64,000 nucleotides of DNA from Haloarcula halophila (lineage in GTDB: Archaea; Halobacteriota; Halobacteria; Halobacteriales; Haloarculaceae), in the NCBI RefSeq assembly GCF_029278565.1, contig NZ_CP119559.1, forward strand, positions 1,798,001 to 1,862,000. Direction: 5' to 3'. Numbering within the stretch: the stretch's first letter is position 1; each line of letters starts with the position of its first letter. The position numbers and the translations under genes were made by a program. Positions 1 to 64,000 of this stretch are shown piece by piece. Under the pieces are notes generated by a model that was not told where the DNA came from, did no database searches, and worked only from the letters and a program-made list of their open reading frames with translations.

Positions 1-1267
1 CTTTCGTCTCGGTGAGCGCCAGCGAACAGAACTCCGTCCCGGTACAGGCCATCGCGCCCTGGACGAACGGGTTGGGCTCGGGCGAGTGTTTCTCCAGCAG
101 CGGCTCGTTGAGCAGGTTCGACAGGTTCCCGTCGGGCACGTCCATGATGAGGGGGTTCTGCCGGCGGGTCAACCGCACTTCACCGGAGCCGTACGCGTCC
201 GCGAGGTCCGCGAGCTCGATCGCGTCCTCGGCCGACAGGCGGCCGACCGGCACCGAGAGGCCGACGTAGTTCTTGTCGTCTTTCTGGTCGTAGACACCGA
301 CGTGGTCGTGGGCGCCGTACTCGGTGGGCTTGCCCGCGTTGTACGTGTACTCCCCGCGGAAGTCGGTCCCGGCGGTCTCGAACTCGAAGTCCAGCCGTTC
401 GTCCAGTTCCTCCCGGATGGCGTCGGTCCCGTGTTCGTCGACGAAGAACCGGGCGCGGTTCTTCGAGCGGTTCTGGCGGTTGCCGGCCTCGTGGTAGAAC
501 TCGACGAACGCCCGGACCGTCTCGACGGCGTGTTCGGGGCGGACGAACAGATCGAGCGGGCGGGCGTTGCGCGGTTCACGGCCGCCCAGGCCACCGCCGA
601 CACGGACGTTGAACCCTTCGACCTCGTCCCCGTCGATGAACTTGTGAGCCGGTTCCAGCCCGATGTCGTTGATCGCGTCCTGGGCACAGCCCTGCTTGCA
701 TCCGGAGACCGAGATGTTGAACTTCCGGGGCATGTTCGCCAGGTCGTTGTCGTCCCGGATCGTCTCCTGAATCTCGTCTAAGATCGGTCGGGAGTCGACG
801 TACTCCTCGCCCTTGCCTGCGACCGGACAGCCCGAGATGTTCCGCATCGTGTCCCCGCCGGCGGAGCGCGAGGAGACGCCGACCGCTTCGAGTTTCTCCC
901 AGATCTCGGGGATGTCTTCGAGTTTGAGCCAGTGTAGTTGGATCGACTGGCGGGTCGTGAAGTCGATCCAGCCGTTGCCGAACTCGGGGTTCTCGGCCGG
1001 CCCCTGTGCGTACTCCCGCGCGACCTCGCCGATCGCTCGCAACTGGTTCGGTTCGAGGATCCCGCCACAGTTGGTCAGTCGCATCATGAAATACGACTCC
1101 TGGCCACCCCGGTGGTGGAACACGCCCCAGAACTTGAAGCGGGAGAACCACTCCTCGCGCTCGTCCTCGGGGATCGACTCCCAGCCCCGCTCCGCGAACT
1201 CCTCGAGTTTCTCCCTGACCTCGTCGCCGTACAGCTCGCCCTTGATGTCCTCTTTCTTATGCGCCAT
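1..1267 (-). CDS. nirA: Ferredoxin-dependent nitrite/sulfite reductase, 3' end cut by window
   Basis: Siroheme/[4Fe-4S] reductase that reduces nitrite to ammonium with ferredoxin (a sulfite reductase role cannot be fully excluded). About 422 residues are visible from the ATG at 1267. The two-fold family architecture is seen: the first half carries SGCKQGCAQDAINDIG, the second half VRLTRRQNPLIMDVP, then CTGTEFC (C-x5-C), the first pair of cluster ligands. The second pair (C-x3-C) would lie beyond the window edge. It follows nasA on the same strand, which is why nitrite rather than sulfite is the preferred substrate. The 311-bp gap to nasA has AT-rich TATA-like elements at about 1295-1405, so it may have its own promoter. 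Confidence 0.85.
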   Translation of the reverse strand, partial: MAHKKEDIKGELYGDEVREKLEEFAERGWESIPEDEREEWFSRFKFWGVFHHRGGQESYFMMRLTNCGGILEPNQLRAIGEVAREYAQGPAENPEFGNGWIDFTTRQSIQLHWLKLEDIPEIWEKLEAVGVSSRSAGGDTMRNISGCPVAGKGEEYVDSRPILDEIQETIRDDNDLANMPRKFNISVSGCKQGCAQDAINDIGLEPAHKFIDGDEVEGFNVRVGGGLGGREPRNARPLDLFVRPEHAVETVRAFVEFYHEAGNRQNRSKNRARFFVDEHGTDAIREELDERLDFEFETAGTDFRGEYTYNAGKPTEYGAHDHVGVYDQKDDKNYVGLSVPVGRLSAEDAIELADLADAYGSGEVRLTRRQNPLIMDVPDGNLSNLLNEPLLEKHSPEPNPFVQGAMACTGTEFCSLALTETK

Positions 1268-1578
1268 AGCTATCAAATACAGAACCTTCGTTTTGTTTGG
1301 TTTCCGTCCTCGTATCTGCGTTCATGTGAAGTATTTCTCGTATCAGCTAATCATTCCACGACCTGATAAGCCTATTCGTTAAAATATCCCCACGAAAAAC
1401 TTCCCGAACTAGCAATCGGTCGATACAGTGTTGAGCGAGGGGGGCGTTCGGCCCCCGAATTTGGGTTCGTCCAACAATCGGTCGGTTGGGGGACGTTCGT
1501 CCACCGCGGTCTCCCGGAGCATGGATGCGGGAGACGCACCGCTGTGCGGTGTCAGCGGAACCGAAAACTGGACGGGCG
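1268..1578. other. nasA-nirA intergenic region with hairpins
   Basis: No gene seen. The nasA-proximal half has two short perfect hairpins: CACCGC/GCGGTG with a 3-base loop at 1537-1551, and GGGGGC/GCCCCC with loop GTTCG at 1440-1456. The nirA-proximal half (about 1270-1405) is AT-rich with TATA-like runs on the minus strand. This suggests partial termination after nasA and a separate nirA promoter; that is inference. Confidence 0.5.
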
Positions 1579-3639
1579 TCAGTCGGCGGTGGCGGGCGGC
1601 AGGTCCGCCTCGGGCGCGGCGAGTTTGACCGCACACTGTTTGAAGTGGGGTTCCTTCGACTGTGGGTCCCGATCGGAGAGGGTCAGCCGGTTGGTCGCGG
1701 GATGGTGGATCGGCAGCCAGATCATCCCCGTCGGGACGCCCTCGTCGGCGTCGATCCTGGCGGTGACGGTCCCGCGGCGGGAGGCGATCTCGATGTGGTC
1801 GTCGACCACCCGCTCGCTATGGGCCGCGACGGTGTCGGGGTGGATGCGGGCGACGAGCACACCGGCCGCTCCGTCGCGAGAGCGGACGCCGGTGTTGTAG
1901 CCGTCGGCCTCCCGTGCCGTGGTCAGGGTCAGTGGGTACTCCTCGCCGGCCGGTTCGGGGAGCGGTTCCTGGCGGCCGGTCGAGAACTGTGCCCGGCCCG
2001 AGGCCGTCGGAAACGCCCAGGACTCGTCGTCGTAGTACCGGTACGAGCCGGAACTGTCGGTGTCGGACGCGGGCCAGCGGACGGCGTGTTCGGCCTCTAG
2101 GCGGTCGTAGGTGATCCCCGAGCAGTCGGCGACGGTTCCCTCGGTGAGCGCGGTGAACTCGTCGAAGACGGCCTCGGGGTCGGGCGAGGTCGACCCGAAC
2201 AGGCCGGGGAACAGGCGGTTGCCGATCGTGGCGATGATGTCGATGTCCGGCCGGACGCCGCTCGGGACCTCCATCGCGGGACGGACCCGGGAGATGGTCC
2301 GCTCCATGTTGGTCGTCGTCCCCTCGCTCTCCCCCCAGGTCGCCGCCGGGAGGACCACGTCGGCGACGGCAGTCGTCTCCGTGTGGAAGGCGTCCTGGGC
2401 GACGACGAAGGCGTCTTCCAGGGCCTGCCGGGCGCTGTCGGCCTCTGGCATCCCGGCGACGGGGTTAGTCGCGACCGTCCAGACCGCGTCTGGACCGTCC
2501 TCCAGCATCCCGACTGGCCCCGGACCGGGATCGTCCGGGAGTCGGTCGACGGGCACGTCCCACGCCTCGGCGACGGTACGGCGGTGGTCGGGGTCCGCGA
2601 AGGGCCGCTGACCGGGCCAGGACCCCTTCGAGGAGCAGATCCTGGTCCCCATCGAGTTGGCCTGTCCCGTCAGCGAGAACGGACCGCCGCCGGGCCGGAG
2701 GTTCCCGGTCGCCAGCGTCAGATCGATCAGCGCCCGGGCGGTCTCGGTACCCTGGACGTGCTGGTTGACGCCCATCCCCCAGTAGACCAGCGCCTGTTGG
2801 TCGAGCGCGTCGGCGAGCAGGTCGACGGCGTCCATCTCGACGCCGGCGTCGGCGGCCGCCTCGGCGGCCGAGGGGAGCGACGCCAGGAGATCCTCGAACC
2901 CGTCGGTGGCCGACTCGACGAACGCCGTGTCGACGCGGTCGGTCTCGACGATCCGTGCCAGGATCGCACGGGCCAGCGCGAGGTCCTTCCCGGGGTCGGG
3001 CGCGACGTGGCGCTCCGCGTTCTCGGCGGTCTCCGAACGGACGGGATCGACGACGACGATCTCGACACCGTCCTCGTCGGCCGCCTGGCGGATCCAGCGG
3101 AACATGACCGGATGGGCGACCGCCGGGTTCGCCCCCCAGACGACGTGTCGGTCCGCCTCGTCGATGTCCCCATACGTACAGGGCGGGGCGTCGCTGCCGA
3201 ACGCCTGGTAGTAAGCGGTGACGGCGCTGGCCATACACAGCGTCGTGTTGGCGTCGTAGTGGCGGGTGCCGAACCCGCCACGGGCCAGTTTCCCCAGCGC
3301 GTAGGCCGCCTCGTTGGTCTGTTGCCCGCTACCCAGCACCGCCACCGAGTCGGAGTCGGCTTCGTGGGCCTCGCGCAGTCCCTCGATAGCGTGGGCGATC
3401 GCCACGTCCCAGGTGGTCTGGCGGAGGTCGCCGTCGCTGCGGACCATCGGTCGAGTGAGCCACTCGCCGTCGGGGTCCTTGCTCTCGCGGAGTCCCCGAG
3501 CGCAGGCCAGTCCCTGGTTGACCGGGTGGGCCGCGTCCCCGCGGGCTACGTCGATCCCGTAGCCGACATCGGCCCCACGGTGCATGTGCCCACAACCGAC
3601 GGCACACCGCATACAGGTCGTCGGGACCCAGTCGCTCAC
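1579..3639 (-). CDS. nasA: Assimilatory nitrate reductase, molybdopterin-dependent
   Basis: 686-residue Mo-bisMGD oxidoreductase that reduces nitrate to nitrite in the cytoplasm. The N-terminus has the [4Fe-4S] motif C9-x2-C12-x3-C16 with a fourth Cys near residue 45 (QGLACARG). The molybdopterin oxidoreductase core follows (about 55-480: TLCMASAVTAYYQAFG, VYWGMGVNQHVQGT, GGGPFSLTGQANSMG). A C-terminal dinucleotide-binding domain occupies about 560-670 (YPLTLTTAREADGYNTG, LPIHHPATNRL). There is no signal peptide, which fits the cytoplasmic assimilatory type, as does nirA downstream. Formate dehydrogenase belongs to the same superfamily, but the context favours nitrate. Confidence 0.88.
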   Translation of the reverse strand: MSDWVPTTCMRCAVGCGHMHRGADVGYGIDVARGDAAHPVNQGLACARGLRESKDPDGEWLTRPMVRSDGDLRQTTWDVAIAHAIEGLREAHEADSDSVAVLGSGQQTNEAAYALGKLARGGFGTRHYDANTTLCMASAVTAYYQAFGSDAPPCTYGDIDEADRHVVWGANPAVAHPVMFRWIRQAADEDGVEIVVVDPVRSETAENAERHVAPDPGKDLALARAILARIVETDRVDTAFVESATDGFEDLLASLPSAAEAAADAGVEMDAVDLLADALDQQALVYWGMGVNQHVQGTETARALIDLTLATGNLRPGGGPFSLTGQANSMGTRICSSKGSWPGQRPFADPDHRRTVAEAWDVPVDRLPDDPGPGPVGMLEDGPDAVWTVATNPVAGMPEADSARQALEDAFVVAQDAFHTETTAVADVVLPAATWGESEGTTTNMERTISRVRPAMEVPSGVRPDIDIIATIGNRLFPGLFGSTSPDPEAVFDEFTALTEGTVADCSGITYDRLEAEHAVRWPASDTDSSGSYRYYDDESWAFPTASGRAQFSTGRQEPLPEPAGEEYPLTLTTAREADGYNTGVRSRDGAAGVLVARIHPDTVAAHSERVVDDHIEIASRRGTVTARIDADEGVPTGMIWLPIHHPATNRLTLSDRDPQSKEPHFKQCAVKLAAPEADLPPATAD

Positions 3640-3895
3640 GGCCGATCACGCGCCGACATGGCGCCCGACAGCCCATCGAAGCGATCGATAATGACATATC
3701 CCGATAGCATTTCGGTGTGTAGATACACGAAAAGGCAGTGTAAAACAGTATCTCTTTACGAAGCCTCGTTACCGTGGGTTCGATGCGGACGTTCGTACAG
3801 CCGAGGGTGCGAGAGAGGCACCAGCGGGGACGGCTGACCGTTCGTCCACCGCCGCGAGCAACAACTTCTTTCGACGAGCGGTCGAACGCGGAGGT

Positions 3896-5233
3896 ATGAA
3901 CCACGAGCAGTCGCGAGCGTTGTACGACCGTGCGCTGTCGGTCATGCCGGGCGGTGTCAACTCCTCCGTGCGAGCGGTCCGCCCGTACCCCTTTTTCATC
4001 GAGAACGGCGATGGCGGCCACGTTGTCGATACCGACGGGAACCGGTACATCGACTTCGTGATGGGCTACGGACCGCTCCTGTTGGGCCACGACCTGCCCG
4101 AGTCAGTTCAGGCGGCCGTCCAGCAGTACAGTACCGAAGGGCCGATGTACGGTGCCCCCACCGAAGTCGAGGTCGAACTCGCGGAGTTCGTCACGCGACA
4201 CGTCCCCAGCGTCGAGATGGTGCGGTTCGTCAACAGTGGGACCGAGGCGACCGTCTCGGCGGTCCGGCTGGCCCGGGGCTACACCGGCCGGGACAAGATC
4301 GTCGTCATGCAAGGCGGCTACCACGGTGCCCAGGAGTCGACGCTGGTCGAGGGTGAGGGCAACCACACCCACCCGTCCAGCCCGGGCATCCCCGAGAGCT
4401 TCGCCGAGCACACGCTGACGGTCCCGTTCAACGACCCCGACGCCGCCCGCGAATTGTTCGAGGAACACGGCGAGGACATCGCCGCCGTCCTCACGGAGCC
4501 GATCCTGGGCAACTACGGCATCGTCCACCCGGTCGACGGCTACCACGAGACCCTCCGGGAACTGTGTGACGACCACGGCTCGTTGCTGATCTTCGACGAG
4601 GTCATCACCGGCTTCCGGGTCGGCGGCCTCCAGTGCGCACAGGGGAAGTTCGGTATCGACCCCGACATCACCACCTTCGGGAAGATCGTCGGCGGCGGCT
4701 TCCCGGTCGGTGCCATCGGCGGCAAGAGCGAGATTATCGAGCAGTTCACCCCCGCCGGCGACGTGTTCCAGTCGGGCACCTTCTCGGGGCATCCGGTGAC
4801 GATGGCCGCAGGCCTGGAGACGCTGCGCTACGCCGCCGAGAACGACGTCTACGACCACGTCAACGGCCTGGGGGAGCGACTGCGGGCGGGCCTGCAGGAG
4901 ATCCTCGAAGACCAGGCGCCCGAGTACACCGTCGTCGGGACCGACTCGATGTTCAAGGTCGTGTTCACGCGAGATGCTCCGGATACCTTCGACGGACACT
5001 GCGAGGCGGGCTGCCAGCAGCGCGAGTCCTGTCCGCGGTTCGAGAGCTGTCCGAAGAACGGCCACGATATCACGCAGGCCGAGACCGAACGCTGGGAGCG
5101 ACTGTTCTGGCCGGCGATGAAAGACCAGGGCGTGTTCCTGACGGCGAACCAGTTCGAGTCACAGTTCATCTGTGACGGGCACACAGACGAAGACATAGAC
5201 GATGCCCTCGAAGCGTACAAAGAGGCGATATGA
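3896..5233 (+). CDS. hemL: Glutamate-1-semialdehyde 2,1-aminomutase
   Basis: 445-residue PLP enzyme that converts glutamate-1-semialdehyde to 5-aminolevulinate, the C5-pathway entry to heme, siroheme and cobamides. Family signatures: [11 protein letters not shown] near the N-terminus, [31 protein letters not shown], and the Schiff-base lysine in [18 protein letters not shown]. The C-terminal third carries [17 protein letters not shown], a Cys-rich insert which I think is characteristic of haloarchaeal copies. A TATA-like CTTCTTTCG lies about 27 bp before the ATG at 3896. It meets the next gene with only one base between stop and GTG, so the two are probably co-transcribed. Confidence 0.93.
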
Positions 5234-5234
5234 C

Positions 5235-6035
5235 GTGTCCGACGACGACATCGCACTCTCCGAGAAGCGGATGTACGGCGAAAAGCGGCCCGAGACCCAC
5301 GCCTACGTGGCGTCCGGCCTCGGCGTCACGCGGGTCGAGACCGCCGGCGGTCAGATCGGCCGGTTCAGCCTCGCCCAGCGCTGCAAGGCCCGGGACGTAG
5401 CCGGCAGCGACGGCGAGATCGCGGTCGCGACCGACGAATCCGTCCTCGTGGTGACCGACGACGGGTTCACCCCGACCGGGTTCGGGCCGGCGACCGCCGT
5501 CGGCTACGACACCGACGGACTGCTGGCGGCCGGTGACGGGCGAGTCGCGCGATACGTCGACGGCGACTGGGTGCGACTCGGCGAGATCCGGGCGGTGCGG
5601 GCCATCGACGGCGGCTTGTTGGCGGCCGAAGACGGCGTCTACGCCCTGCCCTCCCTGGAGCGACTCGGCCTCGCGGATGTCACCGACGTGGCCCCCGGCT
5701 ACGCGGCGACCGCCGACGGCCTCTACGGGCGCGACGGAGACGAATGGACCGAACGCCGCTCGGGCGGGCATCAGGCGGTCGAAAGCGACGGGGAGCACGC
5801 CCACGCAGCGGCCGACGACGGGCTCTTCGAACTGGTCGCGGGCCGGTGGGAACCCTGCTCGCTTCCGGTCGAGGAACGGGTCGTCGACGTGACCTACGGC
5901 GACGACACCTACGCCATCACCGAGGACGGGACCTTCCTCGTCGACACCGAAGACGCGGCGACCGCCGACGGCCAGGGCGGGTGGCGACAGCGCTCGCTTG
6001 GCGTCCCTGAAGTCGTCGGCGTCGCGGTGGCGTGA
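5235..6035 (+). CDS. HVO_0234-family beta-propeller-like protein
   Basis: 266 residues, function unknown. Short repeating units of the type 'Gly-x-Asp-Gly-hydrophobic-Tyr' recur about every 40 residues (GLYGRDGDEW, GVYALPSLERL, GLFELVAGRWEPC, TYAITEDGTFLVD), which looks like a small beta-propeller. I matched it to HVO_0234-type haloarchaeal proteins that often follow hemL. I chose the GTG at 5235, which gives an SDDDIALSEKRMYGEK start; an upstream ATG at 5202 would overlap hemL and adds a basic, unconserved-looking stretch. There is no signal peptide or membrane segment. A role in tetrapyrrole metabolism is only suggested by position. Confidence 0.7.
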   Translation: MSDDDIALSEKRMYGEKRPETHAYVASGLGVTRVETAGGQIGRFSLAQRCKARDVAGSDGEIAVATDESVLVVTDDGFTPTGFGPATAVGYDTDGLLAAGDGRVARYVDGDWVRLGEIRAVRAIDGGLLAAEDGVYALPSLERLGLADVTDVAPGYAATADGLYGRDGDEWTERRSGGHQAVESDGEHAHAAADDGLFELVAGRWEPCSLPVEERVVDVTYGDDTYAITEDGTFLVDTEDAATADGQGGWRQRSLGVPEVVGVAVA

Positions 6036-6208
6036 ATCGGGGAACTGTCTGCCGGTGACACAGTCGCCGAGAACCACTGTGGGAGCGACCCGTCGAACGG
6101 CCGAAGCCACCCGAGCGCAGGTGTCCGTGACGATCGGGTTTCGGCCCCGTAGCCACACACGCGCTGCCGTTCAGACCGATGCGACGCCGAGCGTCGGAAA
6201 GGCCCCGA

Positions 6209-8389
6209 TCAGAAGGTGACCCGTTCGAGCAACCGCCGGACGAACCCCGGCTGACGCGAGCCGTGCGGGTAAATCGTGACGGTCGTGCAGCCGGGGTTCG
6301 GGAACGTCGGCCGTGCGTCGAACAGCGCTCCCCGGAGACTGTCGTCGACCCCGCGTCGCACTAGCAGATCGGGCTGGGAGGGTTGCCCACCGTCGGTTCT
6401 GAGCGTTTCTGAGTGGACCGGGATCGAGAGCATCTCCGACAGCTCAGCCTGGTACTCGGCTACGGTCTCACGCTGTGTCTCGGCCGTCTCCTCGTTGACT
6501 GGGTGCCACAGCGAGACCGTCCCGTCGTTGGCCGTCGCGATGCTCCCGGCGACGTTCACGGCGAGTGGGGGGTACGGCCCGCGTTCGCCCGAGAGGACGA
6601 CGTGTGTTGGTTTCTCGTAGCCGAGGTTGTCGACGAGGAGCACGTCACAGGGCGCGTGTCTGACGACCCAGTCGATTGGGTCCCCGACGAGCCGGGACCG
6701 AAGCCGGAGCGGCTCGTGTTCGGTGACGATCGTGTCGACACCGCGATCCTCGGCGAAGTTGACGATCGCGTGTTTCGTGTCGTGACTGACGATCTCGTCG
6801 GCCTCGATGGCGACGCCGAGGTCGTCCGCCAGCGCCTCGGTCCGGGTCTCGAAGGAGATATCCGCCGAGGACTGGGCCGTCATTTCGTCGGTGAGTGGGG
6901 CTTGGTCGGGTACCTCCTGAAACCGGACGGCGACGACACGGCCGTCGTCGGCCCTGACGAGATCGGCTGCCAGCTCGATGAGCGCCCGTTCGCGCGCGCT
7001 GCCGTCGTTTTTCGTCAGGGCGACGAGCACCTCGTTGTGGTTCTCGTCGATAGCGGATTCGACCTCGGTGAGCGACTCCCGACCGACCTGTCGGCGGATG
7101 GCGTCGGTCGCCGCGCCCTCCCGGTCGACCCGCGAGCGGACGTAGAGGAAGTACCACGCGATACTGCCGACGGTGATGACGAGGGCACCGACGAGGGCGA
7201 CCAGCCCCATCTGGGTCAACAGGAGGGCACCGGTCACCGCACCGAACACCTGTATCCACGGATACAGCGGCGAGGTAAACTCCGGCTCGTACTCGACGCT
7301 CCCCTCGCGGAAGGCGACAACGGCGACGTTGATGAGGGCAAACACCATGATCTGGAACGCGCTCGCGAGCTTCGCGATGTCGAGGATGGGGACAAACGCG
7401 ATAAGCACCAGTAACACCCCACCGGTGAGCGTGATGGAGTTCAGCGGCGTCCCGAACCGTTCGCTGACTTCCGAGAGCGACGGCGGGGCGAGCTTGTCCC
7501 GGCTCATCGCGAAGGGGTACCGCGACGAGGAGAGGATGCCCGCGTTGGCCGTCGAGATCAGCGCGAGGATCGCCGCGATGATAACTGCCACGACACCGGC
7601 CCGTCCCATGGTGACCTCGGCGGCGACGGCGACCGGGGTCAGCGAGCCGGCGACACTTCCGGGGTCGGTCACACCGACCAGCACCGCGACGATAGCGACG
7701 TACAGTACCGTGGTAAAGGCGAGTGAGCCCAGGATACCGAGCGGGATGTTCTTGCCCGGGTCCTCGACCTCTTCGGCGACGCTGGCGACCTTGGTGACGC
7801 CGGCATACGAGACGAACACGAGGCCAGTCGCCGCAAGCAGCCCACCGATACCGTCGGCGAAGAAGTTCGCGTAGTTAGCCGACTGGACGCTGGGAGCGCT
7901 GCCGGCGGCGAACCAGCCAAGCGCCGCGAGCATCACGACGACGATCCCGACCTGGAGCCGGCCCGTCTGTTTGGCGCCGACGACGTTGATGAGGATGAGC
8001 ACGGCAGCCAGCACCAAGGCGACCGGTTTCAGGGGGAGATCGAAGAGCAAGACGAGGTAGGGGACGCCACCGACCAGGGCGAGCGCGCCTTTGAACGACA
8101 GCGAGAACCACGTCCCGACGCCGGCGACGGTGCCAAGCAGCGGCCCCATCCCGCGCTCGATGTAGATGTAGGTCCCGCCCGCTTCGGGCATCGCGGTCGC
8201 CATCTCCGACTTCGAGAGGGCGGCGGGAACGACGAGTACGCCGGCCAGCGCGTACGCGACGATGACGGCTGGGCCGGCGATACCCAGCGCCAGCGCCGGG
8301 AGGATGAAGATGCCGCTGCCGATCATCGCGCCGATACTGATGGCGAGTACAGACGGGAGTCCAAGATCCCGTTCGAGGTCTTTGGTCAT
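6209..8389 (-). CDS. APC-family amino-acid permease fused to two universal-stress (Usp) domains
   Basis: 726 residues. Residues 1 to about 440 form a 12-helix APC transporter, beginning with AISIGAMIGSGIFILPALALG, the consensus first helix with the substrate-binding GSGIF motif. Two UspA-like cytoplasmic domains follow (about 460-595 and 600-720; for example NHNEVLVALTKNDGSARERALIEL and THVVLSGERGPYPPLAVNVAG). APC-Usp fusions occur in haloarchaea, where the Usp part is thought to regulate transport through nucleotide binding. The second Usp domain ends in a degenerate tail without an obvious G-x2-G-x9-G motif. It starts 3 bp after a TrkA-N-like gene, so they form one transcription unit, and an Lrp regulator sits upstream. 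Substrate unknown. Confidence 0.85.
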   Translation of the reverse strand: MTKDLERDLGLPSVLAISIGAMIGSGIFILPALALGIAGPAVIVAYALAGVLVVPAALSKSEMATAMPEAGGTYIYIERGMGPLLGTVAGVGTWFSLSFKGALALVGGVPYLVLLFDLPLKPVALVLAAVLILINVVGAKQTGRLQVGIVVVMLAALGWFAAGSAPSVQSANYANFFADGIGGLLAATGLVFVSYAGVTKVASVAEEVEDPGKNIPLGILGSLAFTTVLYVAIVAVLVGVTDPGSVAGSLTPVAVAAEVTMGRAGVVAVIIAAILALISTANAGILSSSRYPFAMSRDKLAPPSLSEVSERFGTPLNSITLTGGVLLVLIAFVPILDIAKLASAFQIMVFALINVAVVAFREGSVEYEPEFTSPLYPWIQVFGAVTGALLLTQMGLVALVGALVITVGSIAWYFLYVRSRVDREGAATDAIRRQVGRESLTEVESAIDENHNEVLVALTKNDGSARERALIELAADLVRADDGRVVAVRFQEVPDQAPLTDEMTAQSSADISFETRTEALADDLGVAIEADEIVSHDTKHAIVNFAEDRGVDTIVTEHEPLRLRSRLVGDPIDWVVRHAPCDVLLVDNLGYEKPTHVVLSGERGPYPPLAVNVAGSIATANDGTVSLWHPVNEETAETQRETVAEYQAELSEMLSIPVHSETLRTDGGQPSQPDLLVRRGVDDSLRGALFDARPTFPNPGCTTVTIYPHGSRQPGFVRRLLERVTF

Positions 8390-8392
8390 TAG

Positions 8393-8899
8393 TTAGAGAG
8401 GTTCCGATAGCGTCTGTTCGAGAGTGGTACGCAGTTCCGCCGAGAGACAGGTGGACACGCAGACGACGAAGGTTGCGATGTCGTCGAAGAGATCGCGCCG
8501 AGAGGGGTCGTTGAGCAGGACCACGAGTGTGTCGGTGTCGACCTTTGTGCGAAGCAGTTGGGCCACCAGTAGCGCCTGCCGGTCGCGCTGGAGCGCAACC
8601 ACGGCGGCGGTGGCGTCAGCACCGGAAGCGAGCGTCTCGGCCACAGTCACGTCACCGACTGTCGTTCGAACGCTGTCGGGCGTCTGTGCGGCGACTGCGG
8701 AACTGTCGGTGACGAGATGGGTCCGAACGGTGTCGATCTCGGTAGCGAGCATCGATCCGATGTGACTATCGCTGACGACGAGCAACGACGTCTCTGCGGA
8801 CGAGTGGACGATCCGGTCTTCCAGGCGGGTTCGAATTGTCATTGTGGGTGAGAGCGCTGCCGGGCCGGCGAGGTTCCGCCCGGATCGCTCGGTTGTCAC
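8393..8899 (-). CDS. TrkA-N-like Rossmann protein, probable transporter regulator
   Basis: 168 residues. The body matches the layout of a TrkA-N/RCK nucleotide-binding domain: a beta strand with a small loop (LLVVSDSHIGSMLATEI), then VGDVTVAETLASGADATAAVVALQRDRQALLVAQLLR and NDPSRRDLFDDI. The classical glycine-rich loop is weak, so nucleotide binding is uncertain. A TATA-like TACTTATCC at 8922-8930 places transcription start near 8900 and supports the GTG at 8899; an internal ATG at 8842 is the alternative. It lies 3 bp upstream of the APC permease gene and is probably co-expressed, which suggests a role in gating or sensing for that permease. Confidence 0.6.
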   Translation of the reverse strand: MTTERSGRNLAGPAALSPTMTIRTRLEDRIVHSSAETSLLVVSDSHIGSMLATEIDTVRTHLVTDSSAVAAQTPDSVRTTVGDVTVAETLASGADATAAVVALQRDRQALLVAQLLRTKVDTDTLVVLLNDPSRRDLFDDIATFVVCVSTCLSAELRTTLEQTLSEPL

Positions 8900-8993
8900 C
8901 CACAGCTATGTTCCGAGACCGGATAAGTACCTAGTATAGAGTTCCGATTCAGAAATATAATTTCGTATATAGTGTATTGTCGGAATTATAGTA

Positions 8994-9482
8994 TCAATTG
9001 TCGTCAGTCGCCGCTCTGGCGCTAAACTGGTGGAACGGTCGTGTGTATTCGTTGCGGATGAGGTCCTCGTCGACGACCGTGAGACCGACGTCGTTGAGAT
9101 CACGCCCGATCCGGCTGAGATCGTTGCTATCGACGCCGACGACCTCGATATGGACGTTCTCAGCGCCAGTCATCACTTCCCGGATAGCCACGACGCCGTC
9201 GACCTCCAGCGCGTGCTGGGCGATCTCCTCGCGCTCGTGTATCGGGGCCGTACAGACGATGAGCGTGTGAAGCTGGTAGCCCGCGGCCTCGTAGTCAACG
9301 TCCACGTTGTAGCCGCGGATGATGCCAGCCTCCTCCAGATTGTTGATACGGTTCCGAACGGTACGGGCCGAAACGTCGAGCGACTCGGCGATTTCGCTGG
9401 CGGACGTGTGGCGCGCGTCGCCTTGCAGGGCGTGAATGATCTGTCGGTCTAAGTCGTCTATCGGAGACTCCGAATCAGCCAT
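8994..9482 (-). CDS. lrp: Lrp/AsnC-family transcriptional regulator
   Basis: 162 residues. An N-terminal helix-turn-helix (about 5-60: DLDRQIIHALQGDARHTSAS, SARTVRNRINNLEEAGIIRG) is followed by an AsnC ligand-binding/oligomerisation domain (about 65-150: YQLHTLIVCTAP, VVAIREVMTGAENVHIEVVG). I chose the ATG at 9482 because TACATAAATT at 9507-9516 sits the right distance upstream for a leaderless transcript; an ATG at 9491 adds three residues. It faces the same way as the permease operon below it and probably regulates amino-acid uptake or metabolism. A palindrome at 9537-9548 upstream of its TATA could be an operator. Confidence 0.88.
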   Translation of the reverse strand: MADSESPIDDLDRQIIHALQGDARHTSASEIAESLDVSARTVRNRINNLEEAGIIRGYNVDVDYEAAGYQLHTLIVCTAPIHEREEIAQHALEVDGVVAIREVMTGAENVHIEVVGVDSNDLSRIGRDLNDVGLTVVDEDLIRNEYTRPFHQFSARAATDDN

Positions 9483-9789
9483 GCCATCCAACTAGCGAGG
9501 TGTCAGTACATAAATTCGAGGGAGTCGGGTACTGTGGGTCGTCCGACCACCGTTTTCCGGTCGGGGTTCTTCACCGTGAGGGCCTGTCCGGCAGAATCGT
9601 GGGTGGAGAAGACCGAGCGCTCGGTCACGCCCCGCGCTCAGGAACCGGCGGCCACCCGCCGTCCCCACCCACCACACACCGACTGGCCGAGGAGTCCAGC
9701 AGTATCTCGGTGACACACGTCCCGCGTGAACGGGCAGGCAGTTGCTGAGAACCGAAACAGGGTTTAGCCCGGCCGGCCACCCCTCGCAC
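9483..9789. promoter_or_regulatory. Divergent lrp/prs intergenic region
   Basis: 307 bp without a gene. It contains a minus-strand TATA element for lrp at 9507-9516, a perfect palindrome GGTCG-TC-CGACC at 9537-9548, and a plus-strand TATA-like GGTTTAGCC at 9761-9769, about 25 bp before the prs ATG. Nothing recognisable lies between about 9550 and 9755. Confidence 0.5.
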
Positions 9790-10644
9790 ATGATTATCCC
9801 CGGGGAAGCCACACAGTCGTTCGCGGCGGCACTCGCCGACGCCACCGGCGACCGACTGGGGCGTGTCGAGTACGAACAGTTCGCCGACGGGGAGCACGTC
9901 GTCCGCGTCCCCGAGACCGTCGCCGGCGAGCGGGCCGTCGTCGTCGCCTCGACCGTCGACAGCGACGCCCACGTCCAGGTGCTCCAGTTGCAGGACGCCG
10001 CCCGCGAAGCCGGCGCCAGCGAGGTCGTGACGGTCCTCCCCTACATGGGGTATGCCCGCCAGGACGAGGCGTTCAAGCCCGGCGAGCCGGTCTCCTCGCG
10101 GGCGATGGCGCGAGCCGTCTCCTCGGGGACCGACCGCGTCCTGACGGTCAACCCCCACGAACCCAGCGTCTGTGAGTTCTTCGACGTGCCGGCGAGCGCC
10201 GTCGACGCGGCCGGTGTGCTGGCCGACCCCCTTCCCGGAGCCCTCACGGACCCGCTCTTTCTCTCACCCGACGAGGGTGCCATCGAGTTGGCGGCGACCG
10301 CCCGGGACGCCTACGGGACCGGCGAGACCGACTACTTCGAGAAGGACCGGGACTACGACAGCGGCGACGTGACGATCACGCCCAGCGACGCCGCCGTCGA
10401 GGGGCGGGACGTGGTCCTGGTCGACGACATCATCGCCACCGGGTCGACGATGAGCGAGTCCGTCGCCGTCCTCGACGAGCGGGCGGCCAGCCGGATCTTC
10501 GTCACCTGTGTCCATCCGATGCTCGCGGGCAACGCCCTGACGACGCTCTCGGCGGCCGGCGTCGAAGCCGTCTACGGCACCGACACGCTCGAACGGGCCG
10601 TCAGCGAGGTCAGCGCGGCCCCGGCGGTCGCCCGGGAGCTGTAG
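9790..10644 (+). CDS. prs: Ribose-phosphate pyrophosphokinase (PRPP synthetase)
   Basis: 284 residues. It makes 5-phosphoribosyl-1-pyrophosphate from ribose-5-phosphate and ATP for purine, pyrimidine, His and Trp synthesis. Seen: the N-terminal FADGEHVVRV (family FxDGE), the Mg-ATP loop region YMGYARQDEAFKPGEPVSS, TVNPHEPSVCEFF, and the PRPP-binding VVLVDDIIATGSTM. It is shorter than bacterial enzymes (about 310), as in other archaea. The ATG at 9790 is supported by a TATA element 25 bp upstream; earlier in-frame codons would lie before the predicted transcription start. Confidence 0.92.
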   Translation: MIIPGEATQSFAAALADATGDRLGRVEYEQFADGEHVVRVPETVAGERAVVVASTVDSDAHVQVLQLQDAAREAGASEVVTVLPYMGYARQDEAFKPGEPVSSRAMARAVSSGTDRVLTVNPHEPSVCEFFDVPASAVDAAGVLADPLPGALTDPLFLSPDEGAIELAATARDAYGTGETDYFEKDRDYDSGDVTITPSDAAVEGRDVVLVDDIIATGSTMSESVAVLDERAASRIFVTCVHPMLAGNALTTLSAAGVEAVYGTDTLERAVSEVSAAPAVAREL

Positions 10645-10731
10645 TCGCGTTCGGCACGGAGGGACGTTCTCCGGAGGGATCGAGCCCGGCGTGGCAAATG
10701 GTTAAGTGGTCCGGGAAGCTCGGTGAAAGTG

Positions 10732-11859
10732 ATGGACGACGACCCCGACGAGGGGATGCTCGGCTGGGACGAATCCGTGTTCCGCGACGAGCACGTCTTC
10801 GAGATCGACTGGCTCCCCGAGACGTTCAAACACCGCGAGAGCCAGATGGAGACGCTGAAATACGCGCTGCGCCCGGCGGTGCGTGGCTCCCGACCGCTGA
10901 ACGTCATCGCACGCGGCCCGCCCGGCACCGGGAAGACCACGGCGGTCCAGATCCTCTTCGACGAACTCACCGCCCAGACCGACGTCCAGGCGGTCCGGGT
11001 CAACTGCCAGGTCGACTCGACCCGCTACGCCGTCTTCTCCCGGCTGTTCGCCGAGATCTTCGAGTACGAACCCCCCTCGTCGGGGATCTCCTTCAAGAAA
11101 CTGTTCTCACAGATCACCGACCGGCTCGTCGAACGGGACCAGGTGCTCGTCGTCGCGCTGGACGACGTGAACTACCTCTTCTACGAGAGCGAGGCCAGCG
11201 ACACGCTGTACTCGCTGTTGCGCGCCCACGAGGCCCACTCCGGGGCCAGGATCGGCGTCACCTGCATCTCCTCGGACCTGGACTTAGACGTCATCGACGC
11301 TCTGGACACCCGCGTCCAGTCGGTGTTTCGCCCCGAGGAAGTGTATTTCAACAAGTACGGACAGAGCGAGATCGTCGACATCCTCGACGAGCGGGTCGAC
11401 CGCGGCTTCCACGAGGACGCCGTCGGCCCCGGTGTGCTAGACCGGGTCGCGGCACTCACCGAGGAACAGGGCGGGGATCTCCGGGTCGGCATCGACCTGT
11501 TGCGCCGGGCCGGCCTCAACGCCGAGATGCGCGCCTCGCGGGTCGTCGAGCGCCAGGACGTCGAGGACGCCTACGACAAGTCGAAGTACGTCCACCTCTC
11601 GCGGCGACTCCAGGGGCTCTCGGATTCTGAGGCGGCGCTCGTCGAAGTCATCGCCGGAGGCGCGAGCGGCACCGCCGGCGATGTCTACGAGACGTTCCAC
11701 GAAGAGACCGGCCTGGGCTACACCCGCTACTCGGAGATCATCAACAAGCTCGACCAGCTCGGGCTGATCGACGCCGAGTACACGAACGTCGACGGCCGCG
11801 GGCGCTCGCGTGACCTGACGCTGAACTACGAGGCCGACGCCGTCCTCGAACGGCTCTGA
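10732..11859 (+). CDS. Orc1/Cdc6-family AAA+ protein (second Orc, away from the origin)
   Basis: 375 residues. Walker A GPPGTGKTT (about 60-68) and Walker B VVALDDVNYLF, where the usual DE is DD, are followed by an AAA+ lid with LRVGIDLLRRAG and a C-terminal winged helix (about 290-375: TRYSEIINKLDQLGLIDAE). This is initiator architecture, but the divergent Walker B and the lack of any box-like repeat in the 87 bp upstream suggest a non-origin or accessory Orc. A TATA element GTTAAGT at 10701-10707 fits a leaderless start at the ATG 10732; an upstream GTG at 10723 is possible. Confidence 0.85.
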   Translation: MDDDPDEGMLGWDESVFRDEHVFEIDWLPETFKHRESQMETLKYALRPAVRGSRPLNVIARGPPGTGKTTAVQILFDELTAQTDVQAVRVNCQVDSTRYAVFSRLFAEIFEYEPPSSGISFKKLFSQITDRLVERDQVLVVALDDVNYLFYESEASDTLYSLLRAHEAHSGARIGVTCISSDLDLDVIDALDTRVQSVFRPEEVYFNKYGQSEIVDILDERVDRGFHEDAVGPGVLDRVAALTEEQGGDLRVGIDLLRRAGLNAEMRASRVVERQDVEDAYDKSKYVHLSRRLQGLSDSEAALVEVIAGGASGTAGDVYETFHEETGLGYTRYSEIINKLDQLGLIDAEYTNVDGRGRSRDLTLNYEADAVLERL

Positions 11860-11874
11860 ACCGCCGGTCCGGCG

Positions 11875-12654
11875 TCACGCCGAGCCGAGCACCTTCTGCG
11901 CCCACTGGACGGCGTAGTCGGCACCGTGGTCGCGGTACGCCTCCGTCGCCAGCGCGTCGAACGGTGCCGGCAGGTCCAGTCCGTGTTTGACGGCGTTACA
12001 GGCCAGTTCCGCCGCGGCAGGGAAGGCCGTCTGCCCGCGGGCGACCTCCGTCGGGAGGTCGGCCAGCCGGGGTTCGAGCCGCTCGCCCGCGTCGACCCAG
12101 GCGGCGTGAAGCGCCGGGTACTCCTCGGCCCAGCCGGCGAAGCGCTCGCGAGTCCGCAAGCCGAGGTAGGCGTCGTACAGCGCGGCCGCCAGTTGGTAGG
12201 TGTCGGCCGGCCCCATCCCGCCGGTGGCGTCGGCGAACTCGGGGTACCGCTCGCCGAAGAACCCGAGGAACTGCTCGGGTTCCTCCAAACTCGCCTCCAC
12301 GAGGGCCTCGGCGATCAGGAAGTCGACGAAGTCGTCGGGCGACCCCGCCAGGCGCGGCTTGACGAACACGCAGGGCGGGTCGGTCTGGCGGGTCCAGGCG
12401 ACACCGCCGTCGCCGGGCATCCCGACGGTGAGTTCCGCGCCGGCGTAGCGTGCGAGCAGTTCCGGAGCGTCAGGCGGAAGCCACTCGCTCGGGAACGACA
12501 GCGGGTCGACCCCGTCGGTCACGAGCAGAAGTTGCTCGGCGACCGCCGGGTCGAGCGACTCGAAGTCCTCCGCACAGTCCAGGACGAGCGTGTCCGGTCC
12601 CCGCTGGTCCCGGAGCGCCGACAACTCCCCGGATAGCTCGCGCTCGGAGAACAT
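11875..12654 (-). CDS. Conserved haloarchaeal protein of unknown function (DUF7089-like)
   Basis: 259 residues, acidic, mainly helical, with no signal peptide, membrane helix or metal motif. I recall similar sequences as DUF7089, but I hold that loosely. The gene is convergent with the orc gene (15 bp between stops). Its ATG abuts the stop codon of the 31-residue membrane-protein gene upstream, so both are probably on one transcript starting near 12750. Function cannot be inferred. Confidence 0.6.
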   Translation of the reverse strand: MFSERELSGELSALRDQRGPDTLVLDCAEDFESLDPAVAEQLLLVTDGVDPLSFPSEWLPPDAPELLARYAGAELTVGMPGDGGVAWTRQTDPPCVFVKPRLAGSPDDFVDFLIAEALVEASLEEPEQFLGFFGERYPEFADATGGMGPADTYQLAAALYDAYLGLRTRERFAGWAEEYPALHAAWVDAGERLEPRLADLPTEVARGQTAFPAAAELACNAVKHGLDLPAPFDALATEAYRDHGADYAVQWAQKVLGSA

Positions 12655-12750
12655 CTACGCCGAGAACAGGATTAGGTTCGCGATGATGAGCAGCGACAGT
12701 AGCGTCGATGCACCGATGGTTCCCAGGACGACCTTCGTTTCCGTGCTCAT
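12655..12750 (-). CDS. 31-residue single-span membrane protein
   Basis: Very short gene: MSTETKVVLG followed by a hydrophobic helix of about 20 residues (TIGASTLLSLLIIANLILFS) and a terminal Ala. Three signs support it being real: a TATA-like AGATTTAATGCC at 12773-12783 on the minus strand, 27 bp before the ATG, as for leaderless haloarchaeal genes; a coherent transmembrane segment; and a stop that abuts the ATG of the next gene with no spacer. The N-terminus is probably cytoplasmic. Function unknown; it may anchor or act with the downstream protein. Confidence 0.6.
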   Translation of the reverse strand: MSTETKVVLGTIGASTLLSLLIIANLILFSA

Positions 12751-12772
12751 ACGTCACCGTATCGCAGGCCCG

Positions 12773-12783
12773 GCATTAAATCT
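12773..12783. promoter_or_regulatory. Shared AT-rich promoter element, divergent
   Basis: The short AT-rich element reads as a TATA box on the minus strand for the 31-residue protein (27 bp to its ATG) and, as ATTAAATC, on the plus strand for the RidA gene at 12822. Confidence 0.45.
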
Positions 12784-12821
12784 TGAGAAACGACTATCCG
12801 TTCGCCGGCACCGATCCCGGT

Positions 12822-13208
12822 ATGGAGCGACGACGCGTCTCGACCGGGACCGACTGGGAATCGACAGTGGGCTACCCGCGAGCGATCCGTGCCGGCGACA
12901 CCGTCCGCGTGGCCGGGACCATCGCCACCGACGACGAGGGGGCGGTGGTCGCACCGGGCGACCCCTACGAACAGACCCGCCACGCGCTCGATATCGTCGC
13001 CAACGCGCTAGACGAGGTGGGGACGAGCGTCGACGACGTCGTCCGGACGCGTATGTACGTCACGGACATCGAGGAGATGGACGCCGTCGGACGGGCTCAC
13101 GGCGAGGTGTTCGCGGACGTGCGACCGGCGGCGACGATGGTCGAGGTGTCGGAACTTGCGGCCGAGGACGCGGTCGTCGAAGTCGAGGTCGAGGCCGTCG
13201 TCGGGTAG
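12822..13208 (+). CDS. RidA-family reactive imine/enamine deaminase
   Basis: 128 residues. RidA (YjgF/UK114) proteins hydrolyse 2-aminoacrylate and related enamines released by PLP enzymes. Seen: an N-terminal YPRAIRAGDTVRVAGTIA, the conserved trimer-interface region HALDIVANALDEVGTSVDD, the signature arginine in VVRTRMYVTDIEEMD, and PAATMVEVSELA near the C-terminus. The ATG at 12822 is chosen; an upstream in-frame codon at 12783 overlaps the promoter element. The protein may protect PLP enzymes such as threonine dehydratase, but no such partner is adjacent. Confidence 0.85.
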   Translation: MERRRVSTGTDWESTVGYPRAIRAGDTVRVAGTIATDDEGAVVAPGDPYEQTRHALDIVANALDEVGTSVDDVVRTRMYVTDIEEMDAVGRAHGEVFADVRPAATMVEVSELAAEDAVVEVEVEAVVG

Positions 13209-13259
13209 GATCCGGGGACGGCGGACAAGTCATCCAGAAGACATTTGTCGGGAGACAGC

Positions 13260-14585
13260 GTGGCGTTCGCCGTGTCGACTGCTCGCCCTGTCGCTCTCCT
13301 CGTCGTCGCGGTGCTGGCCTTGACAGCGGTCGGAGCCGCGAGTCCGCAACCGGAGACCGCCTGTGGCTCCTGTGGGATGGTGTTTGAACGCGTCGCCGAG
13401 GACCGGGGGCTGGACGTAAACGTGACCCGGAGCGAAGCGACGATCCGGGTCCACGAGAACGAGTCAGCAACGTGGACGGTGACGAATACGCTCGCCGCGA
13501 ACGGGTCCCAGCCCACAGCGAGAGAACTGGCCGCGACGGCTCAGGCGACGGTAACCGACGGCTGGGGCGTCCCGCACAGTGGCGACGGCACCGTCACCGT
13601 AAGGGACGTTCGCGTCGATAACCGGACGGTCATCCTCCGGCTTCGTGACGCCGACGGTGCCCAGCGCCGGGCCGGTCTGCTCGTCGTCGACTACTTCCAG
13701 ACCGCCCACCGGGGCGGATGGCGAATGACCGCGGACACCATTCGGGTGGTCGGCCCGGCAGGGACGACAGCGGTGAACGACCCCGATGCACCGTCGAACA
13801 CCGGGATCGGCCTCGAAACCGGTCGGGCACTCACACTCGAAGGTGATGCCGCCCATCCGGGCTGGTTCTCCGAAGACTTCTACGTCGTGTTCGGCGACGA
13901 GCCAGCACAGTGGCGAGTCAGTGCGGCAGTGGCGCTCGCGACGGGACCAATCTGGGTTGACAACGTGACGGGGTACGTTCTCCCCGGCCTGGTCGGCTAC
14001 GCGCTGCTGTTGGTCGTCGTCACGATGCTCACGCGGACCCTCGGCACAGCCACCCGTTCCCCGGACCGGCTTGCACTCGGTGTCGGGCTCCTCGGGTGGC
14101 TCGGGACGGTCAGTAGCCTCCTATCGCCCGGCCCACAGTGGTACCTGAGCTTCGCGGTGGTCTTCGCTATCGTCGGGTCGGTGGCCGCGGTCCGACCGTC
14201 CGCGTTCCGTTCCCGGACCCGAGCCGTCGCGCTCGGTGTCGCTACAGCCTTGCTCGCGGCGGCTACCGGTCTGTCGAGCGGGGCCGGGGCTCACTGGGCT
14301 ACGGTCGCGACGACGCTTCCCGTCGCGCTCGGTCCCGCCTACGGGCTCGCCGTCGCCCGGGCGTCGGCGACAGATTGCGGGCTCGCTGCCCCGTTCGCCG
14401 GGATGCTGGTCACTGCAGGAGTTACCGGCAGTGTCCTGGTCCCACCGAGTTCGCGCCCGCCGACGTTCTTCCTGGCGTTCGTCGTGTTCGGCGTCCTCTG
14501 GGCCACGCTGTGTACGCTGCCACTTGCCGCAGTCGGTTTCCGAACGTATGTACAACTACGTGGGAGTGCCGAGCAGTCGGGGTAG
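13260..14585 (+). CDS. Multi-pass membrane protein with an extracellular N-terminal domain, function unknown
   Basis: 441 residues from the GTG at 13260 (GTG 13272 also possible). An N-terminal signal-like helix (PVALLVVAVLALTAVGAAS) precedes a C-x2-C pair (ACGSCG, about 35-38). An exported domain of about 200 residues follows, rich in Thr/Val with N-glycosylation-type NVT/NES sites (DVNVTRSE, HENESATW). About seven hydrophobic helices then fill about 235-435 (GYALLLVVVTMLTRTLG, WYLSFAVVFAIVGSVAAV, FFLAFVVFGVLWATLCTLPL). It is convergent with the MATE gene, 2 bp apart. I do not recognise the family; the layout resembles haloarchaeal membrane sensors or regulators without a visible DNA-binding domain. 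Confidence 0.6.
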   Translation: MAFAVSTARPVALLVVAVLALTAVGAASPQPETACGSCGMVFERVAEDRGLDVNVTRSEATIRVHENESATWTVTNTLAANGSQPTARELAATAQATVTDGWGVPHSGDGTVTVRDVRVDNRTVILRLRDADGAQRRAGLLVVDYFQTAHRGGWRMTADTIRVVGPAGTTAVNDPDAPSNTGIGLETGRALTLEGDAAHPGWFSEDFYVVFGDEPAQWRVSAAVALATGPIWVDNVTGYVLPGLVGYALLLVVVTMLTRTLGTATRSPDRLALGVGLLGWLGTVSSLLSPGPQWYLSFAVVFAIVGSVAAVRPSAFRSRTRAVALGVATALLAAATGLSSGAGAHWATVATTLPVALGPAYGLAVARASATDCGLAAPFAGMLVTAGVTGSVLVPPSSRPPTFFLAFVVFGVLWATLCTLPLAAVGFRTYVQLRGSAEQSG

Positions 14586-14587
14586 TG

Positions 14588-16060
14588 TCAGTCCCCTGCG
14601 ACGCGCGCCTTCCGGGCCACGTCGCGCCACTTCCCGGTCCAGAAGCGGCCGGTGTTGACCGCCGCCTTCAGGTAGAAGTCCCCGACGAGCGCGACGAAGA
14701 TCGCCGGCAGCCCCAGTCCCAGGCCGGGGGAGACGGAGAACCCGACCAGCGGGACCGTCAGCGCGTAGGTCGTCGGCAGCGCCAGGACGGCGACGGGAAT
14801 CCGGAAGCCGAAGGAGCCGAGGATCGTCCCGTACAACGGCCAGCGGGTGTCGCCCGCCCCCCGCAGGCTCCCTCGCATCGTCCGCGAGACCGAGAAGCCC
14901 GCGACGCCGAGCCCGAACACCCGGACGAACTGCGCGGCCAGTTCCGGATGGGCGGTCCCGAACAGCCCGACGACGGGGCGAGCGAAGACGACGAGAACCG
15001 CGCCGACGGCCAGTTGGATCGCCAGGGCGACCCGCAACGTCTGCCAGCCGTAGGCGGTCGCGGCGGCCTCGTCACCCGCACCCAGCTGTTGGCCGACCAG
15101 CGTCGAGGCGGCCGTCGCGTACCCCCAGGCGGGCATCAGCGCCAGCAACATCACCCGCCGGCCGATCGCGTAGGCCGCGACCACCGGCAGCCCGAGCGTC
15201 GTCGAGAGCACGCCCAACACGAACAGGAAGGGGAACCGCGCGAACGTCTGGAGCAGGCGCATGCCCGAAAGCGGCAGCGCGACGCGGACGATCTCGGCGA
15301 GCAGGCCGACGTCGAACTGCGGGCCACGAAGCGGCAACCGGACGGCGTACCGGCCCGAGACGAGCAGCCCCATGAAGATCGTCGCCGCGAGCGTGTTCGC
15401 GACGGCGGTCCCCCAGGCGGCACCGGCGATGTCGAGCCGCGGGAACGGTCCCAATCCGAAGATGAGGACGGCGTTGAGGACGACGTTGGTCGGCAGCGTC
15501 AACAGCCGGACGTACATCGGCGTCTTCGTGTCGGCACTGCCGGCCAGCGCGCGGGCGGCGACCATACTCCAGAAGCGGGGGGCCATCGACAGCATCACGA
15601 TCGAGAGATACGTCGCGCCGTACCGGACCGTCTCGGCGTCGTCGATCAGGACGCCGACGAGGAACTCGGGGTAGAGCCAGGAGACGACGGTCAACGGTGC
15701 CGAAATTCCCAGGGCCAACCACAGCGACTGTTTGACCGCCAGGTTCGCGCGTCCGGGCTGGTCCCCACCCTGGAGCCGCGAGACGACGCTGATCGTCCCC
15801 GAGGAGACCGCGAGCGAGAGGCCGAAACCGACGAAGTAGTACTGAAATCCCAACTCCAACCCCGCGATGGCCGCATCGCCCAGTGCGATCCCGACCATCA
15901 GGAAGTCCGCCAGGCGAAGGAGGATGCGTAACCCACCGGTGACCATCACCGGCGCGGCCAGATCGGTCGCCTCGGTAGCCTTCTCCCGGTCGACGAGACC
16001 CGTGCGGGCGAGGAGAGCCGGAACCGCCCGGACGAACCGACGGAGGATGTCACGGACCAT
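14588..16060 (-). CDS. MATE-family efflux transporter
   Basis: 490 residues, 12 predicted helices in two homologous halves, typical of Na+/H+-coupled multidrug and toxin extrusion. Landmarks: PVMVTGGLRILLRLADFLMVG at the start, ALAGSADTKTPMYVRL in the first half, TLVGQQLGAGDEAAATAYGW in the second (the MATE VGQxxGA signature), and SLRGAGDTRWPLY. Length fits the family (450-500). It appears monocistronic, with no adjacent regulator or co-transported enzyme. Substrate unknown. Confidence 0.88.
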   Translation of the reverse strand: MVRDILRRFVRAVPALLARTGLVDREKATEATDLAAPVMVTGGLRILLRLADFLMVGIALGDAAIAGLELGFQYYFVGFGLSLAVSSGTISVVSRLQGGDQPGRANLAVKQSLWLALGISAPLTVVSWLYPEFLVGVLIDDAETVRYGATYLSIVMLSMAPRFWSMVAARALAGSADTKTPMYVRLLTLPTNVVLNAVLIFGLGPFPRLDIAGAAWGTAVANTLAATIFMGLLVSGRYAVRLPLRGPQFDVGLLAEIVRVALPLSGMRLLQTFARFPFLFVLGVLSTTLGLPVVAAYAIGRRVMLLALMPAWGYATAASTLVGQQLGAGDEAAATAYGWQTLRVALAIQLAVGAVLVVFARPVVGLFGTAHPELAAQFVRVFGLGVAGFSVSRTMRGSLRGAGDTRWPLYGTILGSFGFRIPVAVLALPTTYALTVPLVGFSVSPGLGLGLPAIFVALVGDFYLKAAVNTGRFWTGKWRDVARKARVAGD

Positions 16061-16131
16061 CTACCGGCTCTGCGGACGGGACAGCCCTGTCGGTTTCGCT
16101 CCGGCGGACCGTCTCAGGGGAGCGCTCACGC

Positions 16132-16371
16132 TCAGACGATCTGCTCGCCGTCGTCGTATACCTCGATGGCGTCGACCGGGCAGGCACGCGCGGCGAACTT
16201 CGCGTCTAGTTCGGCGTCGTCGGGGACCTCGCGGACGAAGATATCGTCGGAGCGCTCCTCGCTGTCGGCCAGTACCGCCTTCCCCGCGTCCTCGTCACGT
16301 TCGAAGGCGTCCCACTCGGCGACACACTGGAACATCCCGATACAGGTGTCCCGGTCGTACTCGATGCGCAT
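16132..16371 (-). CDS. Small [3Fe-4S]-type ferredoxin
   Basis: 79 residues with only three cysteines: C10-x5-C16 (TCIGMFQC) and C64-Pro (ARACPVDAIEV). This is the C-x5-C...C-P pattern of single-cluster [3Fe-4S] ferredoxins, in contrast to the plant-type [2Fe-2S] ferredoxin encoded at 21952. It is very acidic and cytosolic. Such ferredoxins often serve P450 or specialised oxygenases; no such partner is nearby. It has its own short upstream region and no operon partners. Confidence 0.8.
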   Translation of the reverse strand: MRIEYDRDTCIGMFQCVAEWDAFERDEDAGKAVLADSEERSDDIFVREVPDDAELDAKFAARACPVDAIEVYDDGEQIV

Positions 16372-16412
16372 ACCAGGCGTTGGCCGTTGACGGGCAAAGG
16401 CGTTCCCCTCGG

Positions 16413-17687
16413 CTACGCCGCCAGTCTGTCGAACGCCGCGACGACCGACCGGGCCAGGATACCCAACAGGTCCCGCTCGGCGGCCGAGAACGTGCGCGGT
16501 TCGACAGAGGCGACGCTGAGCAGCCCGTGCTCGTCGAGCGGGAGCATGAACACCGTCTCGAACGCCTCCGTCATCGCGTCGTCGTGGTCGGCGTAGCCCT
16601 CGATCACGCGGGGTTCGCCGGCCGCGAACACGTCCATCTCCAGATCGCCGCCCACCGTGTCGACAGGACGGGGCTCGTTCCTCTCGGCCGCTGCACGCTC
16701 GGTAGCGGCCTCAGTGACCGCCAGCGTCGTCAGTTGGTCGGTCTCGGGCCGGTAGGACCAGATCGCGACGAAGGGCTCGTCGAACACCGATTCGACGACC
16801 TCGACCGCGACCTGTGCGACCGCCTCCGGCGTCTCCGCCGTCAGTAGCTCCCGTGTCGCGTCGTTGAGCGCTTCGAGGCGCTGTTCCCGTCGGCGCTGGT
16901 CGGTCACGTCCCGGAGCACGACCTGGACTGCCGGCTGGCCGTCGTAGGAGACCGGAGCGCCACGGCTCTCGACGTGGCGGATCTCGCCGTCGTCACGGCG
17001 CAGTCGCCAGCCGGCCCAGTCGGCCGTCTCGCGCTCGTCGAAGGCCTTCCGCATCCGACGGTCGATCCGATCGCGGTCGTCGGGGTGGACGTACGAGAGC
17101 GGGTCGGTACCGTAGATCTCGGTGCGGTCGTCGATATCAAGCAGATCGACGACCGAGTCGTTCGCATAGAGGATGTTCGGTCCGCGGTGGACGAAGATCG
17201 CGTGTGGCGACGCCTCGACGAGGTTCTGGTAGCGCAGTTCCGTCTCCTGGCGGGCCCGTTCGGAGCGGTGTCGTGCCACGGCGTTCTCGATGCGGTTGGC
17301 GAGGACGGCGTACTGGTCGCTGGTCGCGCGCTTCTGGAGGTAGTCGGTGACACCGGCCGAGATCGCCTCGCTCGCGATCTCCTCGCTCCCGCGGCCGGTA
17401 TAGAGGATGAACGGGACCGACTGGTCGCGCTGGTGGAGCTCCCGAAGGAGGGCGAGTCCGTCCATCCCCGGCATCTCGTAGTCGCTGACGACACAGTCGA
17501 TCTCCGTCGACTCGAACGTCGACAGCGCGTCGTTGCCACCGATCGCAGTCGTTACCGAAAACGACTCACGGCGCTGTTCGAGGTGCAGCGAGACGACATC
17601 TGCGAGATCGATCTCGTCGTCGACGAGCAGTATACGAACGTCGTCGCCACCCAGAGTCGGTCCATCGGGATTACCGGCCCCTCCCAT
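16413..17687 (-). CDS. Response regulator with PAS and GAF domains, no kinase domain
   Basis: 424 residues. An N-terminal receiver (about 16-135) has the acidic pocket LLVDDE, phospho-acceptor D69 in CVVSDYEMPGMDG, the Thr in LYTGRG and the Lys in VTDYLQK, so it looks phosphorylatable. A PAS domain covers about 150-270 (YQNLVEASPHAIFVHRG to VLRDVTDQRR) and a GAF domain about 280-424. The protein ends right after GAF (SVVAAFDRLAA), where many haloarchaeal relatives continue into HisKA/HATPase. Output is therefore unclear: it may relay phosphate or bind a kinase in trans. Confidence 0.82.
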   Translation of the reverse strand: MGGAGNPDGPTLGGDDVRILLVDDEIDLADVVSLHLEQRRESFSVTTAIGGNDALSTFESTEIDCVVSDYEMPGMDGLALLRELHQRDQSVPFILYTGRGSEEIASEAISAGVTDYLQKRATSDQYAVLANRIENAVARHRSERARQETELRYQNLVEASPHAIFVHRGPNILYANDSVVDLLDIDDRTEIYGTDPLSYVHPDDRDRIDRRMRKAFDERETADWAGWRLRRDDGEIRHVESRGAPVSYDGQPAVQVVLRDVTDQRRREQRLEALNDATRELLTAETPEAVAQVAVEVVESVFDEPFVAIWSYRPETDQLTTLAVTEAATERAAAERNEPRPVDTVGGDLEMDVFAAGEPRVIEGYADHDDAMTEAFETVFMLPLDEHGLLSVASVEPRTFSAAERDLLGILARSVVAAFDRLAA

Positions 17688-17739
17688 GTAGCAGACGCTT
17701 TGGCCCCAGTCGATATATCCGTTGGGGGCGCCGGTGGAC

Positions 17740-18525
17740 TCAGTCGTCGGCGTTGACGGGCGCGGAGTCGGGTGTCGTGACGCTCGCGCCCGTCTCCCGG
17801 CCGGTCTCCAGCGCGTGTTTGGCCGCCTGTCCCGCGGCGAAGGGCGAGCGGGCCGTCCCGACCCCGACCCGGAGGTCGACGTCGGTCGCCGCCCGGACGT
17901 GTTCGACGGCCTCGTCGTAGGCCGAATCGGAGAGGACCGGGCAGATCGCGATGACGTTGTCGCCGCCGACGAAACTCGTCACGGCGTCGTGGTCTCGGCG
18001 CATGTACTCCGCGAGCGTCGCCGTCGCCCGCCTGACGATCAGTTCGGCATCGACGGCGTTGACCCGGTCGGTGTAGGTACCGGTCGCGTCGACGACGTCG
18101 AAGTGAGCCACCGAGAGCGGTCCCGTGGGGGATCGCTCGTGCGGTGCGGCCAGTCGCTCCCGTCGGTCGGCGTCCTGTGCGCTGCCGGTCGTCTGGAGCT
18201 GTTCGCTCGCCGCGCCCAGCGCGGCGGCCGGCGTCTCGCCGGTCCCGACGCCGATGCTGGCGGTGACCGGGTAGTGGTTCCGGACCCGTTCCTGGAACCG
18301 GCGGTGGGCTACCGGATCGATCCCGTTGGTCGCCGCGACCATGTTGTCGAACCGCCCGGGGAAGACGTAGCCGTCACGGTCGCCCACGAAGTCCGCGAGG
18401 TCGGCGTACAGGCGCGATTGCAGCGCCTGGAGCGACGTCTCGCGCCGGGGTTCCGGCGTCACCGTCCACGGGCCGTAGTCGTCGAGTTGGACCAGCGAGA
18501 ACTGGACCGCAGAATCCGCTGTCAC
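17740..18525 (-). CDS. gch3: GTP cyclohydrolase III (archaeal type)
   Basis: 261 residues. It converts GTP to 2-amino-5-formylamino-6-ribosylaminopyrimidinone phosphate, the first step of archaeal riboflavin/F420 deazaflavin synthesis. Family features: VQLDDYGPWTVTPEPRRE near the start, SRLYADLADFVGDRDGYVFP, the first GGDEF-like domain with RFDNMVAATNGID, and SFVGGDNVIAICPV in the second domain, whose GGDN resembles the metal site. I chose the GTG at 18525 because it begins just before the conserved VQFSLVQL strand; the open frame extends to 18636, but that part looks non-coding. Confidence 0.85.
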   Translation of the reverse strand: MTADSAVQFSLVQLDDYGPWTVTPEPRRETSLQALQSRLYADLADFVGDRDGYVFPGRFDNMVAATNGIDPVAHRRFQERVRNHYPVTASIGVGTGETPAAALGAASEQLQTTGSAQDADRRERLAAPHERSPTGPLSVAHFDVVDATGTYTDRVNAVDAELIVRRATATLAEYMRRDHDAVTSFVGGDNVIAICPVLSDSAYDEAVEHVRAATDVDLRVGVGTARSPFAAGQAAKHALETGRETGASVTTPDSAPVNADD

Positions 18526-18658
18526 AATCGGATCGAGGTTCGATCCAGAGTGACATGACTGTTGGGGATTGTCTCGGAGATCTCCCGGTAACACGGCTGT
18601 AACCGGGTGACAGCGGTGTCCGCGAGGGCTTTTCACCGTCAGGTCCCAGCCTAGTGAC

Positions 18659-19315
18659 GTGTCTCAGAACAAAGACGGCTACGCCGAGCAGGTCTCCTAC
18701 GACGAATCGCTTGACGACCATCCCACAGACGACGAACTGGACGAGGCAGTCGAGAGCCTCGAAGACCACGGGTTCGACGTGGTCGTCGTCGAGGACAGCG
18801 ACGCGGCACTCGCCGAACTCCAGTCGCGGATTCCGACCGGCGCGTCGGTGATGGACGGCCACTCGACGACGCTGGAGGAGATCGGGTTCATGGACCACCT
18901 CATGGAGGGCGACCACGACTGGGAGAACCGCCACGCCGAGGTGTACGGCATCGACGACGACGCCGAACGCCTGCGCGCCCGCCGGGAAGCCCAGGCCAGC
19001 GACTACTTCGTCGGTAGCGTCAACGCCATCGCCGCCACCGGCGAACTCGTCGCCGCCGACGCCTCCGGCAGTCGGATCGGCGCGTACCCGTTCGCGGCCG
19101 AGAAGCTCCTGCTCGTCGCCGGCACCAACAAGATCGTCGACGACCTCGACGCCGCGCTGGACCGACTCGAAGAGGTCGCCTATCCTCTGGAAGACGCCCG
19201 CGCACAGGAGGCCTACGGTCAGGGCAGCCTCATCGCGAAACAGCTGATCTACCGCCACGAGACCGAGGACGACCGGACGACGCTCGTACTCGTCCGCGAG
19301 TCGCTGGGGTACTGA
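18659..19315 (+). CDS. LUD-domain protein (LutC/DUF162-like)
   Basis: 218 residues. LUD proteins include LutC of the LutABC lactate-oxidation system. Seen: ASVMDGHSTTLEEIGF (the family 'GSTT/HSTT' loop), a central ARREAQASDYFVGSVNAIA, GELVAADASGSRIGAYPFAAEKLLLVAGTNKIVDDLDAAL (family GTNKI) and C-terminal LVRESLGY. No lutA/lutB partners are adjacent, so a lactate role is not supported here; stand-alone LUD proteins are common and uncharacterised. The GTG at 18659 follows gch3 divergently. Confidence 0.82.
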   Translation: MSQNKDGYAEQVSYDESLDDHPTDDELDEAVESLEDHGFDVVVVEDSDAALAELQSRIPTGASVMDGHSTTLEEIGFMDHLMEGDHDWENRHAEVYGIDDDAERLRARREAQASDYFVGSVNAIAATGELVAADASGSRIGAYPFAAEKLLLVAGTNKIVDDLDAALDRLEEVAYPLEDARAQEAYGQGSLIAKQLIYRHETEDDRTTLVLVRESLGY

Positions 19316-19365
19316 GACCGGACACCGACCGGAGCGCACAAACCGCTGAGCCCCCGAATGGACTC

Positions 19366-20286
19366 GTGACCGACTCGCACGAGAACGCGGGCTTCCGTCG
19401 CCTGTTCGGCGGGGACGAACTCACCGTGGGCACGGGGTTCCCCCTGACCGGCGACGCCGAGTCACGCCCCCCGGTCGAGCGAGAGACGGAACTGATCGAA
19501 CACGCCGAATCGCTGGGCTACGCCGGCCTGTGGGCCAGAGACGTTCCCCTGTACTGGCCCCGCTTTGGCGACGCGGGCCAGACGTTCGACCCGTGGACCT
19601 GGCTCAGCCACGCTGCCGCCCACAGCACCGACATCGCACTCGGGACGGCCAGCGTCGTGCTCCCGCTCCGGCATCCGCTTCACGTCGCCAAACAGGCCGC
19701 CTCGCTGGACCGGCTCTCGGAGGGCCGGTTCGTCATGGGCGTCGCGACCGGCGACCGTGACCCGGAGTTTCCCGCCTTCGGCGTCGACAACGACGACCGG
19801 GGCGAACTGTTCCGGGAGTCCGTCGACGCGCTGCGGGCCTGCTGGCGCGAGGAGTACCCGGACCACTCCGGCTCGTGGGGCCACCTCGACGGGGAGCTCG
19901 ACGTGGTGCCGAAACCCACCGCGGAGACGGTCCCGCTGCTCCCGACTGGCAACGCCCGCCAGTCCGTCGAGTGGCTCGGCGAGCACGGCGACGGCTGGCT
20001 GTTCTACCACCTGCCGATGGACACCCTGGAGTCGTATCTGGCCGACTGGCGCGACGCGGCGGGCGAGAAACCCTACGCGATGGCGATGCAGGTGGCACTC
20101 GCCGACGATCCGACGGCCGACCCGACGCCGGTCCACCAGGGGTATCGTGCCGGCAGCGAGTGGTTCGTTCAGTACCTCCGGGATCTCGACGCGCTGGGTG
20201 TCGACCACCTGCTCGTCTCGACGCCCGGCGACGACCCCGAACGGGAACTGACGCGGTTCGCCGAACAGGTCATCGAACGGGTGTGA
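19366..20286 (+). CDS. LLM-class (luciferase-like) flavin/F420 oxidoreductase
   Basis: 306 residues with a TIM-barrel luciferase-like fold: GTGFPLTGDAE start, SLGYAGLWARDVPLYWPRFG, HPLHVAKQAASLDRLSEGRFVMGVATGD (strong family signature) and LPTGNARQSVEWLGEHGDGW. Haloarchaea make F420, so either FMN or F420 could be the cofactor; the sequence alone does not decide. It resembles the TIGR03571-type subfamily as I remember it. The GTG at 19366 gives the best N-terminus. It ends shortly before tRNA-Gln on the other strand. Confidence 0.82.
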   Translation: MTDSHENAGFRRLFGGDELTVGTGFPLTGDAESRPPVERETELIEHAESLGYAGLWARDVPLYWPRFGDAGQTFDPWTWLSHAAAHSTDIALGTASVVLPLRHPLHVAKQAASLDRLSEGRFVMGVATGDRDPEFPAFGVDNDDRGELFRESVDALRACWREEYPDHSGSWGHLDGELDVVPKPTAETVPLLPTGNARQSVEWLGEHGDGWLFYHLPMDTLESYLADWRDAAGEKPYAMAMQVALADDPTADPTPVHQGYRAGSEWFVQYLRDLDALGVDHLLVSTPGDDPERELTRFAEQVIERV

Positions 20287-20333
20287 CGGCGTCGACGCGA
20301 CGCCGTGGCTCGTGAAGTCGTTCGTCGGAGAAG

Positions 20334-20406
20334 TAGTCCATCCTGGATTCGAACCAGGGTCGAAGCCCCCAGAAGGCTTCAGGATTGGCCACTACCCCAA
20401 TGGACT
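20334..20406 (-). tRNA. tRNA-Gln (anticodon CUG)
   Basis: On the minus strand a full cloverleaf can be drawn: acceptor AGTCCAT/ATGGACT with discriminator A, D-arm GGGTAGTGGCCAATCC, anticodon arm AAGCC-TTCTGGG-GGCTT with anticodon CTG, variable loop CGAC, and T-arm CCTGG-TTCGAAT-CCAGG. CCA is not encoded and I see no intron. A TATA-like GCTTACAAGG about 30 bp upstream (20434-20443) fits an archaeal tRNA promoter. Confidence 0.93.
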
Positions 20407-20552
20407 GCGTGCATCCGTCTGTACCGGGTGGTCCCTTGTAAGCGTTGCGCGATACGGCCGGCTGTGTGAGAGGGCAGCACGCCGCTGGCAGGCGTCTCCG
20501 TCGGCAGGCGGACATCGACACCGATTTGCCCGGTCCCGCGCCACCCTCGCGT

Positions 20553-21161
20553 ATGTACGTCGGACGCTTCGTCGTCGTCGGTCCCGAGTGTGGCGCCTAC
20601 CGCGTCTCCTCGCGGTCGTTCCCGAACCGCCAGGCCGTCGAGCGGGACGGCACCGTCACCGTCGAGCCGACCCCGGACGCGCCGGAGACGGACAACCCCT
20701 ACATCTCCTACAACGGGGTGCGAGTCACCGAGCGTGGCGCGGTCGTCGGCAACGGCTCCCACGTCGACCCCATCGCCGAGAAACTCGAACTGGGTTATCC
20801 GGCCCGGGACGCCCTGGCCGAGCCACTGCTTGCGCTCGATTTCGAGAAAGACGACTACGACACGCCCCGGATCGCGGGTATCGTCGGCGTCGACGCCGCG
20901 GACCCGACGACGGCGGCCGACGGACCGGGCGCGGTCATCGGGACCGTCCGCCGGGACGCCCTGCTCGTCGAGGAAGTGACCGAGCCGACCCTGGTCGCTA
21001 CCTACGAGGAGGACAGCCCGACGCCGTTCGAGTTGGCGGCGACCGACGCCGAGAGTGCGGCCCGAGAAGTGTACGACCACGAGTTCGAGCACGCAGTCTG
21101 TGCGGCCGGTGTCGCGGGCGAAGCCGACGAGTTCGACGTGGCAGTCTACAACGGCGAGTAG
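20553..21161 (+). CDS. purO: Archaeal IMP cyclohydrolase
   Basis: 202 residues. PurO closes the ring of FAICAR to give IMP, the last step of de novo purine synthesis in many archaea. The N-terminal [10 protein letters not shown] and [14 protein letters not shown] are diagnostic, followed by YISYNGVRV and [16 protein letters not shown]. Start at the ATG 20553; an earlier in-frame codon lies in the tRNA promoter region. Length matches the family (about 200). It is the only purine gene seen here besides prs. Confidence 0.9.
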
Positions 21162-21213
21162 GTCGACGAATCAGTGGCGAGACTCAAGTCCCCCCGGTGA
21201 CAATGCGCACACG

Positions 21214-21900
21214 ATGAAACTCGGCGTTCTCTCTGATATCCACGGGAATCGGGTGGCGCTCCGGGCGGTGTTGGCCGACATGCCAGCGGTCGATATGCTC
21301 GTCTGTGCCGGCGACGTGGTGGGGTACAACCCCTGGCACGCCGACTGTGTCGACGCGATGCGTGGGGTCGGCGAGGCCGACGGCTATCCGGACGAGGAAG
21401 TACCGACAGTGATGGGCAACCACGACCGCGCGGTCGCCGGGACGACACCGTTCGCGTTCAACGGGATGGCCAAAGCGGGCGTCGAGCACGCGACCGAACA
21501 GCTCGACGACGACCAACTCGACTGGCTCTCGGCCCTGCCCGACGAGACACACGTCTGTGACGACCGGGTGAAACTGGTTCATGGCCACCCCGACGATCCG
21601 GACCACTACACGTATCCCGACGAGTTCGGCCCGGACCTGCTGGGCGAGGAGGACGTCCTCGTCATGGGACACACCCACCGGCAGTACCACGAACGCTACG
21701 AGGACGGCGTGGTGATGAACCCCGGCAGTGTCGGCCAGCCACGCGACGGCGACCACCGGGCGGCCTACGCCGTCCTCGATCTGGAGACGCTGTCGGTCGA
21801 CGAACACCGGGTCGGGTACGACACCGACGCCGTCATCCACGCCGTCTCCGACGCCGGTCTCCCCCGCGAGATCGGCTTCCGCCTGACCCAGGGTCGGTGA
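21214..21900 (+). CDS. Calcineurin-like metallophosphoesterase
   Basis: 228 residues with the full set of metal-binding motifs in order: SDIHGNRVAL (D-x-H), CAGDVVGYNPWH (GD), MGNHDRAVAG (GNHD), LVHGHPDDP (H) and VMGHTHRQYH (GH-x-H). It therefore looks catalytically intact. The size and the short cap suggest a YfcE/serine-threonine-phosphatase-like subgroup; the substrate (phosphodiester or phosphoprotein) cannot be told. The ATG at 21214 directly precedes the first motif. It lies between purO and the J-domain ferredoxin gene on the same strand. Confidence 0.85.
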   Translation: MKLGVLSDIHGNRVALRAVLADMPAVDMLVCAGDVVGYNPWHADCVDAMRGVGEADGYPDEEVPTVMGNHDRAVAGTTPFAFNGMAKAGVEHATEQLDDDQLDWLSALPDETHVCDDRVKLVHGHPDDPDHYTYPDEFGPDLLGEEDVLVMGHTHRQYHERYEDGVVMNPGSVGQPRDGDHRAAYAVLDLETLSVDEHRVGYDTDAVIHAVSDAGLPREIGFRLTQGR

Positions 21901-21951
21901 GAATCCTGCGGCGATGGGAGCGAATATATGTCTCTCGTCGCTAGTGGGAGC

Positions 21952-22596
21952 GTGGAGTCCCCATACGACGTCCTGGGTCTCGACGAGGACGCCGACGAGC
22001 GAGCGATCGTCGACGCCTACCGCCGGCGCGTCAAGGAAGTCCACCCCGACCAGGGCGGGTCTGTCGAGGCGTTTCAGGAGGTCAAGACGGCGTACGAGCG
22101 GATCCAGAACGGCTGGGAACCCGGCGAGCCCGTACCCGACCCGACGCCGGAGCCCGAGCCGCCCGAACCAGCCGGTCCGACCGTCGAGTACCTCAACTAC
22201 GAAGTGATCGAGGACCACGGCTGGTCGATCGACGACGAGGACCTCTTCGAGAAGGCCGATCGGCTGGCCCTCTCGCGGGCCGACTACGGGGAGTTCGAAC
22301 TCGACGCCGACGGCAACGGATCGCTGCTGGAGGCCGCCGAGGAGCGTGGCTACGCCTGGCCGTTCGCCTGTCGTGGCGGTGCCTGTACGAACTGTGCGGT
22401 CGCGGTCGTCGAAGGGGAGATGCCCTCCCCGAAGAGCCACATTCTGCCGTCGGACTTACTCGACCGGGGCATTCGACTCTCCTGTCTCACCGCGCCGACG
22501 ACCGACGTCAAGATCGTCTACAACGTCAAACACATGCCCGAGGTCAGCGACTTGCTCCTGCCGGCCAGCCGGTTCGAACAGGCCTCGACCGATTAG
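21952..22596 (+). CDS. J-domain fused to plant-type [2Fe-2S] ferredoxin
   Basis: 214 residues. Residues 1 to about 55 are a J domain (ESPYDVLGLDEDADERAIV, with the DnaK-stimulating HPD at 31-33). A Pro/Glu-rich linker (about 60-75) leads to a haloarchaeal ferredoxin (about 78-205) with VEYLNYEVIEDHGW, cluster ligands C140-x4-C145-x2-C148...C178 (FACRGGACTNCAVAVV) and the family tail VKIVYNVKHM. GAATATATG at 21922-21930 places transcription start near 21952, so I prefer that GTG; an ATG at 21928 would add eight residues but overlaps the TATA box. The protein probably links electron transfer with DnaK-assisted folding or cluster delivery. Confidence 0.85.
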   Translation: MESPYDVLGLDEDADERAIVDAYRRRVKEVHPDQGGSVEAFQEVKTAYERIQNGWEPGEPVPDPTPEPEPPEPAGPTVEYLNYEVIEDHGWSIDDEDLFEKADRLALSRADYGEFELDADGNGSLLEAAEERGYAWPFACRGGACTNCAVAVVEGEMPSPKSHILPSDLLDRGIRLSCLTAPTTDVKIVYNVKHMPEVSDLLLPASRFEQASTD

Positions 22597-22613
22597 CGGG
22601 CGACGGCCGGCGA

Positions 22614-23789
22614 TCAGAAGACCTCTTGGATGAGTTCGAGCGCCTGTTCGCGGTCCTCCCAGGGGACGAACACCGAGACCGACGTAGCCGACGTGATGAC
22701 GTCGTAGAGATGGATGTGAGCCTCCGAAACCGGGTCGACGACGCGGCGAGCCAGATCGGACTGGCTCGGATCGCCACCGGTGACGCGGATGACGGCGATG
22801 CCGTCCTCGACGGTGACCGACGAGAGGGTCTCGTCGTCGACGACCCTGCTGTGGAGCAACGCCTCGGCGTCGTCGGCGTCGTCGGCGTCGACGTAGAAGG
22901 TCAGCGAGTCCATCCCAGAGGAGTTGGCCTCGATGTTGATGTCCTCCTCGGCGATGGCACCGGAAAGCTCGGCGAGGATACCGGGGCTGTTCCGGATGGC
23001 TCGTCCGGCGACGGTGACACAGGCCACGGGGTTCTCTTGGAGGTCGATGAGGTTCTGGAACTCCCCTTCGATGGAGGTGCCACCGGTCAGCAGATCGCCG
23101 TGCTGGTAGTGGACGACACGGACCCCCAGGGCGGCGTCCTTGTAGGAAAGCGCCGACGGCGCGACGACCTCCGCACCCCGGAACGACAGCGAGCGGAGTT
23201 CGTCGACGCTGATCTCGCCGACGTTGCGGGCACCCTCGACGACGCGGGGGTCGCCGGTCATGACGCCCTCGACGTCGGTGACGATGACGACCTCGTCGGC
23301 GTCCATGTAGTTGCCCATCATCACCGCCGAGGTGTCCGAGCCGCCGCGTCCGAGCGTCGTCACGTTGCCGTGGTGGTCCTCCGCGAGAAAGCCCGTCATC
23401 ACGGGGACGACGTCTTTGAGCTGGCCGGCCAGCGCGTGGGCGCGCTTGCGGGTCTCCTCGACGTCGACCTCGCCGTACTCGTCGGTGATGATCGGCCAGT
23501 CCTCGCTGCCCGGTTCGAGGAAGACCGACTCGATCCCGCGGGCCGCGAGTGCGCCCTTGAGCATCCGGACGGAGGTCCGCTCGCCCATCGAGACGATCTC
23601 GGCGCGGTCCTCGTCGGCGGCCTCGTACTCGATCCCGTCGAGCAGTTCGTCGGTCGTGTTCCCCATCGCGCTCGCGACCACAGCGACCTCGTGGCCCTGC
23701 TGGACCGCGGCAGCGATCGAATCCGCAGCACGGTTGATTCGGTCCCCGTTCCCGAGGCTCGTCCCGCCGAACTTGGCGACTACGCGCAT
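22614..23789 (-). CDS. lysC: Aspartate kinase
   Basis: 391 residues. It phosphorylates aspartate, the entry to Thr, Met and (in many organisms) Lys synthesis. N-terminal VVAKFGGTSLGNGDRI is the kinase signature. The core includes TLGRGGSDTSAVMMGNYMDADEVVIVTDVEGV and STEDP-like MTGDPRVVEGA. Two C-terminal ACT domains (about 255-390) are likely sites of feedback inhibition, beginning NPVACVTVAGRAIRNSPGIL. It converges with the J-ferredoxin gene. Together with thrC at 24412 it covers the two ends of threonine synthesis; no hom or thrB is in the window. Confidence 0.92.
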   Translation of the reverse strand: MRVVAKFGGTSLGNGDRINRAADSIAAAVQQGHEVAVVASAMGNTTDELLDGIEYEAADEDRAEIVSMGERTSVRMLKGALAARGIESVFLEPGSEDWPIITDEYGEVDVEETRKRAHALAGQLKDVVPVMTGFLAEDHHGNVTTLGRGGSDTSAVMMGNYMDADEVVIVTDVEGVMTGDPRVVEGARNVGEISVDELRSLSFRGAEVVAPSALSYKDAALGVRVVHYQHGDLLTGGTSIEGEFQNLIDLQENPVACVTVAGRAIRNSPGILAELSGAIAEEDINIEANSSGMDSLTFYVDADDADDAEALLHSRVVDDETLSSVTVEDGIAVIRVTGGDPSQSDLARRVVDPVSEAHIHLYDVITSATSVSVFVPWEDREQALELIQEVF

Positions 23790-23921
23790 ACGACCACCTG
23801 CGCTACGTGTGCGTGAATCATTGCCGTCGGCTTAGCCGTCACCCGGGATAACTGTGTTCATCTGTGTGGGCAGGGCGAGCCCGACACACGGTTTATCTAC
23901 GTGGGGAACACACACAGGGCT

Positions 23922-24320
23922 ATGGAGGTACGTGACGCCATCGAGGCCGACGCCGAGGCGCTCGCCGACCTCGCAACGGGGCCGCCGGACGTGATGCGAA
24001 ACCTCGTCCACGATCGGACGGTCCGGGTCGCCGAGGACGACGAGGAGATCGTCGGGTTCGTCAGTTACGACGCCGAACGGGGAACCGTCCACGTCACGCA
24101 ACTGGCGGGGGAGCAGTCGGTCTGTGAGCGACTGCTGGCCGAGCCGATCGAGTTCGCCAAACGCGAGCACATGGCCGTCGAACTGCTCGTCCCCGACGAC
24201 GAGCCGGGGGTACAGACGGCCGTCGAGGCCAGCGGGTTCGCCGAGACCGGTTCCGGCCCCCAGTTCGAGGGCCAACCCACGACACGGTACCGGCTCGAAC
24301 CCGGCCGAGCGGAACAGTAG
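23922..24320 (+). CDS. GNAT-family N-acetyltransferase
   Basis: 132 residues from the ATG at 23922, with the compact GNAT fold: an N-terminal MEVRDAIEADAEALADL helix, strands VGFVSYDAERGTVHVTQLAGEQSVCERLLAEPIEFAK (where motif A/acetyl-CoA loop is expected) and GFAETGSGPQFEGQPTTRYRLE at the C-terminus. The acetyl-CoA pyrophosphate loop is degenerate (GEQSVCE instead of Q/R-x2-G-x-G/A), so activity is uncertain. It is divergent from lysC; substrate unknown. Confidence 0.7.
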   Translation: MEVRDAIEADAEALADLATGPPDVMRNLVHDRTVRVAEDDEEIVGFVSYDAERGTVHVTQLAGEQSVCERLLAEPIEFAKREHMAVELLVPDDEPGVQTAVEASGFAETGSGPQFEGQPTTRYRLEPGRAEQ

Positions 24321-24411
24321 GGACTGGGAGCGGTTCGCGTTTTCGAGCAGCCACGATAAAAAGGGGTGCCCGCCGACCACGACGGACTCCCTGTCGGCCG
24401 CTCTGCCAGCG

Positions 24412-25794
24412 TTACTTCTTCGAGCGGAGCTTCCGGTAGAGGTACGCGGCGCCGAGGCCGCCGGCGACCAGCGGGATCAGCGGCGAGTCGGCGGCCTTCG
24501 ACGCCTGTCGCCGGACCGTCTCGACGACCGACGACCGATCGTCGATGTGTTCCAAGATGGCGTCGGTGTCGTTGGGCACCGGTTCAGGCTTTCTGCCGGC
24601 CTCGGCGGCGGCGTCGGGGTCTTTGAGCAGGTGGCCGGTGGTCAGGCAGACGACCGACTCGTCGGCGTCGATCTCGCCCTGGCGGCGGAGTTTCCGCAGG
24701 CCGGCGACCGACGCGGCCGACGCGGGTTCGACGCCGATACCCTGGCGGGCGACGTCTCGCTGGGCCGCGGTGATCTGCTCGTCGGAGACGGCGACGGCGG
24801 TACCGCCGGTCTCACGGATGCCGGGCAGCGCCTTCGGTGCGTTGACCGGGTTACCGATGCGGATGGCCGTCGCGATCGTCTCGACCTCGTCCCAGCGACG
24901 GGTCTCGTCATTGCCTTCCTGGATGGCCTCGACCATCGGGGCCGCCCCTTCGGCCTGGACGCCGGTGAGTTTCGGGACCTGGTCCTCGGTGATAGCGCCG
25001 GCCTTGACGAGTTCGCGGAAGCACTTGTACAGCGCCGCGGTGTTGCCGGCGTTGCCCACGGGGAGGACGATCCGGTCGGGGTACTCGCCGTGGTCCGCGT
25101 AGTGTTCCTCCATGATCTCCAGGCCGATGGTCTTCTGACCCTCCAGGCGGAAGGGGTTCAGCGAGTTCAGGAGGTAGACCTCCCCACGGGCGGCCAGGTC
25201 CTGGACGATGTCGAGACACTGGTCGAAGTTGCCGTCGACCTCGAGGATACGCGCGTCGTGGAGCGCGGCCTGTGCGATCTTGCCGGCCGCGACCTTCCCC
25301 GCTGGCAACAGGACGAGCGTCTCCAGCCCGGCACGGGCGCCGTAGGCGGCCAGCGCCGCCGACGTGTTACCCGTCGAGGCACAGGCCAGTCGGTCGACGC
25401 CGACCTCCTGGGCGACCCGGACCCCGACGGTCATCCCGCGGTCCTTGAACGAGCCGGTGGGGTTCATCCCCTCGTGTTTGATCCGGAGGTTGGCGACGCC
25501 GATGTCGTCTCGCAGTCGGGGGGCGGTGTGCAGTTGCGTGTCGCCCTCCGGCAGAGTGACGCCCTCCTCGAAGGGGAGCGTCTCGTGGTAGCGCCAGACG
25601 CCGCGCCCTTCGTCTTCGAAATCCTCCCAGGTCGGGAGGTCAGCGTAGCGGACCTCTAACAGCCCGTCACAGTCGTCACAGGTGTAGCGGACGGTGTCGA
25701 AAGGAGCGAACGACTCGCCACACTCGATACACGCGAGCCAGACGCCGTCGTCGGCTTCCCGGGGAACGTGGTCGGTGAGTTGCAGATCGGCCAT
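24412..25794 (-). CDS. thrC: Threonine synthase with a hydrophobic C-terminal tail
   Basis: 460-residue PLP enzyme converting phosphohomoserine to threonine. An N-terminal zinc ribbon (CIECGESFAPFDTVRYTCDDC) precedes the fold-type II core: NPTGSFKDRGMTVGV with the Schiff-base lysine, CASTGNTSAALAAYGA, and the phosphate loop VGNAGNTAALYK. The last 60 residues are unusual: a linker (about 395-440) then SPLIPLVAGGLGAAYLYRKL, a possible membrane helix followed by a basic KK end. A run of five T residues on its strand at about 24357-24361 may be a terminator. In context with lysC it supplies the threonine branch. Confidence 0.9.
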   Translation of the reverse strand: MADLQLTDHVPREADDGVWLACIECGESFAPFDTVRYTCDDCDGLLEVRYADLPTWEDFEDEGRGVWRYHETLPFEEGVTLPEGDTQLHTAPRLRDDIGVANLRIKHEGMNPTGSFKDRGMTVGVRVAQEVGVDRLACASTGNTSAALAAYGARAGLETLVLLPAGKVAAGKIAQAALHDARILEVDGNFDQCLDIVQDLAARGEVYLLNSLNPFRLEGQKTIGLEIMEEHYADHGEYPDRIVLPVGNAGNTAALYKCFRELVKAGAITEDQVPKLTGVQAEGAAPMVEAIQEGNDETRRWDEVETIATAIRIGNPVNAPKALPGIRETGGTAVAVSDEQITAAQRDVARQGIGVEPASAASVAGLRKLRRQGEIDADESVVCLTTGHLLKDPDAAAEAGRKPEPVPNDTDAILEHIDDRSSVVETVRRQASKAADSPLIPLVAGGLGAAYLYRKLRSKK

Positions 25795-25845
25795 TGTGCA
25801 AGCGCAGGACCCCGGCAGGCAAAAGTCGGACGGTTGACCGCTGTG

Positions 25846-26232
25846 TTACTCCGCGCCGGCCTCGAACTCGTCGATCCGGTCGTGGACGGCCGCCGTCCAC
25901 TGCTCCAAGGTCTCGTGCATCAGTTCGCGTGCCTCGGGCAACGGCGTCGCGGTGTACTGGTAGATGTGGCCGCCGCTGTCGAGCAGCCGTCGTTCGCGGC
26001 TCGCGAGCCCTTTCTCCCGGAGCGTCGACAGCGAGCGGTTGACGTTCGACCGGTCCCGGTCGAGGTCGGAAGCGAGTTCCTCGACGGTACTGTCGGGAGC
26101 CGAACGCAGCGCCCGATAGGTCCGGACCTCGTGTTCCTGGACCCCGAAGACGCAGGCCATCACCTCTTCGAGAGTCGGTTCGTCGTCGACCATCAACTCG
26201 CGGAACTGGTTCCTGGAGGAATTGACTGCCAT
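25846..26232 (-). CDS. Winged-helix transcriptional regulator
   Basis: 128 residues. The central winged helix (about 35-90: VRTYRALRSAPDSTVEELAS, DRDRSNVNRSLSTLREKGLA, then the wing RERRLLDSGGHIYQYTATPL) resembles TrmB/MarR-type archaeal regulators. A C-terminal helix (PEARELMHETLEQWTAAVHD) probably dimerises. GTTTATGCG at about 26257-26265 is a TATA element at leaderless distance from the ATG 26232. There is no ligand domain, and its target is unknown; it sits alone between thrC and a small acidic-protein gene. Confidence 0.78.
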   Translation of the reverse strand: MAVNSSRNQFRELMVDDEPTLEEVMACVFGVQEHEVRTYRALRSAPDSTVEELASDLDRDRSNVNRSLSTLREKGLASRERRLLDSGGHIYQYTATPLPEARELMHETLEQWTAAVHDRIDEFEAGAE

Positions 26233-26301
26233 GTGTGGGCCGTACCACCGCGAGACGCATAAACGAGGTCGTTACCCGGAGGTCACCCGGTGAACGAAGT
26301 G

Positions 26302-26538
26302 TTACCGGGTCGGCTGTGCGTAGCCCTGTCGCTCCAGACAGGTCCGCATCTCCGCCCGGCTCTCGTGTTTGTGGAGTCGGGTCGGCGTATCACAGTACCA
26401 GACGTCGTCGTATCGTAGCGTCACCTCGTGCGCGGAACCCAGAAACTCCGTCCGGACGACGACACGGCGCCCGTCTTCGAGAGTATCGAGGAGTTCCTCG
26501 ACGGTGTACTCGCCGGCCTCGACCACGAGTGGGGCCAT
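26302..26538 (-). CDS. Small conserved-looking protein, unknown function
   Basis: 78 residues beginning MAPLVVEAGEYTVEELLDTL. It looks folded: strands RRVVVRTEFLGSAHEVTLRYDD and WYCDTPTRLHKHES, then a Cys-containing helix MRTCLERQGY. The ATG at 26538 is chosen because ACTGATAGGG at 26561-26570 fits a leaderless promoter; an upstream GTG at 26553 adds five residues. I recognise no family beyond short haloarchaeal hypotheticals. Confidence 0.6.
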   Translation of the reverse strand: MAPLVVEAGEYTVEELLDTLEDGRRVVVRTEFLGSAHEVTLRYDDVWYCDTPTRLHKHESRAEMRTCLERQGYAQPTR

Positions 26539-26713
26539 CGTCGGACCGTTCACCCGTCTCCCCTATCAGTGTTGGCTCCGGGACGGAAACAGCCAGGGGG
26601 AGAGGCGTATCGGACACGCGCAGCGATAGGGAACGGCCCCGGACGCCACGACCGGGTGAAACCGACGCCCGGGGCGACCGTTGCGCTCCGCCGCTGACGA
26701 TCGGTTGCTGTGC
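26539..26713. other. Gene-free segment before the triple repeat
   Basis: Start of a 478-bp gene-free stretch (26539-27016). This part holds the promoter of the small gene on the minus strand and short GC-rich sequence in which I see no gene or repeat. The remainder of the stretch is occupied by the triple repeat and the arg terminator hairpins. Confidence 0.4.
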
Positions 26714-26920
26714 CAACAGTTCACGAACGTATCGAAAAGGGTGTCGTTTCAGCTGGAGATCGGTCGATCCAGCGCTTCACTGGCCAGATATCGGATGGGG
26801 AACGTTCACATCCCGAGGAAAAAGGGTGGTGTTTCAGGTGGAGGTAGTCGCCTCCCCACGCCGAGATAGATTGTCAACGGTTCACGAACGTATCGAAAAG
26901 GGCAGCGTTTCGGGTGGAAC
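26714..26920 (+). repeat. Three imperfect direct repeats of about 46 bp
   Basis: Copies at 26714-26759, about 26797-26843 (degenerate) and 26875-26920, separated by about 37 and 31 bp. Copies 1 and 3 share an identical 22-bp block starting TTCACGAACGTATCG and ending AAAAGGG. Every copy ends in a GTTTC-x3-TGGA element (minus strand TCCA-N2-YGAAAC), the same core as the origin recognition boxes at 56-57 kb but lacking the G-run. Confidence 0.75.
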
Positions 26921-26938
26921 TACGCCCCCTCGTGGTGC

Positions 26939-26997
26939 AAAAACGTCCTCAGAAATCGGAGATTTCTGATGGGCTGCGGTAGAGCTTCGCTCTACCG
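26939..26997 (-). terminator. Arginine-operon terminator: two tandem hairpins plus T-run
   Basis: Read on the minus strand beyond the argF stop: a 9-bp stem with triloop at 26977-26997 (CGGTAGAGC/GCTCTACCG on the plus strand), then a 9-bp stem at 26949-26969 (TCAGAAATC/GATTTCTGA), followed by TTTTT at 26939-26943. This is a convincing intrinsic terminator or 3'-end stabiliser. Confidence 0.7.
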
Positions 26998-27016
26998 AAC
27001 GTGGGGAAACAGACCG

Positions 27017-27901
27017 CTACTGGTCGGCCAACCACACCAACAGCCCCTTCTGAGCGTGGAGCCGGTTCTCCGCCTGGTCCCAGACGATTGCGTTGTCCGA
27101 CTCGACGACCTCGTCGGTGACCTCCTCGCCGCGGTGGGCGGGCAGACAGTGCATGAGCGGGCGGTCGCCAAGCAGGTCCGCCGTGACCTGGAACCCCTCG
27201 AAGTCGGCGAGTTTCGCCTCGCGGCGGTCTTCCTGGCCCATGCTGACGAAGACGTCGGTGTAGACGAGGTCGGCGTCGGCGACGGCCGCCCCCGGGTCGT
27301 GGGTCGTCTCGGGGGCGTTGTCGAAGTCGGCGGCACGCTCCAGCACGTCGTCGTCGACCTCGTACCCCTCGGGGGTGGCGACGGTGAGGTCGATCCCGGT
27401 CATGGCCGCGCCCAGGACGAACGACTGGCAGACGTTGTTGCCGTCGCCGACCCAGGCGACAGAGACGTCGAAGTCGCCGAACTGCTCGCGGATCGTCAGC
27501 AGGTCCGCCAGCGTCTGGCAGGGGTGGGCCTCGTCGGTCAACGCGTTGATCACCGGCACGTCGGCGTACGCGGCCAGTTCCTCGACGTCCGCGTGATCGA
27601 AGACGCGGGCCATCACGAAGTCGACGTAGCGCGAGAGCGCCCGGGAGGTGTCTTTGACCGGTTCGCCGTGGCCCAGGTGGATGTCGTCCGGGCCGAGGAA
27701 GACGGCGTGACCGCCCAGTTGGGTCATCCCGGTCTCGAAGGAGACGCGGGTCCGTGTCGACGGTTTCTCGAAGATCATCCCCAGCGTCTGCTGGTCGAGG
27801 GGGCTGTCGGCCCCGTCGGCTTTGATCTCGGCGGCGCGGTCGAGCACCGCGGTCAGTTCCTCGGTCGTCAGGTCGTCGACGTCGAGCAGGTGCGTGGGCA
27901 T
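27017..27901 (-). CDS. argF: Ornithine carbamoyltransferase
   Basis: 294 residues. It makes citrulline from ornithine and carbamoyl phosphate. Signatures: the carbamoyl-phosphate loop EKPSTRTRVSFETGM, LGPDDIHLGHGEPVKDTSRA, NALTDEAHPCQTLADLLT (HPCQ), VAWVGDGNNVCQS, DVFVSMGQE (ornithine-loop region) and HCLPAHRGEEVTDEV (HCLP). The ATG at 27901 starts 2 bp after the lysK stop, as last gene of the lysW operon. Length is somewhat below the usual 300-330 because the N-terminus is short. Confidence 0.95.
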   Translation of the reverse strand: MPTHLLDVDDLTTEELTAVLDRAAEIKADGADSPLDQQTLGMIFEKPSTRTRVSFETGMTQLGGHAVFLGPDDIHLGHGEPVKDTSRALSRYVDFVMARVFDHADVEELAAYADVPVINALTDEAHPCQTLADLLTIREQFGDFDVSVAWVGDGNNVCQSFVLGAAMTGIDLTVATPEGYEVDDDVLERAADFDNAPETTHDPGAAVADADLVYTDVFVSMGQEDRREAKLADFEGFQVTADLLGDRPLMHCLPAHRGEEVTDEVVESDNAIVWDQAENRLHAQKGLLVWLADQ

Positions 27902-27903
27902 GG

Positions 27904-28959
27904 TTACAGCAGGCGTTCGGTCACGTCTTCGAGGACGGCGACCGAGCGGTCGTACTCCGTGAGGTGGAGGTGTTCGTTTGGCGCGTGATCGAGGTCCGAG
28001 TCCCCCGGCCCGTAGGTGACCATCGGACAGTCCCAGGCCTGGGCGTAGATGTTCATGTCGCTGGTGCCGGTCTTGCGCAGGAGGTGGGGTTCGCCGCCGT
28101 GGTCCCGGATCGCGGCCCGGAACGCCCGGGCGACGCTGGTCCGGGGACTCTCCATCACCGGTTCGACCCAGTCGTCCCAGTTGACGGTGCCGTTTTCCAG
28201 GTAGCCGTCGGCGATCTCGCGGATCTCGTCGGTGGCGTATTCGGGCGGGACGCGCAACTGGACCTGCATGGTCGCCTCGACCGAGAGGCCGTCCGTGGAG
28301 ATGCCACCGTCGAAGTCGACGGGCTTGCAGGTGACCCGCTCGAAGACCGGGTGCCACTCGTCTTTGGCGAACTCGTCTTCGACGGCCGACCACCAGTCCA
28401 TCGCGTCTTGGATGGCGTTGTTCTCCGGGCGCGAGGAGTGGCCGGACTCGCTGGTTGCGACGTAGGTCCCGCCGAGCAGGCCGCGGTAGCCCAGCGTGAT
28501 CCCCTCCCAGCCGGAGGGTTCGCCGTTGACGACGGCGTCGGGCGCGGCGTCGCGGTCGTCGACGAGGTGCCGGCCGCCCGTGGAGTCGACTTCCTCCATG
28601 ACGACGCCGGCGAAGGAGGCCCCGGTCCGGACGGCCGTGACAGCCATCGCACAGAGCGGTCCCTTCGCGTCGACGCTCCCTCGGCCCCAGAGGACGTCAC
28701 CCTCGCTCGATTCCTCGACGCGGACCGGGATATCGCCGGGCACCGTATCGATGTGTGAGGTCAGCAGGACGCCGTCGTCGGCCGGCGCGCGGACGTTGCC
28801 GACGTCGTCGATCCAGACCTCGCGGTCGTGGGCTTCGAAGAACTCGACGAGTCGCTGGGCGGCCTCCTCCTCGTTCCGGGAGACCGACGGAGTACGGACG
28901 ACCGCTTCCAGCAGTTCCCGGGCCTCGGTGTCGACCTCGCGCGTGGCCGCTTCGCTCAT
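27904..28959 (-). CDS. lysK: [LysW]-ornithine/lysine hydrolase (ArgE/LysK)
   Basis: 351-residue M20-family metallopeptidase that releases ornithine (or lysine) from the LysW carrier. Seen: LLTSHIDTVPGDIPV (H-x-D), LWGRGSVDAKGPL (bridging Asp), AGVVMEEVDSTGG (catalytic Glu pair), NGEPSGWEGITLGYRGLLGG and LLRKTGTSDMNIY (ligand residues and substrate loop). The ATG at 28959 overlaps the argD stop as ATGA. The carrier gene lysW in the same operon and argF following make LysW-ornithine the natural substrate. Confidence 0.9.
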   Translation of the reverse strand: MSEAATREVDTEARELLEAVVRTPSVSRNEEEAAQRLVEFFEAHDREVWIDDVGNVRAPADDGVLLTSHIDTVPGDIPVRVEESSEGDVLWGRGSVDAKGPLCAMAVTAVRTGASFAGVVMEEVDSTGGRHLVDDRDAAPDAVVNGEPSGWEGITLGYRGLLGGTYVATSESGHSSRPENNAIQDAMDWWSAVEDEFAKDEWHPVFERVTCKPVDFDGGISTDGLSVEATMQVQLRVPPEYATDEIREIADGYLENGTVNWDDWVEPVMESPRTSVARAFRAAIRDHGGEPHLLRKTGTSDMNIYAQAWDCPMVTYGPGDSDLDHAPNEHLHLTEYDRSVAVLEDVTERLL

Positions 28960-30083
28960 CCGATCACCTCCGCCATGGCCTCGACGACTTCGTCGGCGTG
29001 GTCCTCGTCGATGGTCAGGGGCGGGAGCAGGCGGACGACGGTGCGGCCGGCCGGCAGCGCGAGCACCTGGTGGTGCAGGGCCAACTGTTTCAGCGCCTTG
29101 TTGGCCCCGCGGCCGACCTCGACGCCGATCATCAGGCCCTCGCCGCGGATCTCCCGGACCTCGTCGCCGATGGCCGCCTCCAGTTCTGTCTGGAGGTACT
29201 CGCCCATCACCGCCGCGTTGCCCGGCACGGAGTCCTCGATCAGCGTCGAGACGGTCGCGCCGGCGGCCGCGGAGATGACCGGGCCGCCCGAGAACGTCGA
29301 GGCGTGGGAGCCGTAGTCCTCGGCGATCCAGTCCCGACAGAGCGTCGCACCGATCGGGAAGCCGTTGCCCAGGCCCTTCGCCGAGGTGATCATGTCGGGC
29401 GTGACGGCGGCCCGCTGGGAGTTCCACAGCGCGCCGGTCCGGCCCATCCCGGTCTGGACCTCGTCGAAGGTCAGCGCCGCGCCCGCGTCCGCGGTGATCT
29501 CGCGGGCCGCGTCGAGGTAGTCGGTCGAGGCGGGATTGATCCCACCTTCTCCCTGGACCGGTTCGACGATGAACGCCGCGGTGTCCTCGTCGACGGCCTC
29601 GTCGAGCGCCTCGGCGTCGTCGTAGGGGACGAACTCCACGTCGCCCATCAGGGGCTCGTAGGGTTTCTTGTACTTGTTCTTCCAGGTCGTGGCCAGCGAC
29701 CCCATCGTGCGGCCGTGGAAGCCCTGCATCGTGGCGACGATCTTCGAGTCGCCGGTGGCCGAGCGAGCGAACTTCAGTGCCGCTTCGTTGGCCTCGGTCC
29801 CGGAGTTACAGAGCCAGGTCTTGTCGATCGGGTCGGGCGCGGTGTCGGCCAGCAGTTCGTACAGCGCCGTCCGCTGGGCGTTGGGGTACGACGCCTGGAC
29901 GTAGGTCAGTTTCTCGAACTGCTCGGTGACGGCCTCGTGGACCGCCTCGTGCCCGTGTCCCAGCGGGACACAGGCGTAGGAGGCGCCCATATCGAGGTAC
30001 TCCGTCCCGTCGTCGTCGTAGACGTAGGCGCCGTCACCGCGTTCGATCTGGATCGGTTTCTCGTTGAAGACGAATCCGGTCAC
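28956..30083 (-). CDS. argD: [LysW]-glutamate/aminoadipate semialdehyde aminotransferase
   Basis: 375-residue class-III PLP aminotransferase that makes LysW-ornithine from the semialdehyde. Signatures: YLDMGASYACVPLGHGHEAV, LCNSGTEANEAALKFAR, GFHGRTMGSLATTWK, TFDEVQTGMGRTGALW, and the Schiff-base lysine in DMITSAKGLGNGFPIGA. Start is a GTG at 30083, preceded by a strong GGAGGTGA ribosome site (about 30090-30097). The GTG overlaps by GTGA the stop of the 21-codon ORF that bridges it to argB. Confidence 0.93.
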   Translation of the reverse strand: MTGFVFNEKPIQIERGDGAYVYDDDGTEYLDMGASYACVPLGHGHEAVHEAVTEQFEKLTYVQASYPNAQRTALYELLADTAPDPIDKTWLCNSGTEANEAALKFARSATGDSKIVATMQGFHGRTMGSLATTWKNKYKKPYEPLMGDVEFVPYDDAEALDEAVDEDTAAFIVEPVQGEGGINPASTDYLDAAREITADAGAALTFDEVQTGMGRTGALWNSQRAAVTPDMITSAKGLGNGFPIGATLCRDWIAEDYGSHASTFSGGPVISAAAGATVSTLIEDSVPGNAAVMGEYLQTELEAAIGDEVREIRGEGLMIGVEVGRGANKALKQLALHHQVLALPAGRTVVRLLPPLTIDEDHADEVVEAMAEVIG

Positions 30084-30145
30084 AGCGTCTCACCTCCGGT
30101 GAGAGCCGTGCTGTCGAAACCCGTCGTGCGTGTCTCGGAAGTCAT
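30080..30145 (-). CDS. 21-residue bridging micro-ORF between argB and argD
   Basis: ATG at 30145 overlaps the argB stop as ATGA, and the TGA overlaps the argD GTG as GTGA, so the ORF fills the junction exactly. It encodes MTSETRTTGFDSTALTGGET plus Leu, and includes the GGAGGTGA Shine-Dalgarno of argD. It most likely keeps ribosomes moving from argB to argD (translational coupling); whether the peptide matters is unknown. Confidence 0.5.
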   Translation of the reverse strand: MTSETRTTGFDSTALTGGETL

Positions 30146-30987
30146 TGTTGCTCCTCAGTGTCTGAAAGTGCGCTCGCGTGGAGGTGTGTGCCGCTTCCTT
30201 CGAGGGCAGATGAGGTCGGTTCGTCGGCGTTGGCGTCGGCGACCACGACTTCGGGGGCGCCCCCGGCCAGGGCCTCCTCGGCGGCCATCACTTTCCGGCC
30301 CATGAACCCCTCGGCGGCGTCCTCCAGTGCCGCCCACTCCGCGCCGGTCTCGACGGAGTCGATCAGCGTCTCGGGGTCGTCCGGGTCCTCGTAGATGCCC
30401 GCGACGTCCGTGAGCAGGACGAGCGTCGCGTCGAGTTCGGCGGCGATGGCGGCCGCCGAGCGGTCGGCGTCGGTGTTGACGGGGATCACGTCACCGTCAT
30501 CATCGCCGGCCATCGGCGGCGCGGCCACCGGCGTGTAGTCGTCCGAAAGGAGTGATTCCAGCAGGTCGCCGTTGACCCGCTTGATCGTCCCGGAGTGGTC
30601 GCCGCGCTTGATCTTCTTCCTCCCGTCCTCGACGACCCGGACCGCCGATTTTCGGGGGCCGTAGAGGAGTTTCCCGTCCACGCCGTTGAGCCCGACGGCG
30701 TCGACGCCCTCGCTCTGGAGGCCAGCGACCAGTTGGGTGTTGAGGTGACCGAACGCCATCTCGAAGACCTCCATCGTGGCCTCGTCCGTGAACCGGCCGA
30801 CGACGCCGCTTGGCGTCTCGACGTACTCGGGCTCGATGCCGAGTCGTTCGAGCGTCTCGTCGACCTTCGTCGAGCCGCCGTGGACGACGACGACCTGCTC
30901 TCCGTCCGAAACGAGTGTTGCGACGTCGGCGAGCGCTCCAGCGGGGTCGACCGCGCGAGCGCCACCGACTTTGATAACGACAGTCAT
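30142..30987 (-). CDS. argB: [LysW]-glutamate/aminoadipate kinase
   Basis: 281-residue amino-acid kinase (ArgB/LysZ) that phosphorylates the side-chain carboxylate of LysW-bound glutamate. Seen: VVIKVGGARAVDP (ATP lysine), VVVHGGSTKVDETLERLG, SGVVGRFTD (substrate loop), VIPVNTDADRSAAAIAAEL and LLTDVAGIYEDPDDP. The C-terminal tail SALSDTEEQQ is an acidic extension. It starts 18 bp after argC, with GGAGTG (about 30994-31000) as ribosome site. Confidence 0.92.
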   Translation of the reverse strand: MTVVIKVGGARAVDPAGALADVATLVSDGEQVVVVHGGSTKVDETLERLGIEPEYVETPSGVVGRFTDEATMEVFEMAFGHLNTQLVAGLQSEGVDAVGLNGVDGKLLYGPRKSAVRVVEDGRKKIKRGDHSGTIKRVNGDLLESLLSDDYTPVAAPPMAGDDDGDVIPVNTDADRSAAAIAAELDATLVLLTDVAGIYEDPDDPETLIDSVETGAEWAALEDAAEGFMGRKVMAAEEALAGGAPEVVVADANADEPTSSALEGSGTHLHASALSDTEEQQ

Positions 30988-31005
30988 GGAAAATCACTCC
31001 AGGTG

Positions 31006-32043
31006 TTACGGTGCGCCGACGGGGTGGAGTCCCTGGAACTCCAGGCCCGCCGTCTCCTCGATGCCGAGCGCGACGTTCGCGGCGTGGACGGCCTGGCCGG
31101 CCGATCCCTTCATCATGTTGTCGATGGCCGAGAACACAACCAGGCGCTTGTTGCCGGGGTCGAGTTCGAAGCCGACCTCCGCGCGGTTGGTGCCCGCGAC
31201 GGCCTTCGGTTCCGGGTAGCGGTAGACGCCGCCACCGCCGGCGACGAGTTCGACGAACGGTTCGTCCTCGTAGCTGCCCCGGTAGGCCCCCCAGAGGTCC
31301 CCCTTCGAGACGGGGCCGTCCGGGAAGACGTGGCAGGTCGCGCTCGCGCCGCGGGTCATCTCCACCGCGTGGACCGTAAAGGAGACGTCGACGCCGAGGA
31401 ACTGCTGGATCTCGGCCTCGTGGCGGTGCCCGGTGGGCGCGTACGGGCGGACGACGCCGCTGCGCTCGGGATGTGAGGACGCCTCGCCGCCGCCGGCACC
31501 GCCCTCGCTGGAGCCGACCTTCACGTCGACGACGATCCGCTCGTCGCCCGAGAGCACGCCGTGCTCGAACAGCGGGAGCAGGCCCAGGATCGTCGCGGTG
31601 GCGTTACAGCCACCCGAGGCGATCAGGTCCGCGCCCGCGAGGTTCTCGCGGTTGAGTTCCGGCAGCGCGTACTCGCTGTCGGCGAGCAGTTCCGGGCGCG
31701 TGTGCCCGTCGTACCACTCCTCGTACTGCGCTTCCGTCTCCAGCCGGAAGTCCGCCGAGAGGTCGACGACCGTATCGGCCGCGTCCTGGAACCGGTCGAT
31801 CTGTTCCATCGAGACGCCGTGTGGCGTCGCCGCGAACAGCACGTCGACCGACGCCAACTCCTCCGGCGAGGAGAAGCGCAGCTCCGAGTGCCGGAGGTTC
31901 GGGTGCTGGTGACCGATCGTCTTGTTCTCCTTCGAGCGACTGGTCGCCTGTGTCAGTTCGAACTCGGGATGGCCGTCGAGCAGACGGAGCAGTTCCCCGC
32001 CGGTGAAGCCGGAGCCACCGACGACACTCGCCGTGTAGCTCAT
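31006..32043 (-). CDS. argC: [LysW]-glutamyl-phosphate reductase
   Basis: 345-residue NADPH-dependent reductase (ArgC/LysY) acting after ArgB. Features: ASVVGGSGFTGGELLRLL (Rossmann loop), FAATPHGVSMEQIDR, VVDLSADFRL, the catalytic Cys in IASGGCNATATILGLLP, GSSEGGAGGGEASSHPERSG, HRHEAEIQQFLG and MMKGSAGQAVHAANVALG. Its ATG overlaps the lysX stop as ATGA, so translation is coupled. Confidence 0.94.
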   Translation of the reverse strand: MSYTASVVGGSGFTGGELLRLLDGHPEFELTQATSRSKENKTIGHQHPNLRHSELRFSSPEELASVDVLFAATPHGVSMEQIDRFQDAADTVVDLSADFRLETEAQYEEWYDGHTRPELLADSEYALPELNRENLAGADLIASGGCNATATILGLLPLFEHGVLSGDERIVVDVKVGSSEGGAGGGEASSHPERSGVVRPYAPTGHRHEAEIQQFLGVDVSFTVHAVEMTRGASATCHVFPDGPVSKGDLWGAYRGSYEDEPFVELVAGGGGVYRYPEPKAVAGTNRAEVGFELDPGNKRLVVFSAIDNMMKGSAGQAVHAANVALGIEETAGLEFQGLHPVGAP

Positions 32044-32957
32044 GCCGTCACCTCCGAGCCCTGCTGGGCTTTGGTTTCCAGCCAGTCGACGACCTCCGAA
32101 GGCACGTCGACGTCGCTGACCTCGTTCAGCGCCTTGAACTCGACGGTGTGGTTGACCTCGTGGACGGTGTAATCCTCGGGTTCTCTCGGCTCGTCGCCGC
32201 TCGCGTCCTGGGTGTCGGTTTGTGACACCCCCACCTCCATCAGGTCGATCCCGAGCAGTCCGCCGCCGACGGCGTCGCTGGCCTGCTCGACGAGTTCGAG
32301 CGCGCGGTCGTCCAGTTCGAAGGTGTCGGTCTCGGCGCCCTTGGCGGCGTTAGTGAGCCAGTGGTCCGACGAGCGGACCATCGCGGCGATCGGGTCACCG
32401 TCGACGGCCAACACGCGGATGTCACGGCCGGGCTTGTCGACGAACTCCTGGACGTAGAAGATCTTGTGTTCGTAGTGACCCAGCGTCTCCTTGTGTTCGA
32501 GGATCGCCTCGGCGGCCGACCGGGAGTCGATCTTGGCCATCAGGCGGCCCCACGAACCCACGACGGGCTTGAGCACGCACGGATAGCCGAACTCCTCGAT
32601 GGACTCCAGCGCGGCGTCCTTGGTGAAGGCCACGTCCGTGTTCGGCGTCGGGACGCCGGCCTCGACGAGCGCCAGACTGTTCTTGACCTTGTCCGCACAG
32701 ACCTCAGCCACGTCGGGACCGTTGACGACCGGGACGTCGTAGGCCTCGACGAACTTCGTCGCGTAGACGCTACGTGAGGTCGCCAGACAGCGGTCGACGA
32801 CGATATCCAGGTCATCGAAGGCCTCGGGGGCCTCGCTGATGTTGAACCGCTGCTTGCGGACGTCGATCTTCTCGATTTCGTGGTCGCGCTCGCGCAGTTC
32901 CGACAGCAAGAGCTTCTCGTCGCGGCGGATACGCGAGTAGAGGAGTCCGACCTTCAT
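32040..32957 (-). CDS. lysX: LysW-glutamate/aminoadipate ligase (ATP-grasp)
   Basis: 305-residue RimK-type ATP-grasp ligase that joins glutamate (or aminoadipate) to the C-terminal Glu of LysW. Seen: N-terminal MKVGLLYSRIRRDEKLLLSE, YPCVLKPVVGSWGRLMAKID (ATP-binding), FYVQEFVDKPGRDIRVLAVDG, and the metal region LLGIDLMEV...VHEVNHTVEFKAL. An insert near 255-275 (SQTDTQDASGDEPREPED) interrupts the usual core and is acidic. The ATG at 32957 overlaps the stop of the 27-codon ORF by ATGA. Confidence 0.92.
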   Translation of the reverse strand: MKVGLLYSRIRRDEKLLLSELRERDHEIEKIDVRKQRFNISEAPEAFDDLDIVVDRCLATSRSVYATKFVEAYDVPVVNGPDVAEVCADKVKNSLALVEAGVPTPNTDVAFTKDAALESIEEFGYPCVLKPVVGSWGRLMAKIDSRSAAEAILEHKETLGHYEHKIFYVQEFVDKPGRDIRVLAVDGDPIAAMVRSSDHWLTNAAKGAETDTFELDDRALELVEQASDAVGGGLLGIDLMEVGVSQTDTQDASGDEPREPEDYTVHEVNHTVEFKALNEVSDVDVPSEVVDWLETKAQQGSEVTA

Positions 32958-33037
32958 CGTGTGTCCTCGGTGTGTTCGCGGCTCGCGGCGTCGGCCGGCG
33001 TCGCGAACGGGACAGGGGGCCACGCCGCCTCGGTCAT
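32954..33037 (-). CDS. 27-residue bridging micro-ORF between lysW and lysX
   Basis: Its ATG overlaps the lysW stop (TGATG) and its TGA overlaps the lysX ATG (ATGA), filling the gap exactly. It encodes MTEAAWPPVPFATPADAASR plus seven more residues (EHTEDTR). Only a weak GAGGA precedes lysX, so reading through this ORF would help ribosomes reach lysX. I recognise no family and cannot say whether the peptide is used. Confidence 0.5.
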   Translation of the reverse strand: MTEAAWPPVPFATPADAASREHTEDTR

Positions 33038-33201
33038 CACTCGCCCCAGTCCTCTTCGAGTTCGGGTGCGCTGTCGAGTTCGACCGGCTCCGTATCGATG
33101 ACTTCGAGCTCGGCACCACAGGTAGCACAGTCGACGATCTCTCCGACTTCGAGGTTGTCGTGCAGGGAGACCTCCGCCCCACACTCGATGCAGTCTGCCA
33201 T
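33037..33201 (-). CDS. lysW: LysW/ArgW amino-group carrier protein
   Basis: 54-residue carrier. It has the zinc ribbon C4-x2-C7 (DCIECG) and C25-x2-C28 (DCATCG) and ends in EEDWGE, the conserved tail whose terminal Glu receives the substrate. Its substrates are carried through LysX, ArgC, ArgB, ArgD and LysK encoded next to it. GTGTTTAAGT around 33228-33236 on the minus strand is a TATA element placing transcription start near 33203, so the mRNA is nearly leaderless. The acidic body gives an electrostatic surface for the enzymes. Confidence 0.96.
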   Translation of the reverse strand: MADCIECGAEVSLHDNLEVGEIVDCATCGAELEVIDTEPVELDSAPELEEDWGE

Positions 33202-33362
33202 TGTAGCTCACTCTCGGACAGCGACCCACTTAAACACTTCGAACCTGTCAGCAAAAAATAGTAACTGCACTACGCGCTAACGGTGTTTCGGTCGGTGATA
33301 CGCGACGTGACTGATACCTATATCAGAATTATGGTATAATTTCCCCTGCCGGGGGTCGTCGT
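33202..33362 (-). promoter_or_regulatory. lysW operon promoter with palindrome
   Basis: Between argH and lysW. TATA-like TTTAAG at about 33229-33235 on the minus strand is followed by a transcription start predicted near 33203. A perfect palindrome CTGATA-CCTA-TATCAG lies at 33311-33326 within AT-rich sequence, a candidate operator for arginine- or lysine-responsive control. Short gap, no gene. Confidence 0.55.
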
Positions 33363-34874
33363 TCAGGCATATCGTTCGACCTCCGTCAGCAGGCGATCGG
33401 TCGCCTGTTCGACTGTCGTCCGGTGGTCGCCGACTGCCTCGGTGTCGACGGCAAGTTGCTCCTCGGCGGTCGAGAGCTGGCCGGCGATTGCCGACGGGGC
33501 TGGCCCCCCACGGGAGTCCCGCATCCCGACGCTTTCCGTCGGATCGAGGGCCGATTCGACGGCCGTGCGGTCGACGTACTCCGACAGCGGCGCGTCGAGT
33601 ACGTCTTCGGCGACGGCCGCGATGGCGTCGTAGTCCGGGGCGTCCTCGTCGGGATCGAGACCGGCCGCGGCCTCGGCGACGATCTCGTGGGCGGTCCGGA
33701 ACGGGACCCCGGCCATCGCCAGCAGGTCCGCGACGCCCGTCGCCGTCGCGAAGCCCTCGGTCGCGGCGGCTTCCAGCCGATCGGCGGGCCACTCGGCCGT
33801 CGCGACGGCGCCCGCGGCGACCTCGACGCTCTCGGTCACGCTGTCGATAGCGTCCCAGGCGTGCCGGCCGGCCCGCTGGAGGTCGCGGTTGTACGCACGC
33901 GGCTGGCCCTTGAGGTTGGTCAACAGGCCGTTCAGTCCCGCGACGGCGTCGCCGGTGCGGCCCCGGACCAGTTCCAGCGTGTCGGGGTTCTTCTTCTGGG
34001 GCATGATCGAACTCGTCGAGGCGTAGTCGTCGTCGAGTTCGACGTGATCCTTGCTCGCCATCACGACGATATCTTCGGCCAACTGTGAGAGCGTCGTCGC
34101 CAGCCCCGCGACCGCGCCGGTCACCTCGACGAGGAAGTCCCGCGCCGAGGCGGCGTCCATCGAGTTCTCCACGACGCCCTCGAACCCGAGCAGTGCCGCC
34201 GTCCGGTCACGGTCGACGTCGAAGGGCGTCCCGGCGAAGGCTGCGGCCCCCAGTGGATTTTGGTTCACGCGTGCGTATGCGTCGAGCAACCGTCCGGTGT
34301 CGCGCTGGAGCGCCTGTTCGTAGGACAACACCCAGTGGGCGACCGTCGTCGGCTGGGCGGGCTGGAGGTGCGTATAGCCCGGCATCACCGTCTCGTCGTG
34401 GTCGCGGGCGACGGCGAGCAGTTGCTCGCGGGCACCCACGACCGCCGAGAGCAGTTCCAGCAGATCCTCGCGCAACCGGTAGCGGATGCAGGCCGCCACC
34501 TCGTCGTTGCGCGAGCGGGCGGTGTGCATCTTCCCGCCTTCGGGACCGACGCGGTCGATGACCGCGCTCTCGATAGCCTCGTGGACGTCCTCGCCGTCGG
34601 GGAGAGCGGCGTGGCCGGCCGATTCGATCTCCGCCAGTGCCGAGAGGATCTCGCCGGCGGTGTCGCGGTCGACGATCCCCCGTTCGGTCAGCATCACGAC
34701 GTGTGCGCGGTCGACAGCCAGGTCGGCCGGGAAGATGCGCTCGTCGTCGGAAAGCGAGGAGAGGAACGACCGGGCGGGGCCGCCCGCGAAGCGGTCGCGG
34801 CGGACGACCGTCTCCTCGTCGGCGCCGTCCGCGTTCCCCGAGGCCGCTCCGGTCTCGCGCTCCTCCTCGCTCAT
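33363..34874 (-). CDS. argH: Argininosuccinate lyase
   Basis: 503 residues. It cleaves argininosuccinate to arginine and fumarate. Family features: RSRNDEVAACIRYRLRE (substrate-binding HTARSRND), YTHLQPAQPTTVAHWVLSYE, NQNPLGAAAFAGTPFDVDR and the catalytic loop SIMPQKKNPDTLELVRGRTG (signature GSSxMPxKxNP variant TSSIMPQKKNP). An N-terminal acidic stretch (SEEERETGAASGNADGADEE) is a haloarchaeal extension. It starts 4 bp after the argG stop. Confidence 0.95.
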   Translation of the reverse strand: MSEEERETGAASGNADGADEETVVRRDRFAGGPARSFLSSLSDDERIFPADLAVDRAHVVMLTERGIVDRDTAGEILSALAEIESAGHAALPDGEDVHEAIESAVIDRVGPEGGKMHTARSRNDEVAACIRYRLREDLLELLSAVVGAREQLLAVARDHDETVMPGYTHLQPAQPTTVAHWVLSYEQALQRDTGRLLDAYARVNQNPLGAAAFAGTPFDVDRDRTAALLGFEGVVENSMDAASARDFLVEVTGAVAGLATTLSQLAEDIVVMASKDHVELDDDYASTSSIMPQKKNPDTLELVRGRTGDAVAGLNGLLTNLKGQPRAYNRDLQRAGRHAWDAIDSVTESVEVAAGAVATAEWPADRLEAAATEGFATATGVADLLAMAGVPFRTAHEIVAEAAAGLDPDEDAPDYDAIAAVAEDVLDAPLSEYVDRTAVESALDPTESVGMRDSRGGPAPSAIAGQLSTAEEQLAVDTEAVGDHRTTVEQATDRLLTEVERYA

Positions 34875-34878
34875 CGGG

Positions 34879-36177
34879 CTAGTCCTCCGAACCGTCGCTA
34901 ACGGCGTCGCCGTTCGCGTGCGTCGAGGCTTCCCCGTCGTCGGTCCCGCTGCCCCCGTCGGCTACGGTTGCGCCTTTCCTGGCGTCTTCGAGGATCCTGT
35001 TGGCCAGGCGCGACTGGAAGCCGTGGTACTTCGCGACGCCGGTCGCGTCCTGCTGGGTGATGCCGCCGGTGACGTCCTCCTCGTTGAACGAGGCCGCGGA
35101 CTCGCTGTAGACGGCGTACTCCGACTCACGGGAGACCGGGCGGCAGTGCCCGCCTTCGAGTTTCACCGTGACGGTCCCGGTGGCGCGTTCGTTGGTGTCC
35201 TCGATGAACGCCTCCAGCGCGCCGGTCAGGGGCGCGTCGACGAGCCCCTGGTAGGCCTTCTGGGACCACTCCTGGTCGACCTGAGCCTTGAACTGGCGTT
35301 CCTCCTGGGTCAGGACGAGCCCCTCCAGAGCGTCGTGGGCCGTCAGCAGCACCGTCGCCGCGGGGTGTTCGTAGTTCTCGCGGACCTTCAGCCCGAGCAT
35401 GCGGTCTTCCATCATGTCCGTGCGGCCGATGCCGTGGGCACCGGCTTGCTCGTTGAGCTGTTCGATGAGTTCGACCGAGCCCAGGTCCTCGCCGTCGACG
35501 GCGACCGGGACCCCCTCCTCGAAGCTGACCTCGACGAGTTCCGACTCCTTGCCCGAGGGGTTGTCGGTCCACTTGTAGATGTCGTCGTCCGGGATCGTCG
35601 AGGGGTCTTCCAGCTCCGAGCCCTCGATCGAGCGGCTCCAGAGGTTCGTGTCGATGGAGTAGCGACCGCCGTCACCGCCCTCGACGGGCAGGCCCTTCTC
35701 CTGTGCGTACTCGTTTTCCCACTCGCGGGTCAGACCGAGTTCGCGGACCGGTGCGATGACCTCCAGGTCCGAGTCGCGCCAGATGGCCTCGAAGCGCAGT
35801 TGGTCGTTGCCCTTCCCGGTACAGCCGTGGGCGATGCCGTCACAGCCCTCTTCCTCGGCGACCGAGAGGATGGCTTTCGCGATGACCGGGCGGGCGAGCG
35901 CGGTGCCCAGCGGGTAGCCCTGGTAGTCGGCGTTTGCTTTGACCGCCTGGAGACAGAGGTCGGCGAACTCCTCGCGGGCGTCGACGACGTACTGCTCGAC
36001 GCCCAGCGCCTCGGCGGTCTCCTCGGCCTCCTCGAACTCGTAGTCGGGCTGGCCGACGTCGACGGTGACGCCGATGACCTCGTCGTAGCCGTACTCCTCT
36101 TTCAGCAGCGATACACAGACTGTCGTGTCGAGCCCACCGGAGAAGGCGAGCGCGACGGTTCCGTTTCCTTCTGGCAT
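34879..36177 (-). CDS. argG: Argininosuccinate synthase
   Basis: 432 residues. It condenses citrulline and aspartate with ATP. Seen: VALAFSGGLDTTVCVSLLKE (PP-loop SGGLDT), GIAHGCTGKGNDQLRFE, LGLTREWENEYAQEKGLPVE and SIDTNLWSRSIEGSELEDP. The C-terminal 35 residues (KGATVADGGSGTDDGEASTH onward) are a low-complexity acidic tail beyond the usual about 400-residue family length. It heads the argG-argH unit; the upstream 322 bp contain its promoter. Confidence 0.95.
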   Translation of the reverse strand: MPEGNGTVALAFSGGLDTTVCVSLLKEEYGYDEVIGVTVDVGQPDYEFEEAEETAEALGVEQYVVDAREEFADLCLQAVKANADYQGYPLGTALARPVIAKAILSVAEEEGCDGIAHGCTGKGNDQLRFEAIWRDSDLEVIAPVRELGLTREWENEYAQEKGLPVEGGDGGRYSIDTNLWSRSIEGSELEDPSTIPDDDIYKWTDNPSGKESELVEVSFEEGVPVAVDGEDLGSVELIEQLNEQAGAHGIGRTDMMEDRMLGLKVRENYEHPAATVLLTAHDALEGLVLTQEERQFKAQVDQEWSQKAYQGLVDAPLTGALEAFIEDTNERATGTVTVKLEGGHCRPVSRESEYAVYSESAASFNEEDVTGGITQQDATGVAKYHGFQSRLANRILEDARKGATVADGGSGTDDGEASTHANGDAVSDGSED

Positions 36178-36499
36178 TGGTTTGATAGTGTGACTGTCGA
36201 GTTCGGGTACCGGCCGGACAGTCGACGGCGGGAATCTGCGACGAGACGAACCGTGTGAGTGGAAGTAGTAGTGGGCCTAGAGACGGCCCCGTCGTCGTCG
36301 CTGGGAGAAAGCGTCGGACCCGTCGCTGGTGCCCACGAGCGTTCCAGCGGTGGCGGTCCGAGTCATGTACGTAACGGTACTGTAAGTCTGGTACTAATAG
36401 CTTCCGTGTCCGCCCCAGTGCGTGAGGGGTTGGCACGTGTCGAAGCACCGCCGTCCCAGCGGCCACAAGACGTTTGTCCGGGCTCCGGAACCACCACGT
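36178..36499. promoter_or_regulatory. Divergent argG / small membrane protein intergenic region
   Basis: 322 bp without a gene. Near argG there is an inverted repeat GACTGTC ... GACAGTC (about 36192-36223). Around 36365-36410 there is an AT-richer patch with GGTAC repeated (GTAACGGTACTG, TCTGGTACTAAT), a plausible promoter or operator area for argG. No TATA box is certain. Confidence 0.4.
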
Positions 36500-36682
36500 A
36501 TGCGCCTCCCCGATATCGACACCCTGTTGCAGCTCCTGCTCGTCCTGCTGGTGGTCTGGGTCGGGCTGGCGATCGTCGAAGAGATACTGGGTCTTTTGGG
36601 CTGGCTGCTCGGGCCGCTCCAGCCGCTGGTCGGGCTGGCCGTCCTCGCGCTGGCGGTGTTGTGGCTCTACAAGCAGCGGTAG
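36500..36682 (+). CDS. Small two-helix membrane protein (DUF7554-like)
   Basis: 60 residues, MRLPDIDTLLQLLLVLLVVW onward, almost entirely two hydrophobic helices separated by IVEEILG, ending in LYKQR. Start at the ATG 36500; the longer frame upstream is basic and unconvincing. I recall similar short haloarchaeal proteins as DUF7554. Function unknown; the gene precedes the RNA ligase-like gene by 42 bp. Confidence 0.6.
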   Translation: MRLPDIDTLLQLLLVLLVVWVGLAIVEEILGLLGWLLGPLQPLVGLAVLALAVLWLYKQR

Positions 36683-36724
36683 GGGACCACGCAGTTTTAG
36701 CGACTCGGGCCGTTCCCCCACGGT

Positions 36725-37234
36725 GTGTACAGTCTCAACGTCACGCTCCCGTCGGCGGTCACCTCGCTGGCCGGGAGACTAGCCCGGGACCTGCCGACAG
36801 CACGAGCCCGGCCGCGGGGCGAACACACGCTGGTCGCCAAGCGCCTCGGCGAGGGCGACCACAGCGCCTACGCCCGCCTGGAGAGTCGGGCACGCGAGGC
36901 CCTGCGCGGGCACCCGGCGTTCGAGGCCCGGATCACCGGCGTCGAACAGTTCGAGACGGCCGCGACCGGCCCCTCGCCCGTCGTCTACCTCGCCGTCGAG
37001 AGCCCCGGGCTGGTCGCGCTCCACGAACGGCTCTGCGAGCGGTTCGAGCCGGTCGAGGGCGTCGAAGGGTCGGACTACGTCCCACACGTGACGATCGCCC
37101 GCGGCGGCGACGCCGCAGCCGCCCGCCGGCTGACCGAACGCGCCGTCGACCCCGTCGAGTGGACCGTCGACAGCGTGACGTTCTACGACGCCGAGCGGGG
37201 CCAGTCCGCGAGGACGGTGTCGCTGCCGGCCTGA
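36725..37234 (+). CDS. 2'-5' RNA ligase / phosphoesterase superfamily protein
   Basis: 169 residues with the two H-x-T/S motifs of the 2H phosphoesterase fold: EHTLVAKRLG near residue 37 and YVPHVTIARGGD near residue 118. Family members ligate tRNA halves through a 2'-5' bond or hydrolyse cyclic phosphates. Start is a GTG at 36725. Single-copy archaeal proteins of this type are often called LigT/ThpR; the activity is not certain. Confidence 0.78.
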   Translation: MYSLNVTLPSAVTSLAGRLARDLPTARARPRGEHTLVAKRLGEGDHSAYARLESRAREALRGHPAFEARITGVEQFETAATGPSPVVYLAVESPGLVALHERLCERFEPVEGVEGSDYVPHVTIARGGDAAAARRLTERAVDPVEWTVDSVTFYDAERGQSARTVSLPA

Positions 37235-37326
37235 GACGGCGTCCGCGCCGACATCGCCGTCGCGTGATCCACGGTCCCGGGCTGTGGTGACAACGTTTTT
37301 GCCGTCGCCTGCCCTCCCGTTCTGGT

Positions 37327-37749
37327 ATGGATTACCGGGAAGTCGACAGCACGTCCGAGTACGTCTGCCGACTGGACCACGGCGCGGACTGGCGGGAGGA
37401 GATCGAGTCCTTCGCCGACGAGCGAGCGATCGACGCCGGCTTCTTCTACGGACTGGGAGCGGTGCAGGACGCCGAGATCTGGTTCTACGACCAACAGCGC
37501 CAGGAGTACGACGCGGTCACCTTCCCCGAGCCCCTGGAGATGGCCGCCTGTATGGGCAACGTATCGCACCTCGACGGGGAGCGGTTCGCCCACACCCACG
37601 CGGTCCTCTCGCGGCCGGACGGGACGGCGCTTGCGGGCCACCTCAACAGCGCGACCGTCTTCGCCGGCGAACTGTACGTCCGGGCGTTCGACACCCACCT
37701 CGAACGCGCCCACGACGAGCCGACCGACCTCGACCTCTGGGAGCTCTGA
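37327..37749 (+). CDS. PPC/DUF296-domain DNA-binding protein
   Basis: 140 residues. The PPC fold shows in VCRLDHGADWREEIESFADE, AIDAGFFYGLGAVQDAEI, MGNVSHLDGERFAHTHAVLS and AGHLNSATVFAGELYVRAF. The conserved His residues (HTHAVLS) and FAGEL are family hallmarks. In plants PPC domains accompany AT-hooks; bacterial and archaeal forms stand alone and form trimers, with unclear function. The stop at 37749 is followed one base later by the PolD large-subunit ATG, so the two are translated together. Confidence 0.85.
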   Translation: MDYREVDSTSEYVCRLDHGADWREEIESFADERAIDAGFFYGLGAVQDAEIWFYDQQRQEYDAVTFPEPLEMAACMGNVSHLDGERFAHTHAVLSRPDGTALAGHLNSATVFAGELYVRAFDTHLERAHDEPTDLDLWEL

Positions 37750-37750
37750 G

Positions 37751-40700
37751 ATGCGGGAGGCAGACGAACAGTACTTCGAAACCCTGGAGGACGAACTCGA
37801 CCGGGCGATGGCCGTCGCCGAGCGCGCCCGCGAGCGCGGCGGTGACCCGAAACCCGAGGTCGAGATCCCGACCGCCAGGGACATGGCCGACCGGGTCGAG
37901 AACATCCTCGGCATCGACGGGGTCGCCGAGCGGGTCCGCGAACTGGAGGGGGAGATGTCCCGCGAGGAGGCCGCCCTGGAACTCGTCGAGGATTTCGTCG
38001 AGGGGACCGTCGGCGACTACGACACCCGCGAGGGGAAAGTCGAGGGCGCGGTCCGGACCGCCGTCGCCCTGCTGACCGAGGGCGTCGTCGCCGCCCCGAT
38101 CGAGGGGATCGACCGCGTCGAACTGCTGGAGAACGACGACGGGACGGAGTTCATCAACGTCTACTACGCCGGGCCGATCCGCTCGGCCGGCGGGACCGCC
38201 CAAGCGCTGTCGGTGCTGGTCGCCGACTACGCCCGCGCGCTGCTGGACATCGACCAGTACAAGGCCCGCGACGACGAGGTCGGTCGCTACGCCGAGGAGA
38301 TCGACCTCTACGACAAGGACACCGGCCTCCAGTACTCGCCCAAGGAGAAGGAGACGAAGTTCATCGCCGAACACATGCCGATCATGCTCGACGGGGAAGC
38401 CACCGGCGACGAGGAGGTCTCGGGCTACCGGGACCTCGAACGGGTCGACTCGAACTCCCCGCGGGGCGGGATGTGTCTGGTGCTCGCGGAGGGAATCGCG
38501 CTGAAGGCCCCGAAGATCCAACGGTACACCCGTAATCTCGACGAGGTCGACTGGCCGTGGCTCCAGGACCTCATCGACGGGACCATCGGAGCGGACGACG
38601 ACCAGGCAGAGACCTCGGACGACGGGAGCGACGACGCGGACGAGGGCGAGGGAGCCGACACGGACGAGGGCGAGGGAGCCGACGAACCGGCCGGGCCACC
38701 CCGTGTCGACCCAGCCACGAAGTACCTCCGGGACCTCATCGCCGGCCGACCGGTCTTCTCCCATCCCTCCAAACCCGGCGGCTTCCGGCTGCGGTACGGA
38801 CGGGCACGCAACCACGGGTTCGCGACCGCCGGCGTCCACCCGGCGACGATGCACCTGGTCGACGACTTCCTGGCGACGGGGACACAGATCAAGACCGAGC
38901 GGCCGGGGAAAGCCGCCGGGGTCGTCCCCGTCGACACCATCGAGGGGCCGACCGTCCGCCTGGCCAACGGCGACGTTCGCCGCATCGACGACGCCGAGGA
39001 GGCACTGGCGGTCCGAAACGGCGTCGAGAAGATCCTCGATCTGGGCGAGTATCTGGTCAACTACGGCGAGTTCGTCGAGAACAACCACCCGCTCGCGCCG
39101 GCCTCCTACACCGTCGAGTGGTGGGAGCAGGACCTCGACGCGGCGGGGGCGGACGTCCAGGCGATGCGGGACGACCCGACGGTCGACCTCGCCGACCCGA
39201 CCGCCGACCAGGCGCTGCGTTGGGCCACGGAGTACGACGCGCCGCTACATCCGGCCTACACCTACCTCTGGCACGACGTGAGCGTCGACGAGATGGGGGC
39301 ACTGGCCGACGCGATCGAGGACGGACAGGTCGCACAGACCGACGGCGCCGTCCTCGAAGACGGGGTGCGGGCGGCCGACGGCGACCTCGTCCTCCCGCGG
39401 ACCGACACCGTCCGGACCGCACTGGAGCACCTGCTCGTCGAGCACACACAGGAGTCCGACAGGCTCGTCGTCTCCGACTGGCTCCCGCTTGTCCGGACGC
39501 TCGGCTTTTCGCGCTCGCTGGAGCGTGACTGGACGCTCGACGACCTCTCGGAACACGCCCGGCGCTACGGAACCGGCGAGTCCGTCGAGGCCATCGGCGC
39601 CGCCGACGAGACCCTCGACGAGGGGGCGAACGCCGTCGAGGCGGTCAACGAGGTCGCTCCCTTCGAGGTCCGGGAACGGGCACCGACCCGCGTCGGTAAC
39701 CGGATGGGTCGCCCGGAGAAGTCCGAGCGGCGGGACCTCTCGCCGGCGGTCCACACTCTCTCGCCCATCGGCGAGGCTGGCGGCGCCCAGCGGGACGTGG
39801 CCAAGGCGACGAAACACGCCGACTCGATGAGCGAGACGCCGGGCCGCGTCGAGGTCGAAGTCGCCCGGCGGCGCTGTCCCGCCTGTGGAACCGAGACCCA
39901 CAAGGCCCGCTGTCCGGACTGTGACACCGTCGCCGAGACGGTGTACGTCTGCCCCGACTGCGAGGCCGAGGTCGAGCCCGACGAGTCCGGCCGCGCGGAG
40001 TGTTCCCGGTGTGAGACGCTCGCCTCGCCGACCCAGTACACCGAACTCGACCTCCAGGCGACCTACCGTGACGCGCTCGAATCGGTCGGGGAGCGCGAGA
40101 CGGCCTTCGAGACGCTGAAAGCCGTCAAGGGACTCACCTCCGCGGAGAAACTACCCGAGCCGATGGAGAAAGGGATCCTCCGGGCGAAACACGACGTCTC
40201 GGCGTTCAAGGACGGCACCGTCCGCTACGACATGACCGACCTGCCGGTGACCGCGGTCCGGCCCGCCGAACTGGACGTCGAGGCCGACCGCCTGCGGGCG
40301 CTGGGCTACGAGACGGACATCCACGGCGACCCGCTGACCCACGACGACCAGCTTGTCGAACTGAAAGTCCAGGACATCGTTCTCTCTGACGGCGCTGCCG
40401 AGCACATGCTCAAGACCGCCCGGTTCGTCGACGACCTCCTGGAGCAGTACTACGGCCTGGAGCGGTACTACGAGTTCGACGACCGCGAGGACCTCGTCGG
40501 GGAACTGGTCTTCGGGATGGCACCACACACAAGCGCGGCGACGGTGGGCCGCGTGGTCGGCTTCACCTCGGCGGCGGTCGGCTACGCGCACCCGTACTTC
40601 CACGCCGCCAAGCGCCGGAACTGCTTCCACCCGGAGACGCGCCTGTGGCACGGCGAGGGCGGCGATTGGTCGTACGGGTCCATCGCCGACCTCGTCGAGC

Positions 40701-41908
40701 GACACCTCACTGACCCCCGCGAGGACGAGTTCGGAACGCTCGTCTCCGAGGTCGAGACCGATCTGGTGGTCCCGTCGCTGGGGCCGGACGGTCCCTGTCG
40801 CAAGCAGGTCGAGGCCGTCTCGAAACACCCCGCCCCGGACCACCTCGTCCGCATCGAGGTCGGCGAGCGGACGCTCCGGGTGACGCCGGACCACACGATG
40901 CTCCGGACCGGGTGGGACGGAATCGAGGAGGTCCGCGCGTCGGAGATCGAGGCCGGCGACGAACTGCCGGCCTACGACGGCGGCGAGACGACGATGGCCG
41001 GGACTGGGGAGACCGCAGCGGCCGACGGCGGGAGCACTGTCCCGACCGACACCGTGACCGACGTGAGCTACGTCGGGAGCGACGTCGAACACGTCTACTG
41101 TCTCACGGTCGCCGATACGCACCGTCTCGCCGTCGAGGGCGTCTACACCTCGCAGTGTGACGGCGACGAAGACTGCGTGATGCTGTTGATGGACGGCCTG
41201 CTGAACTTCTCGCGGAAGTACCTCCCGAACCAGCGGGGCGGCAGGATGGACGCCCCCCTGGTGATGTCCTCCCGGATCGACCCCAGCGAGATCGACGACG
41301 AGGCCCACAACATGGACATCATGGAGTCGTATCCCCGCGAGTTCTACGAGGCCACCCGGGAGCTGACACCCCCCGAGGAGGTCGAGGAGATCATGACCAT
41401 CGCCGAGGAGACGCTGGGGACCGACCGGGAGTACACCGGCTTCCGGCACACTCACGACACCACCGACATCGCCGCCGGGCCGGACCTCTCGGCGTACAAG
41501 ACGCTGGGGTCGATGGAGGACAAGATGGACGCCCAACTGGAGATCTCGCGGAAACTCCGGGCCGTCGTCGAGAGCGACGTCGCCGAGCGCATCATCGAGT
41601 ACCACTTCCTGCCCGATCTCATCGGGAACCTGCGGGCGTTCTCCCGACAGGAGACCCGCTGTCTGGACTGCGGGGAGTCGTTCCGGCGGGTTCCCCTGAC
41701 CGGGGACTGCCGGGAGTGTGGCGGCCGCGTCAATCTCACGGTCCACGAGGGGTCGGTCAACAAGTACATCGACACCGCGATCCGGGTCGCCGAGGAGTTC
41801 GGTGCCCGGGATTACACGAAACAGCGGTTGCGGATCCTCGAACGGTCGATCGAGTCCGTCTTCGAGAACGATCACAACAAGCAGTCTGGCATCGCCGACT
41901 TCATGTGA
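37751..41908 (+). CDS. polC: DNA polymerase D large subunit (DP2) with mini-intein
   Basis: 1385 residues as encoded, 1207 after splicing. This is the catalytic subunit of the archaeal replicative family-D polymerase. N-terminal region: ADEQYFETLEDELDRAMAVA, with YAGPIRSAGGTAQALSVLV. Zinc ribbons lie at about 705-760 (CPACGTETHKARCPDC) and near the C-terminus (CLDCGESFRRVPLTGDCREC). The active-site motif N-CDGDED is interrupted by an intein (residues 958-1135, see separate entry). An acidic linker at about 278-316 contains a 24-bp tandem duplication. The ATG at 37751 follows the PPC gene by one base. Its partner DP1 is encoded at 60201, unlinked by 18 kb. Confidence 0.96.
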   Translation: MREADEQYFETLEDELDRAMAVAERARERGGDPKPEVEIPTARDMADRVENILGIDGVAERVRELEGEMSREEAALELVEDFVEGTVGDYDTREGKVEGAVRTAVALLTEGVVAAPIEGIDRVELLENDDGTEFINVYYAGPIRSAGGTAQALSVLVADYARALLDIDQYKARDDEVGRYAEEIDLYDKDTGLQYSPKEKETKFIAEHMPIMLDGEATGDEEVSGYRDLERVDSNSPRGGMCLVLAEGIALKAPKIQRYTRNLDEVDWPWLQDLIDGTIGADDDQAETSDDGSDDADEGEGADTDEGEGADEPAGPPRVDPATKYLRDLIAGRPVFSHPSKPGGFRLRYGRARNHGFATAGVHPATMHLVDDFLATGTQIKTERPGKAAGVVPVDTIEGPTVRLANGDVRRIDDAEEALAVRNGVEKILDLGEYLVNYGEFVENNHPLAPASYTVEWWEQDLDAAGADVQAMRDDPTVDLADPTADQALRWATEYDAPLHPAYTYLWHDVSVDEMGALADAIEDGQVAQTDGAVLEDGVRAADGDLVLPRTDTVRTALEHLLVEHTQESDRLVVSDWLPLVRTLGFSRSLERDWTLDDLSEHARRYGTGESVEAIGAADETLDEGANAVEAVNEVAPFEVRERAPTRVGNRMGRPEKSERRDLSPAVHTLSPIGEAGGAQRDVAKATKHADSMSETPGRVEVEVARRRCPACGTETHKARCPDCDTVAETVYVCPDCEAEVEPDESGRAECSRCETLASPTQYTELDLQATYRDALESVGERETAFETLKAVKGLTSAEKLPEPMEKGILRAKHDVSAFKDGTVRYDMTDLPVTAVRPAELDVEADRLRALGYETDIHGDPLTHDDQLVELKVQDIVLSDGAAEHMLKTARFVDDLLEQYYGLERYYEFDDREDLVGELVFGMAPHTSAATVGRVVGFTSAAVGYAHPYFHAAKRRNCFHPETRLWHGEGGDWSYGSIADLVERHLTDPREDEFGTLVSEVETDLVVPSLGPDGPCRKQVEAVSKHPAPDHLVRIEVGERTLRVTPDHTMLRTGWDGIEEVRASEIEAGDELPAYDGGETTMAGTGETAAADGGSTVPTDTVTDVSYVGSDVEHVYCLTVADTHRLAVEGVYTSQCDGDEDCVMLLMDGLLNFSRKYLPNQRGGRMDAPLVMSSRIDPSEIDDEAHNMDIMESYPREFYEATRELTPPEEVEEIMTIAEETLGTDREYTGFRHTHDTTDIAAGPDLSAYKTLGSMEDKMDAQLEISRKLRAVVESDVAERIIEYHFLPDLIGNLRAFSRQETRCLDCGESFRRVPLTGDCRECGGRVNLTVHEGSVNKYIDTAIRVAEEFGARDYTKQRLRILERSIESVFENDHNKQSGIADFM
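38637..38684 (+). repeat. 24-bp tandem duplication inside polC
   Basis: Two copies of a unit beginning CGGACGAGGGCGAGGGAGCC, at 38637-38660 and 38661-38684, identical but for the last base. It adds eight residues (DEGEGADT / DEGEGADE) to the acidic linker, a probable slippage event. Confidence 0.7.
40622..41155 (+). other. Mini-intein within DP2 (no homing endonuclease)
   Basis: 178-residue in-frame insertion, residues 958-1135, between Asn957 and Cys1136 of the active-site motif. It starts with CFHPETRLWHGEGG (block A, nucleophile Cys), has TLRVTPDHTML (block B, T-x2-H) and VEHVYCLTVADTHRLAVEG (block F), and ends YTSQ before Cys+1. The terminal residue is Gln, not Asn, and the penultimate is Ser, not His. 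No LAGLIDADG motif is seen. Without splicing, polymerase D could not be active. Confidence 0.9.
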
Positions 41909-41966
41909 CGCTCGCGTGACGGCCGTCCGACGGGTGTTTTTGCCCGTCGACATCCAGAACCGAGGT

Positions 41967-42152
41967 ATGGAAGCACGTGACACGGCAGTGGCGACGCCCA
42001 CCGTCGCCGACGCCGCGCCGAACGCCCGGTACGAACTGGAGATCGCCCTGCTGCACCGGCGGATCGCGCAACTAGAGTCGACCGTCGAGGCCGAACGGCG
42101 CCAGCGCCAGGCCGTCGTCGACCGGTACGAGCGCCTGTTGGAGGAGCGGTAG
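41967..42152 (+). CDS. Small coiled-coil protein, unknown function
   Basis: 61 residues, starting MEARDTAVATPTVADAAPNA. From about residue 22 to the end it forms a likely coiled coil (YELEIALLHRRIAQLESTVE, AERRQRQAVVDRYERLLEER). It follows polC by 58 bp on the same strand. A TTTTTGCCC element at about 41938-41946 gives leaderless-type promoter spacing. I recognise no family. Confidence 0.55.
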   Translation: MEARDTAVATPTVADAAPNARYELEIALLHRRIAQLESTVEAERRQRQAVVDRYERLLEER

Positions 42153-42179
42153 ACGGCGAAAGAATCCCAGGAACGCCCC

Positions 42180-43766
42180 TTACTCGTCGCCCAGCGCGAC
42201 GTAAGTCGTCTCGATGATGCGGTCGTCGCCCTCCAGTCGGTCGAACACCTCGGCGGTTGGCTTCTCGTCCAGGTTGTAGACGGAGAGGGCCTCGCCGCCG
42301 ATGGTCTCGCGACCGTTGAACATGCCGGCGATGTTGATGTCGGCCCCACCCAGCACGCTCCCGATGAAGCCGATGGTCCCGGGTTCGTCGCGGTTACGGA
42401 CGACGAGCATGTGCCCGTGGGGGACCGCCTCGATGCGGTGATCGTCGATACGGACGATCCGGGACTCCTCGCCGGCGAACTGGGTCCCACAGACGGAGAC
42501 GGAGTTCTCGCCGTCCGAGACGGTGACGGTGAGCAGACTCTGGTAGTCCTCGGCCGAGCTGGTCTTGGATTCGGTGACGTTGATGCCCCGTTCCTCGGCG
42601 ATCTGGGGTGCGTTGACGGCGTTGACCTGGAGTTCCGACGGAGCGAAGACGCCTTTCAGTGCGGAGGCGGTGACGTACTCGACGTCCTGGTCGGCGATGT
42701 CACCGGCGTAGGTGACCCGAACCTCGGACATGTGGCCGTCGAACAGCTGGACGGCGATGCGGCCGGCGGTGTCGGCCAGGTCGAGGTACGGCCGGACTTG
42801 CTTGAACGTCGTCTCGTCGATCGAGGGGGCGTTCAGTGCGTTGGCGACCGGTTCCTCGTTGAACGCGGCGACGACCTGGTCGGCCGTCGAGGTCGCAACG
42901 TTCTCCTGGGCCGCCTCGGTCGAAGCACCCAGGTGCGGGGTGACGATGATGTCCTCGACGTCGAGCAGCGGGCTGTCGGCCGACAGCGGTTCCTCGCCGA
43001 AGACGTCCAGTGCTGCGCCCTTGAGCGGGCCGTCCGCGACGGCCTCGGCCAGTTCCGGTTCGTCGATGATGCCACCGCGAGCACAGTTGACGACGTAGCC
43101 TTCCCCGATGCGTTCCAGTTCCCCCTCGCCGATCATGTTCTCGGTCTCGGGGGTCAGCGGCGTGTGGATGGTCACGAAGTCCGCGGCCTCCAGACACGTT
43201 TCGAGTTCGTCGACGAGTTCGGCGCCGAACTGGTCGGCCCGCTCCTGGCTGATGTAGGGGTCGAACGTGACGATGTCCATCCCCAGTCCGCCGAGGCGTT
43301 TGGCGACCTCCTGGCCGACGCGGCCGAAGCCGACGACACCCAGAGTCTTGTTGTTGAGTTCGGTCCCCAGGAACTCGCTTTTGGCCCACTCGCCGTTCTT
43401 GAGGCGGTCGTGGGCCTGCGGGATCGACCGGGCGGTAGCGAACGCCATCGCGACCGAGTGTTCGGCGGCGGCCCGGACGTTGCCGTCGGGCGCGTTCGCG
43501 ACGATGACCCCGTGGTCGGTAGCAGCGTCGATATCGATGTTGTCAACGCCGATGCCGGCGCGACCGACGATGATCAGGTCGGGCGCTGCGGCGAAGACCT
43601 CCTCGGTGACCTCGGTGCCGGAGCGGACGATCAGCGCGTTCGCGTCCGCGACCGCTTCCAGCAGCGCGTCGCCCTCGACGTCGTAGGCTGTCTCGACCTC
43701 GTGGCCGGCCTCGCGGAGTCGTTCGAGGCCAGCGTCGTCGATCGGGTCCGTGACGAGTACCTTCAT
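42180..43766 (-). CDS. serA: D-3-phosphoglycerate dehydrogenase
   Basis: 528 residues, the long type. It oxidises 3-phosphoglycerate with NAD+ to start serine synthesis. Domains: substrate-binding part (1-100 and about 285-320) with VLVTDPIDDAGLERLREAGH; Rossmann domain with LGVVGFGRVGQEVAKRLGGL, then MDIVTFDPYI; catalytic VNCARGGIIDEPEL and TPHLGASTEAAQENVA; an allosteric-substrate-binding domain (about 320-450); and a C-terminal ACT domain (about 455-528: MLVVRNRDEPGTIGFIGSVL), suggesting serine feedback control. It converges with the coiled-coil gene. Confidence 0.93.
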   Translation of the reverse strand: MKVLVTDPIDDAGLERLREAGHEVETAYDVEGDALLEAVADANALIVRSGTEVTEEVFAAAPDLIIVGRAGIGVDNIDIDAATDHGVIVANAPDGNVRAAAEHSVAMAFATARSIPQAHDRLKNGEWAKSEFLGTELNNKTLGVVGFGRVGQEVAKRLGGLGMDIVTFDPYISQERADQFGAELVDELETCLEAADFVTIHTPLTPETENMIGEGELERIGEGYVVNCARGGIIDEPELAEAVADGPLKGAALDVFGEEPLSADSPLLDVEDIIVTPHLGASTEAAQENVATSTADQVVAAFNEEPVANALNAPSIDETTFKQVRPYLDLADTAGRIAVQLFDGHMSEVRVTYAGDIADQDVEYVTASALKGVFAPSELQVNAVNAPQIAEERGINVTESKTSSAEDYQSLLTVTVSDGENSVSVCGTQFAGEESRIVRIDDHRIEAVPHGHMLVVRNRDEPGTIGFIGSVLGGADINIAGMFNGRETIGGEALSVYNLDEKPTAEVFDRLEGDDRIIETTYVALGDE

Positions 43767-43852
43767 GTCGGAGTGGATTTCCCCGGGGGCAATAACGCTT
43801 GTTTTCTCGTCGCGCGCGTACTCGCGTATCCGACCGCGGTCGCCCCGGGAGG

Positions 43853-44431
43853 TCAGGGTAGTTCGGCGTCTGTCCGGGCGACCAGATCCCGTGCCCGGGA
43901 CTCGAAGGTCGCGGCGACGTCACGATGGCTGTCGGCCGCGAGGTCGTAGGAGCGGTCCGGCGGTTCACCGTCGACGACTTCCGGGAGCAAGGTATCGAAC
44001 TCGTAGCGGCGCAACCGTACGTCCGCTTCGTGGACTCGCTCCCAGACCTCGTCGGTCGGCGCGGGGAGGTCGAAGGCCGTCCAGACGGCCTCGAGGATCG
44101 CCCCTTCGATCTCTCGGTACCGCTCCAGGTGGCGCTTGACCGGAGAGACGAGGTCCGAGACGTACGCCTCGGGGGCATCGTGGAGTAGGCCGTACAACTG
44201 GATACGGGCGGACTCATCGCTCGCAGCCAGTTCGCGGCTCACGTACAGCGAGTGGAGGCCGACGCTGTAGAACTCCCGAGTCTGTCCCGAACACCGGCAG
44301 ATGTTCGAGAGGCCGTGCGCGATGTCGGCGAGTGCGATATCCTCGGGCTGTGGATCGAACGGTCTGAACTCCCGTCCGCTGACCGTGTTCATCACGGCCG
44401 CGTGGGGTTCCGAGCGAGGGGTCGGAGTCAT
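43853..44431 (-). CDS. HD-domain phosphohydrolase (YfbR-like)
   Basis: 192 residues. HD-superfamily metal site: SVGLHSLYVSRELA (first His), YGLLHDAPEAYVSDLVSPVK (HD) and a downstream EADVRLRRYEFDTLLPEV (final Asp region). Early part DIALADIAHGLSNICRCSGQ resembles nucleotidase/hydrolase relatives of YfbR. AATTTTAACC at 44453-44462 lies 26 bp before the ATG and supports this start. It is divergent from the CARF regulator gene, with 133 bp between starts. Substrate likely a nucleotide, not proven. Confidence 0.8.
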   Translation of the reverse strand: MTPTPRSEPHAAVMNTVSGREFRPFDPQPEDIALADIAHGLSNICRCSGQTREFYSVGLHSLYVSRELAASDESARIQLYGLLHDAPEAYVSDLVSPVKRHLERYREIEGAILEAVWTAFDLPAPTDEVWERVHEADVRLRRYEFDTLLPEVVDGEPPDRSYDLAADSHRDVAATFESRARDLVARTDAELP

Positions 44432-44564
44432 GGCTGTGAGAACGGGGTAGTTCTGGTTAAAATTTGTGGACCGTAGTGCTGTTGTGTGTAAATTTGTTTG
44501 TACACAGGGATCGGGACCGGGAGATGAGGAAACGCTTTCAGGGCGGGGTCACAGCACTCGACCA

Positions 44565-45425
44565 GTGAGCGAGACGATCCATCTGATCCCGGTCGGGATC
44601 GACGTCGAGCGACTGTTTTTGCCCATCACCCAGGGGGAACTGTCGGCCGACGCCGTCGTCCTCTACCGGGCGCGACGCCACAGCGACGACCGGGAGGTCG
44701 CCGATCTCGCCGAGCGGATGTTCCATCGCTTGGAGTACACCTTCGAGCGGGTGCTGGGCGCCGACGTCGAGACGGCCTTCATCGACAGCGTCCACGACTA
44801 CGAGAACGCGTACAAGACCGCATACCGGGCACTCCGGGAGCGGGTTCCCGAGAACGATGTCTGGATCAACATCTCCTCGATGCCCAGAACGGTCTCGTTC
44901 GGGTTCGCGACGGCGGCGAACACCCTGGTCAACGAACGCCCCGAGTTGCGCGACCAGGTCCACGTCTACTACGTTCCCCCGGAGGCGTATCTGACGACCA
45001 GCCTCCTGCGGGAACTGGAGACGGAACTGTCCTTCCTCAGGGACGGCGGCGATACAGACGACCGCATCGCCGAGATCGAAGACCTGCTGGAGACGGTCCG
45101 GGAGCGGGGCGTCACCACCGGCGCCCGCGAGATCGACGGGCAGCGCTACGTCGAGTTGCCCCCGGCTCCGCTGGCGGAACTCCGTGAGTTCGAACGGGAA
45201 CTGGTCGGAGTGCTCGGTGAGTCCGGCCCGACGGAGTCGACGTCGGCGCTCGCCCGGGAACTGGCCACCCGACGCGGCGAGGACGCCGACGAGTCACTCC
45301 GGAGCAAGGTCCAGTACAACGTCCGTCAACTGGAAGCGAAGGGGTTCCTCCGACGGGTCGATGTGGGCGGAAGCTACGAGACGAGACTCACGAAGATGGG
45401 GCGGCTGTGGGTCCAGACCCACTGA
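44565..45425 (+). CDS. HFX_2341-family regulator: CARF-like sensor with C-terminal winged helix
   Basis: 286 residues. N-terminal domain (about 1-150): SETIHLIPVGIDVERLFLPI with a Rossmann-like start, a central helix (DLAERMFHRLEYTFERVLGA) and WINISSMPRTVSFGFATAAN, the N-x-S-S-x-P-R-T loop typical of CARF/DUF6293 ligand pockets. A helical linker precedes a C-terminal winged helix (about 205-286: TSALARELATRRGEDADESL, KVQYNVRQLEAKGFLRRVDV). The architecture parallels Csa3-type regulators that sense cyclic oligoadenylates, but no cas gene is in this window. Start GTG 44565. Confidence 0.78.
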   Translation: MSETIHLIPVGIDVERLFLPITQGELSADAVVLYRARRHSDDREVADLAERMFHRLEYTFERVLGADVETAFIDSVHDYENAYKTAYRALRERVPENDVWINISSMPRTVSFGFATAANTLVNERPELRDQVHVYYVPPEAYLTTSLLRELETELSFLRDGGDTDDRIAEIEDLLETVRERGVTTGAREIDGQRYVELPPAPLAELREFERELVGVLGESGPTESTSALARELATRRGEDADESLRSKVQYNVRQLEAKGFLRRVDVGGSYETRLTKMGRLWVQTH

Positions 45426-45477
45426 CGGCTCTTGGATCGAGCGCCCCGAAAGACGATCGAAGCAGCGTGTGCCCGAG

Positions 45478-45645
45478 CTACCGCCACTCGGGAAGGGACG
45501 CGGCGTCTACCAGTGGAAGTGTCATATAGGCGTCGTCCTGCGAGACATCCGCGATGACGAGCGTGTCCGTCGTGCCTTCCTCGACGGAAGCCATGACTTC
45601 TGCGTCCTCAGCAACTTCCACTGGGGCAACCGTGTCCGGCTCCAT
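45478..45645 (-). CDS. Small acidic protein (DUF7556-like)
   Basis: 55 residues, MEPDTVAPVEVAEDAEVMAS onward, strongly acidic with beta-strand-like TLVIADVSQDDAYMTLPLVD. GTTTATATAC at 45667-45676 is a clear TATA box 27 bp before the ATG 45645, so the gene is probably leaderless and well expressed. I recall short haloarchaeal proteins of this kind as DUF7556. Function unknown. Confidence 0.7.
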   Translation of the reverse strand: MEPDTVAPVEVAEDAEVMASVEEGTTDTLVIADVSQDDAYMTLPLVDAASLPEWR

Positions 45646-46089
45646 GCATGACAATATGTAACACCAGTATATAAACATAGCGGAATCCACGGACGGTGGC
45701 GGTATTTCTGTCATCCCTCTGTCTGACATATGTTCGTTTTGTATCACTACCGGGAGGGATACTCGGATCGTCGGTACTCCCTGCGGGTTTCAGGGATAGT
45801 CGGCCGGCGCGGAGTGAGAACGCCTCCCTTACCCGAGTTCCATCGTCCATTCGTTAGTGTCAGGATGCTGTCGGACCCAGTCACCGGAAGCGTCGACAGC
45901 ATCGTCGTCGGCAACGGGAGGAGGGGGGTCCGAGCGTGGACGGGGTGCCCGCCACACGATCCACGAGGGGAAACGAGAACGACCGGCGACCGCGGCGCCG
46001 GCCACAGCGGCGCTGGTGACCGGCGGACGTGCGGGGAAAACCGGCGGATGTTAAGGACTTAGTAGGTGCGGGCAGGAAGTTCTGGCAGT
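45646..46089. other. Gene-free 444-bp segment with stem-loop-rich core, possible ncRNA
   Basis: The left end holds the TATA box of the small acidic gene; TTAAGGACTT at 46051-46060 precedes the CBS gene. Between them are several inverted repeats: AGGGATAC/GTACTCCCT with a bulge (about 45757-45784), CCCTG/CAGGG (about 45779-45795), the perfect 9-bp ATGCTGTCG/CGACAGCAT (45865-45873 and 45894-45902), CGTGGA/TCCACG (about 45936-45966) and GCGCCG/CGGCGC (about 45997-46015). No credible protein frame is present. I could not match it to SRP or RNase P RNA. Confidence 0.4.
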
Positions 46090-46935
46090 ATGAACGTTGC
46101 AGACGCGATGACGCCGCGCTCGGAGGTCGTCACGGTGGAGATTCCGGGCACCCGTGACGACGTCCTCGAGTACCTCCAAGACCGAGGCTTCTCCTCGGTT
46201 CCAGTCATCAAACCGACCGACGATGGGGAGGAGTTCCGGGGACTCGTCACCCGGGAGGCGCTCATCGATCGACCCGACGAAGACCAGCTCGCGATGCTCG
46301 TCGAGGAAGTCCCGACGATCACCGCCGACGCCACCCTCCAGGCGGCAGCCCGGTTGATGCTCACGGAAGGCGAGCGCCGCGTTCCGGTCGTCGGTGACGG
46401 TCTGGAGGGGATCGTCACGATGACCGACGTGATCCGCGCTATCGCCAACGGAGACGTCGACGGGAGCGCCACCGTCGGCGACCTCGCCCGCGCGGACGTC
46501 AACAGTGTCTACGTCGAAACCCCGCTGACGGTCGCCGAGCGGGAACTCTCCTACGCCGACGTGCCCTACGGCGTCGTCCTCGACGACCACGGCGACATGA
46601 CCGGGATGCTCACCGAGGTCGACATCATCGAGGTCGCCCGCGTCGTCGAAGGCGAGGACGACACCGGCGACTCGATCGCCAACCAGGACGACGAGTGGGC
46701 CTGGGAAGGGATCAAGGCCGTCGGGGGCCGCTACATGCCGACCCGGAACGTCGAGATCCCGGCCGAACCAGTCCGGGAGTTCATGACCCCCGACGTCGTC
46801 ACCGTCAGCAAGCGCCGCACGGCCGAGGAGGCGGCCCAGCTGATGATCGAACACGACATCGAGCAGATCCCGCTCGTCGCCGGCGACGAACTCGCGGGCA
46901 TCGTCCGGGACGTGGACCTCCTGGAGGGCCTATGA
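46090..46935 (+). CDS. Four-CBS-domain protein
   Basis: 281 residues made of four CBS motifs in two Bateman modules (about 1-125 and 130-281). First: MNVADAMTPRSEVVTVEIPG; second: VPTITADATLQAAARLMLTE; third: RADVNSVYVETPLTVAEREL; fourth: VREFMTPDVVTVSKRRTAEE, ending DELAGIVRDVDLLEGL. CBS pairs usually bind adenosine nucleotides or SAM. Its TGA overlaps the ATG of glyS (ATGA), so it is coupled to glycyl-tRNA synthetase; a sensing or regulatory role toward it is possible but unproven. Confidence 0.88.
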   Translation: MNVADAMTPRSEVVTVEIPGTRDDVLEYLQDRGFSSVPVIKPTDDGEEFRGLVTREALIDRPDEDQLAMLVEEVPTITADATLQAAARLMLTEGERRVPVVGDGLEGIVTMTDVIRAIANGDVDGSATVGDLARADVNSVYVETPLTVAERELSYADVPYGVVLDDHGDMTGMLTEVDIIEVARVVEGEDDTGDSIANQDDEWAWEGIKAVGGRYMPTRNVEIPAEPVREFMTPDVVTVSKRRTAEEAAQLMIEHDIEQIPLVAGDELAGIVRDVDLLEGL

Positions 46936-48668
46936 ACGAGGGCGAGCGTCTGACCGAACTGGCCAAACGCCGCGGGTTCTACTTTCCCGCGGCCGGCTCC
47001 TACGGCGGCGCCGCCGGCTTCTGGACCTACGGACCACAGGGCGCTGCGCTGAAAGACAACATCGAGGACGCCTGGCGGGACCGCTTCGTCGTCCGCGAGG
47101 GCCACCAGGAGATCTCGGCCCCAGACGTGATGCCCGAACCCGTCTTCGAGGCGTCGGGCCACCTCGACGGCTTCGACGACATGATCGTCGAGTGTGCGGA
47201 GTGTGGCGCGACCCACCGGGCCGACCACGTCGTCGAGGACGCCACCGACATCGAGGAGGCCGAGTCCCTCCCCAACGAGGAGATCATGGACCTCATCGCC
47301 GACCACGACATCGAGTGTCCCTCCTGTGGGGCCGCCCTGGCCGGCGAACCCGTCGAGAACTTCAACCTGATGTTCGAGACGAACATCGGCCCGGGGAGTT
47401 CCTCGCCGGGCTATCTGCGCCCGGAGACCGCACAGGGCATCTTCGTCGAGTTCCCACAGCTCTCGGAGTACGCCCGCAACCAGTTGCCCTTCGGCGTCGC
47501 CCAGATCGGGAAGGCCTACCGCAACGAGATCTCTCCGCGGAAATCGCTCGTCCGCGTCCGTGAGTTCACGCAGGCCGAACTGGAACACTTCGTCGATCCC
47601 GAGGAGGACGAGCCACCGCTGTCGGTAGTTGCGGACGTGGAACTGCCGCTGTACTCGGCGGCGGCCCAACAAGCCGAGGACGGCGGCCAGCGGGACCTGA
47701 CCGTCCGGGAGGCCGTCGACGAGGGCGTCGTCGCCAGCGACTGGGTCGCCTACTATCTCGGCGTCGCGAAGGAGTGGTACGAACGGATCGGCGTCGACAT
47801 GGACCGGTTCCGGTTCCGCCAGCACCTGCCCGGGGAGCTGGCACACTACGCATCCGATTGCTGGGACGCCGAGGCCGAGGTCGACGGCGACTGGATCGAG
47901 ATCACCGGTTTCGCCTACCGGGGCAGCTACGACCTCGACAAACACGCCGACCACTCCGGCGAGGACTACACCGTCTTCAAGCAGTACGACGAGCCGGTCA
48001 CCGTCGAGCGGCCGACGGTCGATCCGGACATGAGCTACCTCGGCCCGGAGTTCGGTGGCGCCGCCCAGCAGGTCGCCGATGAACTGGCGGCACTCGCCGA
48101 GCGTGATCCGGACGCCTTCGACGGCGACGAGGTCACCGTCGAAACCGACGGCGAGGAGTACACAGTCCCGGTCGCAAAGACCGGCTTCAGCGTCGAGGAG
48201 ATCACCGAGAGCGGCGAACACGTCCGTCCCCACGTCGTCGAACCCTCCTTCGGCGTCGGCCGACTCGTCTATACGGTGCTGGCCCACGCCTACAGCAGGG
48301 ACGAGGTCGACGGCGAAGAGCGGACCTACCTCGATCTCCCCGCCGAACAGGCCCCGACGACCGTCGGCGTCTTCCCGTTGATGGACAAAGACGGGATGGA
48401 CGACCTCGCCAGCGAGATCGCCGGCGACCTCCGGAGTGCCGGCCTGTCGGTCACCTACGACGACGCCGGTGCCATCGGCCGGCGCTACCGCCGGCAGGAC
48501 GAGATCGGGACCCCCTACTGTGTGACAGTCGACTACGAATCGATCGAAGAAGGGACGGTCACGCTCCGGGAGCGGGACACCACCGAGCAGAAACGGGTTC
48601 CGATCGATAGCCTGACCGACCACCTCGTCGCGCTGAGCCAGGGCGAGGCGAGTTTCGACGCGTTGTAA
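46932..48668 (+). CDS. glyS: Glycyl-tRNA synthetase
   Basis: 578-residue class II enzyme of the archaeal/eukaryotic alpha2 type. N-terminal LAKRRGFYFPAAGSYGGAAG and TYGPQGAALKDNIEDAWRD (motif 1), zinc-finger-like insert CAECGATHRADH...CPSCGAAL (about 85-140), YLRPETAQGIFVEFPQL and AYRNEISPRKSLVRVREFTQ (motif 2), PHVVEPSFGVGRLVYTVLAH (motif 3) and a C-terminal anticodon-binding domain (about 470-578). The ATG at 46932 lies in an ATGA overlap with the CBS gene; the dolichol-kinase-like gene follows after one base. Confidence 0.95.
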   Translation: MNEGERLTELAKRRGFYFPAAGSYGGAAGFWTYGPQGAALKDNIEDAWRDRFVVREGHQEISAPDVMPEPVFEASGHLDGFDDMIVECAECGATHRADHVVEDATDIEEAESLPNEEIMDLIADHDIECPSCGAALAGEPVENFNLMFETNIGPGSSSPGYLRPETAQGIFVEFPQLSEYARNQLPFGVAQIGKAYRNEISPRKSLVRVREFTQAELEHFVDPEEDEPPLSVVADVELPLYSAAAQQAEDGGQRDLTVREAVDEGVVASDWVAYYLGVAKEWYERIGVDMDRFRFRQHLPGELAHYASDCWDAEAEVDGDWIEITGFAYRGSYDLDKHADHSGEDYTVFKQYDEPVTVERPTVDPDMSYLGPEFGGAAQQVADELAALAERDPDAFDGDEVTVETDGEEYTVPVAKTGFSVEEITESGEHVRPHVVEPSFGVGRLVYTVLAHAYSRDEVDGEERTYLDLPAEQAPTTVGVFPLMDKDGMDDLASEIAGDLRSAGLSVTYDDAGAIGRRYRRQDEIGTPYCVTVDYESIEEGTVTLRERDTTEQKRVPIDSLTDHLVALSQGEASFDAL

Positions 48669-48669
48669 G

Positions 48670-49260
48670 ATGGCCGACGAGGTCGCCAGGCGTCTGGTCC
48701 ACGCCACCGGGTCGGCGGTTCCGCTCTGTCACCTGCTGGTCCCCGATCTCGTCACGTGGCGGGTCGTCCAGTGGTTCCTGGCGTGCTGTCTACTCGTCGT
48801 CGTCGTCCTGGAGTACCTGCGGCTCTCTGTCGGCCTGGACTGGGCCATCTACGACCGCCTCACCCGCGAGTACGAACAGGACAACCCTGCGGGGTACGCG
48901 CTGTACATCGTCGGGATGGCCCTGGTCGCCTTCGCCGTCGGGATCGGCGGGATGACCACGAGCGTCGCCGTGCCGGCGATGTTGATGCTCGCGATCGGTG
49001 ACCCGATCAGCGGACTCCTGGGCTCTGCCAGCGCGAGCGCGGTCAAGCAGACCTGGGTCCTGCTCGTGATGTTCGGCGTCTGTACGCTGCTCGCTTCCCC
49101 GTTCGTCCCGCCAGCGGCGGCAGTACTGGGCGGCGCTGCCGCGACGTTCGCCGACGGGGTCAAACCGACGATCGCCGGCTACGTCGTCGACGACAACTTC
49201 TCGATCCCGGTGCTGGGCGCGGCCGCGATGTGGGTCGGCGTGGCCCTCCTCCCGGTGTAG
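48670..49260 (+). CDS. Dolichol-kinase/CDP-transferase-like membrane protein
   Basis: 196 residues with about six hydrophobic helices. The start ADEVARRLVHATGSAVPLCH and the conserved DYDRLTREYEQ-like YDRLTREYEQDN, followed by VAVPAMLMLAIGDPISGLLG and FADGVKPTIAGYVVDDNFSI, match the CTP-dependent SEC59/VTE5/DGK family as I remember it. The D-P-x-S-G and D-D-N-x-x-I-P signatures look intact. It probably phosphorylates a polyprenol or a lipid alcohol. Start directly after glyS suggests co-transcription. Confidence 0.78.
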   Translation: MADEVARRLVHATGSAVPLCHLLVPDLVTWRVVQWFLACCLLVVVVLEYLRLSVGLDWAIYDRLTREYEQDNPAGYALYIVGMALVAFAVGIGGMTTSVAVPAMLMLAIGDPISGLLGSASASAVKQTWVLLVMFGVCTLLASPFVPPAAAVLGGAAATFADGVKPTIAGYVVDDNFSIPVLGAAAMWVGVALLPV

Positions 49261-49340
49261 CTGCCGGGACCGTCGTCTCCCCGTTCACTTTCACCGCGGT
49301 ACCTGAACCCTTAACCGCTATCGGGGACTATTCCGGCCAA

Positions 49341-51839
49341 ATGGCGACCGCCGAAAGCGGGGAGTACCTCGACCGGCCGCTGGTGACCCAGGGGTTCCTG
49401 GAGAACCGTCGGTACCAGGTCGAACTGGCCGAGACCGCCGGCTCAAGCCACACGCTCGTCTGTCTCCCGACCGGCCTCGGGAAGACGACCGTCTCGCTGC
49501 TCGTCACGGCCCAGCGACTCCACAGCGTCGGCGGCACCTCGCTGATGCTCGCACCGACGAAACCGCTCGTCCAGCAACACGCCGAGTTCTACCGCGAGGC
49601 GCTCACCGTCCCCGACGACGAGATCGTCGTCTTCACCGGCGAGGTCAGACCCGACGACCGGGCCGCCCTCTGGGAGGACGCCCGCGTCGTCATCGCGACC
49701 CCACAGGTCGTCGAGAACGATCTGGTCGGCAACCGTATCTCGCTTGCCGACGTGACTCACTGCACCTTCGACGAGTGTCACCGCGCCACCGGGAACTACG
49801 CCTACAACTACATCGCCGAGCGCTACCACGCGGACGCGACCGACCCGCTGGTGACCGGGATGTCGGCCTCGCCGGGCGACGACGAGGAGGCGATCCTCGA
49901 AGTGTGTGAGAACCTCGGGCTCTCGGAGGTCGCGGTGATGACCGAGGACGACGCCGACGTCGCCGACTACACCCACGACACCAGCGTCGAGTGGAAACGG
50001 ATCGAACTCCCCGAGGTGGTCGTCGAGATCCGGGACGCGATCAACGAGGTCGTCGCCGACCGGCTCGAACAACTGAAGGAACTGGGCGTGACCAACAAGT
50101 CCTCGCCGGACCTCTCCGAGCGGGAGATCCAGGGGATGCAAGCAGAGCTCCGGCAGTTGATGGACAACGACCAGAGCGAGGGCTACCAGGGGATGAGCCT
50201 GCTCGCCGAGATCCGGAAGCTTCGGACCGCAGTCACCTACATCGAGACCCAGAGCGTCGAGTCCCTGCGGCGGTACTTCGAGCGGTTGAAAGAGGCCGCC
50301 CGTTCCTCCGGTGCGTCGAAGGCCGACCAGCGACTCGTCAGCGAACCAAAGATCCGCGAGGCCATCCGGAAGGCCCGGGAGTACGACGACCTCCATCCGA
50401 AGTTCCGCCGGACCCGGATGTTGCTCGCCGAAACGTTGGGCATCGAGAACGGCGAGCGGGTCATCGTCTTCACCGAGTCCCGGGACACCGCCGAGACGCT
50501 CGTGGACTTCCTCTCGAACCACTTCGAGACCGAGAAGTTCGTCGGCCAGAGCGACACCGACGGGAGCGATGGAATGACACAGACCCAGCAACAGGAGACG
50601 CTGGATCGGTTCCGGGCCGGCGAGTTCGAGGTACTCGTCTCGACCTCCGTCGCCGAGGAGGGGCTGGACGTCCCCGAGGTCGACCTGGTGTTGTTCTACG
50701 AACCGGTCCCGACGGCGATCCGGGCCATCCAGCGAAAGGGCCGGACGGGCCGGCAGGCCGAGGGGCGTGTGGTCGTCTTGCTGGCCGAGGACACCCGCGA
50801 CGAGGCCTACTTCTGGAAGGCCCGTAACGACCAGAAACGGATGCAACAGGAGCTACAGGACCTCAAGAGCGTCGCCGGCGACCTCGAAGCCGAACTCGAC
50901 CAGACCGGGCTGGACGACTACGAGGACGGCGGCGGTTCCGGGTCAGCCGGCAGTGACGGCGACGGTTCGGATGGAGACGGGGACGGAGCGTCGCGTGGAA
51001 ACGGCGGGCAGGCGGTCGCTTCCGAATCGGACGCTCCAACCGAAACGGGGGGCAACGGCCAGGCGGGCCTGGACGCGTTCGCCGGCGAAGCGACGCCGGA
51101 AGGTGGATACGACGGCGGCGACGATGCTGGAGCCGACGACGCCGCGGACGACGGCACGGTCGCGACGGCCGACAGCGACGACGAGACCGTCGAGATCGTC
51201 GCCGATCAGCGGGAACTGGACGCGACGATCGCCAGGGACCTCTCGACCCGCGAGGGGATCAAGACCCGCCTGGAGACGCTGGCCGTCGGCGACTACGTCC
51301 TCTCGGATCGGGTGATCGTCGAACGCAAGACCGTCTCGGACTTCCTCGATACGCTGACCGGCGGCGACCGCTCGATGTTCGAGCAGGTCGGCGACGCTAC
51401 GCGCCACTACGCCCGTCCCGTCGTCGTCATCGAGGGTGGGGACCTCTACGGCGCCCGGAACGTCCACCGGAAGGCGATCCAGGGGGCGCTCTCGTCGTTG
51501 TCGGTCGATTTCGGTGCCAGCGTCCTCCAGACCGCCGACGAGGACGAGACTGCGGACCTCTTAGAGACCATCGCACAGCGCGAGCAGGAAGAGGCCGACC
51601 GCGAGGTCAGCGTCCACGGCGAGAAACAGTCCCGGACGCTGCCCGAACAACAGGAGTACGTCGTCGCCGCGATCGGCGAGGTCGGCCCGGTCACCGCCCG
51701 GTCGCTGCTCGAACACTTCGGGAGCGTCGAATCCGTCCTGACTGCCGACGAGGAGGAGCTACAGGCGGTCGACGGAGTCGGCTCGGTGACCGCAGAACGG
51801 ATCAGAGAGGTCGTCGGCGGCGACTACCACGACGGGTAG
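49341..51839 (+). CDS. hef: Hef: helicase fused to XPF-type nuclease
   Basis: 832 residues. It processes stalled replication forks. Helicase part (about 1-510): LVCLPTGLGKTTVSLLVTAQ (Walker A), FDECHRATGNYAY (DECH), AEEGLDVPEVDLVLFYEPVP and QRKGRTGRQ (motif VI). An acidic Gly/Ser linker (about 530-615) follows; its codons near residue 564 contain an origin-box-like sequence at 51033-51053. The ERCC4 nuclease (about 620-760) has the active-site GDYVLSDRVIVERKTVSDFLDTL (V-E-R-K-x3-D), and a HhH2 domain (about 770-832) closes. A TATA-like TTAACC precedes the ATG 49341. Confidence 0.94.
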   Translation: MATAESGEYLDRPLVTQGFLENRRYQVELAETAGSSHTLVCLPTGLGKTTVSLLVTAQRLHSVGGTSLMLAPTKPLVQQHAEFYREALTVPDDEIVVFTGEVRPDDRAALWEDARVVIATPQVVENDLVGNRISLADVTHCTFDECHRATGNYAYNYIAERYHADATDPLVTGMSASPGDDEEAILEVCENLGLSEVAVMTEDDADVADYTHDTSVEWKRIELPEVVVEIRDAINEVVADRLEQLKELGVTNKSSPDLSEREIQGMQAELRQLMDNDQSEGYQGMSLLAEIRKLRTAVTYIETQSVESLRRYFERLKEAARSSGASKADQRLVSEPKIREAIRKAREYDDLHPKFRRTRMLLAETLGIENGERVIVFTESRDTAETLVDFLSNHFETEKFVGQSDTDGSDGMTQTQQQETLDRFRAGEFEVLVSTSVAEEGLDVPEVDLVLFYEPVPTAIRAIQRKGRTGRQAEGRVVVLLAEDTRDEAYFWKARNDQKRMQQELQDLKSVAGDLEAELDQTGLDDYEDGGGSGSAGSDGDGSDGDGDGASRGNGGQAVASESDAPTETGGNGQAGLDAFAGEATPEGGYDGGDDAGADDAADDGTVATADSDDETVEIVADQRELDATIARDLSTREGIKTRLETLAVGDYVLSDRVIVERKTVSDFLDTLTGGDRSMFEQVGDATRHYARPVVVIEGGDLYGARNVHRKAIQGALSSLSVDFGASVLQTADEDETADLLETIAQREQEEADREVSVHGEKQSRTLPEQQEYVVAAIGEVGPVTARSLLEHFGSVESVLTADEEELQAVDGVGSVTAERIREVVGGDYHDG
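51033..51053 (+). repeat. Origin-recognition-box-like motif in hef linker
   Basis: GCTCCAACCGAAACGGGGGG, plus one more base, matches the core TCCA-N2-YGAAAC followed by a G-run. It lies in codons for a disordered linker, 5.8 kb from the strong box at 56833. Confidence 0.6.
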
Positions 51840-52025
51840 GCCGGGGACGACCGCCCACGGAGCGCCGTCGGGTGGCTCCGAGATGGGGCCACTCATACCA
51901 ACCCAGGGACATATCCATCGGTGTCGGTACGCGACAGTCGTATCGGGCTGTTCGGGCACGATTCGCTCCGACAAAAACGTTCATATCAGAGGGAGATATA
52001 GAACCGCTGGGGGGAAGAGAGCGAC

Positions 52026-52595
52026 GTGAAACAATCACAGTCTGAGACGAGATACTTCGAGTTCGAGCTACACAACATCGGTGCCGGCAGCGAGACACTC
52101 GCGTCCGACGAGCTGGCGACCGATCACGACTACGTTCTCGCAGTGCTGTTGCGGAACCACTACTGTCCGTTGTGCCGGGAACTCGTCCGGAACCTGGCAG
52201 ACCGCTACGACGAGTTCGCGACCCGCGGTGTCGCCGTCGTCCCGGTGTTACCGGACATCAGGGAGCGGGCGCTGTTGTGGCACCGGCGCTACGACCTTCC
52301 GTTCCCGATGCTTGCCGACCCGGAAACGAACATCGTCGGCGACGACGACGCGCCCGACGAGTTCGACACGTTCGCCCCGTTCCAGCGGACGATCCCACGG
52401 CTCCCAGGGGTCGCACTGTTCGAGTGTGAGGGGGAGCAACTCCGGATCGTCTCACGCCACGGCGGGCCGAACCCACAGGACATCCCGACCATCGACGACC
52501 TCATACAGCGGGTCGACCGCCACCGCGACGGCGAGTCTCCCGACCGGCCCGAACAGATCACCTCCGACGGCGGGCTCGTGAACCTCAACTACTGA
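52026..52595 (+). CDS. Peroxiredoxin-like / redoxin domain protein
   Basis: 189 residues with an AhpC/TSA-type thioredoxin fold: YFEFELHNIGAGSETLASDE, VLAVLLRNHYCPLCRELVRN with a C-x2-C motif in the position of the peroxidatic Cys, VAVVPVLPDIRERALLWHRR and FPMLADPETNIVG. The CPLC pair instead of the typical single T-x2-C may mark a reducing enzyme of the PRX-like2 or bacterial 'redoxin' type. AGATATAGAA at about 52001-52010 is a TATA element leading to the GTG start at 52026. Confidence 0.78.
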   Translation: MKQSQSETRYFEFELHNIGAGSETLASDELATDHDYVLAVLLRNHYCPLCRELVRNLADRYDEFATRGVAVVPVLPDIRERALLWHRRYDLPFPMLADPETNIVGDDDAPDEFDTFAPFQRTIPRLPGVALFECEGEQLRIVSRHGGPNPQDIPTIDDLIQRVDRHRDGESPDRPEQITSDGGLVNLNY

Positions 52596-52647
52596 CGGTC
52601 CGGGTTGTCGGTATCGCGGTCGGTGGGCCGACAGCCTATCGCGGTTC

Positions 52648-53382
52648 TCAGAAGTCCATCGCGTCCAGCGCCGCCCCCGCTTCACGGGCCGCCTGGAGGT
52701 GTTCTCGCGCGTCCCGTGGGTCCTGACTGTCGGCAGCGCGCTGTGCGAACTGCCGGGCCGTCTGTGCGAGCAGGCGCTTTGCCTCGGTCAGATCGGTCGC
52801 GGCTTCCTCGGGAAGTTCCGCAGTTCGAGTTGAAACAGAGGGGGATCGGTCGTGGGGATCGGTCCCGCTAACCGGTGTGGAACGTGACCCCGCACTCTGG
52901 GTATCGGCTGTCGGTTGGCGGTTCGACACGCCCCCCGTTTCGGATGGAGTAACGTCGGCGTTCGAGCGGGTGTCGCCGTCCGTGCTCCCGGCCACGGCTT
53001 CCGCTCCGGGGGCATCCGGAGTCTGCTCGCCTGCAGTCCCCGCGGCGTCCGCCGACGGTTCGGGTTCGCCCTCCTGGTCGCCGAACTGGACGCGAGCCTC
53101 GTCACCCGGGTCCGCGACCTCGATGTGGTCGCCGTCGGTCGTCTCGCCGTCTTCGTCCTGTTCGTTCTCCCCACGTGTGATCGGTTTCTGACAGGTCGGG
53201 CAGAACTCCTGGCCGTCGTAGCGGAAGACGGGGTCGCCACACGTGCTGCAGTGGGCGTTCGTCATCGTCGCTCCCTTCAGCAGTAGCTCGCTCATCTGTT
53301 CGGTCGCCTCGCGCTCGTCCTCCTCTTTCTCGAACTTCTCCCGGAGTTTCTCGCGTTCGGCTTCCTTATCGAAGTCACTCAT
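52648..53382 (-). CDS. Sjogren's/scleroderma autoantigen 1-family zinc-ribbon protein
   Basis: 244 residues. An N-terminal charged helix ([20 protein letters not shown]) is followed by a zinc ribbon [20 protein letters not shown] (about 45-64), characteristic of the p27 autoantigen family found in archaea. The middle (about 65-185) is a low-complexity acidic/Gly/Ser/Thr linker. A C-terminal helix ([20 protein letters not shown] onward) completes it. The linker codons contain two origin-box-like sequences (52931-52949 and 52823-52844). Function unknown. Confidence 0.78.
52823..52844 (+). repeat. Weaker origin-box-like motif in zinc-ribbon gene
   Basis: GTTCGAGTTGAAACAGAGGG followed by two more G; TCGA replaces TCCA. 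Weaker than the others but with the GAAAC plus G-run signature. Confidence 0.4.
52931..52949 (-). repeat. Origin-box-like motif in zinc-ribbon gene
   Basis: On the minus strand CTCCATCCGAAACGGGGGG, a full match to TCCA-N2-YGAAAC plus G-run, in linker codons 3.6 kb from the nearest oriC box (56541). Confidence 0.6.
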
Positions 53383-53490
53383 ACCCGATACAACGCCACC
53401 ACGCTGAAAACCCTTTACGGGTCCGAATGCCTGTCCCGAGACAGGGGTTTCGACACGTTTAACGTCGGCGCGGGAGGCGTTTCGGATGGT

Positions 53491-54405
53491 ATGACAAAGG
53501 TAAGCGTAGTCGGCGCGGCCGGAACGGTCGGCGCCGCCGCAGGGTACAACATCGCACTCCGAGACATCGCCGACGAGGTCGTCCTCGTCGACATTCCCGA
53601 CAAGGAAGAAGACACGATCGGGCAGGCGGCCGACACCAACCACGGCATCGCCTACGACTCGAACACGACGGTCCGACAGGGCGGCTACGAGGCCACCGCC
53701 GGCTCGGACGTCGTCGTCATCACGGCCGGGATCCCCCGCCAGCCCGGCCAGACTCGGATCGACCTCGCCGGCGACAACGCGCCGATCATGGAGGACATCC
53801 AGTCCTCGCTGGACGAGCACAACGACGACTACGTCTCGCTGACGACCTCCAACCCCGTGGACCTGCTGAACCGCCACCTCTACGAGGCCGGCGACCGCGC
53901 CCGCGAGCAGGTCATCGGCTTCGGCGGCCGCCTGGACTCCGCGCGGTTCCGGTACGTCCTCTCCGAGGAGTTCGACGCTCCGACCCAGAACGTCGAGGCG
54001 ACGATCCTGGGCGAACACGGCGACGCACAGGTCCCCGTCTTCTCGAAGGTTCGCGTCGACGGCACCGACCCCGAGTTCGACGCCGACGAGCGCGAACGGA
54101 TTCTGGGTGACCTCCAGGAGTCCGCGATGGACGTCATCGAGCGCAAGGGCGCGACCGAGTGGGGACCCGCCCGCGGCGTCGCCCACATGGTCGAAGCGAT
54201 CGTCCGTGACACCGGCGAAGTGCTGCCGGCGTCGGTCAAGCTAGAAGGCGAGTTCGGCCACGAAGACACCGCCTTCGGCGTGCCGGTCCGTCTCGGGAGC
54301 AACGGCGTCGAGGAGATCGTCGAGTGGGACCTCGACGACTACGAGGCGGAGCTGATGGCCGAGGCCGCCGACAAGCTCTCCGAGCAGTACGACGAGATCG
54401 CGTAA
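53491..54405 (+). CDS. mdh: Malate dehydrogenase
   Basis: 304 residues of the LDH-like [NAD] MDH family, classic in haloarchaea. [20 protein letters not shown] is the Rossmann loop, [20 protein letters not shown] carries substrate Arg residues, [15 protein letters not shown], then [19 protein letters not shown] and [20 protein letters not shown] with the catalytic His. The C-terminal half is rich in Glu/Asp ([17 protein letters not shown]). A CGTTTAACG element at about 53455-53463 precedes the ATG 53491. TCA-cycle enzyme. Confidence 0.95.
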
Positions 54406-54457
54406 CGCCCGCACCGATTTTTCGACCCGCCCGCGCCGGTGTGTAATCGATCGAGGC

Positions 54458-54586
54458 TCAGGTTCGCTCCCCGTCGAATCGGTCGAGCTCCGGGTCCTCG
54501 GACTCGGCGTACTCGACCTCGGTCCCCAGGAGGGCCGCCCATTCCTCCAGATGTGAGTCGGTCGGTGAGTGGTCGTTCGAGGACAT
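54458..54586 (-). CDS. 42-residue acidic protein, unknown
   Basis: Sequence MSSNDHSPTDSHLEEWAALL onward, ending LDRFDGERT. ATTATATTATCG at about 54606-54617 on the minus strand gives a good TATA box 26 bp before the ATG 54586, hence probably leaderless. It lies between mdh (convergent) and oapC. No family recognised. A short helix EEWAALLGTEVEYA is the only feature. Confidence 0.55.
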   Translation of the reverse strand: MSSNDHSPTDSHLEEWAALLGTEVEYAESEDPELDRFDGERT

Positions 54587-54669
54587 GTGAGAACACTCTC
54601 GTGGCGATAATATAATGGTTTTCCCGGACAGACCCGGAGAATAGCGGGTTTCCACGCGGTCTAGCTACG

Positions 54670-55347
54670 TCAGTCCCGGATCGCTTCAGGGACCTGGATC
54701 GAGTACCGGCCGTCCTCTTCGAGTGCGACGATGTACTCCTCGCGGTCGTACAACTCCATCAGGTTCAGTTCGTACTGGCCGGGTTCCAGAACCTTGATCG
54801 ACTCGAACTGTTCGTTGAGTTCCTCCCGAAGCTCCGAGAGGTCCGGCCGCTCGTCCGGGTCGTCGCCCCCGTCGGTAGAATCAGTCGGTGTCTCCGGGGA
54901 CTGTGCTTCGACGGCCGGCTCGTCCGGTGGTTCGGCCGGCGGATCGTCCGGAAGTTCGTCCGACCCGACCACGTCGCCACGTGCGCTCGCCTGCGCGGCG
55001 TCTTCGGTTGCAGGTGCCGAGGCCTCCGCCTCCGACCCCGGGGCTCCCCCGTCGCTTCCACTGGAACCAGTGGTGTCGACGCCGGCCTCGTGGGTGTCAC
55101 CCTGTCCGCTGCCGACGAAATCACGAACTGTCGCCGCCGTCTTCCCGACGGTGCGGGCGACGGTGTTGTCCGATCCGGGAGGGTCCGGCGGTTCGGGTGG
55201 CTCCGCGTCCGTCTCGGGTGGCGTCGAAGAGTCGACGCCGTCGGGTCTGAACTGGAACTTGTTGCCGCCACAGTCCGGACACCCCGAGAGCATCTCCTTG
55301 GAGCCGTCCTCGAACGCGCGGCCACAGTTCGTACACTGGTGAGGCAT
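54670..55347 (-). CDS. oapC: OapC/ArvC-family zinc-ribbon protein
   Basis: 225 residues. An N-terminal zinc ribbon CTNCGRAF...SGCPDCGGNKF (Cys at 5, 8, 23, 26) precedes a long Pro/Glu/Asp/Ser linker (about 38-165) and a conserved C-terminal domain (about 168-225: LSELREELNEQFESIKVLEP, GQYELNLMELYDREEYIVAL). Origin-associated proteins OapA, B and C cluster next to oriC in Haloarcula-type genomes. The start ATG shares one base with the oapB stop. Its link to replication is by position; related ArvA-C families are thought to be involved in membrane or GTPase systems. Confidence 0.8.
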   Translation of the reverse strand: MPHQCTNCGRAFEDGSKEMLSGCPDCGGNKFQFRPDGVDSSTPPETDAEPPEPPDPPGSDNTVARTVGKTAATVRDFVGSGQGDTHEAGVDTTGSSGSDGGAPGSEAEASAPATEDAAQASARGDVVGSDELPDDPPAEPPDEPAVEAQSPETPTDSTDGGDDPDERPDLSELREELNEQFESIKVLEPGQYELNLMELYDREEYIVALEEDGRYSIQVPEAIRD

Positions 55348-55730
55348 TATTTCCGGGAGACGAGTGCGCTGATGAGGTTTTCGTCCTTGTGGAGCGTCTC
55401 GATCTGGTTGGCCGGGCCGATGACCGTGAGTTTCTGTGTCGATTCGTTCCCCATGAGCCGGTCGAGCAGGCCCGTATTGGCCGCCTCGGACTTCGGGTAG
55501 GTCTCGATCTCGATGCCGTTGAATTCGTCGGGGCTGATCTCGGTCATGGTGACCTCGATGAGGCGTGACTCCTCGTCGGGCGAGAGCCCCTCTTCGAGGA
55601 TGACGATGTTCCCCTCTCGGACGCCGTCGAGCACCGTCCGGATCTTCTCCATCGTCGTGAGCCCCTCCATTCGCTCCCCGCTGACGAGGTCGATCTGCAC
55701 GCCGTCGTCCGGGTCTTTTATTTCGGGCAT
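55347..55730 (-). CDS. oapB: OapB/ArvB-family protein (DUF2073)
   Basis: 127 residues starting MPEIKDPDDGVQIDLVSGER. Conserved DUF2073 elements: EKIRTVLDGVREGNIVILEE, LIEVTMTEISPDEFNGIEIE and the C-terminal GNESTQKLTVIGPANQIETL. No catalytic motif or membrane helix seen. It lies in tight order oapA (4-bp gap), oapB, oapC (1-base overlap), one transcription unit read away from the origin. Confidence 0.85.
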   Translation of the reverse strand: MPEIKDPDDGVQIDLVSGERMEGLTTMEKIRTVLDGVREGNIVILEEGLSPDEESRLIEVTMTEISPDEFNGIEIETYPKSEAANTGLLDRLMGNESTQKLTVIGPANQIETLHKDENLISALVSRK

Positions 55731-55734
55731 GGTA

Positions 55735-56376
55735 TCACGAGAAGTACTCCGCGATCTTGTCGTACACTTCGTCCATATTGTCGCCTTCCAGCGCCGAGAG
55801 CGGGATCGTCTCGTGTTGGGGGTAGGCGTTACGGATCCGCTGAACCGACGAATCCTCCAGGTCGATCTTGTTCGCGAGGATCAGCACCGGGAGGTCCTGG
55901 CTCTCGATGATACCGATAAGCATCGTGTTGACCTGCGTGAACGGATCTGTCGCCGAGTCGAGCACGTAGATCACCCCGTCGACGTCTTCCCTGAGCCAGT
56001 GCATCGCCTCGGCGACGCCCTCCGTAGCCTCTCTGGACCGGCGGACGGCGTCGTCTTTCTCCATGTCGTGTTCGAGAAACTCCGTGTAATCGACTTTCGT
56101 CGTCACGCCGGGCGTGTCGACGATGTCGATAGTGACGGTTTTGCCGTCGCGCTCGATTTCGATGTCCTCCTTGCGGCGAGCCCGCCGTGTCTCGTGTGGG
56201 ACGTGGCTCTCCGGTCCGACGGCGTCGCCGGTCCAGTCCCGAGCGATCCGGTTCGCGAGTGTCGTCTTCCCGGCGTTTGGCGGCCCGTAGATACCGATCC
56301 GCTTCGGGTCCTCCTCCGAGAACAGAGTCGATGCTGCCCGTGAGATGCTGTCTTTGAGGTTTGTTAGCAGTCCCAT
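55735..56376 (-). CDS. oapA: OapA: Era-like GTP-binding protein
   Basis: 213 residues. G1 GIYGPPNAGKTTLANRIARD, G3 IDIVDTPGVTTKVD, G4 LILANKIDLEDSS (NKxD) and G5-like PLSALEGDNMDE are all present, so GTP binding is likely. An N-terminal helix (LLTNLKDSISRAASTLFSEE) may contact membrane or DNA. It is the first gene left of the origin and forms an operon with oapB and oapC. Minus-strand TTAAGTAAA near 56436-56444 may be its promoter. Confidence 0.88.
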   Translation of the reverse strand: MGLLTNLKDSISRAASTLFSEEDPKRIGIYGPPNAGKTTLANRIARDWTGDAVGPESHVPHETRRARRKEDIEIERDGKTVTIDIVDTPGVTTKVDYTEFLEHDMEKDDAVRRSREATEGVAEAMHWLREDVDGVIYVLDSATDPFTQVNTMLIGIIESQDLPVLILANKIDLEDSSVQRIRNAYPQHETIPLSALEGDNMDEVYDKIAEYFS

Positions 56377-56540
56377 CCTATCCTCCCGCCGCCCGGACGT
56401 GCCGGTATGGCGGCTTCTGGCTGTAGAAGACAGTGGAATTTACTTAAGCCTACGTCAGACAAACATAACTATTCGGATAGGTTTGGGAACGTGTCCCATT
56501 CCTCTGTGGGCCGGCTCCGGACCAGCAGTGATCGTTCGTG

Positions 56541-56574
56541 CCTCCCCCCCCCACCCCTTCGTTTCGAGTGGAAC
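56541..56574 (-). repeat. Origin recognition box 1
   Basis: Minus strand reads GTTCCACTCGAAACGAAGGG continued by GTGGGGGGGGGAGG. It is the left partner of the inverted pair and closely matches the box at 56833. Confidence 0.9.
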
Positions 56575-56644
56575 AGCAACACCCCGTGGGATGGGTGCCG
56601 GTGAAAGCAGGGCCGGAGAGGAGAGAGCGGAGTGGGAGTGGCCG

Positions 56645-56790
56645 CGCGCTAGAGGGAAACTAGGTATATCTAGCGTAGACTGGTTGTAACACTAGTACAG
56701 CACAGGAGTAGTCTAAAAGAGTATCTTTTCTTTCTGGTGCGGCTTTGGTTTATACGTATAGTATATAAATCCTTCCTAGTCCAGACGCGT
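56645..56790. other. Candidate DNA unwinding element
   Basis: Locally AT-rich DNA between the two strongest boxes, with AAAAGA-GTA-TCTTTT, TATACGTATA and TATATAAATCC. Conspicuous in a GC-rich chromosome and placed where haloarchaeal origins melt. Confidence 0.65.
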
Positions 56791-56832
56791 AATCGCCAGC
56801 CTCCTCCCCCCCAACCCCCGGTCAGTTTCGCC

Positions 56833-56864
56833 GTTCCACTCGAAACAAAGGGGTGGGGGGGGTT
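56833..56864 (+). repeat. Origin recognition box 2
   Basis: GTTCCACTCGAAACAAAGGG continued by GTGGGGGGGGTT. Inverted relative to box 1, sharing the 14-base core GTTCCACTCGAAAC exactly. Confidence 0.9.
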
Positions 56865-57000
56865 AGGATCGTCGGTTAGTCCCCTTCCCTGGTCTCCCTC
56901 GTCTATGACGGAGTACGGCACCTTCAGGCCCCTCACTCGCCTGTCTCCGGGATAGTCGCCAAAACCGCCGGGTTTCCCACTCCTACCCCGCTCACCGCAG

Positions 57001-57023
57001 ACCCACCCTTGTTTCCCGTCCAC
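57001..57023 (-). repeat. Degenerate origin box
   Basis: Minus strand GTGGACGGGAAACAAGGGTG continued by GGT. The GAAACAAGGGTGGG half matches well; the first half is altered. Confidence 0.5.
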
Positions 57024-57060
57024 TCGGTAGATACACCCACCCGAACCGTGCCATCGACCG

Positions 57061-57071
57061 AAATATTTAAT
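57061..57071 (+). promoter_or_regulatory. Putative orc1 promoter
   Basis: AAATATTTAAT is a clear TATA-type element, predicting a transcript starting near 57092 and a leader of about 125 bases to the ATG 57220, in which an origin box (57186-57206) lies, so Orc1 could regulate itself. Confidence 0.55.
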
Positions 57072-57185
57072 ATCCAATCACGCACCACTTCATCTGGTTC
57101 AACTGGACGCACCCGAGAGCGTGGAAAATCGGCAAAACTGGCTTACCAAGGGCTCTGCTGCCCGTTTGCTGGGTGCGGACAACGC

Positions 57186-57206
57186 TTTCCACCCGAAACG
57201 GGGGGG
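57186..57206 (+). repeat. Origin box just before orc1
   Basis: TTTCCACCCGAAACGGGGGG plus one G. It lies 14 bases before the orc1 ATG and could block transcription or translation when bound. Confidence 0.75.
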
Positions 57207-57219
57207 TTCACCGACCACA

Positions 57220-58788
57220 ATGACCGACCCAATCGATCGATCGACTGGAGACCAGGACTCGTCGTCAGAGGCAGACAGCGCCCGGTCTGCCGATTCCGAC
57301 CAGGACACCGACGCCGATACGGAGACGCCCCCGACGAGCCCCCCTGATCTCGACGATGTCGTCTTGGACAATCTCGATACCGGGTCCGACGGCTCCGACG
57401 AGGCCTCCCGTGGACTGTTCGACGATCTCCTGGAGGGTGAACCGATATTCGAGAACAAGGAGGTCCTTCGCCCCTCCTACACTCCCCACAAGCTCCCCCA
57501 TCGGGAAGAGCAGATCAACAACATGGCGACGATCCTGGTCACGGCACTCCGTGGGGATACGCCGTCGAACATCCTCATCTACGGGAAGACCGGGACGGGA
57601 AAGACCGCCAGCGCGAAGTTCGTCAGCGAGGAACTGGAGACGACCTCCCAGAAGTACGAGGTCCCCTGTGAGGTCGAGTACATCAACTGTGAGGTGACTG
57701 ACACACAGTACCGGGTACTGGCTCAGTTGGCGAACAAGTTCATCGACAAGAACACCGAGGTGATCGACGACCGGGTCGCGGAACTCGACGACTTGCGCTC
57801 GCGTGCCCGCGAAGACGAAACAGCACTCGACGGGACGGAGTTCACCGGTGTCGAGGGGATCGACGAGCGGATCGAGTCCTTAGAGGAAGACAAAGCGGGA
57901 TTCGAGGAGGTCCCTATGACCGGGTGGCCGACCGACCGCGTCTACAGTTCGTTTTTCGACGCCGTTGACTACCACGAACGCGTCGTGGTCATCATGCTCG
58001 ACGAGATCGACAAACTCGTCGAGAAATCCGGCGACGATACGCTCTACAATCTCTCGCGGATGAACTCGGAACTGGAGAACTCCCGGGTGTCGATCATGGG
58101 GATCTCGAACGATCTGAAGTTCACCGACTTCCTCGACCCCCGTGTCAAGTCCAGCCTCGGCGAGGAGGAGATCGTCTTCCCACCGTACGACGCGAACCAG
58201 CTTCGGGACATCCTCCAGGCCCGCTCGGACGTCGCGTTCAAGGGCGACGCGCTCTCGGACGACGTCATCCCGCTGTGTGCGGCCTTCGCCGCTCAGGAGC
58301 ACGGCGACGCCCGGCGTGCGCTGGATCTCCTCCGGACCGCCGGCGAACTCGCCGAACGTGGGCAGACCGACCAGGTCGAGGAGGCCCACGTCCGCCAGGC
58401 CCAGGAGAAGATCGAACTCGACCGCGTGGTCGAGGTGGTCCGGACGCTGCCGACCCAGTCGAAGATCGTCCTCTTTGCGATCATCCTCCTGGAGAAAAAC
58501 GGGGTCCACAGCATCAACACCGGCGAGGTGTTCAACATCTACAAGAACCTCTGTGAGGAGATCGACGCCGACGTGTTGACACAGCGGCGGGTGACTGACC
58601 TCATCTCGGAACTCGACATGCTCGGGATCGTCAACGCGGTCGTCGTCTCGAAGGGGCGGTACGGGCGGACCAAGGAGATCTCGGTGTCGGTTCCGACTGA
58701 GGAGACAGAAGCCGTGTTGCTGTCGGACTCGCGACTGGGTGATATCGAAGACGTCCAGCCGTTCGTCCAGGCCAGGTTCGACAACTGA
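57220..58788 (+). CDS. orc1: Orc1/Cdc6 origin-binding initiator
   Basis: 522 residues. An acidic N-terminal tail (1-75) is followed by an AAA+ domain: LPHREEQINNMATILVTALR, Walker A IYGKTGTGKTASAKF (about 122-129), Walker B VVIMLDEIDKLVEK and sensor-1 VSIMGISNDLKFTDF. Lid: AAQEHGDARRALDLLRTAGE. A C-terminal winged helix (about 415-520: LLEKNGVHSINTGEVFNIYK, YGRTKEISVSVP) recognises the boxes. Start ATG 57220; an upstream GTG frame from 57121 reads a basic peptide over the origin box and is rejected. This is the initiator that belongs to the adjacent origin. Confidence 0.95.
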   Translation: MTDPIDRSTGDQDSSSEADSARSADSDQDTDADTETPPTSPPDLDDVVLDNLDTGSDGSDEASRGLFDDLLEGEPIFENKEVLRPSYTPHKLPHREEQINNMATILVTALRGDTPSNILIYGKTGTGKTASAKFVSEELETTSQKYEVPCEVEYINCEVTDTQYRVLAQLANKFIDKNTEVIDDRVAELDDLRSRAREDETALDGTEFTGVEGIDERIESLEEDKAGFEEVPMTGWPTDRVYSSFFDAVDYHERVVVIMLDEIDKLVEKSGDDTLYNLSRMNSELENSRVSIMGISNDLKFTDFLDPRVKSSLGEEEIVFPPYDANQLRDILQARSDVAFKGDALSDDVIPLCAAFAAQEHGDARRALDLLRTAGELAERGQTDQVEEAHVRQAQEKIELDRVVEVVRTLPTQSKIVLFAIILLEKNGVHSINTGEVFNIYKNLCEEIDADVLTQRRVTDLISELDMLGIVNAVVVSKGRYGRTKEISVSVPTEETEAVLLSDSRLGDIEDVQPFVQARFDN

Positions 58789-58791
58789 CCG

Positions 58792-59436
58792 CTACGTCAG
58801 CGCGACGGCTCTACCGGCCTGGTTCCACCGGAGACGGATCTCCCCCAACAGCGGGATACGCATCTCGGCGGTGCCGACGACCCACTCGGGGCGAACGACG
58901 CCGCTGATCCCGCTGACCTGATCGTAGGCACCGTTCGTCCGCTCGTTGTCGCCTTTCGTGATGAAGCCGGCGTGGGGGGCGGGGCAGTTCCGGAGTTCCC
59001 GGCAGTTGTCCGCGGTCCCGACGGCGTCCTCGTCGGCACGGTCGTACCAGTTCTCGTCGGCCTCGACCCACAACCGTGCGCGGTGGATCACCGGCGTCCG
59101 GCGTTCGTTACCGTTGGGCTCGTAGACGATGACGTCGCCGCTTCCGGAAAAGCGGGTGTAGCCCTCGGCCTGCTGGGCGGTGACGACGCCGTTTGTCGCC
59201 TGTTCGCCGGCGAACCGCTGTTCTGACATCACGAACACCATATCGCTCTGTTGGATGTTCGGGTCCATGCTGGAGGATTCGACGGCGACCAGCGGGGGCC
59301 AGACGCCACTGATCGCGAACAACAGCGCACCGACGAGCAGGACGCTGCCCACGCTACTGAGGATATCCAGGACGTAGGCGATCCGTTCGGGGTCGTCGGT
59401 GTCTGCCGACACGGGGTGGCTGTCGGTGCCGTCCAT
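58792..59436 (-). CDS. sec11: Signal peptidase I (Sec11-type), copy 1
   Basis: 214 residues with one N-terminal membrane helix (about 26-48). Catalytic Ser56 in VESSSMDPNI, His in TPVIHRARLWV, and Asp in ITKGDNERTNG (archaeal Ser-His-Asp type). It cleaves secretory signal peptides on the outer side of the membrane. It converges with orc1, 3 bp after its stop. It is a tandem paralogue of the gene at 59508, with clear similarity in the GDVIVYEPNGNERRTPVIHR block. Confidence 0.88.
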   Translation of the reverse strand: MDGTDSHPVSADTDDPERIAYVLDILSSVGSVLLVGALLFAISGVWPPLVAVESSSMDPNIQQSDMVFVMSEQRFAGEQATNGVVTAQQAEGYTRFSGSGDVIVYEPNGNERRTPVIHRARLWVEADENWYDRADEDAVGTADNCRELRNCPAPHAGFITKGDNERTNGAYDQVSGISGVVRPEWVVGTAEMRIPLLGEIRLRWNQAGRAVALT

Positions 59437-59507
59437 CGAGTTGCGGCTTTACACAGACGGGCTATCAACTTTCCGCTGTGCGGTTTCCGCTCCGAGTGAC
59501 CCGAGAC

Positions 59508-60128
59508 TCACTCGCCCGCGTTCGACCTGAGGCTCACCCAGCCGAGTTTCGGGACCCGCGTTTCAGCGGTGCCGATGACCCACTCCGGGCGGACCGGTTC
59601 GCTGATCGCACGCTGCCCCAGTTGATCGTACCCGCCGTTGTAGTCCCCTTTCGTGATGAAGCCGGCGTGGGGAGCCGGACAGTACCGGAGGTCCGCACAG
59701 CTGTCGGCAGTCCCGAGGTCGTCCTCGTCGGCGCGGTCGTACCAGTTCTCGCCGGCGTCGACCCACAGCATCGCCCGGTGGATGACGGGGGTTCGGCGCT
59801 CGTTGCCGTTGGGCTCGTAGACGATGACGTCACCGCCGCGCCCGAAGCGGTCGTATCCGGTGTTGGCTCCCGTCGCCGCCGTGACGACGCCGTGGCTCGC
59901 GTTCTCGGTGGGGAACCGATCCTCCGCCATGACGAACACCATGTCCCCGGTCTCGATGTTGGGTTCCATACTGGGGCTCTCGATGGCGACCAGCGGCGGC
60001 CAGAGCCCACTGACCGCAAACAGGAAGAGTCCGACCATAACGACGGCAGTGACGCTACTGAGGATGTCACGCAGGTAGCGCCGGGATCGTGAGCCGGCAG
60101 GGGCGGCGGTCCCGTCGTCAGCTCCCAT
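59508..60128 (-). CDS. sec11: Signal peptidase I (Sec11-type), copy 2
   Basis: 206 residues. Membrane helix about 22-45 (ILSSVTAVVMVGLFLFAVSG), Ser in AIESPSMEPNIETGD, His in TPVIHRAMLWVDAG, Asp in ITKGDYNGGYDQ. It aligns with copy 1 throughout, but the N-termini and the region after GDVIVYEPN differ; GDY replaces GDN. Both have the residues needed for activity. Such paralogues may divide substrates or respond to conditions. Its start lies 72 bp from the DP1 gene, divergent. Confidence 0.87.
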   Translation of the reverse strand: MGADDGTAAPAGSRSRRYLRDILSSVTAVVMVGLFLFAVSGLWPPLVAIESPSMEPNIETGDMVFVMAEDRFPTENASHGVVTAATGANTGYDRFGRGGDVIVYEPNGNERRTPVIHRAMLWVDAGENWYDRADEDDLGTADSCADLRYCPAPHAGFITKGDYNGGYDQLGQRAISEPVRPEWVIGTAETRVPKLGWVSLRSNAGE

Positions 60129-60200
60129 TCGTGGGGTGTTCTCGGTACCGAGCGATCAATACTGTGTCGGGTCCGGCAGCCTTTTGCTCTCGGACACGGA

Positions 60201-61757
60201 GTGTCGACCGTGCCTCTGGAGACGCCGGCACGCATCGTCAGCGAACTCGCCAGCCGCGGCTACAACGCCGAGCGCGAAGCGATCACCCGGATCGCCGACA
60301 CGGCCGACCCACAGGCGACCCTCGATCGCGCACTGGAAACGATGCCGTCGGACGCGTTGAAACTCACTGCCGACCACGTCGACCAGGTCCGAACCGACGA
60401 ACAGCCCGCCGATAGCCGGGGAAGCCCGGGGCCGGCTGGTGGCGGTGTCGACGACCCCTCCGTTTCGACTGGAAACGACCCGCCGAAATCGACTGACGTG
60501 GGGGGACAGTCTCCACCTGAAACAAGGGGGTCTCGCGACGTCGATCCCACGCTCCGTGCGATCGAGGTCGCCAACGACATGACCGGCCACTCGACGGGGA
60601 CCGGGGAGTACCAGGACTTCGTGAAGGTGTTCCGGGACCGCTACGAGAAACTCTCCGCGCACCTGCGTGGCCGAGTCAACCACCGACCGACCGACGCCAT
60701 CGAGCGGATGGGCGGGGGAAGCGAGGCCGCGCTCGTCGGGATGGTCTCGGACATCCGGACGACCGCGAGCGGCCACTGGCTCGTCGAACTGGAAGACACC
60801 AACGGGACCTTCCCCTGTCTGGTGATGAAAGACCGGCCGATCGCCGATCTCGTCCAGCAACTCCTCTTCGACGAGGTCATCGCCGTCGAGGGGACTCTGG
60901 CCGACGACGGTGGCATCCTCTTCGTCGACTCGCTGTACTTCCCGGATATCCCACGAACCCACAGCCCGTCGACGGCGGACCGGCACGTCCAAGCGGCGCT
61001 GATCTCGGACGTCCACGTCGGGAGCCAGGAGTTCATGGCCGACGCCTGGCACCGGTTTACCGACTGGCTCCACACCCCCGAGGCCGAACACGTCGAGTAC
61101 CTGCTGATCGCCGGCGACATGGTCGAGGGGGTCGGTGTCTACCCAGACCAGGACGAGGAACTGGACATCGTCGACGTCTACGAGCAGTACGAGCGGTTCT
61201 CGGAGTACCTCACGGAGGTGCCGGGCGACATGGAGATCCGAATGATCCCGGGCAACCACGACGCGGTCCGGTTGGCCGAACCACAGCCGGGCTTCGACGA
61301 GGAGCTCCGGGAGATCATGACCGCCCACGACGCCCAGGTCCACTCGAACCCGGCGCTGGTGACGGTGGAGGGCGTCACCATCCTGATGTACCACGGCGTC
61401 TCTCTAGACGAGGTCATCGCCGAACTCCCCGACGAGGAAGCCAGTTACGACGAGCCACACAAGGCGATGTACCAGCTCTTGAAGAAACGTCACGTCGCCC
61501 CCCAGTACGGCGGTCACACCCGTCTGGCGCCGGAAGACCGGGACTATCTGGTCATGGAGGAGGTTCCCGACGTGTTCCACACCGGCCACGTCCACAAGCT
61601 GGGCTGGGGGAAGTACCACAACGTCCTGGCGTTGAACTCCGGGTGTTGGCAGGCCCAGACCGACTTCCAGAAGTCCGTCAACATCGACCCCGACGCCGGT
61701 TTCGCGCCGATCCTGGATCTGGATACGCTGGAGATGACTGTCCGGAAGTTCGCGTGA
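60201..61757 (+). CDS. polB: DNA polymerase D small subunit (DP1)
   Basis: 518 residues. It carries the 3'-5' proofreading exonuclease of PolD. N-terminal helix-rich domain (1-75: ARIVSELASRGYNAEREAIT), Pro/Gly/Asp linker (about 77-125), OB-like region (VGMVSDIRTTASGHWLVELE) and a calcineurin-like domain: LISDVHVGSQEFMADA, IAGDMVEGVGVYPDQ, MIPGNHDAVRL and VFHTGHVHKLGW. Metal-binding residues are complete. Linker codons contain two inverted origin-box-like motifs (60454-60476 and 60510-60531). Start GTG 60201. Its partner DP2 is at 37751. Confidence 0.94.
   Translation: MSTVPLETPARIVSELASRGYNAEREAITRIADTADPQATLDRALETMPSDALKLTADHVDQVRTDEQPADSRGSPGPAGGGVDDPSVSTGNDPPKSTDVGGQSPPETRGSRDVDPTLRAIEVANDMTGHSTGTGEYQDFVKVFRDRYEKLSAHLRGRVNHRPTDAIERMGGGSEAALVGMVSDIRTTASGHWLVELEDTNGTFPCLVMKDRPIADLVQQLLFDEVIAVEGTLADDGGILFVDSLYFPDIPRTHSPSTADRHVQAALISDVHVGSQEFMADAWHRFTDWLHTPEAEHVEYLLIAGDMVEGVGVYPDQDEELDIVDVYEQYERFSEYLTEVPGDMEIRMIPGNHDAVRLAEPQPGFDEELREIMTAHDAQVHSNPALVTVEGVTILMYHGVSLDEVIAELPDEEASYDEPHKAMYQLLKKRHVAPQYGGHTRLAPEDRDYLVMEEVPDVFHTGHVHKLGWGKYHNVLALNSGCWQAQTDFQKSVNIDPDAGFAPILDLDTLEMTVRKFA
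60454..60476 (-). repeat. Origin-box-like motif in DP1 linker, left of pair
   Basis: Minus strand GTTTCCAGTCGAAACGGAGG plus GGT. It contains TCCAGTCGAAAC then a G-run. It faces the motif at 60510 and lies 3.6 kb from the strong box at 56833. Confidence 0.6.
60510..60531 (+). repeat. Origin-box-like motif in DP1 linker, right of pair
   Basis: TCTCCACCTGAAACAAGGGG plus GT, a full match to TCCA-N2-YGAAAC with G-run. With the one at 60454 it forms an inverted pair 33 bp apart, mirroring the layout at oriC. Confidence 0.65.
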
Positions 61758-61805
61758 TCGACCGCCTGGGGGAAACGTTGTTACTGTCCGGACCTACAGT
61801 GATCT

Positions 61806-63704
61806 ATGGGCCGGGACATCCGTCTGCTCTTGGTCGACGACGACGCCGAGTTCCGCCACGCGGCGACCGAGTCCTTAGAATCCGCGAACGATCGGCTCCG
61901 CGTCGACACGGCGTCGAGCCCCGACGACGCGCGCTCCCGGCTTCGAGACGAAGCGTACGACTGTGTCGTCTCCGGGCACGCCGCTCCCGGGACCGACGGG
62001 CTCGCCTTCCTCGAGGACCTCCGGGCACGAGACCCCGACCTGCCGTTCGTCCTGCTCGTCGACAGAGACGATGAATCGCTCCGGGAAGAGGCGGTCTCGG
62101 CGGGGGTCACCGACTACTACCGGAGAGACCACGTGCGGTCGACGTGGGGACTGTTGGCCGACCGGATCGACGACGCGGTGACGGCCCGCGAGGCGACCAC
62201 GGCGGTCTCCCAGCAGCGACACCGCCTCGAACAGATCCTCAAGACCGTCCCCAGCTGCGTCGTCCAGCTCGATTCGGATGGCCGGTTCGTCTTCGCGAAC
62301 CAGCGAGCAGAACAGGTGCTGGGCCTCGAACGCGAGGCGGTGACCGACCGGACCTACAACGACCCGGAGTGGCGGATCCGCGACCTCGAGGGAGACGAGA
62401 TCCCCGACGAGAAGCTCCCGTTCCGACGGGTCGTCGACACCGGGGAACCGATCTTCGACTTCGTCCACAAGATCCAGTGGCCCGAGGGAGACGAACGGGT
62501 CCTGTCGGTCAGCGGCGCGCCGCTGTTCGACGGGGAGTCGGTCGACAGCGTCGTGTTCTCGCTCACCGACATCACCGACCGCCGCTACCGGGAAGACCGT
62601 CTGATACGGCTACACGAGGCCTCCCGAGACCTCTACGACGCCGACACGACCGAGGAAATCGCCGATATCACCAGCCAGGCGGCCGCGGAGATACTCGATT
62701 TCGAACTCAACGGCGTCCACCTCTACGACGAGGAGGCCGGCGGCCTCGCGCCCGTCGCGGTCTCGGAACGGACCGAGCAGGTCGCGGACTCGCTCGTGAC
62801 CTTCGACCAGGGCATCGCCTGGGAGGTCTACGAGAGCGGGACGGTCCGTAGCTACGCGGACATCAGGGAGGCCCCGGAACTCTACGATCCCGAGACCGAC
62901 ATGCGAAGCGGGCTGTACTTCCCGCTTGGCCGGCACGGAGTCCTCCTGGCGAACTCGAAGCAGCCCGACGACTTCGGGGAGACGGACCTCTGGCTGGGCC
63001 GGTTGCTCGCGGCCAACGCGACGACCGCGTTCGACCGAATCGAGCGGGAGTCGCTCCTGCGGTCCCGGACCAACGCGCTCGCGGCACAGAACCGGCGACT
63101 CGACGAGTTCGCGAGCGTCGTCGCCCACGACCTCCGGAGCCCGCTGCATAAGGCCGACAGCCTGCTGGAACTGTGGCGACAGACCGGCGACGAGAGCCAC
63201 GTCGACGAGGCCTCGGACACACTTTCGAAGATGGAGACGCTCATCGACGATCTGCTCTCGTTCGCCCGGCAGGACACGACCGAACGGAAGACCGAGCCCG
63301 TGTCGGTACGCGAGGCCGCCGAACGGACCTGGAAGACCCTCTCGGCGGACGCCGCGACCCTCTCGATCGACGGTGACAGGCAGATCGTCGCCGCCCCCTC
63401 GCGGCTGAACCGGATCCTCGCGAACCTGTTCGACAACAGCGTCCGACACGGCGGCGAGGGGGTCACGATCACCGTCGGGTTCCTCGAGGACGGCTTCTAC
63501 GTCGCCGACGACGGCCCTGGCATCCCACCGGACGAGCGAACGGCGGTCTTCGAGACTGGCTACTCGTCGACCGACGACGGGACCGGATTCGGACTGGCGA
63601 TCGTCCGTCGCGCGGTCGACGCACACGACTGGGAGGTCACGATCACCGAGAGCGACGCCGGCGGCTCGCGGTTCGAGATCACCGGCGTCGAGTCCGCGGA
63701 GTGA
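61806..63704 (+). CDS. Hybrid sensor kinase with degenerate receiver: receiver-PAS-GAF-HisKA-HATPase
   Basis: 632 residues. The receiver-like domain (about 5-120) keeps the acidic pocket LLLVDDD, but the phospho-acceptor is Gly57 (CVVSGHAAPGTDG) and the Lys site reads DYYRRD, so it cannot be phosphorylated conventionally. PAS (about 140-265: ILKTVPSCVVQLDSDGRFVF), GAF (about 275-420), HisKA with FASVVAHDLRSPLHKADSLL (phospho-His) and HATPase (NLFDNSVRHGG, VADDGPGIPPDE, GTGFGLAIVRR) follow. A functional kinase is likely, with the pseudo-receiver as regulatory domain. No response regulator is adjacent. Confidence 0.88.
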   Translation: MGRDIRLLLVDDDAEFRHAATESLESANDRLRVDTASSPDDARSRLRDEAYDCVVSGHAAPGTDGLAFLEDLRARDPDLPFVLLVDRDDESLREEAVSAGVTDYYRRDHVRSTWGLLADRIDDAVTAREATTAVSQQRHRLEQILKTVPSCVVQLDSDGRFVFANQRAEQVLGLEREAVTDRTYNDPEWRIRDLEGDEIPDEKLPFRRVVDTGEPIFDFVHKIQWPEGDERVLSVSGAPLFDGESVDSVVFSLTDITDRRYREDRLIRLHEASRDLYDADTTEEIADITSQAAAEILDFELNGVHLYDEEAGGLAPVAVSERTEQVADSLVTFDQGIAWEVYESGTVRSYADIREAPELYDPETDMRSGLYFPLGRHGVLLANSKQPDDFGETDLWLGRLLAANATTAFDRIERESLLRSRTNALAAQNRRLDEFASVVAHDLRSPLHKADSLLELWRQTGDESHVDEASDTLSKMETLIDDLLSFARQDTTERKTEPVSVREAAERTWKTLSADAATLSIDGDRQIVAAPSRLNRILANLFDNSVRHGGEGVTITVGFLEDGFYVADDGPGIPPDERTAVFETGYSSTDDGTGFGLAIVRRAVDAHDWEVTITESDAGGSRFEITGVESAE

Positions 63705-63819
63705 CCGGATCGGCGGTCCCACGCCGGAACCGGCGTTCCGACGGCGAACGGGTTCGGTCGGCCCCGGAAGATTCGCCGGTATCTCGGAGCAGTGGCCGGG
63801 GTAACCGGAGGAATCGGGG

Positions 63820-63826
63820 TTTAAGT
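63820..63826 (+). promoter_or_regulatory. TATA element for the sulfhydrylase gene
   Basis: TTTAAGT, 26 bp before the ATG at 63852, predicts a leaderless transcript. Confidence 0.6.
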
Positions 63827-63851
63827 CGCCTCCACGTGAGTAGCCGGCCGT

Positions 63852-64000
63852 ATGAGCGACGATGAGACCGAGCGCGGATTCGAGACCGACGCGTTACACG
63901 TCGGCCAGGAGGAACCGGACGCGGAGACCCGATCCCGGGCACCGCCGCTGTACCAGACGACGTCGTACGTCTTCGAGGACGCCGAGGACGCGGCACAGCA
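63852..64000 (+). CDS. metY: O-acetylhomoserine sulfhydrylase / Cys-Met metabolism PLP enzyme, 5' part only
   Basis: The first 49 residues are visible: MSDDETERGFETDALHVGQE, then RSRAPPLYQTTSYVFEDAED. GFET-x-x-LH-x-GQ and PPLYQTTSYVF are the characteristic start of the family (cystathionine gamma-synthase / MetY); MetY is favoured by the spacing and the YVFED motif, but the catalytic lysine and specificity region lie beyond the window. A TATA element at 63820-63826 supports the start. Confidence 0.75.
   Translation, partial: MSDDETERGFETDALHVGQEEPDAETRSRAPPLYQTTSYVFEDAEDAAQ

Follow-up and report, generated by a model that had tools for sequence, protein, structure and literature searches.

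An accessory CARF-winged-helix regulator divergent from a deoxynucleotidase-type HD gene in Haloarcula halophila, a possible switch related to CBASS-linked control modules

We find that a rare accessory CARF-winged-helix (CARF-wHTH) gene of Haloarcula halophila stands divergent from an HD phosphohydrolase gene, with a conserved 24-bp dyad in the region between them, and that most accessory relatives of the regulator at other haloarchaeal loci stand divergent from type IV CBASS TGT (Cap10-like) genes; the dyad and this arrangement of the relatives are the new observations. We give an even chance to the explanation that we favor, in which the locus is an autoregulated one-component switch that controls the HD gene and is related to CBASS-linked control modules. 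The analysis started from a window of 64,000 nucleotides in a chromosome-sized contig (G000:C1:1798001-1862000), to which all coordinates below refer.

The gene pair and its shared promoter region

The HD gene lies on the minus strand (43853..44431; 192 aa, ATG start) and the CARF gene on the plus strand (44565..45425; 286 aa, GTG start), with a gap of 133 bp (44432-44564) between them. The locus is flanked by serA (42180-43766, minus strand) and glyS, both named from sequence and Pfam, and by genes for a DUF7556 protein and a CBS-domain protein. Across the three species that carry the pair, the Nei-Gojobori omega is 0.08-0.19 for CARF and 0.16-0.38 for HD; with values well below 1 in both frames, neither ORF is due to chance, and both genes are confirmed as real. 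The sequence-only reading of this DNA had placed the two ORFs and their shared region at these coordinates and had found no cas genes nearby, and we agree on both counts: there are no CRISPR-like direct repeats in the 64-kb window, 9 of 10 neighboring proteins scanned with PADLOC have no match and the other, a Hef-like helicase, matches several models in their helicase parts only, and no cas-like gene was recognized by eye among the remaining window genes.

The pair is conserved in a narrow set of genomes. Across the genus, in 32 genomes (28 with completeness of at least 90% and contamination of at most 5%), all keep the CBS-domain neighbor, three carry the HD gene (the window genome, G202, and G199), and the same three carry a window-type CARF gene (at least 83% identical), the two genes being jointly present or absent in 32/32. 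In G202 and G199 the pair has the same site and orientation, and it is absent from 17 other regions (20 fetched, one of them too short). In some species an alpha-amylase-like lipoprotein gene is found between the pair and serA, instead or as well, and no defense genes were seen in the expanded serA-DUF7556 regions (L076, L077 in part, L079, L086, and L089). Membership of the pair in a defense island was considered and rejected on the alpha-amylase-like content of the extra DNA and the paucity of PADLOC matches among the window neighbors. A tree of three neighboring proteins (window plus 19 regions; the G199 serA is incomplete) calls for two changes in the presence of the pair, but the AU test does not reject a single origin (p 0.21), so that by this comparison the pair may represent one event kept by descent.

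Outside the genus the two genes are found apart. A scan of 194 genomes of the class retrieves an HD homologue in 20 and an accessory CARF gene in 11 (counted at E<=1e-20, so that more distant ones may escape), and both in the window genome alone. A scan of 391 genomes finds HD in 43 at E<=1e-20; around the homologues in 26 of the 42 other genomes, at 47 loci (often two per genome, with at least 1.5 kb each side in most), there is no CARF match. Wider reading of 21 HD neighborhoods, with genes named by eye and L107 poorly resolved, reveals a SAMHD1-like HD protein, a P-loop kinase, phosphonate-type transporters, rplK, cutA, MBL hydrolases, and others. None of 22 pattern matches in viral contigs is a relative, and the genome contig collection contains one relative, from Halobium salinum.

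The divergent region (44432..44564) is 133 bp long in two of the three species, the window species included, and 132 bp in the third. On the HD side a block, GGTTAAAATTTGTGGACCG, changes little among them and contains TTTTAA with CCACAAA upstream, a candidate TATA box and BRE (44457..44469, minus strand); the candidate TATA lies 26-31 bases before the HD ATG, a leaderless spacing, and the block would then be the TATA/BRE of a leaderless HD transcript. The candidate operator of the CARF-wHTH protein is the 24-bp dyad TGTGTGTAAA-TTTG-TTTGTACACA (44483..44506), made up of two 10-base halves around a 4-base spacer, which reads TGTGTGTAAATTTGTTTGTACACA in the window, TGTGTGCAAAGTTGTTTGCACGCA in G202, and TATGTGCAAACTGTTTTGCACACT in G199. 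It is conserved with substitutions in both halves: 25/30 pairs hold over the three species, and none of 300 column permutations of the alignment reaches 25 (maximum 20). The core pattern GTGYAAANNNNTTTGYAC has a perfect match at this site alone in each of the three genomes and, at one mismatch, one, one, and two further sites in the window genome, G202, and G199, respectively. The dyad lies 58 bp before the CARF start and, on the upstream side of the candidate HD BRE, 13 bp from that element. Sites upstream of the BRE are commoner for archaeal activators than for repressors, so positive control of the HD gene is as likely as repression.

A weight matrix from the three dyads was run on the promoter of the core regulator Crr, where no site reaches p<0.05, and on the intergenic regions of 19 other accessory loci. 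Among the latter, dyad-like sites appear at p<0.05 in 3/19, namely in Halobium (0/500 shuffles), G040 (p 0.006), and G107 (0.016), with p values uncorrected for the number of tests and Halobium alone secure; the other 16/19, including G114 and the loci with a TGT gene only, have none at this threshold. The G107 site belongs to a more distant clade. Of the three nearest CBASS-linked accessory loci, two show the dyad again (Halobium and G040; not G114), and there it lies 66 and 64 bases, respectively, before the CARF start, vs. 58 in the window.

Domains, folds, and relatives of the two proteins

The CARF protein matches Pfam PF19810 (HFX_2341_N; 1.7e-16) and PF24989 (DUF7776; 1.5e-8) above their cut-offs, and PF22665 (DUF6293_C) at 0.0053 and 17.6 bits, under the 27-bit cut-off, which upholds the earlier DUF6293-like label through the first two families. 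PADLOC assigns it to CARF3--CARF (PDLC01846; E 3.8e-92 over residues 4-286), an architecture in which the winged helix comes after a Rossmann-like CARF domain, as it does in the structure matches. Its AlphaFold model, built from a 36-row alignment, has a mean pLDDT of 91.6. The CARF domain (residues 1-142, 44565..44990, plus strand; PF19810 at residues 5-142) is closest to cyclic-oligoadenylate-binding proteins, including Can2, Cam1, and Csm6 (Z 13-15; matches to Can2, Csm6, Card1, and the like cover about residues 1-143), and the C-terminal winged helix (residues 200-286, 45162..45422, plus strand) to the haloarchaeal wHTH regulator RosR (6qfd; Z 13.8, rmsd 1.4, 82 aligned), in VIA-align fold-match lists that leave other folds possible. 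A CARF fold joined to a DNA-binding domain, as first read from the letters, is therefore what structure prediction and fold search return. Csa3 (2wte, 6wxq) spans both domains at Z 13.2 and rmsd 12.5-13.3 Å, and the high rmsd suggests that the two domains probably sit at a different angle from those of Csa3.

The sequence-only reading had also pointed to NISSMPRT (residues 102-109, 44868..44891, plus strand) as a CARF-like pocket motif, and the alignment agrees: N102-I-S104-S-M-P-R108 fits the cyclic-oligoadenylate (cOA) motif (D/N)-x-(S/T)-x3-(R/K) given in the available text of PMC8844856. This motif is present in 30/36 rows, the other six having Ala for Ser, and N102 is present in 36/36. 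The Saccharolobus Csa3 described in the same text, a CARF-wHTH protein that binds cA4, resembles the window protein in its two-domain fold, its motif 2 Arg, and the G-x-D of motif 1. It differs at the motif 2 Gly, which is Met by motif offset, in that no CRISPR link is seen at the window locus, and at motif 1, where the Csa3 form (hydrophobic-G-F-(N/D)) is replaced by V-G-I-D in the window protein and its two orthologues. Of the 36 rows, 32 have Phe at the position of the adenine-stacking Phe of Csa3 and one, a distant paralogue, has His; Ile is confined to the three window-type proteins, which hints that, in these three, the ligand or its binding mode differs.

The same superfamily contains HFX_2341, described in 2024 as crr, a core, vertically inherited global repressor whose deletion alters many metabolic genes and for which its authors propose a messenger ligand, for example, c-di-AMP (PMC11434293, in the text available to us); the ligand question for haloarchaeal CARF sensors was thus raised by the Crr authors themselves. 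Crr shares with the window protein its superfamily, its CARF and wHTH domains, and a chromosomal site away from cas genes, but the latter is an accessory paralogue, about 40-45% identical, with its own local candidate operator and partner gene. Relatives of the window protein are found at 1e-20 in 188/194 haloarchaeal genomes; their identity, and the position of the 18 that were included in the tree, indicate that these are mostly the core protein. The 18 core rows form one clade (support 100/100) with the window protein outside it; the window protein and its two orthologues group at 100/100 inside a 14-row accessory group (89/91) that comprises the three window-type proteins, those of Halobium, G114, and G040, and eight TGT-linked proteins. 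Support for this group is moderate, its internal order is unresolved, the root is arbitrary, and the tree tool flags long branches meeting; accessory rows from G107, G087, and G196 fall apart from it. The window protein scores 230.8 bits against the NCBIfam Crr equivalog NF051475, for which the cut-off is 500 bits. By sequence comparison, then, the window protein is a rare accessory paralogue and not core Crr. An apparent second core Crr paralogue in 11 genomes was rejected, since the aligner had broken a single frame into two matches.

For the HD protein, the phosphohydrolase named from its sequence turns out to have the fold and residues of the YfbR type. It matches phrog_318 (phage deoxynucleoside monophosphate phosphatases; 5.9e-47) and, by tblastn, 240 phage records; it matches PDB 2gz4 by sequence (2.7e-16) and Pfam PF12917 at 18.9 bits, below the 25.9-bit cut-off. 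The best fold match of its AlphaFold model (pLDDT 86.3) is Atu1052 (2gz4; Z 24.9), followed by Pfu-403030 (10.5), YfbR (2pau) with dAMP (10.4) or TMP (10.3), DatZ (10.3), and OxsA (9.8), and lower down by small alarmone hydrolases (Z 5-7) and HD-GYP proteins (Z 5.0). Residues R46, H60, H84, D85, E88, D93, and D137 are invariant in 17/17 aligned rows, the window protein included, and correspond by spacing and fold to R18, H33, H68, D69, E72, D77, and D137 of YfbR, which are named in the available text of PMC8177086, apart from E72, which comes from a PDB title. The HD protein thus contains the H...HD...D metal ligands with the R18, E72, and D77 equivalents and shares the fold of YfbR and phage Dmp-type phosphatases, with H84-D85-x2-E88-x4-D93 matching H68-D69-x2-E72-x4-D77. 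In YfbR, W19 excludes ribonucleotides; the HD protein has Cys rather than a Trp counterpart next to R46, so its deoxy specificity is putative. Polynuclear HD phosphodiesterases (HD-GYP and the like) have, according to PMC8177086, an extra active-site His beyond H...HD...D, whereas H60 and H84 are the only invariant histidines here, a comparison that leaves mononuclear phosphodiesterases possible. The HD protein models as a mononuclear 5'-deoxynucleotidase-type HD protein.

Accessory relatives beside type IV CBASS genes

All 22 informative accessory CARF loci have a divergent partner gene, which is TGT-like in 18, HD in three (the window, G202, and G199), and unassigned in one (L133 of G196, a 385-aa gene with no family assigned). 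Some of these loci are near copies and not independent (L124, L127, and L150; L132 and L149). Of 11 plasmid records with a CARF relative, five were counted; H5 (= G003) and H8 (= G100) are repeats with the same coordinates, and H9 and H10 (25-27%) and a second place in H7 fall outside the count. Adding L153, with half a CARF match and no TGT, and L154, which begins at the CARF gene, gives 18/24. Eight of the 18 TGT-like proteins were run against the PADLOC TGT model and all eight match it, at best at 7.4e-132 (G040) and at worst at 1.5e-7 (a second locus of the window genome, on contig C4), and the other ten rest on tblastn similarity. A PDB sequence search with the Halobium TGT-like protein returned nothing useful.

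In six loci (Halobium, G114 with its gene in two frames, G040, G107, G087, and a Halomarina plasmid) CD-NTase genes follow, as do 2TM-type effector genes, identified by PADLOC for Halobium, G040, and Halomarina and by similarity for G114, G107, and G087. The CD-NTases begin with MG (MGGG, MGNS, MGTK, and MGNT), the N-terminal motif reported for type IV CBASS CD-NTases in the available part of PMC13279940, and the Halobium enzyme weakly matches solved nucleotidyltransferases (1.8e-5). A separate SMODS scan of the 194 genomes points the same way: it gives a match in 34, above the cut-off in 21, and 4 of these 21 (G114, G040, G107, and G087) also belong to the 11 that carry an accessory CARF gene, each with the SMODS match no more than about 2 kb from that gene. 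The other seven of the 11, the window genome included, have no SMODS match and fall outside the 34. These relatives of the window regulator therefore resemble type IV CBASS with Cap9 and Cap10, as described in PMC11996544 and the available text of PMC13279940, in being divergent from a TGT/Cap10-like gene and, in six loci, in having a CD-NTase and a 2TM gene. The window locus differs from type IV CBASS: tblastn at E<=1e-3 finds no CD-NTase, TGT/Cap10, or effector gene in the window or at L076 and L089.

A precedent for such a regulator is CapW, a WYL-domain CBASS regulator whose palindromic binding site lies in the promoter region that it has in common with its CBASS operon (PMC9122588, in the portion available). 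Like the window regulator, it is of a ligand-sensing type with a palindromic site in a shared promoter region; it differs in being bacterial, in having WYL rather than CARF, in facing a CBASS operon rather than an HD gene, and in that CapW sites overlap the -10 element. The literature searched, with thin coverage of subscription journals such that an earlier report is possible, yielded no account of a CARF regulator next to CBASS. Haloarchaeal CARF proteins are not named in the accessible parts of the 2014 CARF review (PMC4012209) or the 2025 CRISPR classification (PMC12669027).

Competing explanations and what the locus may mean

In the switch that we propose, the accessory CARF-wHTH protein, probably as a dimer, would bind the 24-bp dyad and set transcription of both the HD gene and its own gene, and a nucleotide-type ligand in the CARF pocket would alter DNA binding. 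The HD enzyme would not destroy the ligand but would be the regulated output, acting as a 5'-(deoxy)nucleoside monophosphatase that lowers or rebalances (d)NMP pools, possibly with an antiviral purpose. Other members of the accessory group are divergent from type IV CBASS-type genes (TGT/Cap10, at some loci with a CD-NTase and a 2TM effector), so the pair most likely represents a control module of CBASS type that has come to serve a different enzyme. Counting for the switch are the CARF and wHTH folds, the cOA-type motif, the conserved dyad, the co-occurrence of the genes, and purifying selection on both, together with the divergent partners at 22/22 loci, the dyad-like sites of Halobium and G040, the YfbR-like HD protein, and CapW; counting against it are the single site in 3/32 genomes, the housekeeping-like contexts of HD homologues, the 16/19 regions without the dyad, the moderate tree support (89/91), and Ile in place of the Csa3 stacking Phe.

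The two genes could instead be uncoupled neighbors, the CARF protein regulating itself alone through the dyad and the HD gene being an unrelated nucleotide-salvage gene that landed beside it, which we consider a lesser but real possibility. It would account for the HD homologues that have no CARF gene nearby in 26 other genomes and that adjoin ribosomal protein, cutA, SAMHD1-like, transporter, and other genes in the 21 neighborhoods named by eye, and it fits a single site with possibly one origin (AU p 0.21), variable enough that the alpha-amylase-like gene also comes and goes there. It fits less well with the joint presence and absence of both genes throughout the genus, with the conservation of the HD promoter block alongside the dyad, and with a divergent partner being the rule for accessory CARF genes. 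That the CARF protein is a Crr duplicate controlling many metabolic genes, with HD as one target, seems unlikely: the superfamily and architecture are shared and many metabolic genes change on Crr deletion (PMC11434293, as far as its available text goes), but the window protein falls outside the core clade (18 rows, 100/100) and at less than half the equivalog cut-off, and, beyond the dyad itself, the genome contains no perfect match to the core dyad pattern and a single one with one mismatch. Less probable still is the model of the sequence-only reading, in which the CARF protein senses a cyclic nucleotide and the HD enzyme resets the switch by degrading it. CARF ligands are indeed often cleared by dedicated enzymes, the ring nucleases, in the literature as available to us, and the HD superfamily includes phosphodiesterases (PMC8177086, same portion). 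Against this, fold and residues fit an H...HD...D monophosphatase (YfbR, Z 10.4) over HD-GYP (5.0), H60 and H84 are the sole invariant histidines, HD relatives occur without an adjoining CARF gene (26 other genomes), and two families reveal no messenger synthase in the genome; we set the off-switch role aside on fold, residues, and genomic context.

The broader second-messenger circuit of that reading survives in part. The CARF and wHTH domains and the conserved pair stand, and a second-messenger role for the regulator is plausible because its relatives adjoin CBASS CD-NTases; the HD enzyme as the off switch is not supported. The Cas10 palm (PF22335) is found in 0/194 haloarchaea, the window genome included, and SMODS (PF18144) has no match in the window genome, so the ligand, if cyclic, would come from elsewhere (e.g., c-di-AMP), or it would not be cyclic. 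More tentatively, and with some doubt on our part, haloarchaeal CARF-wHTH factors could be the sensors and switches of type IV CBASS, reading a CD-NTase product or an infection signal rather than messengers from type III CRISPR. The window locus would then descend from such a system, a nucleoside-monophosphate hydrolase having taken the place of the CBASS operon behind an operator of the same type, with inducible nucleotide depletion on infection as the result.

CARF sensors have been studied mostly with type III CRISPR, yet 188 of the 194 haloarchaea carry a relative of this regulator and none has a Cas10 palm match. The accessory group provides CARF sensors with an obvious partner operon, including a cyclase beside the sensor in six loci, and the defined candidate operator at the window locus makes ligand, target, and direction of control directly testable. 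With relatives of the sensor beside antiviral signaling genes, this putative small switch may have its source in antiviral defense.

CARF-wHTH genes at type IV CBASS-like operons and related TGT loci

A divergent CARF-wHTH gene is found at each of six haloarchaeal type IV CBASS-like operons (regions L055, L105, L106, L129, L131, and L148), all of which contain a TGT/Cap10-like gene, a CD-NTase gene, and a gene for a 2TM-type effector. The CD-NTase gene of the haloarchaeon G114 (L105 5383-6602) lies in two separate frames and is apparently broken. At four other loci (L126 and the near copies L124, L127, and L150), the gene after the TGT-like gene encodes not a CD-NTase but a long, acidic DsbA-like protein, an identity tested against Pfam in L126, annotated in L150, and assigned by eye in L124 and L127; this module is CBASS-like but lacks a recognised cyclase.

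Other features of the window and the genus site

In the DNA polymerase D large-subunit-like ORF (window 37751-41908), a short insert that resembles an intein begins at about residue 975; its ends were located by eye. In the serA-DUF7556 interval, a long alpha-amylase-like lipoprotein gene (L076 2971-6357; L089 2930-6271; also L079 and L086) is present or absent across the genus, marking a variable site.

Further CARF and PF19810 genes of this genome

A second accessory CARF gene lies on the 114-kb contig C4 (L123 7488-9801), with a TGT-like gene and an acidic protein of ~127 aa on its divergent side; genes judged by eye to be helicase-like and DUF262-like lie close by, and tblastn found no CD-NTase near this locus. 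The genome's fourth PF19810 protein (L121 6748-7488; 246 aa, 21% identical) is encoded within a leucine/isoleucine biosynthesis gene cluster, as read by eye, and is possibly a CARF-like regulator of amino-acid synthesis.

Follow-up and report, generated by a model that had tools for sequence, protein, structure and literature searches.

The nearest known parallels to the sequence pair analyzed here include the inverted ORBs of archaeal origins. ORB2 and ORB3 of Sulfolobus oriC1 are inverted, and each is bound by one Orc1-1 monomer with a defined polarity; they lie on either side of an AT-rich element that carries the ucm motif, and they fire, with Orc1-1 steering MCM into the region between them. 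In the haloarchaeon Haloarcula hispanica, the minimal oriC1 loses function when either G-string is mutated (PMC3936714), and the published marker-frequency profile of the delta-oriC1 strain lost its peak with no other active chromosomal origin emerging. In this organism oriC1 is readily deleted but cdc6A only with great difficulty, from which the authors infer "a vital function of Cdc6A outside" oriC1. Non-origin ORBs have a precedent in oriC2D, downstream of oriC2-cdc6E in H. hispanica, an ORB-rich region outside the origin and beyond the initiator gene, which is proposed to control the initiator and negatively controls oriC2 (PMC3936714). In E. coli, datA and DARS1/2 are short initiator-binding cassettes off the origin that control the initiator. 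A 2012 survey of haloarchaeal origins covered only intergenic regions adjacent to orc genes, so that sites within DP1, of the type described below, would be missed; we found no earlier description of the DP1 boxes in the open-access literature searched.

The window, a 64,000-nucleotide stretch of the Haloarcula halophila genome (contig NZ_CP119559.1), contains oriC1, the orc1/cdc6 gene, and a DP1 gene with two short ORB cores (Table 1). The preliminary description had reported an inverted, outward-facing box pair in the DP1 gene, and the pair is present as claimed; the gap between the 20-bp cores is 36 bp, or 33 bp by the wider edges used in that description. The window DP1 is 85-86% identical to those of Halomicroarcula rubra and Haloarcula pellucida. 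The boxes are N-terminal to the structured part of the protein: alignment with solved DP1 structures starts only at residue 137, which places them in the N-terminal linker.

Table 1. Features of the oriC1-DP1 region, in window coordinates.
Feature	Position	Strand	Details
Left short ORB core	60455-60474	minus	TTCCAGTCGAAACGGAGGGG; 5' end inward, G-run outward; 0 mismatches to core pattern; peptide DPSVSTG
Spacer between DP1 boxes	60475-60510		36 bp, GC 64%; sequence unconserved, length fixed
Right short ORB core	60511-60530	plus	CTCCACCTGAAACAAGGGGG; G-run outward; 1 mismatch to core pattern; peptide SPPETRGS
DP1, PolD small subunit	60201-61757	plus	NF003116, E=8e-295; boxes at about codons 84-110
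orc1/cdc6, oriC1-type initiator	57220-58788	plus	NF001625, E=4e-196; presumed reader of the boxes
oriC1	56554-56853		Long inverted ORBs at 56554-56573 (minus) and 56834-56853 (plus), each with a second G-string, around 260 bp of 54% GC
Single short ORB core in orc1 leader	57187-57206	plus	Third exact core match, beside the oriC1 pair

The DP1 boxes match the ORB core TTCCAnnnGAAACnnaGGGG, as scored with a weight matrix trained on oriC1 boxes only. The core pattern TTYCANNNGAAACNNRGGGG had four exact matches in the 4.04-Mb genome, all within 4 kb: the two oriC1 boxes, the box at 57187 in the orc1 leader, and the left DP1 box at 60455. With up to two mismatches allowed, the whole genome contained 36 matches, compared with 4 for the reversed control pattern. 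The leader box lies immediately before the orc1 ATG, and a plus-oriented box recurs in the orc1 leader of many relatives, which suggests initiator autoregulation. Weaker ORB-like boxes occur in genes on the opposite side of oriC1 at 51034 (plus), 52824 (plus), 52930 (minus), and 55047 (minus); those at 51034 (Hef) and 52824 (a zinc-ribbon-type protein) are in linkers.

We compared the window gene with 80 DP1 loci from named haloarchaeal genomes, nearest by DP1 similarity (81 genes in all), and the best inverted pair in each was located with the weight matrix, whose training set was the oriC1 boxes of 63 of these loci. Since the sampled loci are related, their counts are not independent events, and the argument rests on the varying neighbor sites, spacer, and free box positions. 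The best pair was inverted in 81 of 81 genes and its gap was 36 bp in 79 of them (33 bp in L082 and 54 bp in L105); the linker around the pair ranged from 14 to 83 codons upstream and from 10 to 46 downstream. Conserved columns of the DP1 alignment formed two islands of about 21 bp with an unconserved spacer between them. Both boxes exceeded a fixed score in 58 genes, all of them inverted with outward G-runs and 56 with identical spacing; all 134 boxes above this score fell within the first 480 nt of the gene, and the remainder of DP1 had none. An exact-spacing pattern with no more than two mismatches matched 228 of 391 genomes of the class, nearly always once (counted as genomes with a match to the pattern), against 0 of 391 for the reversed control, and the same pattern with a gap of 43 N in place of 42 N also matched 0 of 391. 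Outside the class, among other classes of the phylum, three genomes matched at three mismatches, the same number as for the reversed control and therefore at the level of chance. The conservation in sister species on which the preliminary description had made its proposal depend was found in all 24 sampled genomes of the window's genus, and most of the class Halobacteria keeps the box pair at the same position, in the same orientation, and with the same spacing. The pair is not indispensable everywhere, given that ten of ten DP1 genes of one genus (g20 of family f4; L127-L136) have a near-perfect right box with the left box gone and that the DP1 pair is degenerate in Haloferax and Halorussus. 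In four of the Haloferax loci with a degenerate pair (L085, L087, L094, and L102), a box TCTCCAGTTGAAACGAAGGGGTAG is found at the same place, near 18.88 kb in locus coordinates and some 7 kb past DP1.

The peptides PSVSTG and SPVETKGS recur among the DP1 genes, consistent with a reading in which protein-level conservation or linker codon bias was the cause and ORB likeness a by-product; the Hef linker also has sporadic ORB-like matches (plus strand in about 8 of 30 loci). The coding pattern within the boxes refutes this reading. The left-edge codon of the right box, codon 19, specifies S, T, A, V, D, F, G, or P and yet is NNT in 79 of 79 species, although elsewhere in DP1 the commonest of its T-ending codons account for only 3-6% of their synonymous families. 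Codon 3 in the left box (V, A, T, I, or N) is likewise NNT in 79 of 79, codon 22 is GAA in 79 of 79, and Lys, Glu, Gly, and Arg interchange at a codon for which the box requires purine-purine-G. Residues vary at the free positions of the ORB consensus and are fixed at the fixed ones. Among 200,000 synonymous recodings of the window sequence, none reached the observed pair score of 62.3 (best recoding, 33.6), and the observed score exceeded every one of 200 recodings in 80 of 81 genes, the exception being L105, whose 54-bp gap misfits the 36-bp scoring. Because rare third bases remain fixed while residues change and no recoding attains the score, selection acts on the DNA rather than on the peptide or codon bias; across most of the class Halobacteria, DNA-level selection that does not depend on the peptide has kept the pair. 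Chance and codon bias are excluded by the recodings along with the class-wide position, orientation, and spacing, in agreement with the earlier statement that an inverted pair is not to be expected from linker codon bias, and with the spacing fixed at 36 bp the by-product reading keeps almost no probability. A replication-gene regulon with Hef as its second conserved member was also considered and rejected, because the Hef-linker matches are scattered, with no constant position or strength.

The fixed bases of the two boxes are complementary, and folding of the window sequence is slightly stronger than that of shuffled versions (z of -1.95), as might be seen if the boxes were retained because they pair as a hairpin in DP1 mRNA. 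However, compensatory changes between the arms were sought at the variable positions and none were found, the paired fraction there being that of shuffled partners. The lack of covariation at free positions indicates that the boxes are not kept as an RNA stem. Genus g20 retains the right box alone, and the box motif is that of the oriC1 ORBs, both of which also argue against the hairpin, and we regard it as extremely unlikely.

The DP1 pair shares its core motif, its orientation with G-runs outward, and its presumed initiator with haloarchaeal oriC1 (oriC1-cdc6A), and the inverted arrangement is common to Sulfolobus ORB2/ORB3; such likeness led to the proposal of a miniature or dormant origin, at which Orc1 on the inverted pair would recruit MCM and replication would start at DP1. 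The preliminary description considered the pair exactly like that at oriC, which holds for the orientation but not for the boxes, since the second G-string found at oriC1 (GGGGTGGGGGG) is missing from those in DP1. Following GGGGT, the DP1 boxes read TCGTCGAC or CTCGCGA as opposed to GGGGTGGGGGGG at oriC1, and the median extension score was -14.3 for DP1 boxes versus +8.8 at oriC1. Mutation of the second G-string kills oriC1 plasmid replication in H. hispanica (PMC3936714). The boxes are 36 bp apart compared with 178-606 bp at haloarchaeal oriC1, and the spacer is GC-rich (64% in the window and a median of 67% in 79 species), which bears out the earlier observation that no AT-rich segment lies between them; both the AT-rich region of haloarchaeal oriC1 and the AT-rich element and ucm motif of Sulfolobus are missing. 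By the ORB polarity of the Sulfolobus model, MCM would be driven into this spacer, and 36 bp would presumably be too short for two MCM rings. The absence of any other active origin in the H. hispanica delta-oriC1 profile also speaks against initiation at DP1; that profile bears on the DP1 site only if the pair is present there, and 24 of 24 sampled congeners carry it. The DP1 pair as a miniature origin is not supported, and we judge it very improbable.

The pair is not directly adjacent to orc1/cdc6. It is situated inside DP1, which places it directly downstream of the initiator gene in the window and many other genomes, but not in those with DP1 at a distance. In Halorarius halobius, the pair lies at 963.3 kb and oriC1 at 1048.6 kb (85 kb apart); the corresponding positions are 1499.4 kb and 1368.9 kb in Halorarius litoreus (130 kb apart) and 682.8 kb and 669.6 kb in Natronomonas gomsonensis. 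The pair is intact in all three. Its persistence where DP1 lies far from oriC1 indicates that the pair follows DP1, not the origin. This result weighs against the idea of a structural site, in which Orc1 at DP1 would pair with Orc1 at oriC1 (handcuffing) or organize or segregate the origin region, with no regulation of DP1 and no titration of Orc1. Inverted geometry with exact spacing would suit such a site, as would the proximity of the pair to oriC1 in many genomes, but distances of 85 and 130 kb leave the pair no less intact, and a structural role appears improbable. Strict core matches in nine genomes totaled 52 (0 for the reversed control), of which 14 were in DP1, a sizeable share of the predicted Orc1 sites. 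Elsewhere, a second inverted ORB-like pair is present in the window's own genome at C1:2005515 (minus) and 2005622 (plus) (L148), 107 bp start to start and about 1.1 kb past radA, and Haloarcula rara (L139) has one strict box just past the radA 3' end. In two Halorarius species (L137 and L140), a serB-like gene is closely followed by a strict ORB core, and in L140 a TBP gene comes next.

The pair is probably a dedicated Orc1/Cdc6A-binding site, not an origin, within the DP1 coding sequence, as predicted from its motif, geometry, and conservation. We infer Orc1 as the likely reader of the boxes from their family-specific motif. The oriC1 initiator Orc1/Cdc6A would bind each box as a monomer, and two Orc1 monomers, facing each other across 36 bp, would form a complex of fixed geometry. 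Such a complex would not be expected to fire, because the site has neither an AT-rich element nor a second G-string, and two MCM rings would not fit between the boxes.

The control exerted by this putative Orc1/Cdc6A site could take two forms. In cis, the complex may gate transcription through DP1 according to the level of Orc1, a tentative proposal that is favored by the pair staying with DP1 wherever DP1 goes and by the location of the lone g20 box, also in DP1. In trans, the complex might hold or process Orc1 and so limit initiation at oriC1, which we consider possible but rather less probable; the oriC2D precedent in H. hispanica and the large share of strict boxes favor it. Sequence comparison cannot separate action in cis from action in trans. 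Several points count against a control site: the pair is incomplete or degenerate in some genera, two boxes are a small reservoir for titration, and an archaeal operator would not usually lie 250 bp into a gene.

As in an oriC2D-like region, several ORBs are found outside the origin, in this case two boxes at DP1. The sites differ in that the ORBs of oriC2D belong to the Cdc6E family and form an intergenic cluster, whereas DP1 has two Cdc6A-family boxes that are intragenic, of exact geometry, and class-wide. Haloarchaeal oriC1 differs in turn from the DP1 pair, which is inside a gene and can be 85-130 kb from orc1. The E. coli cassettes offer only an analogy for the predicted DP1 site, since they have no homology to it and serve a different initiator. 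It is conceivable, though unlikely, that the pair is an archaeal counterpart of DARS/datA, in which the fixed geometry would dimerize Orc1/Cdc6A, control its activity or nucleotide state, couple it to polymerase D synthesis, and form part of the vital role of Cdc6A apart from oriC1.

The limits on oriC1 firing in archaea are poorly known, and the DP1 pair offers a concrete candidate site for the unnamed vital role of Cdc6A outside oriC1, one that can be tested by synonymous mutations in a harmless archaeon amenable to genetics.
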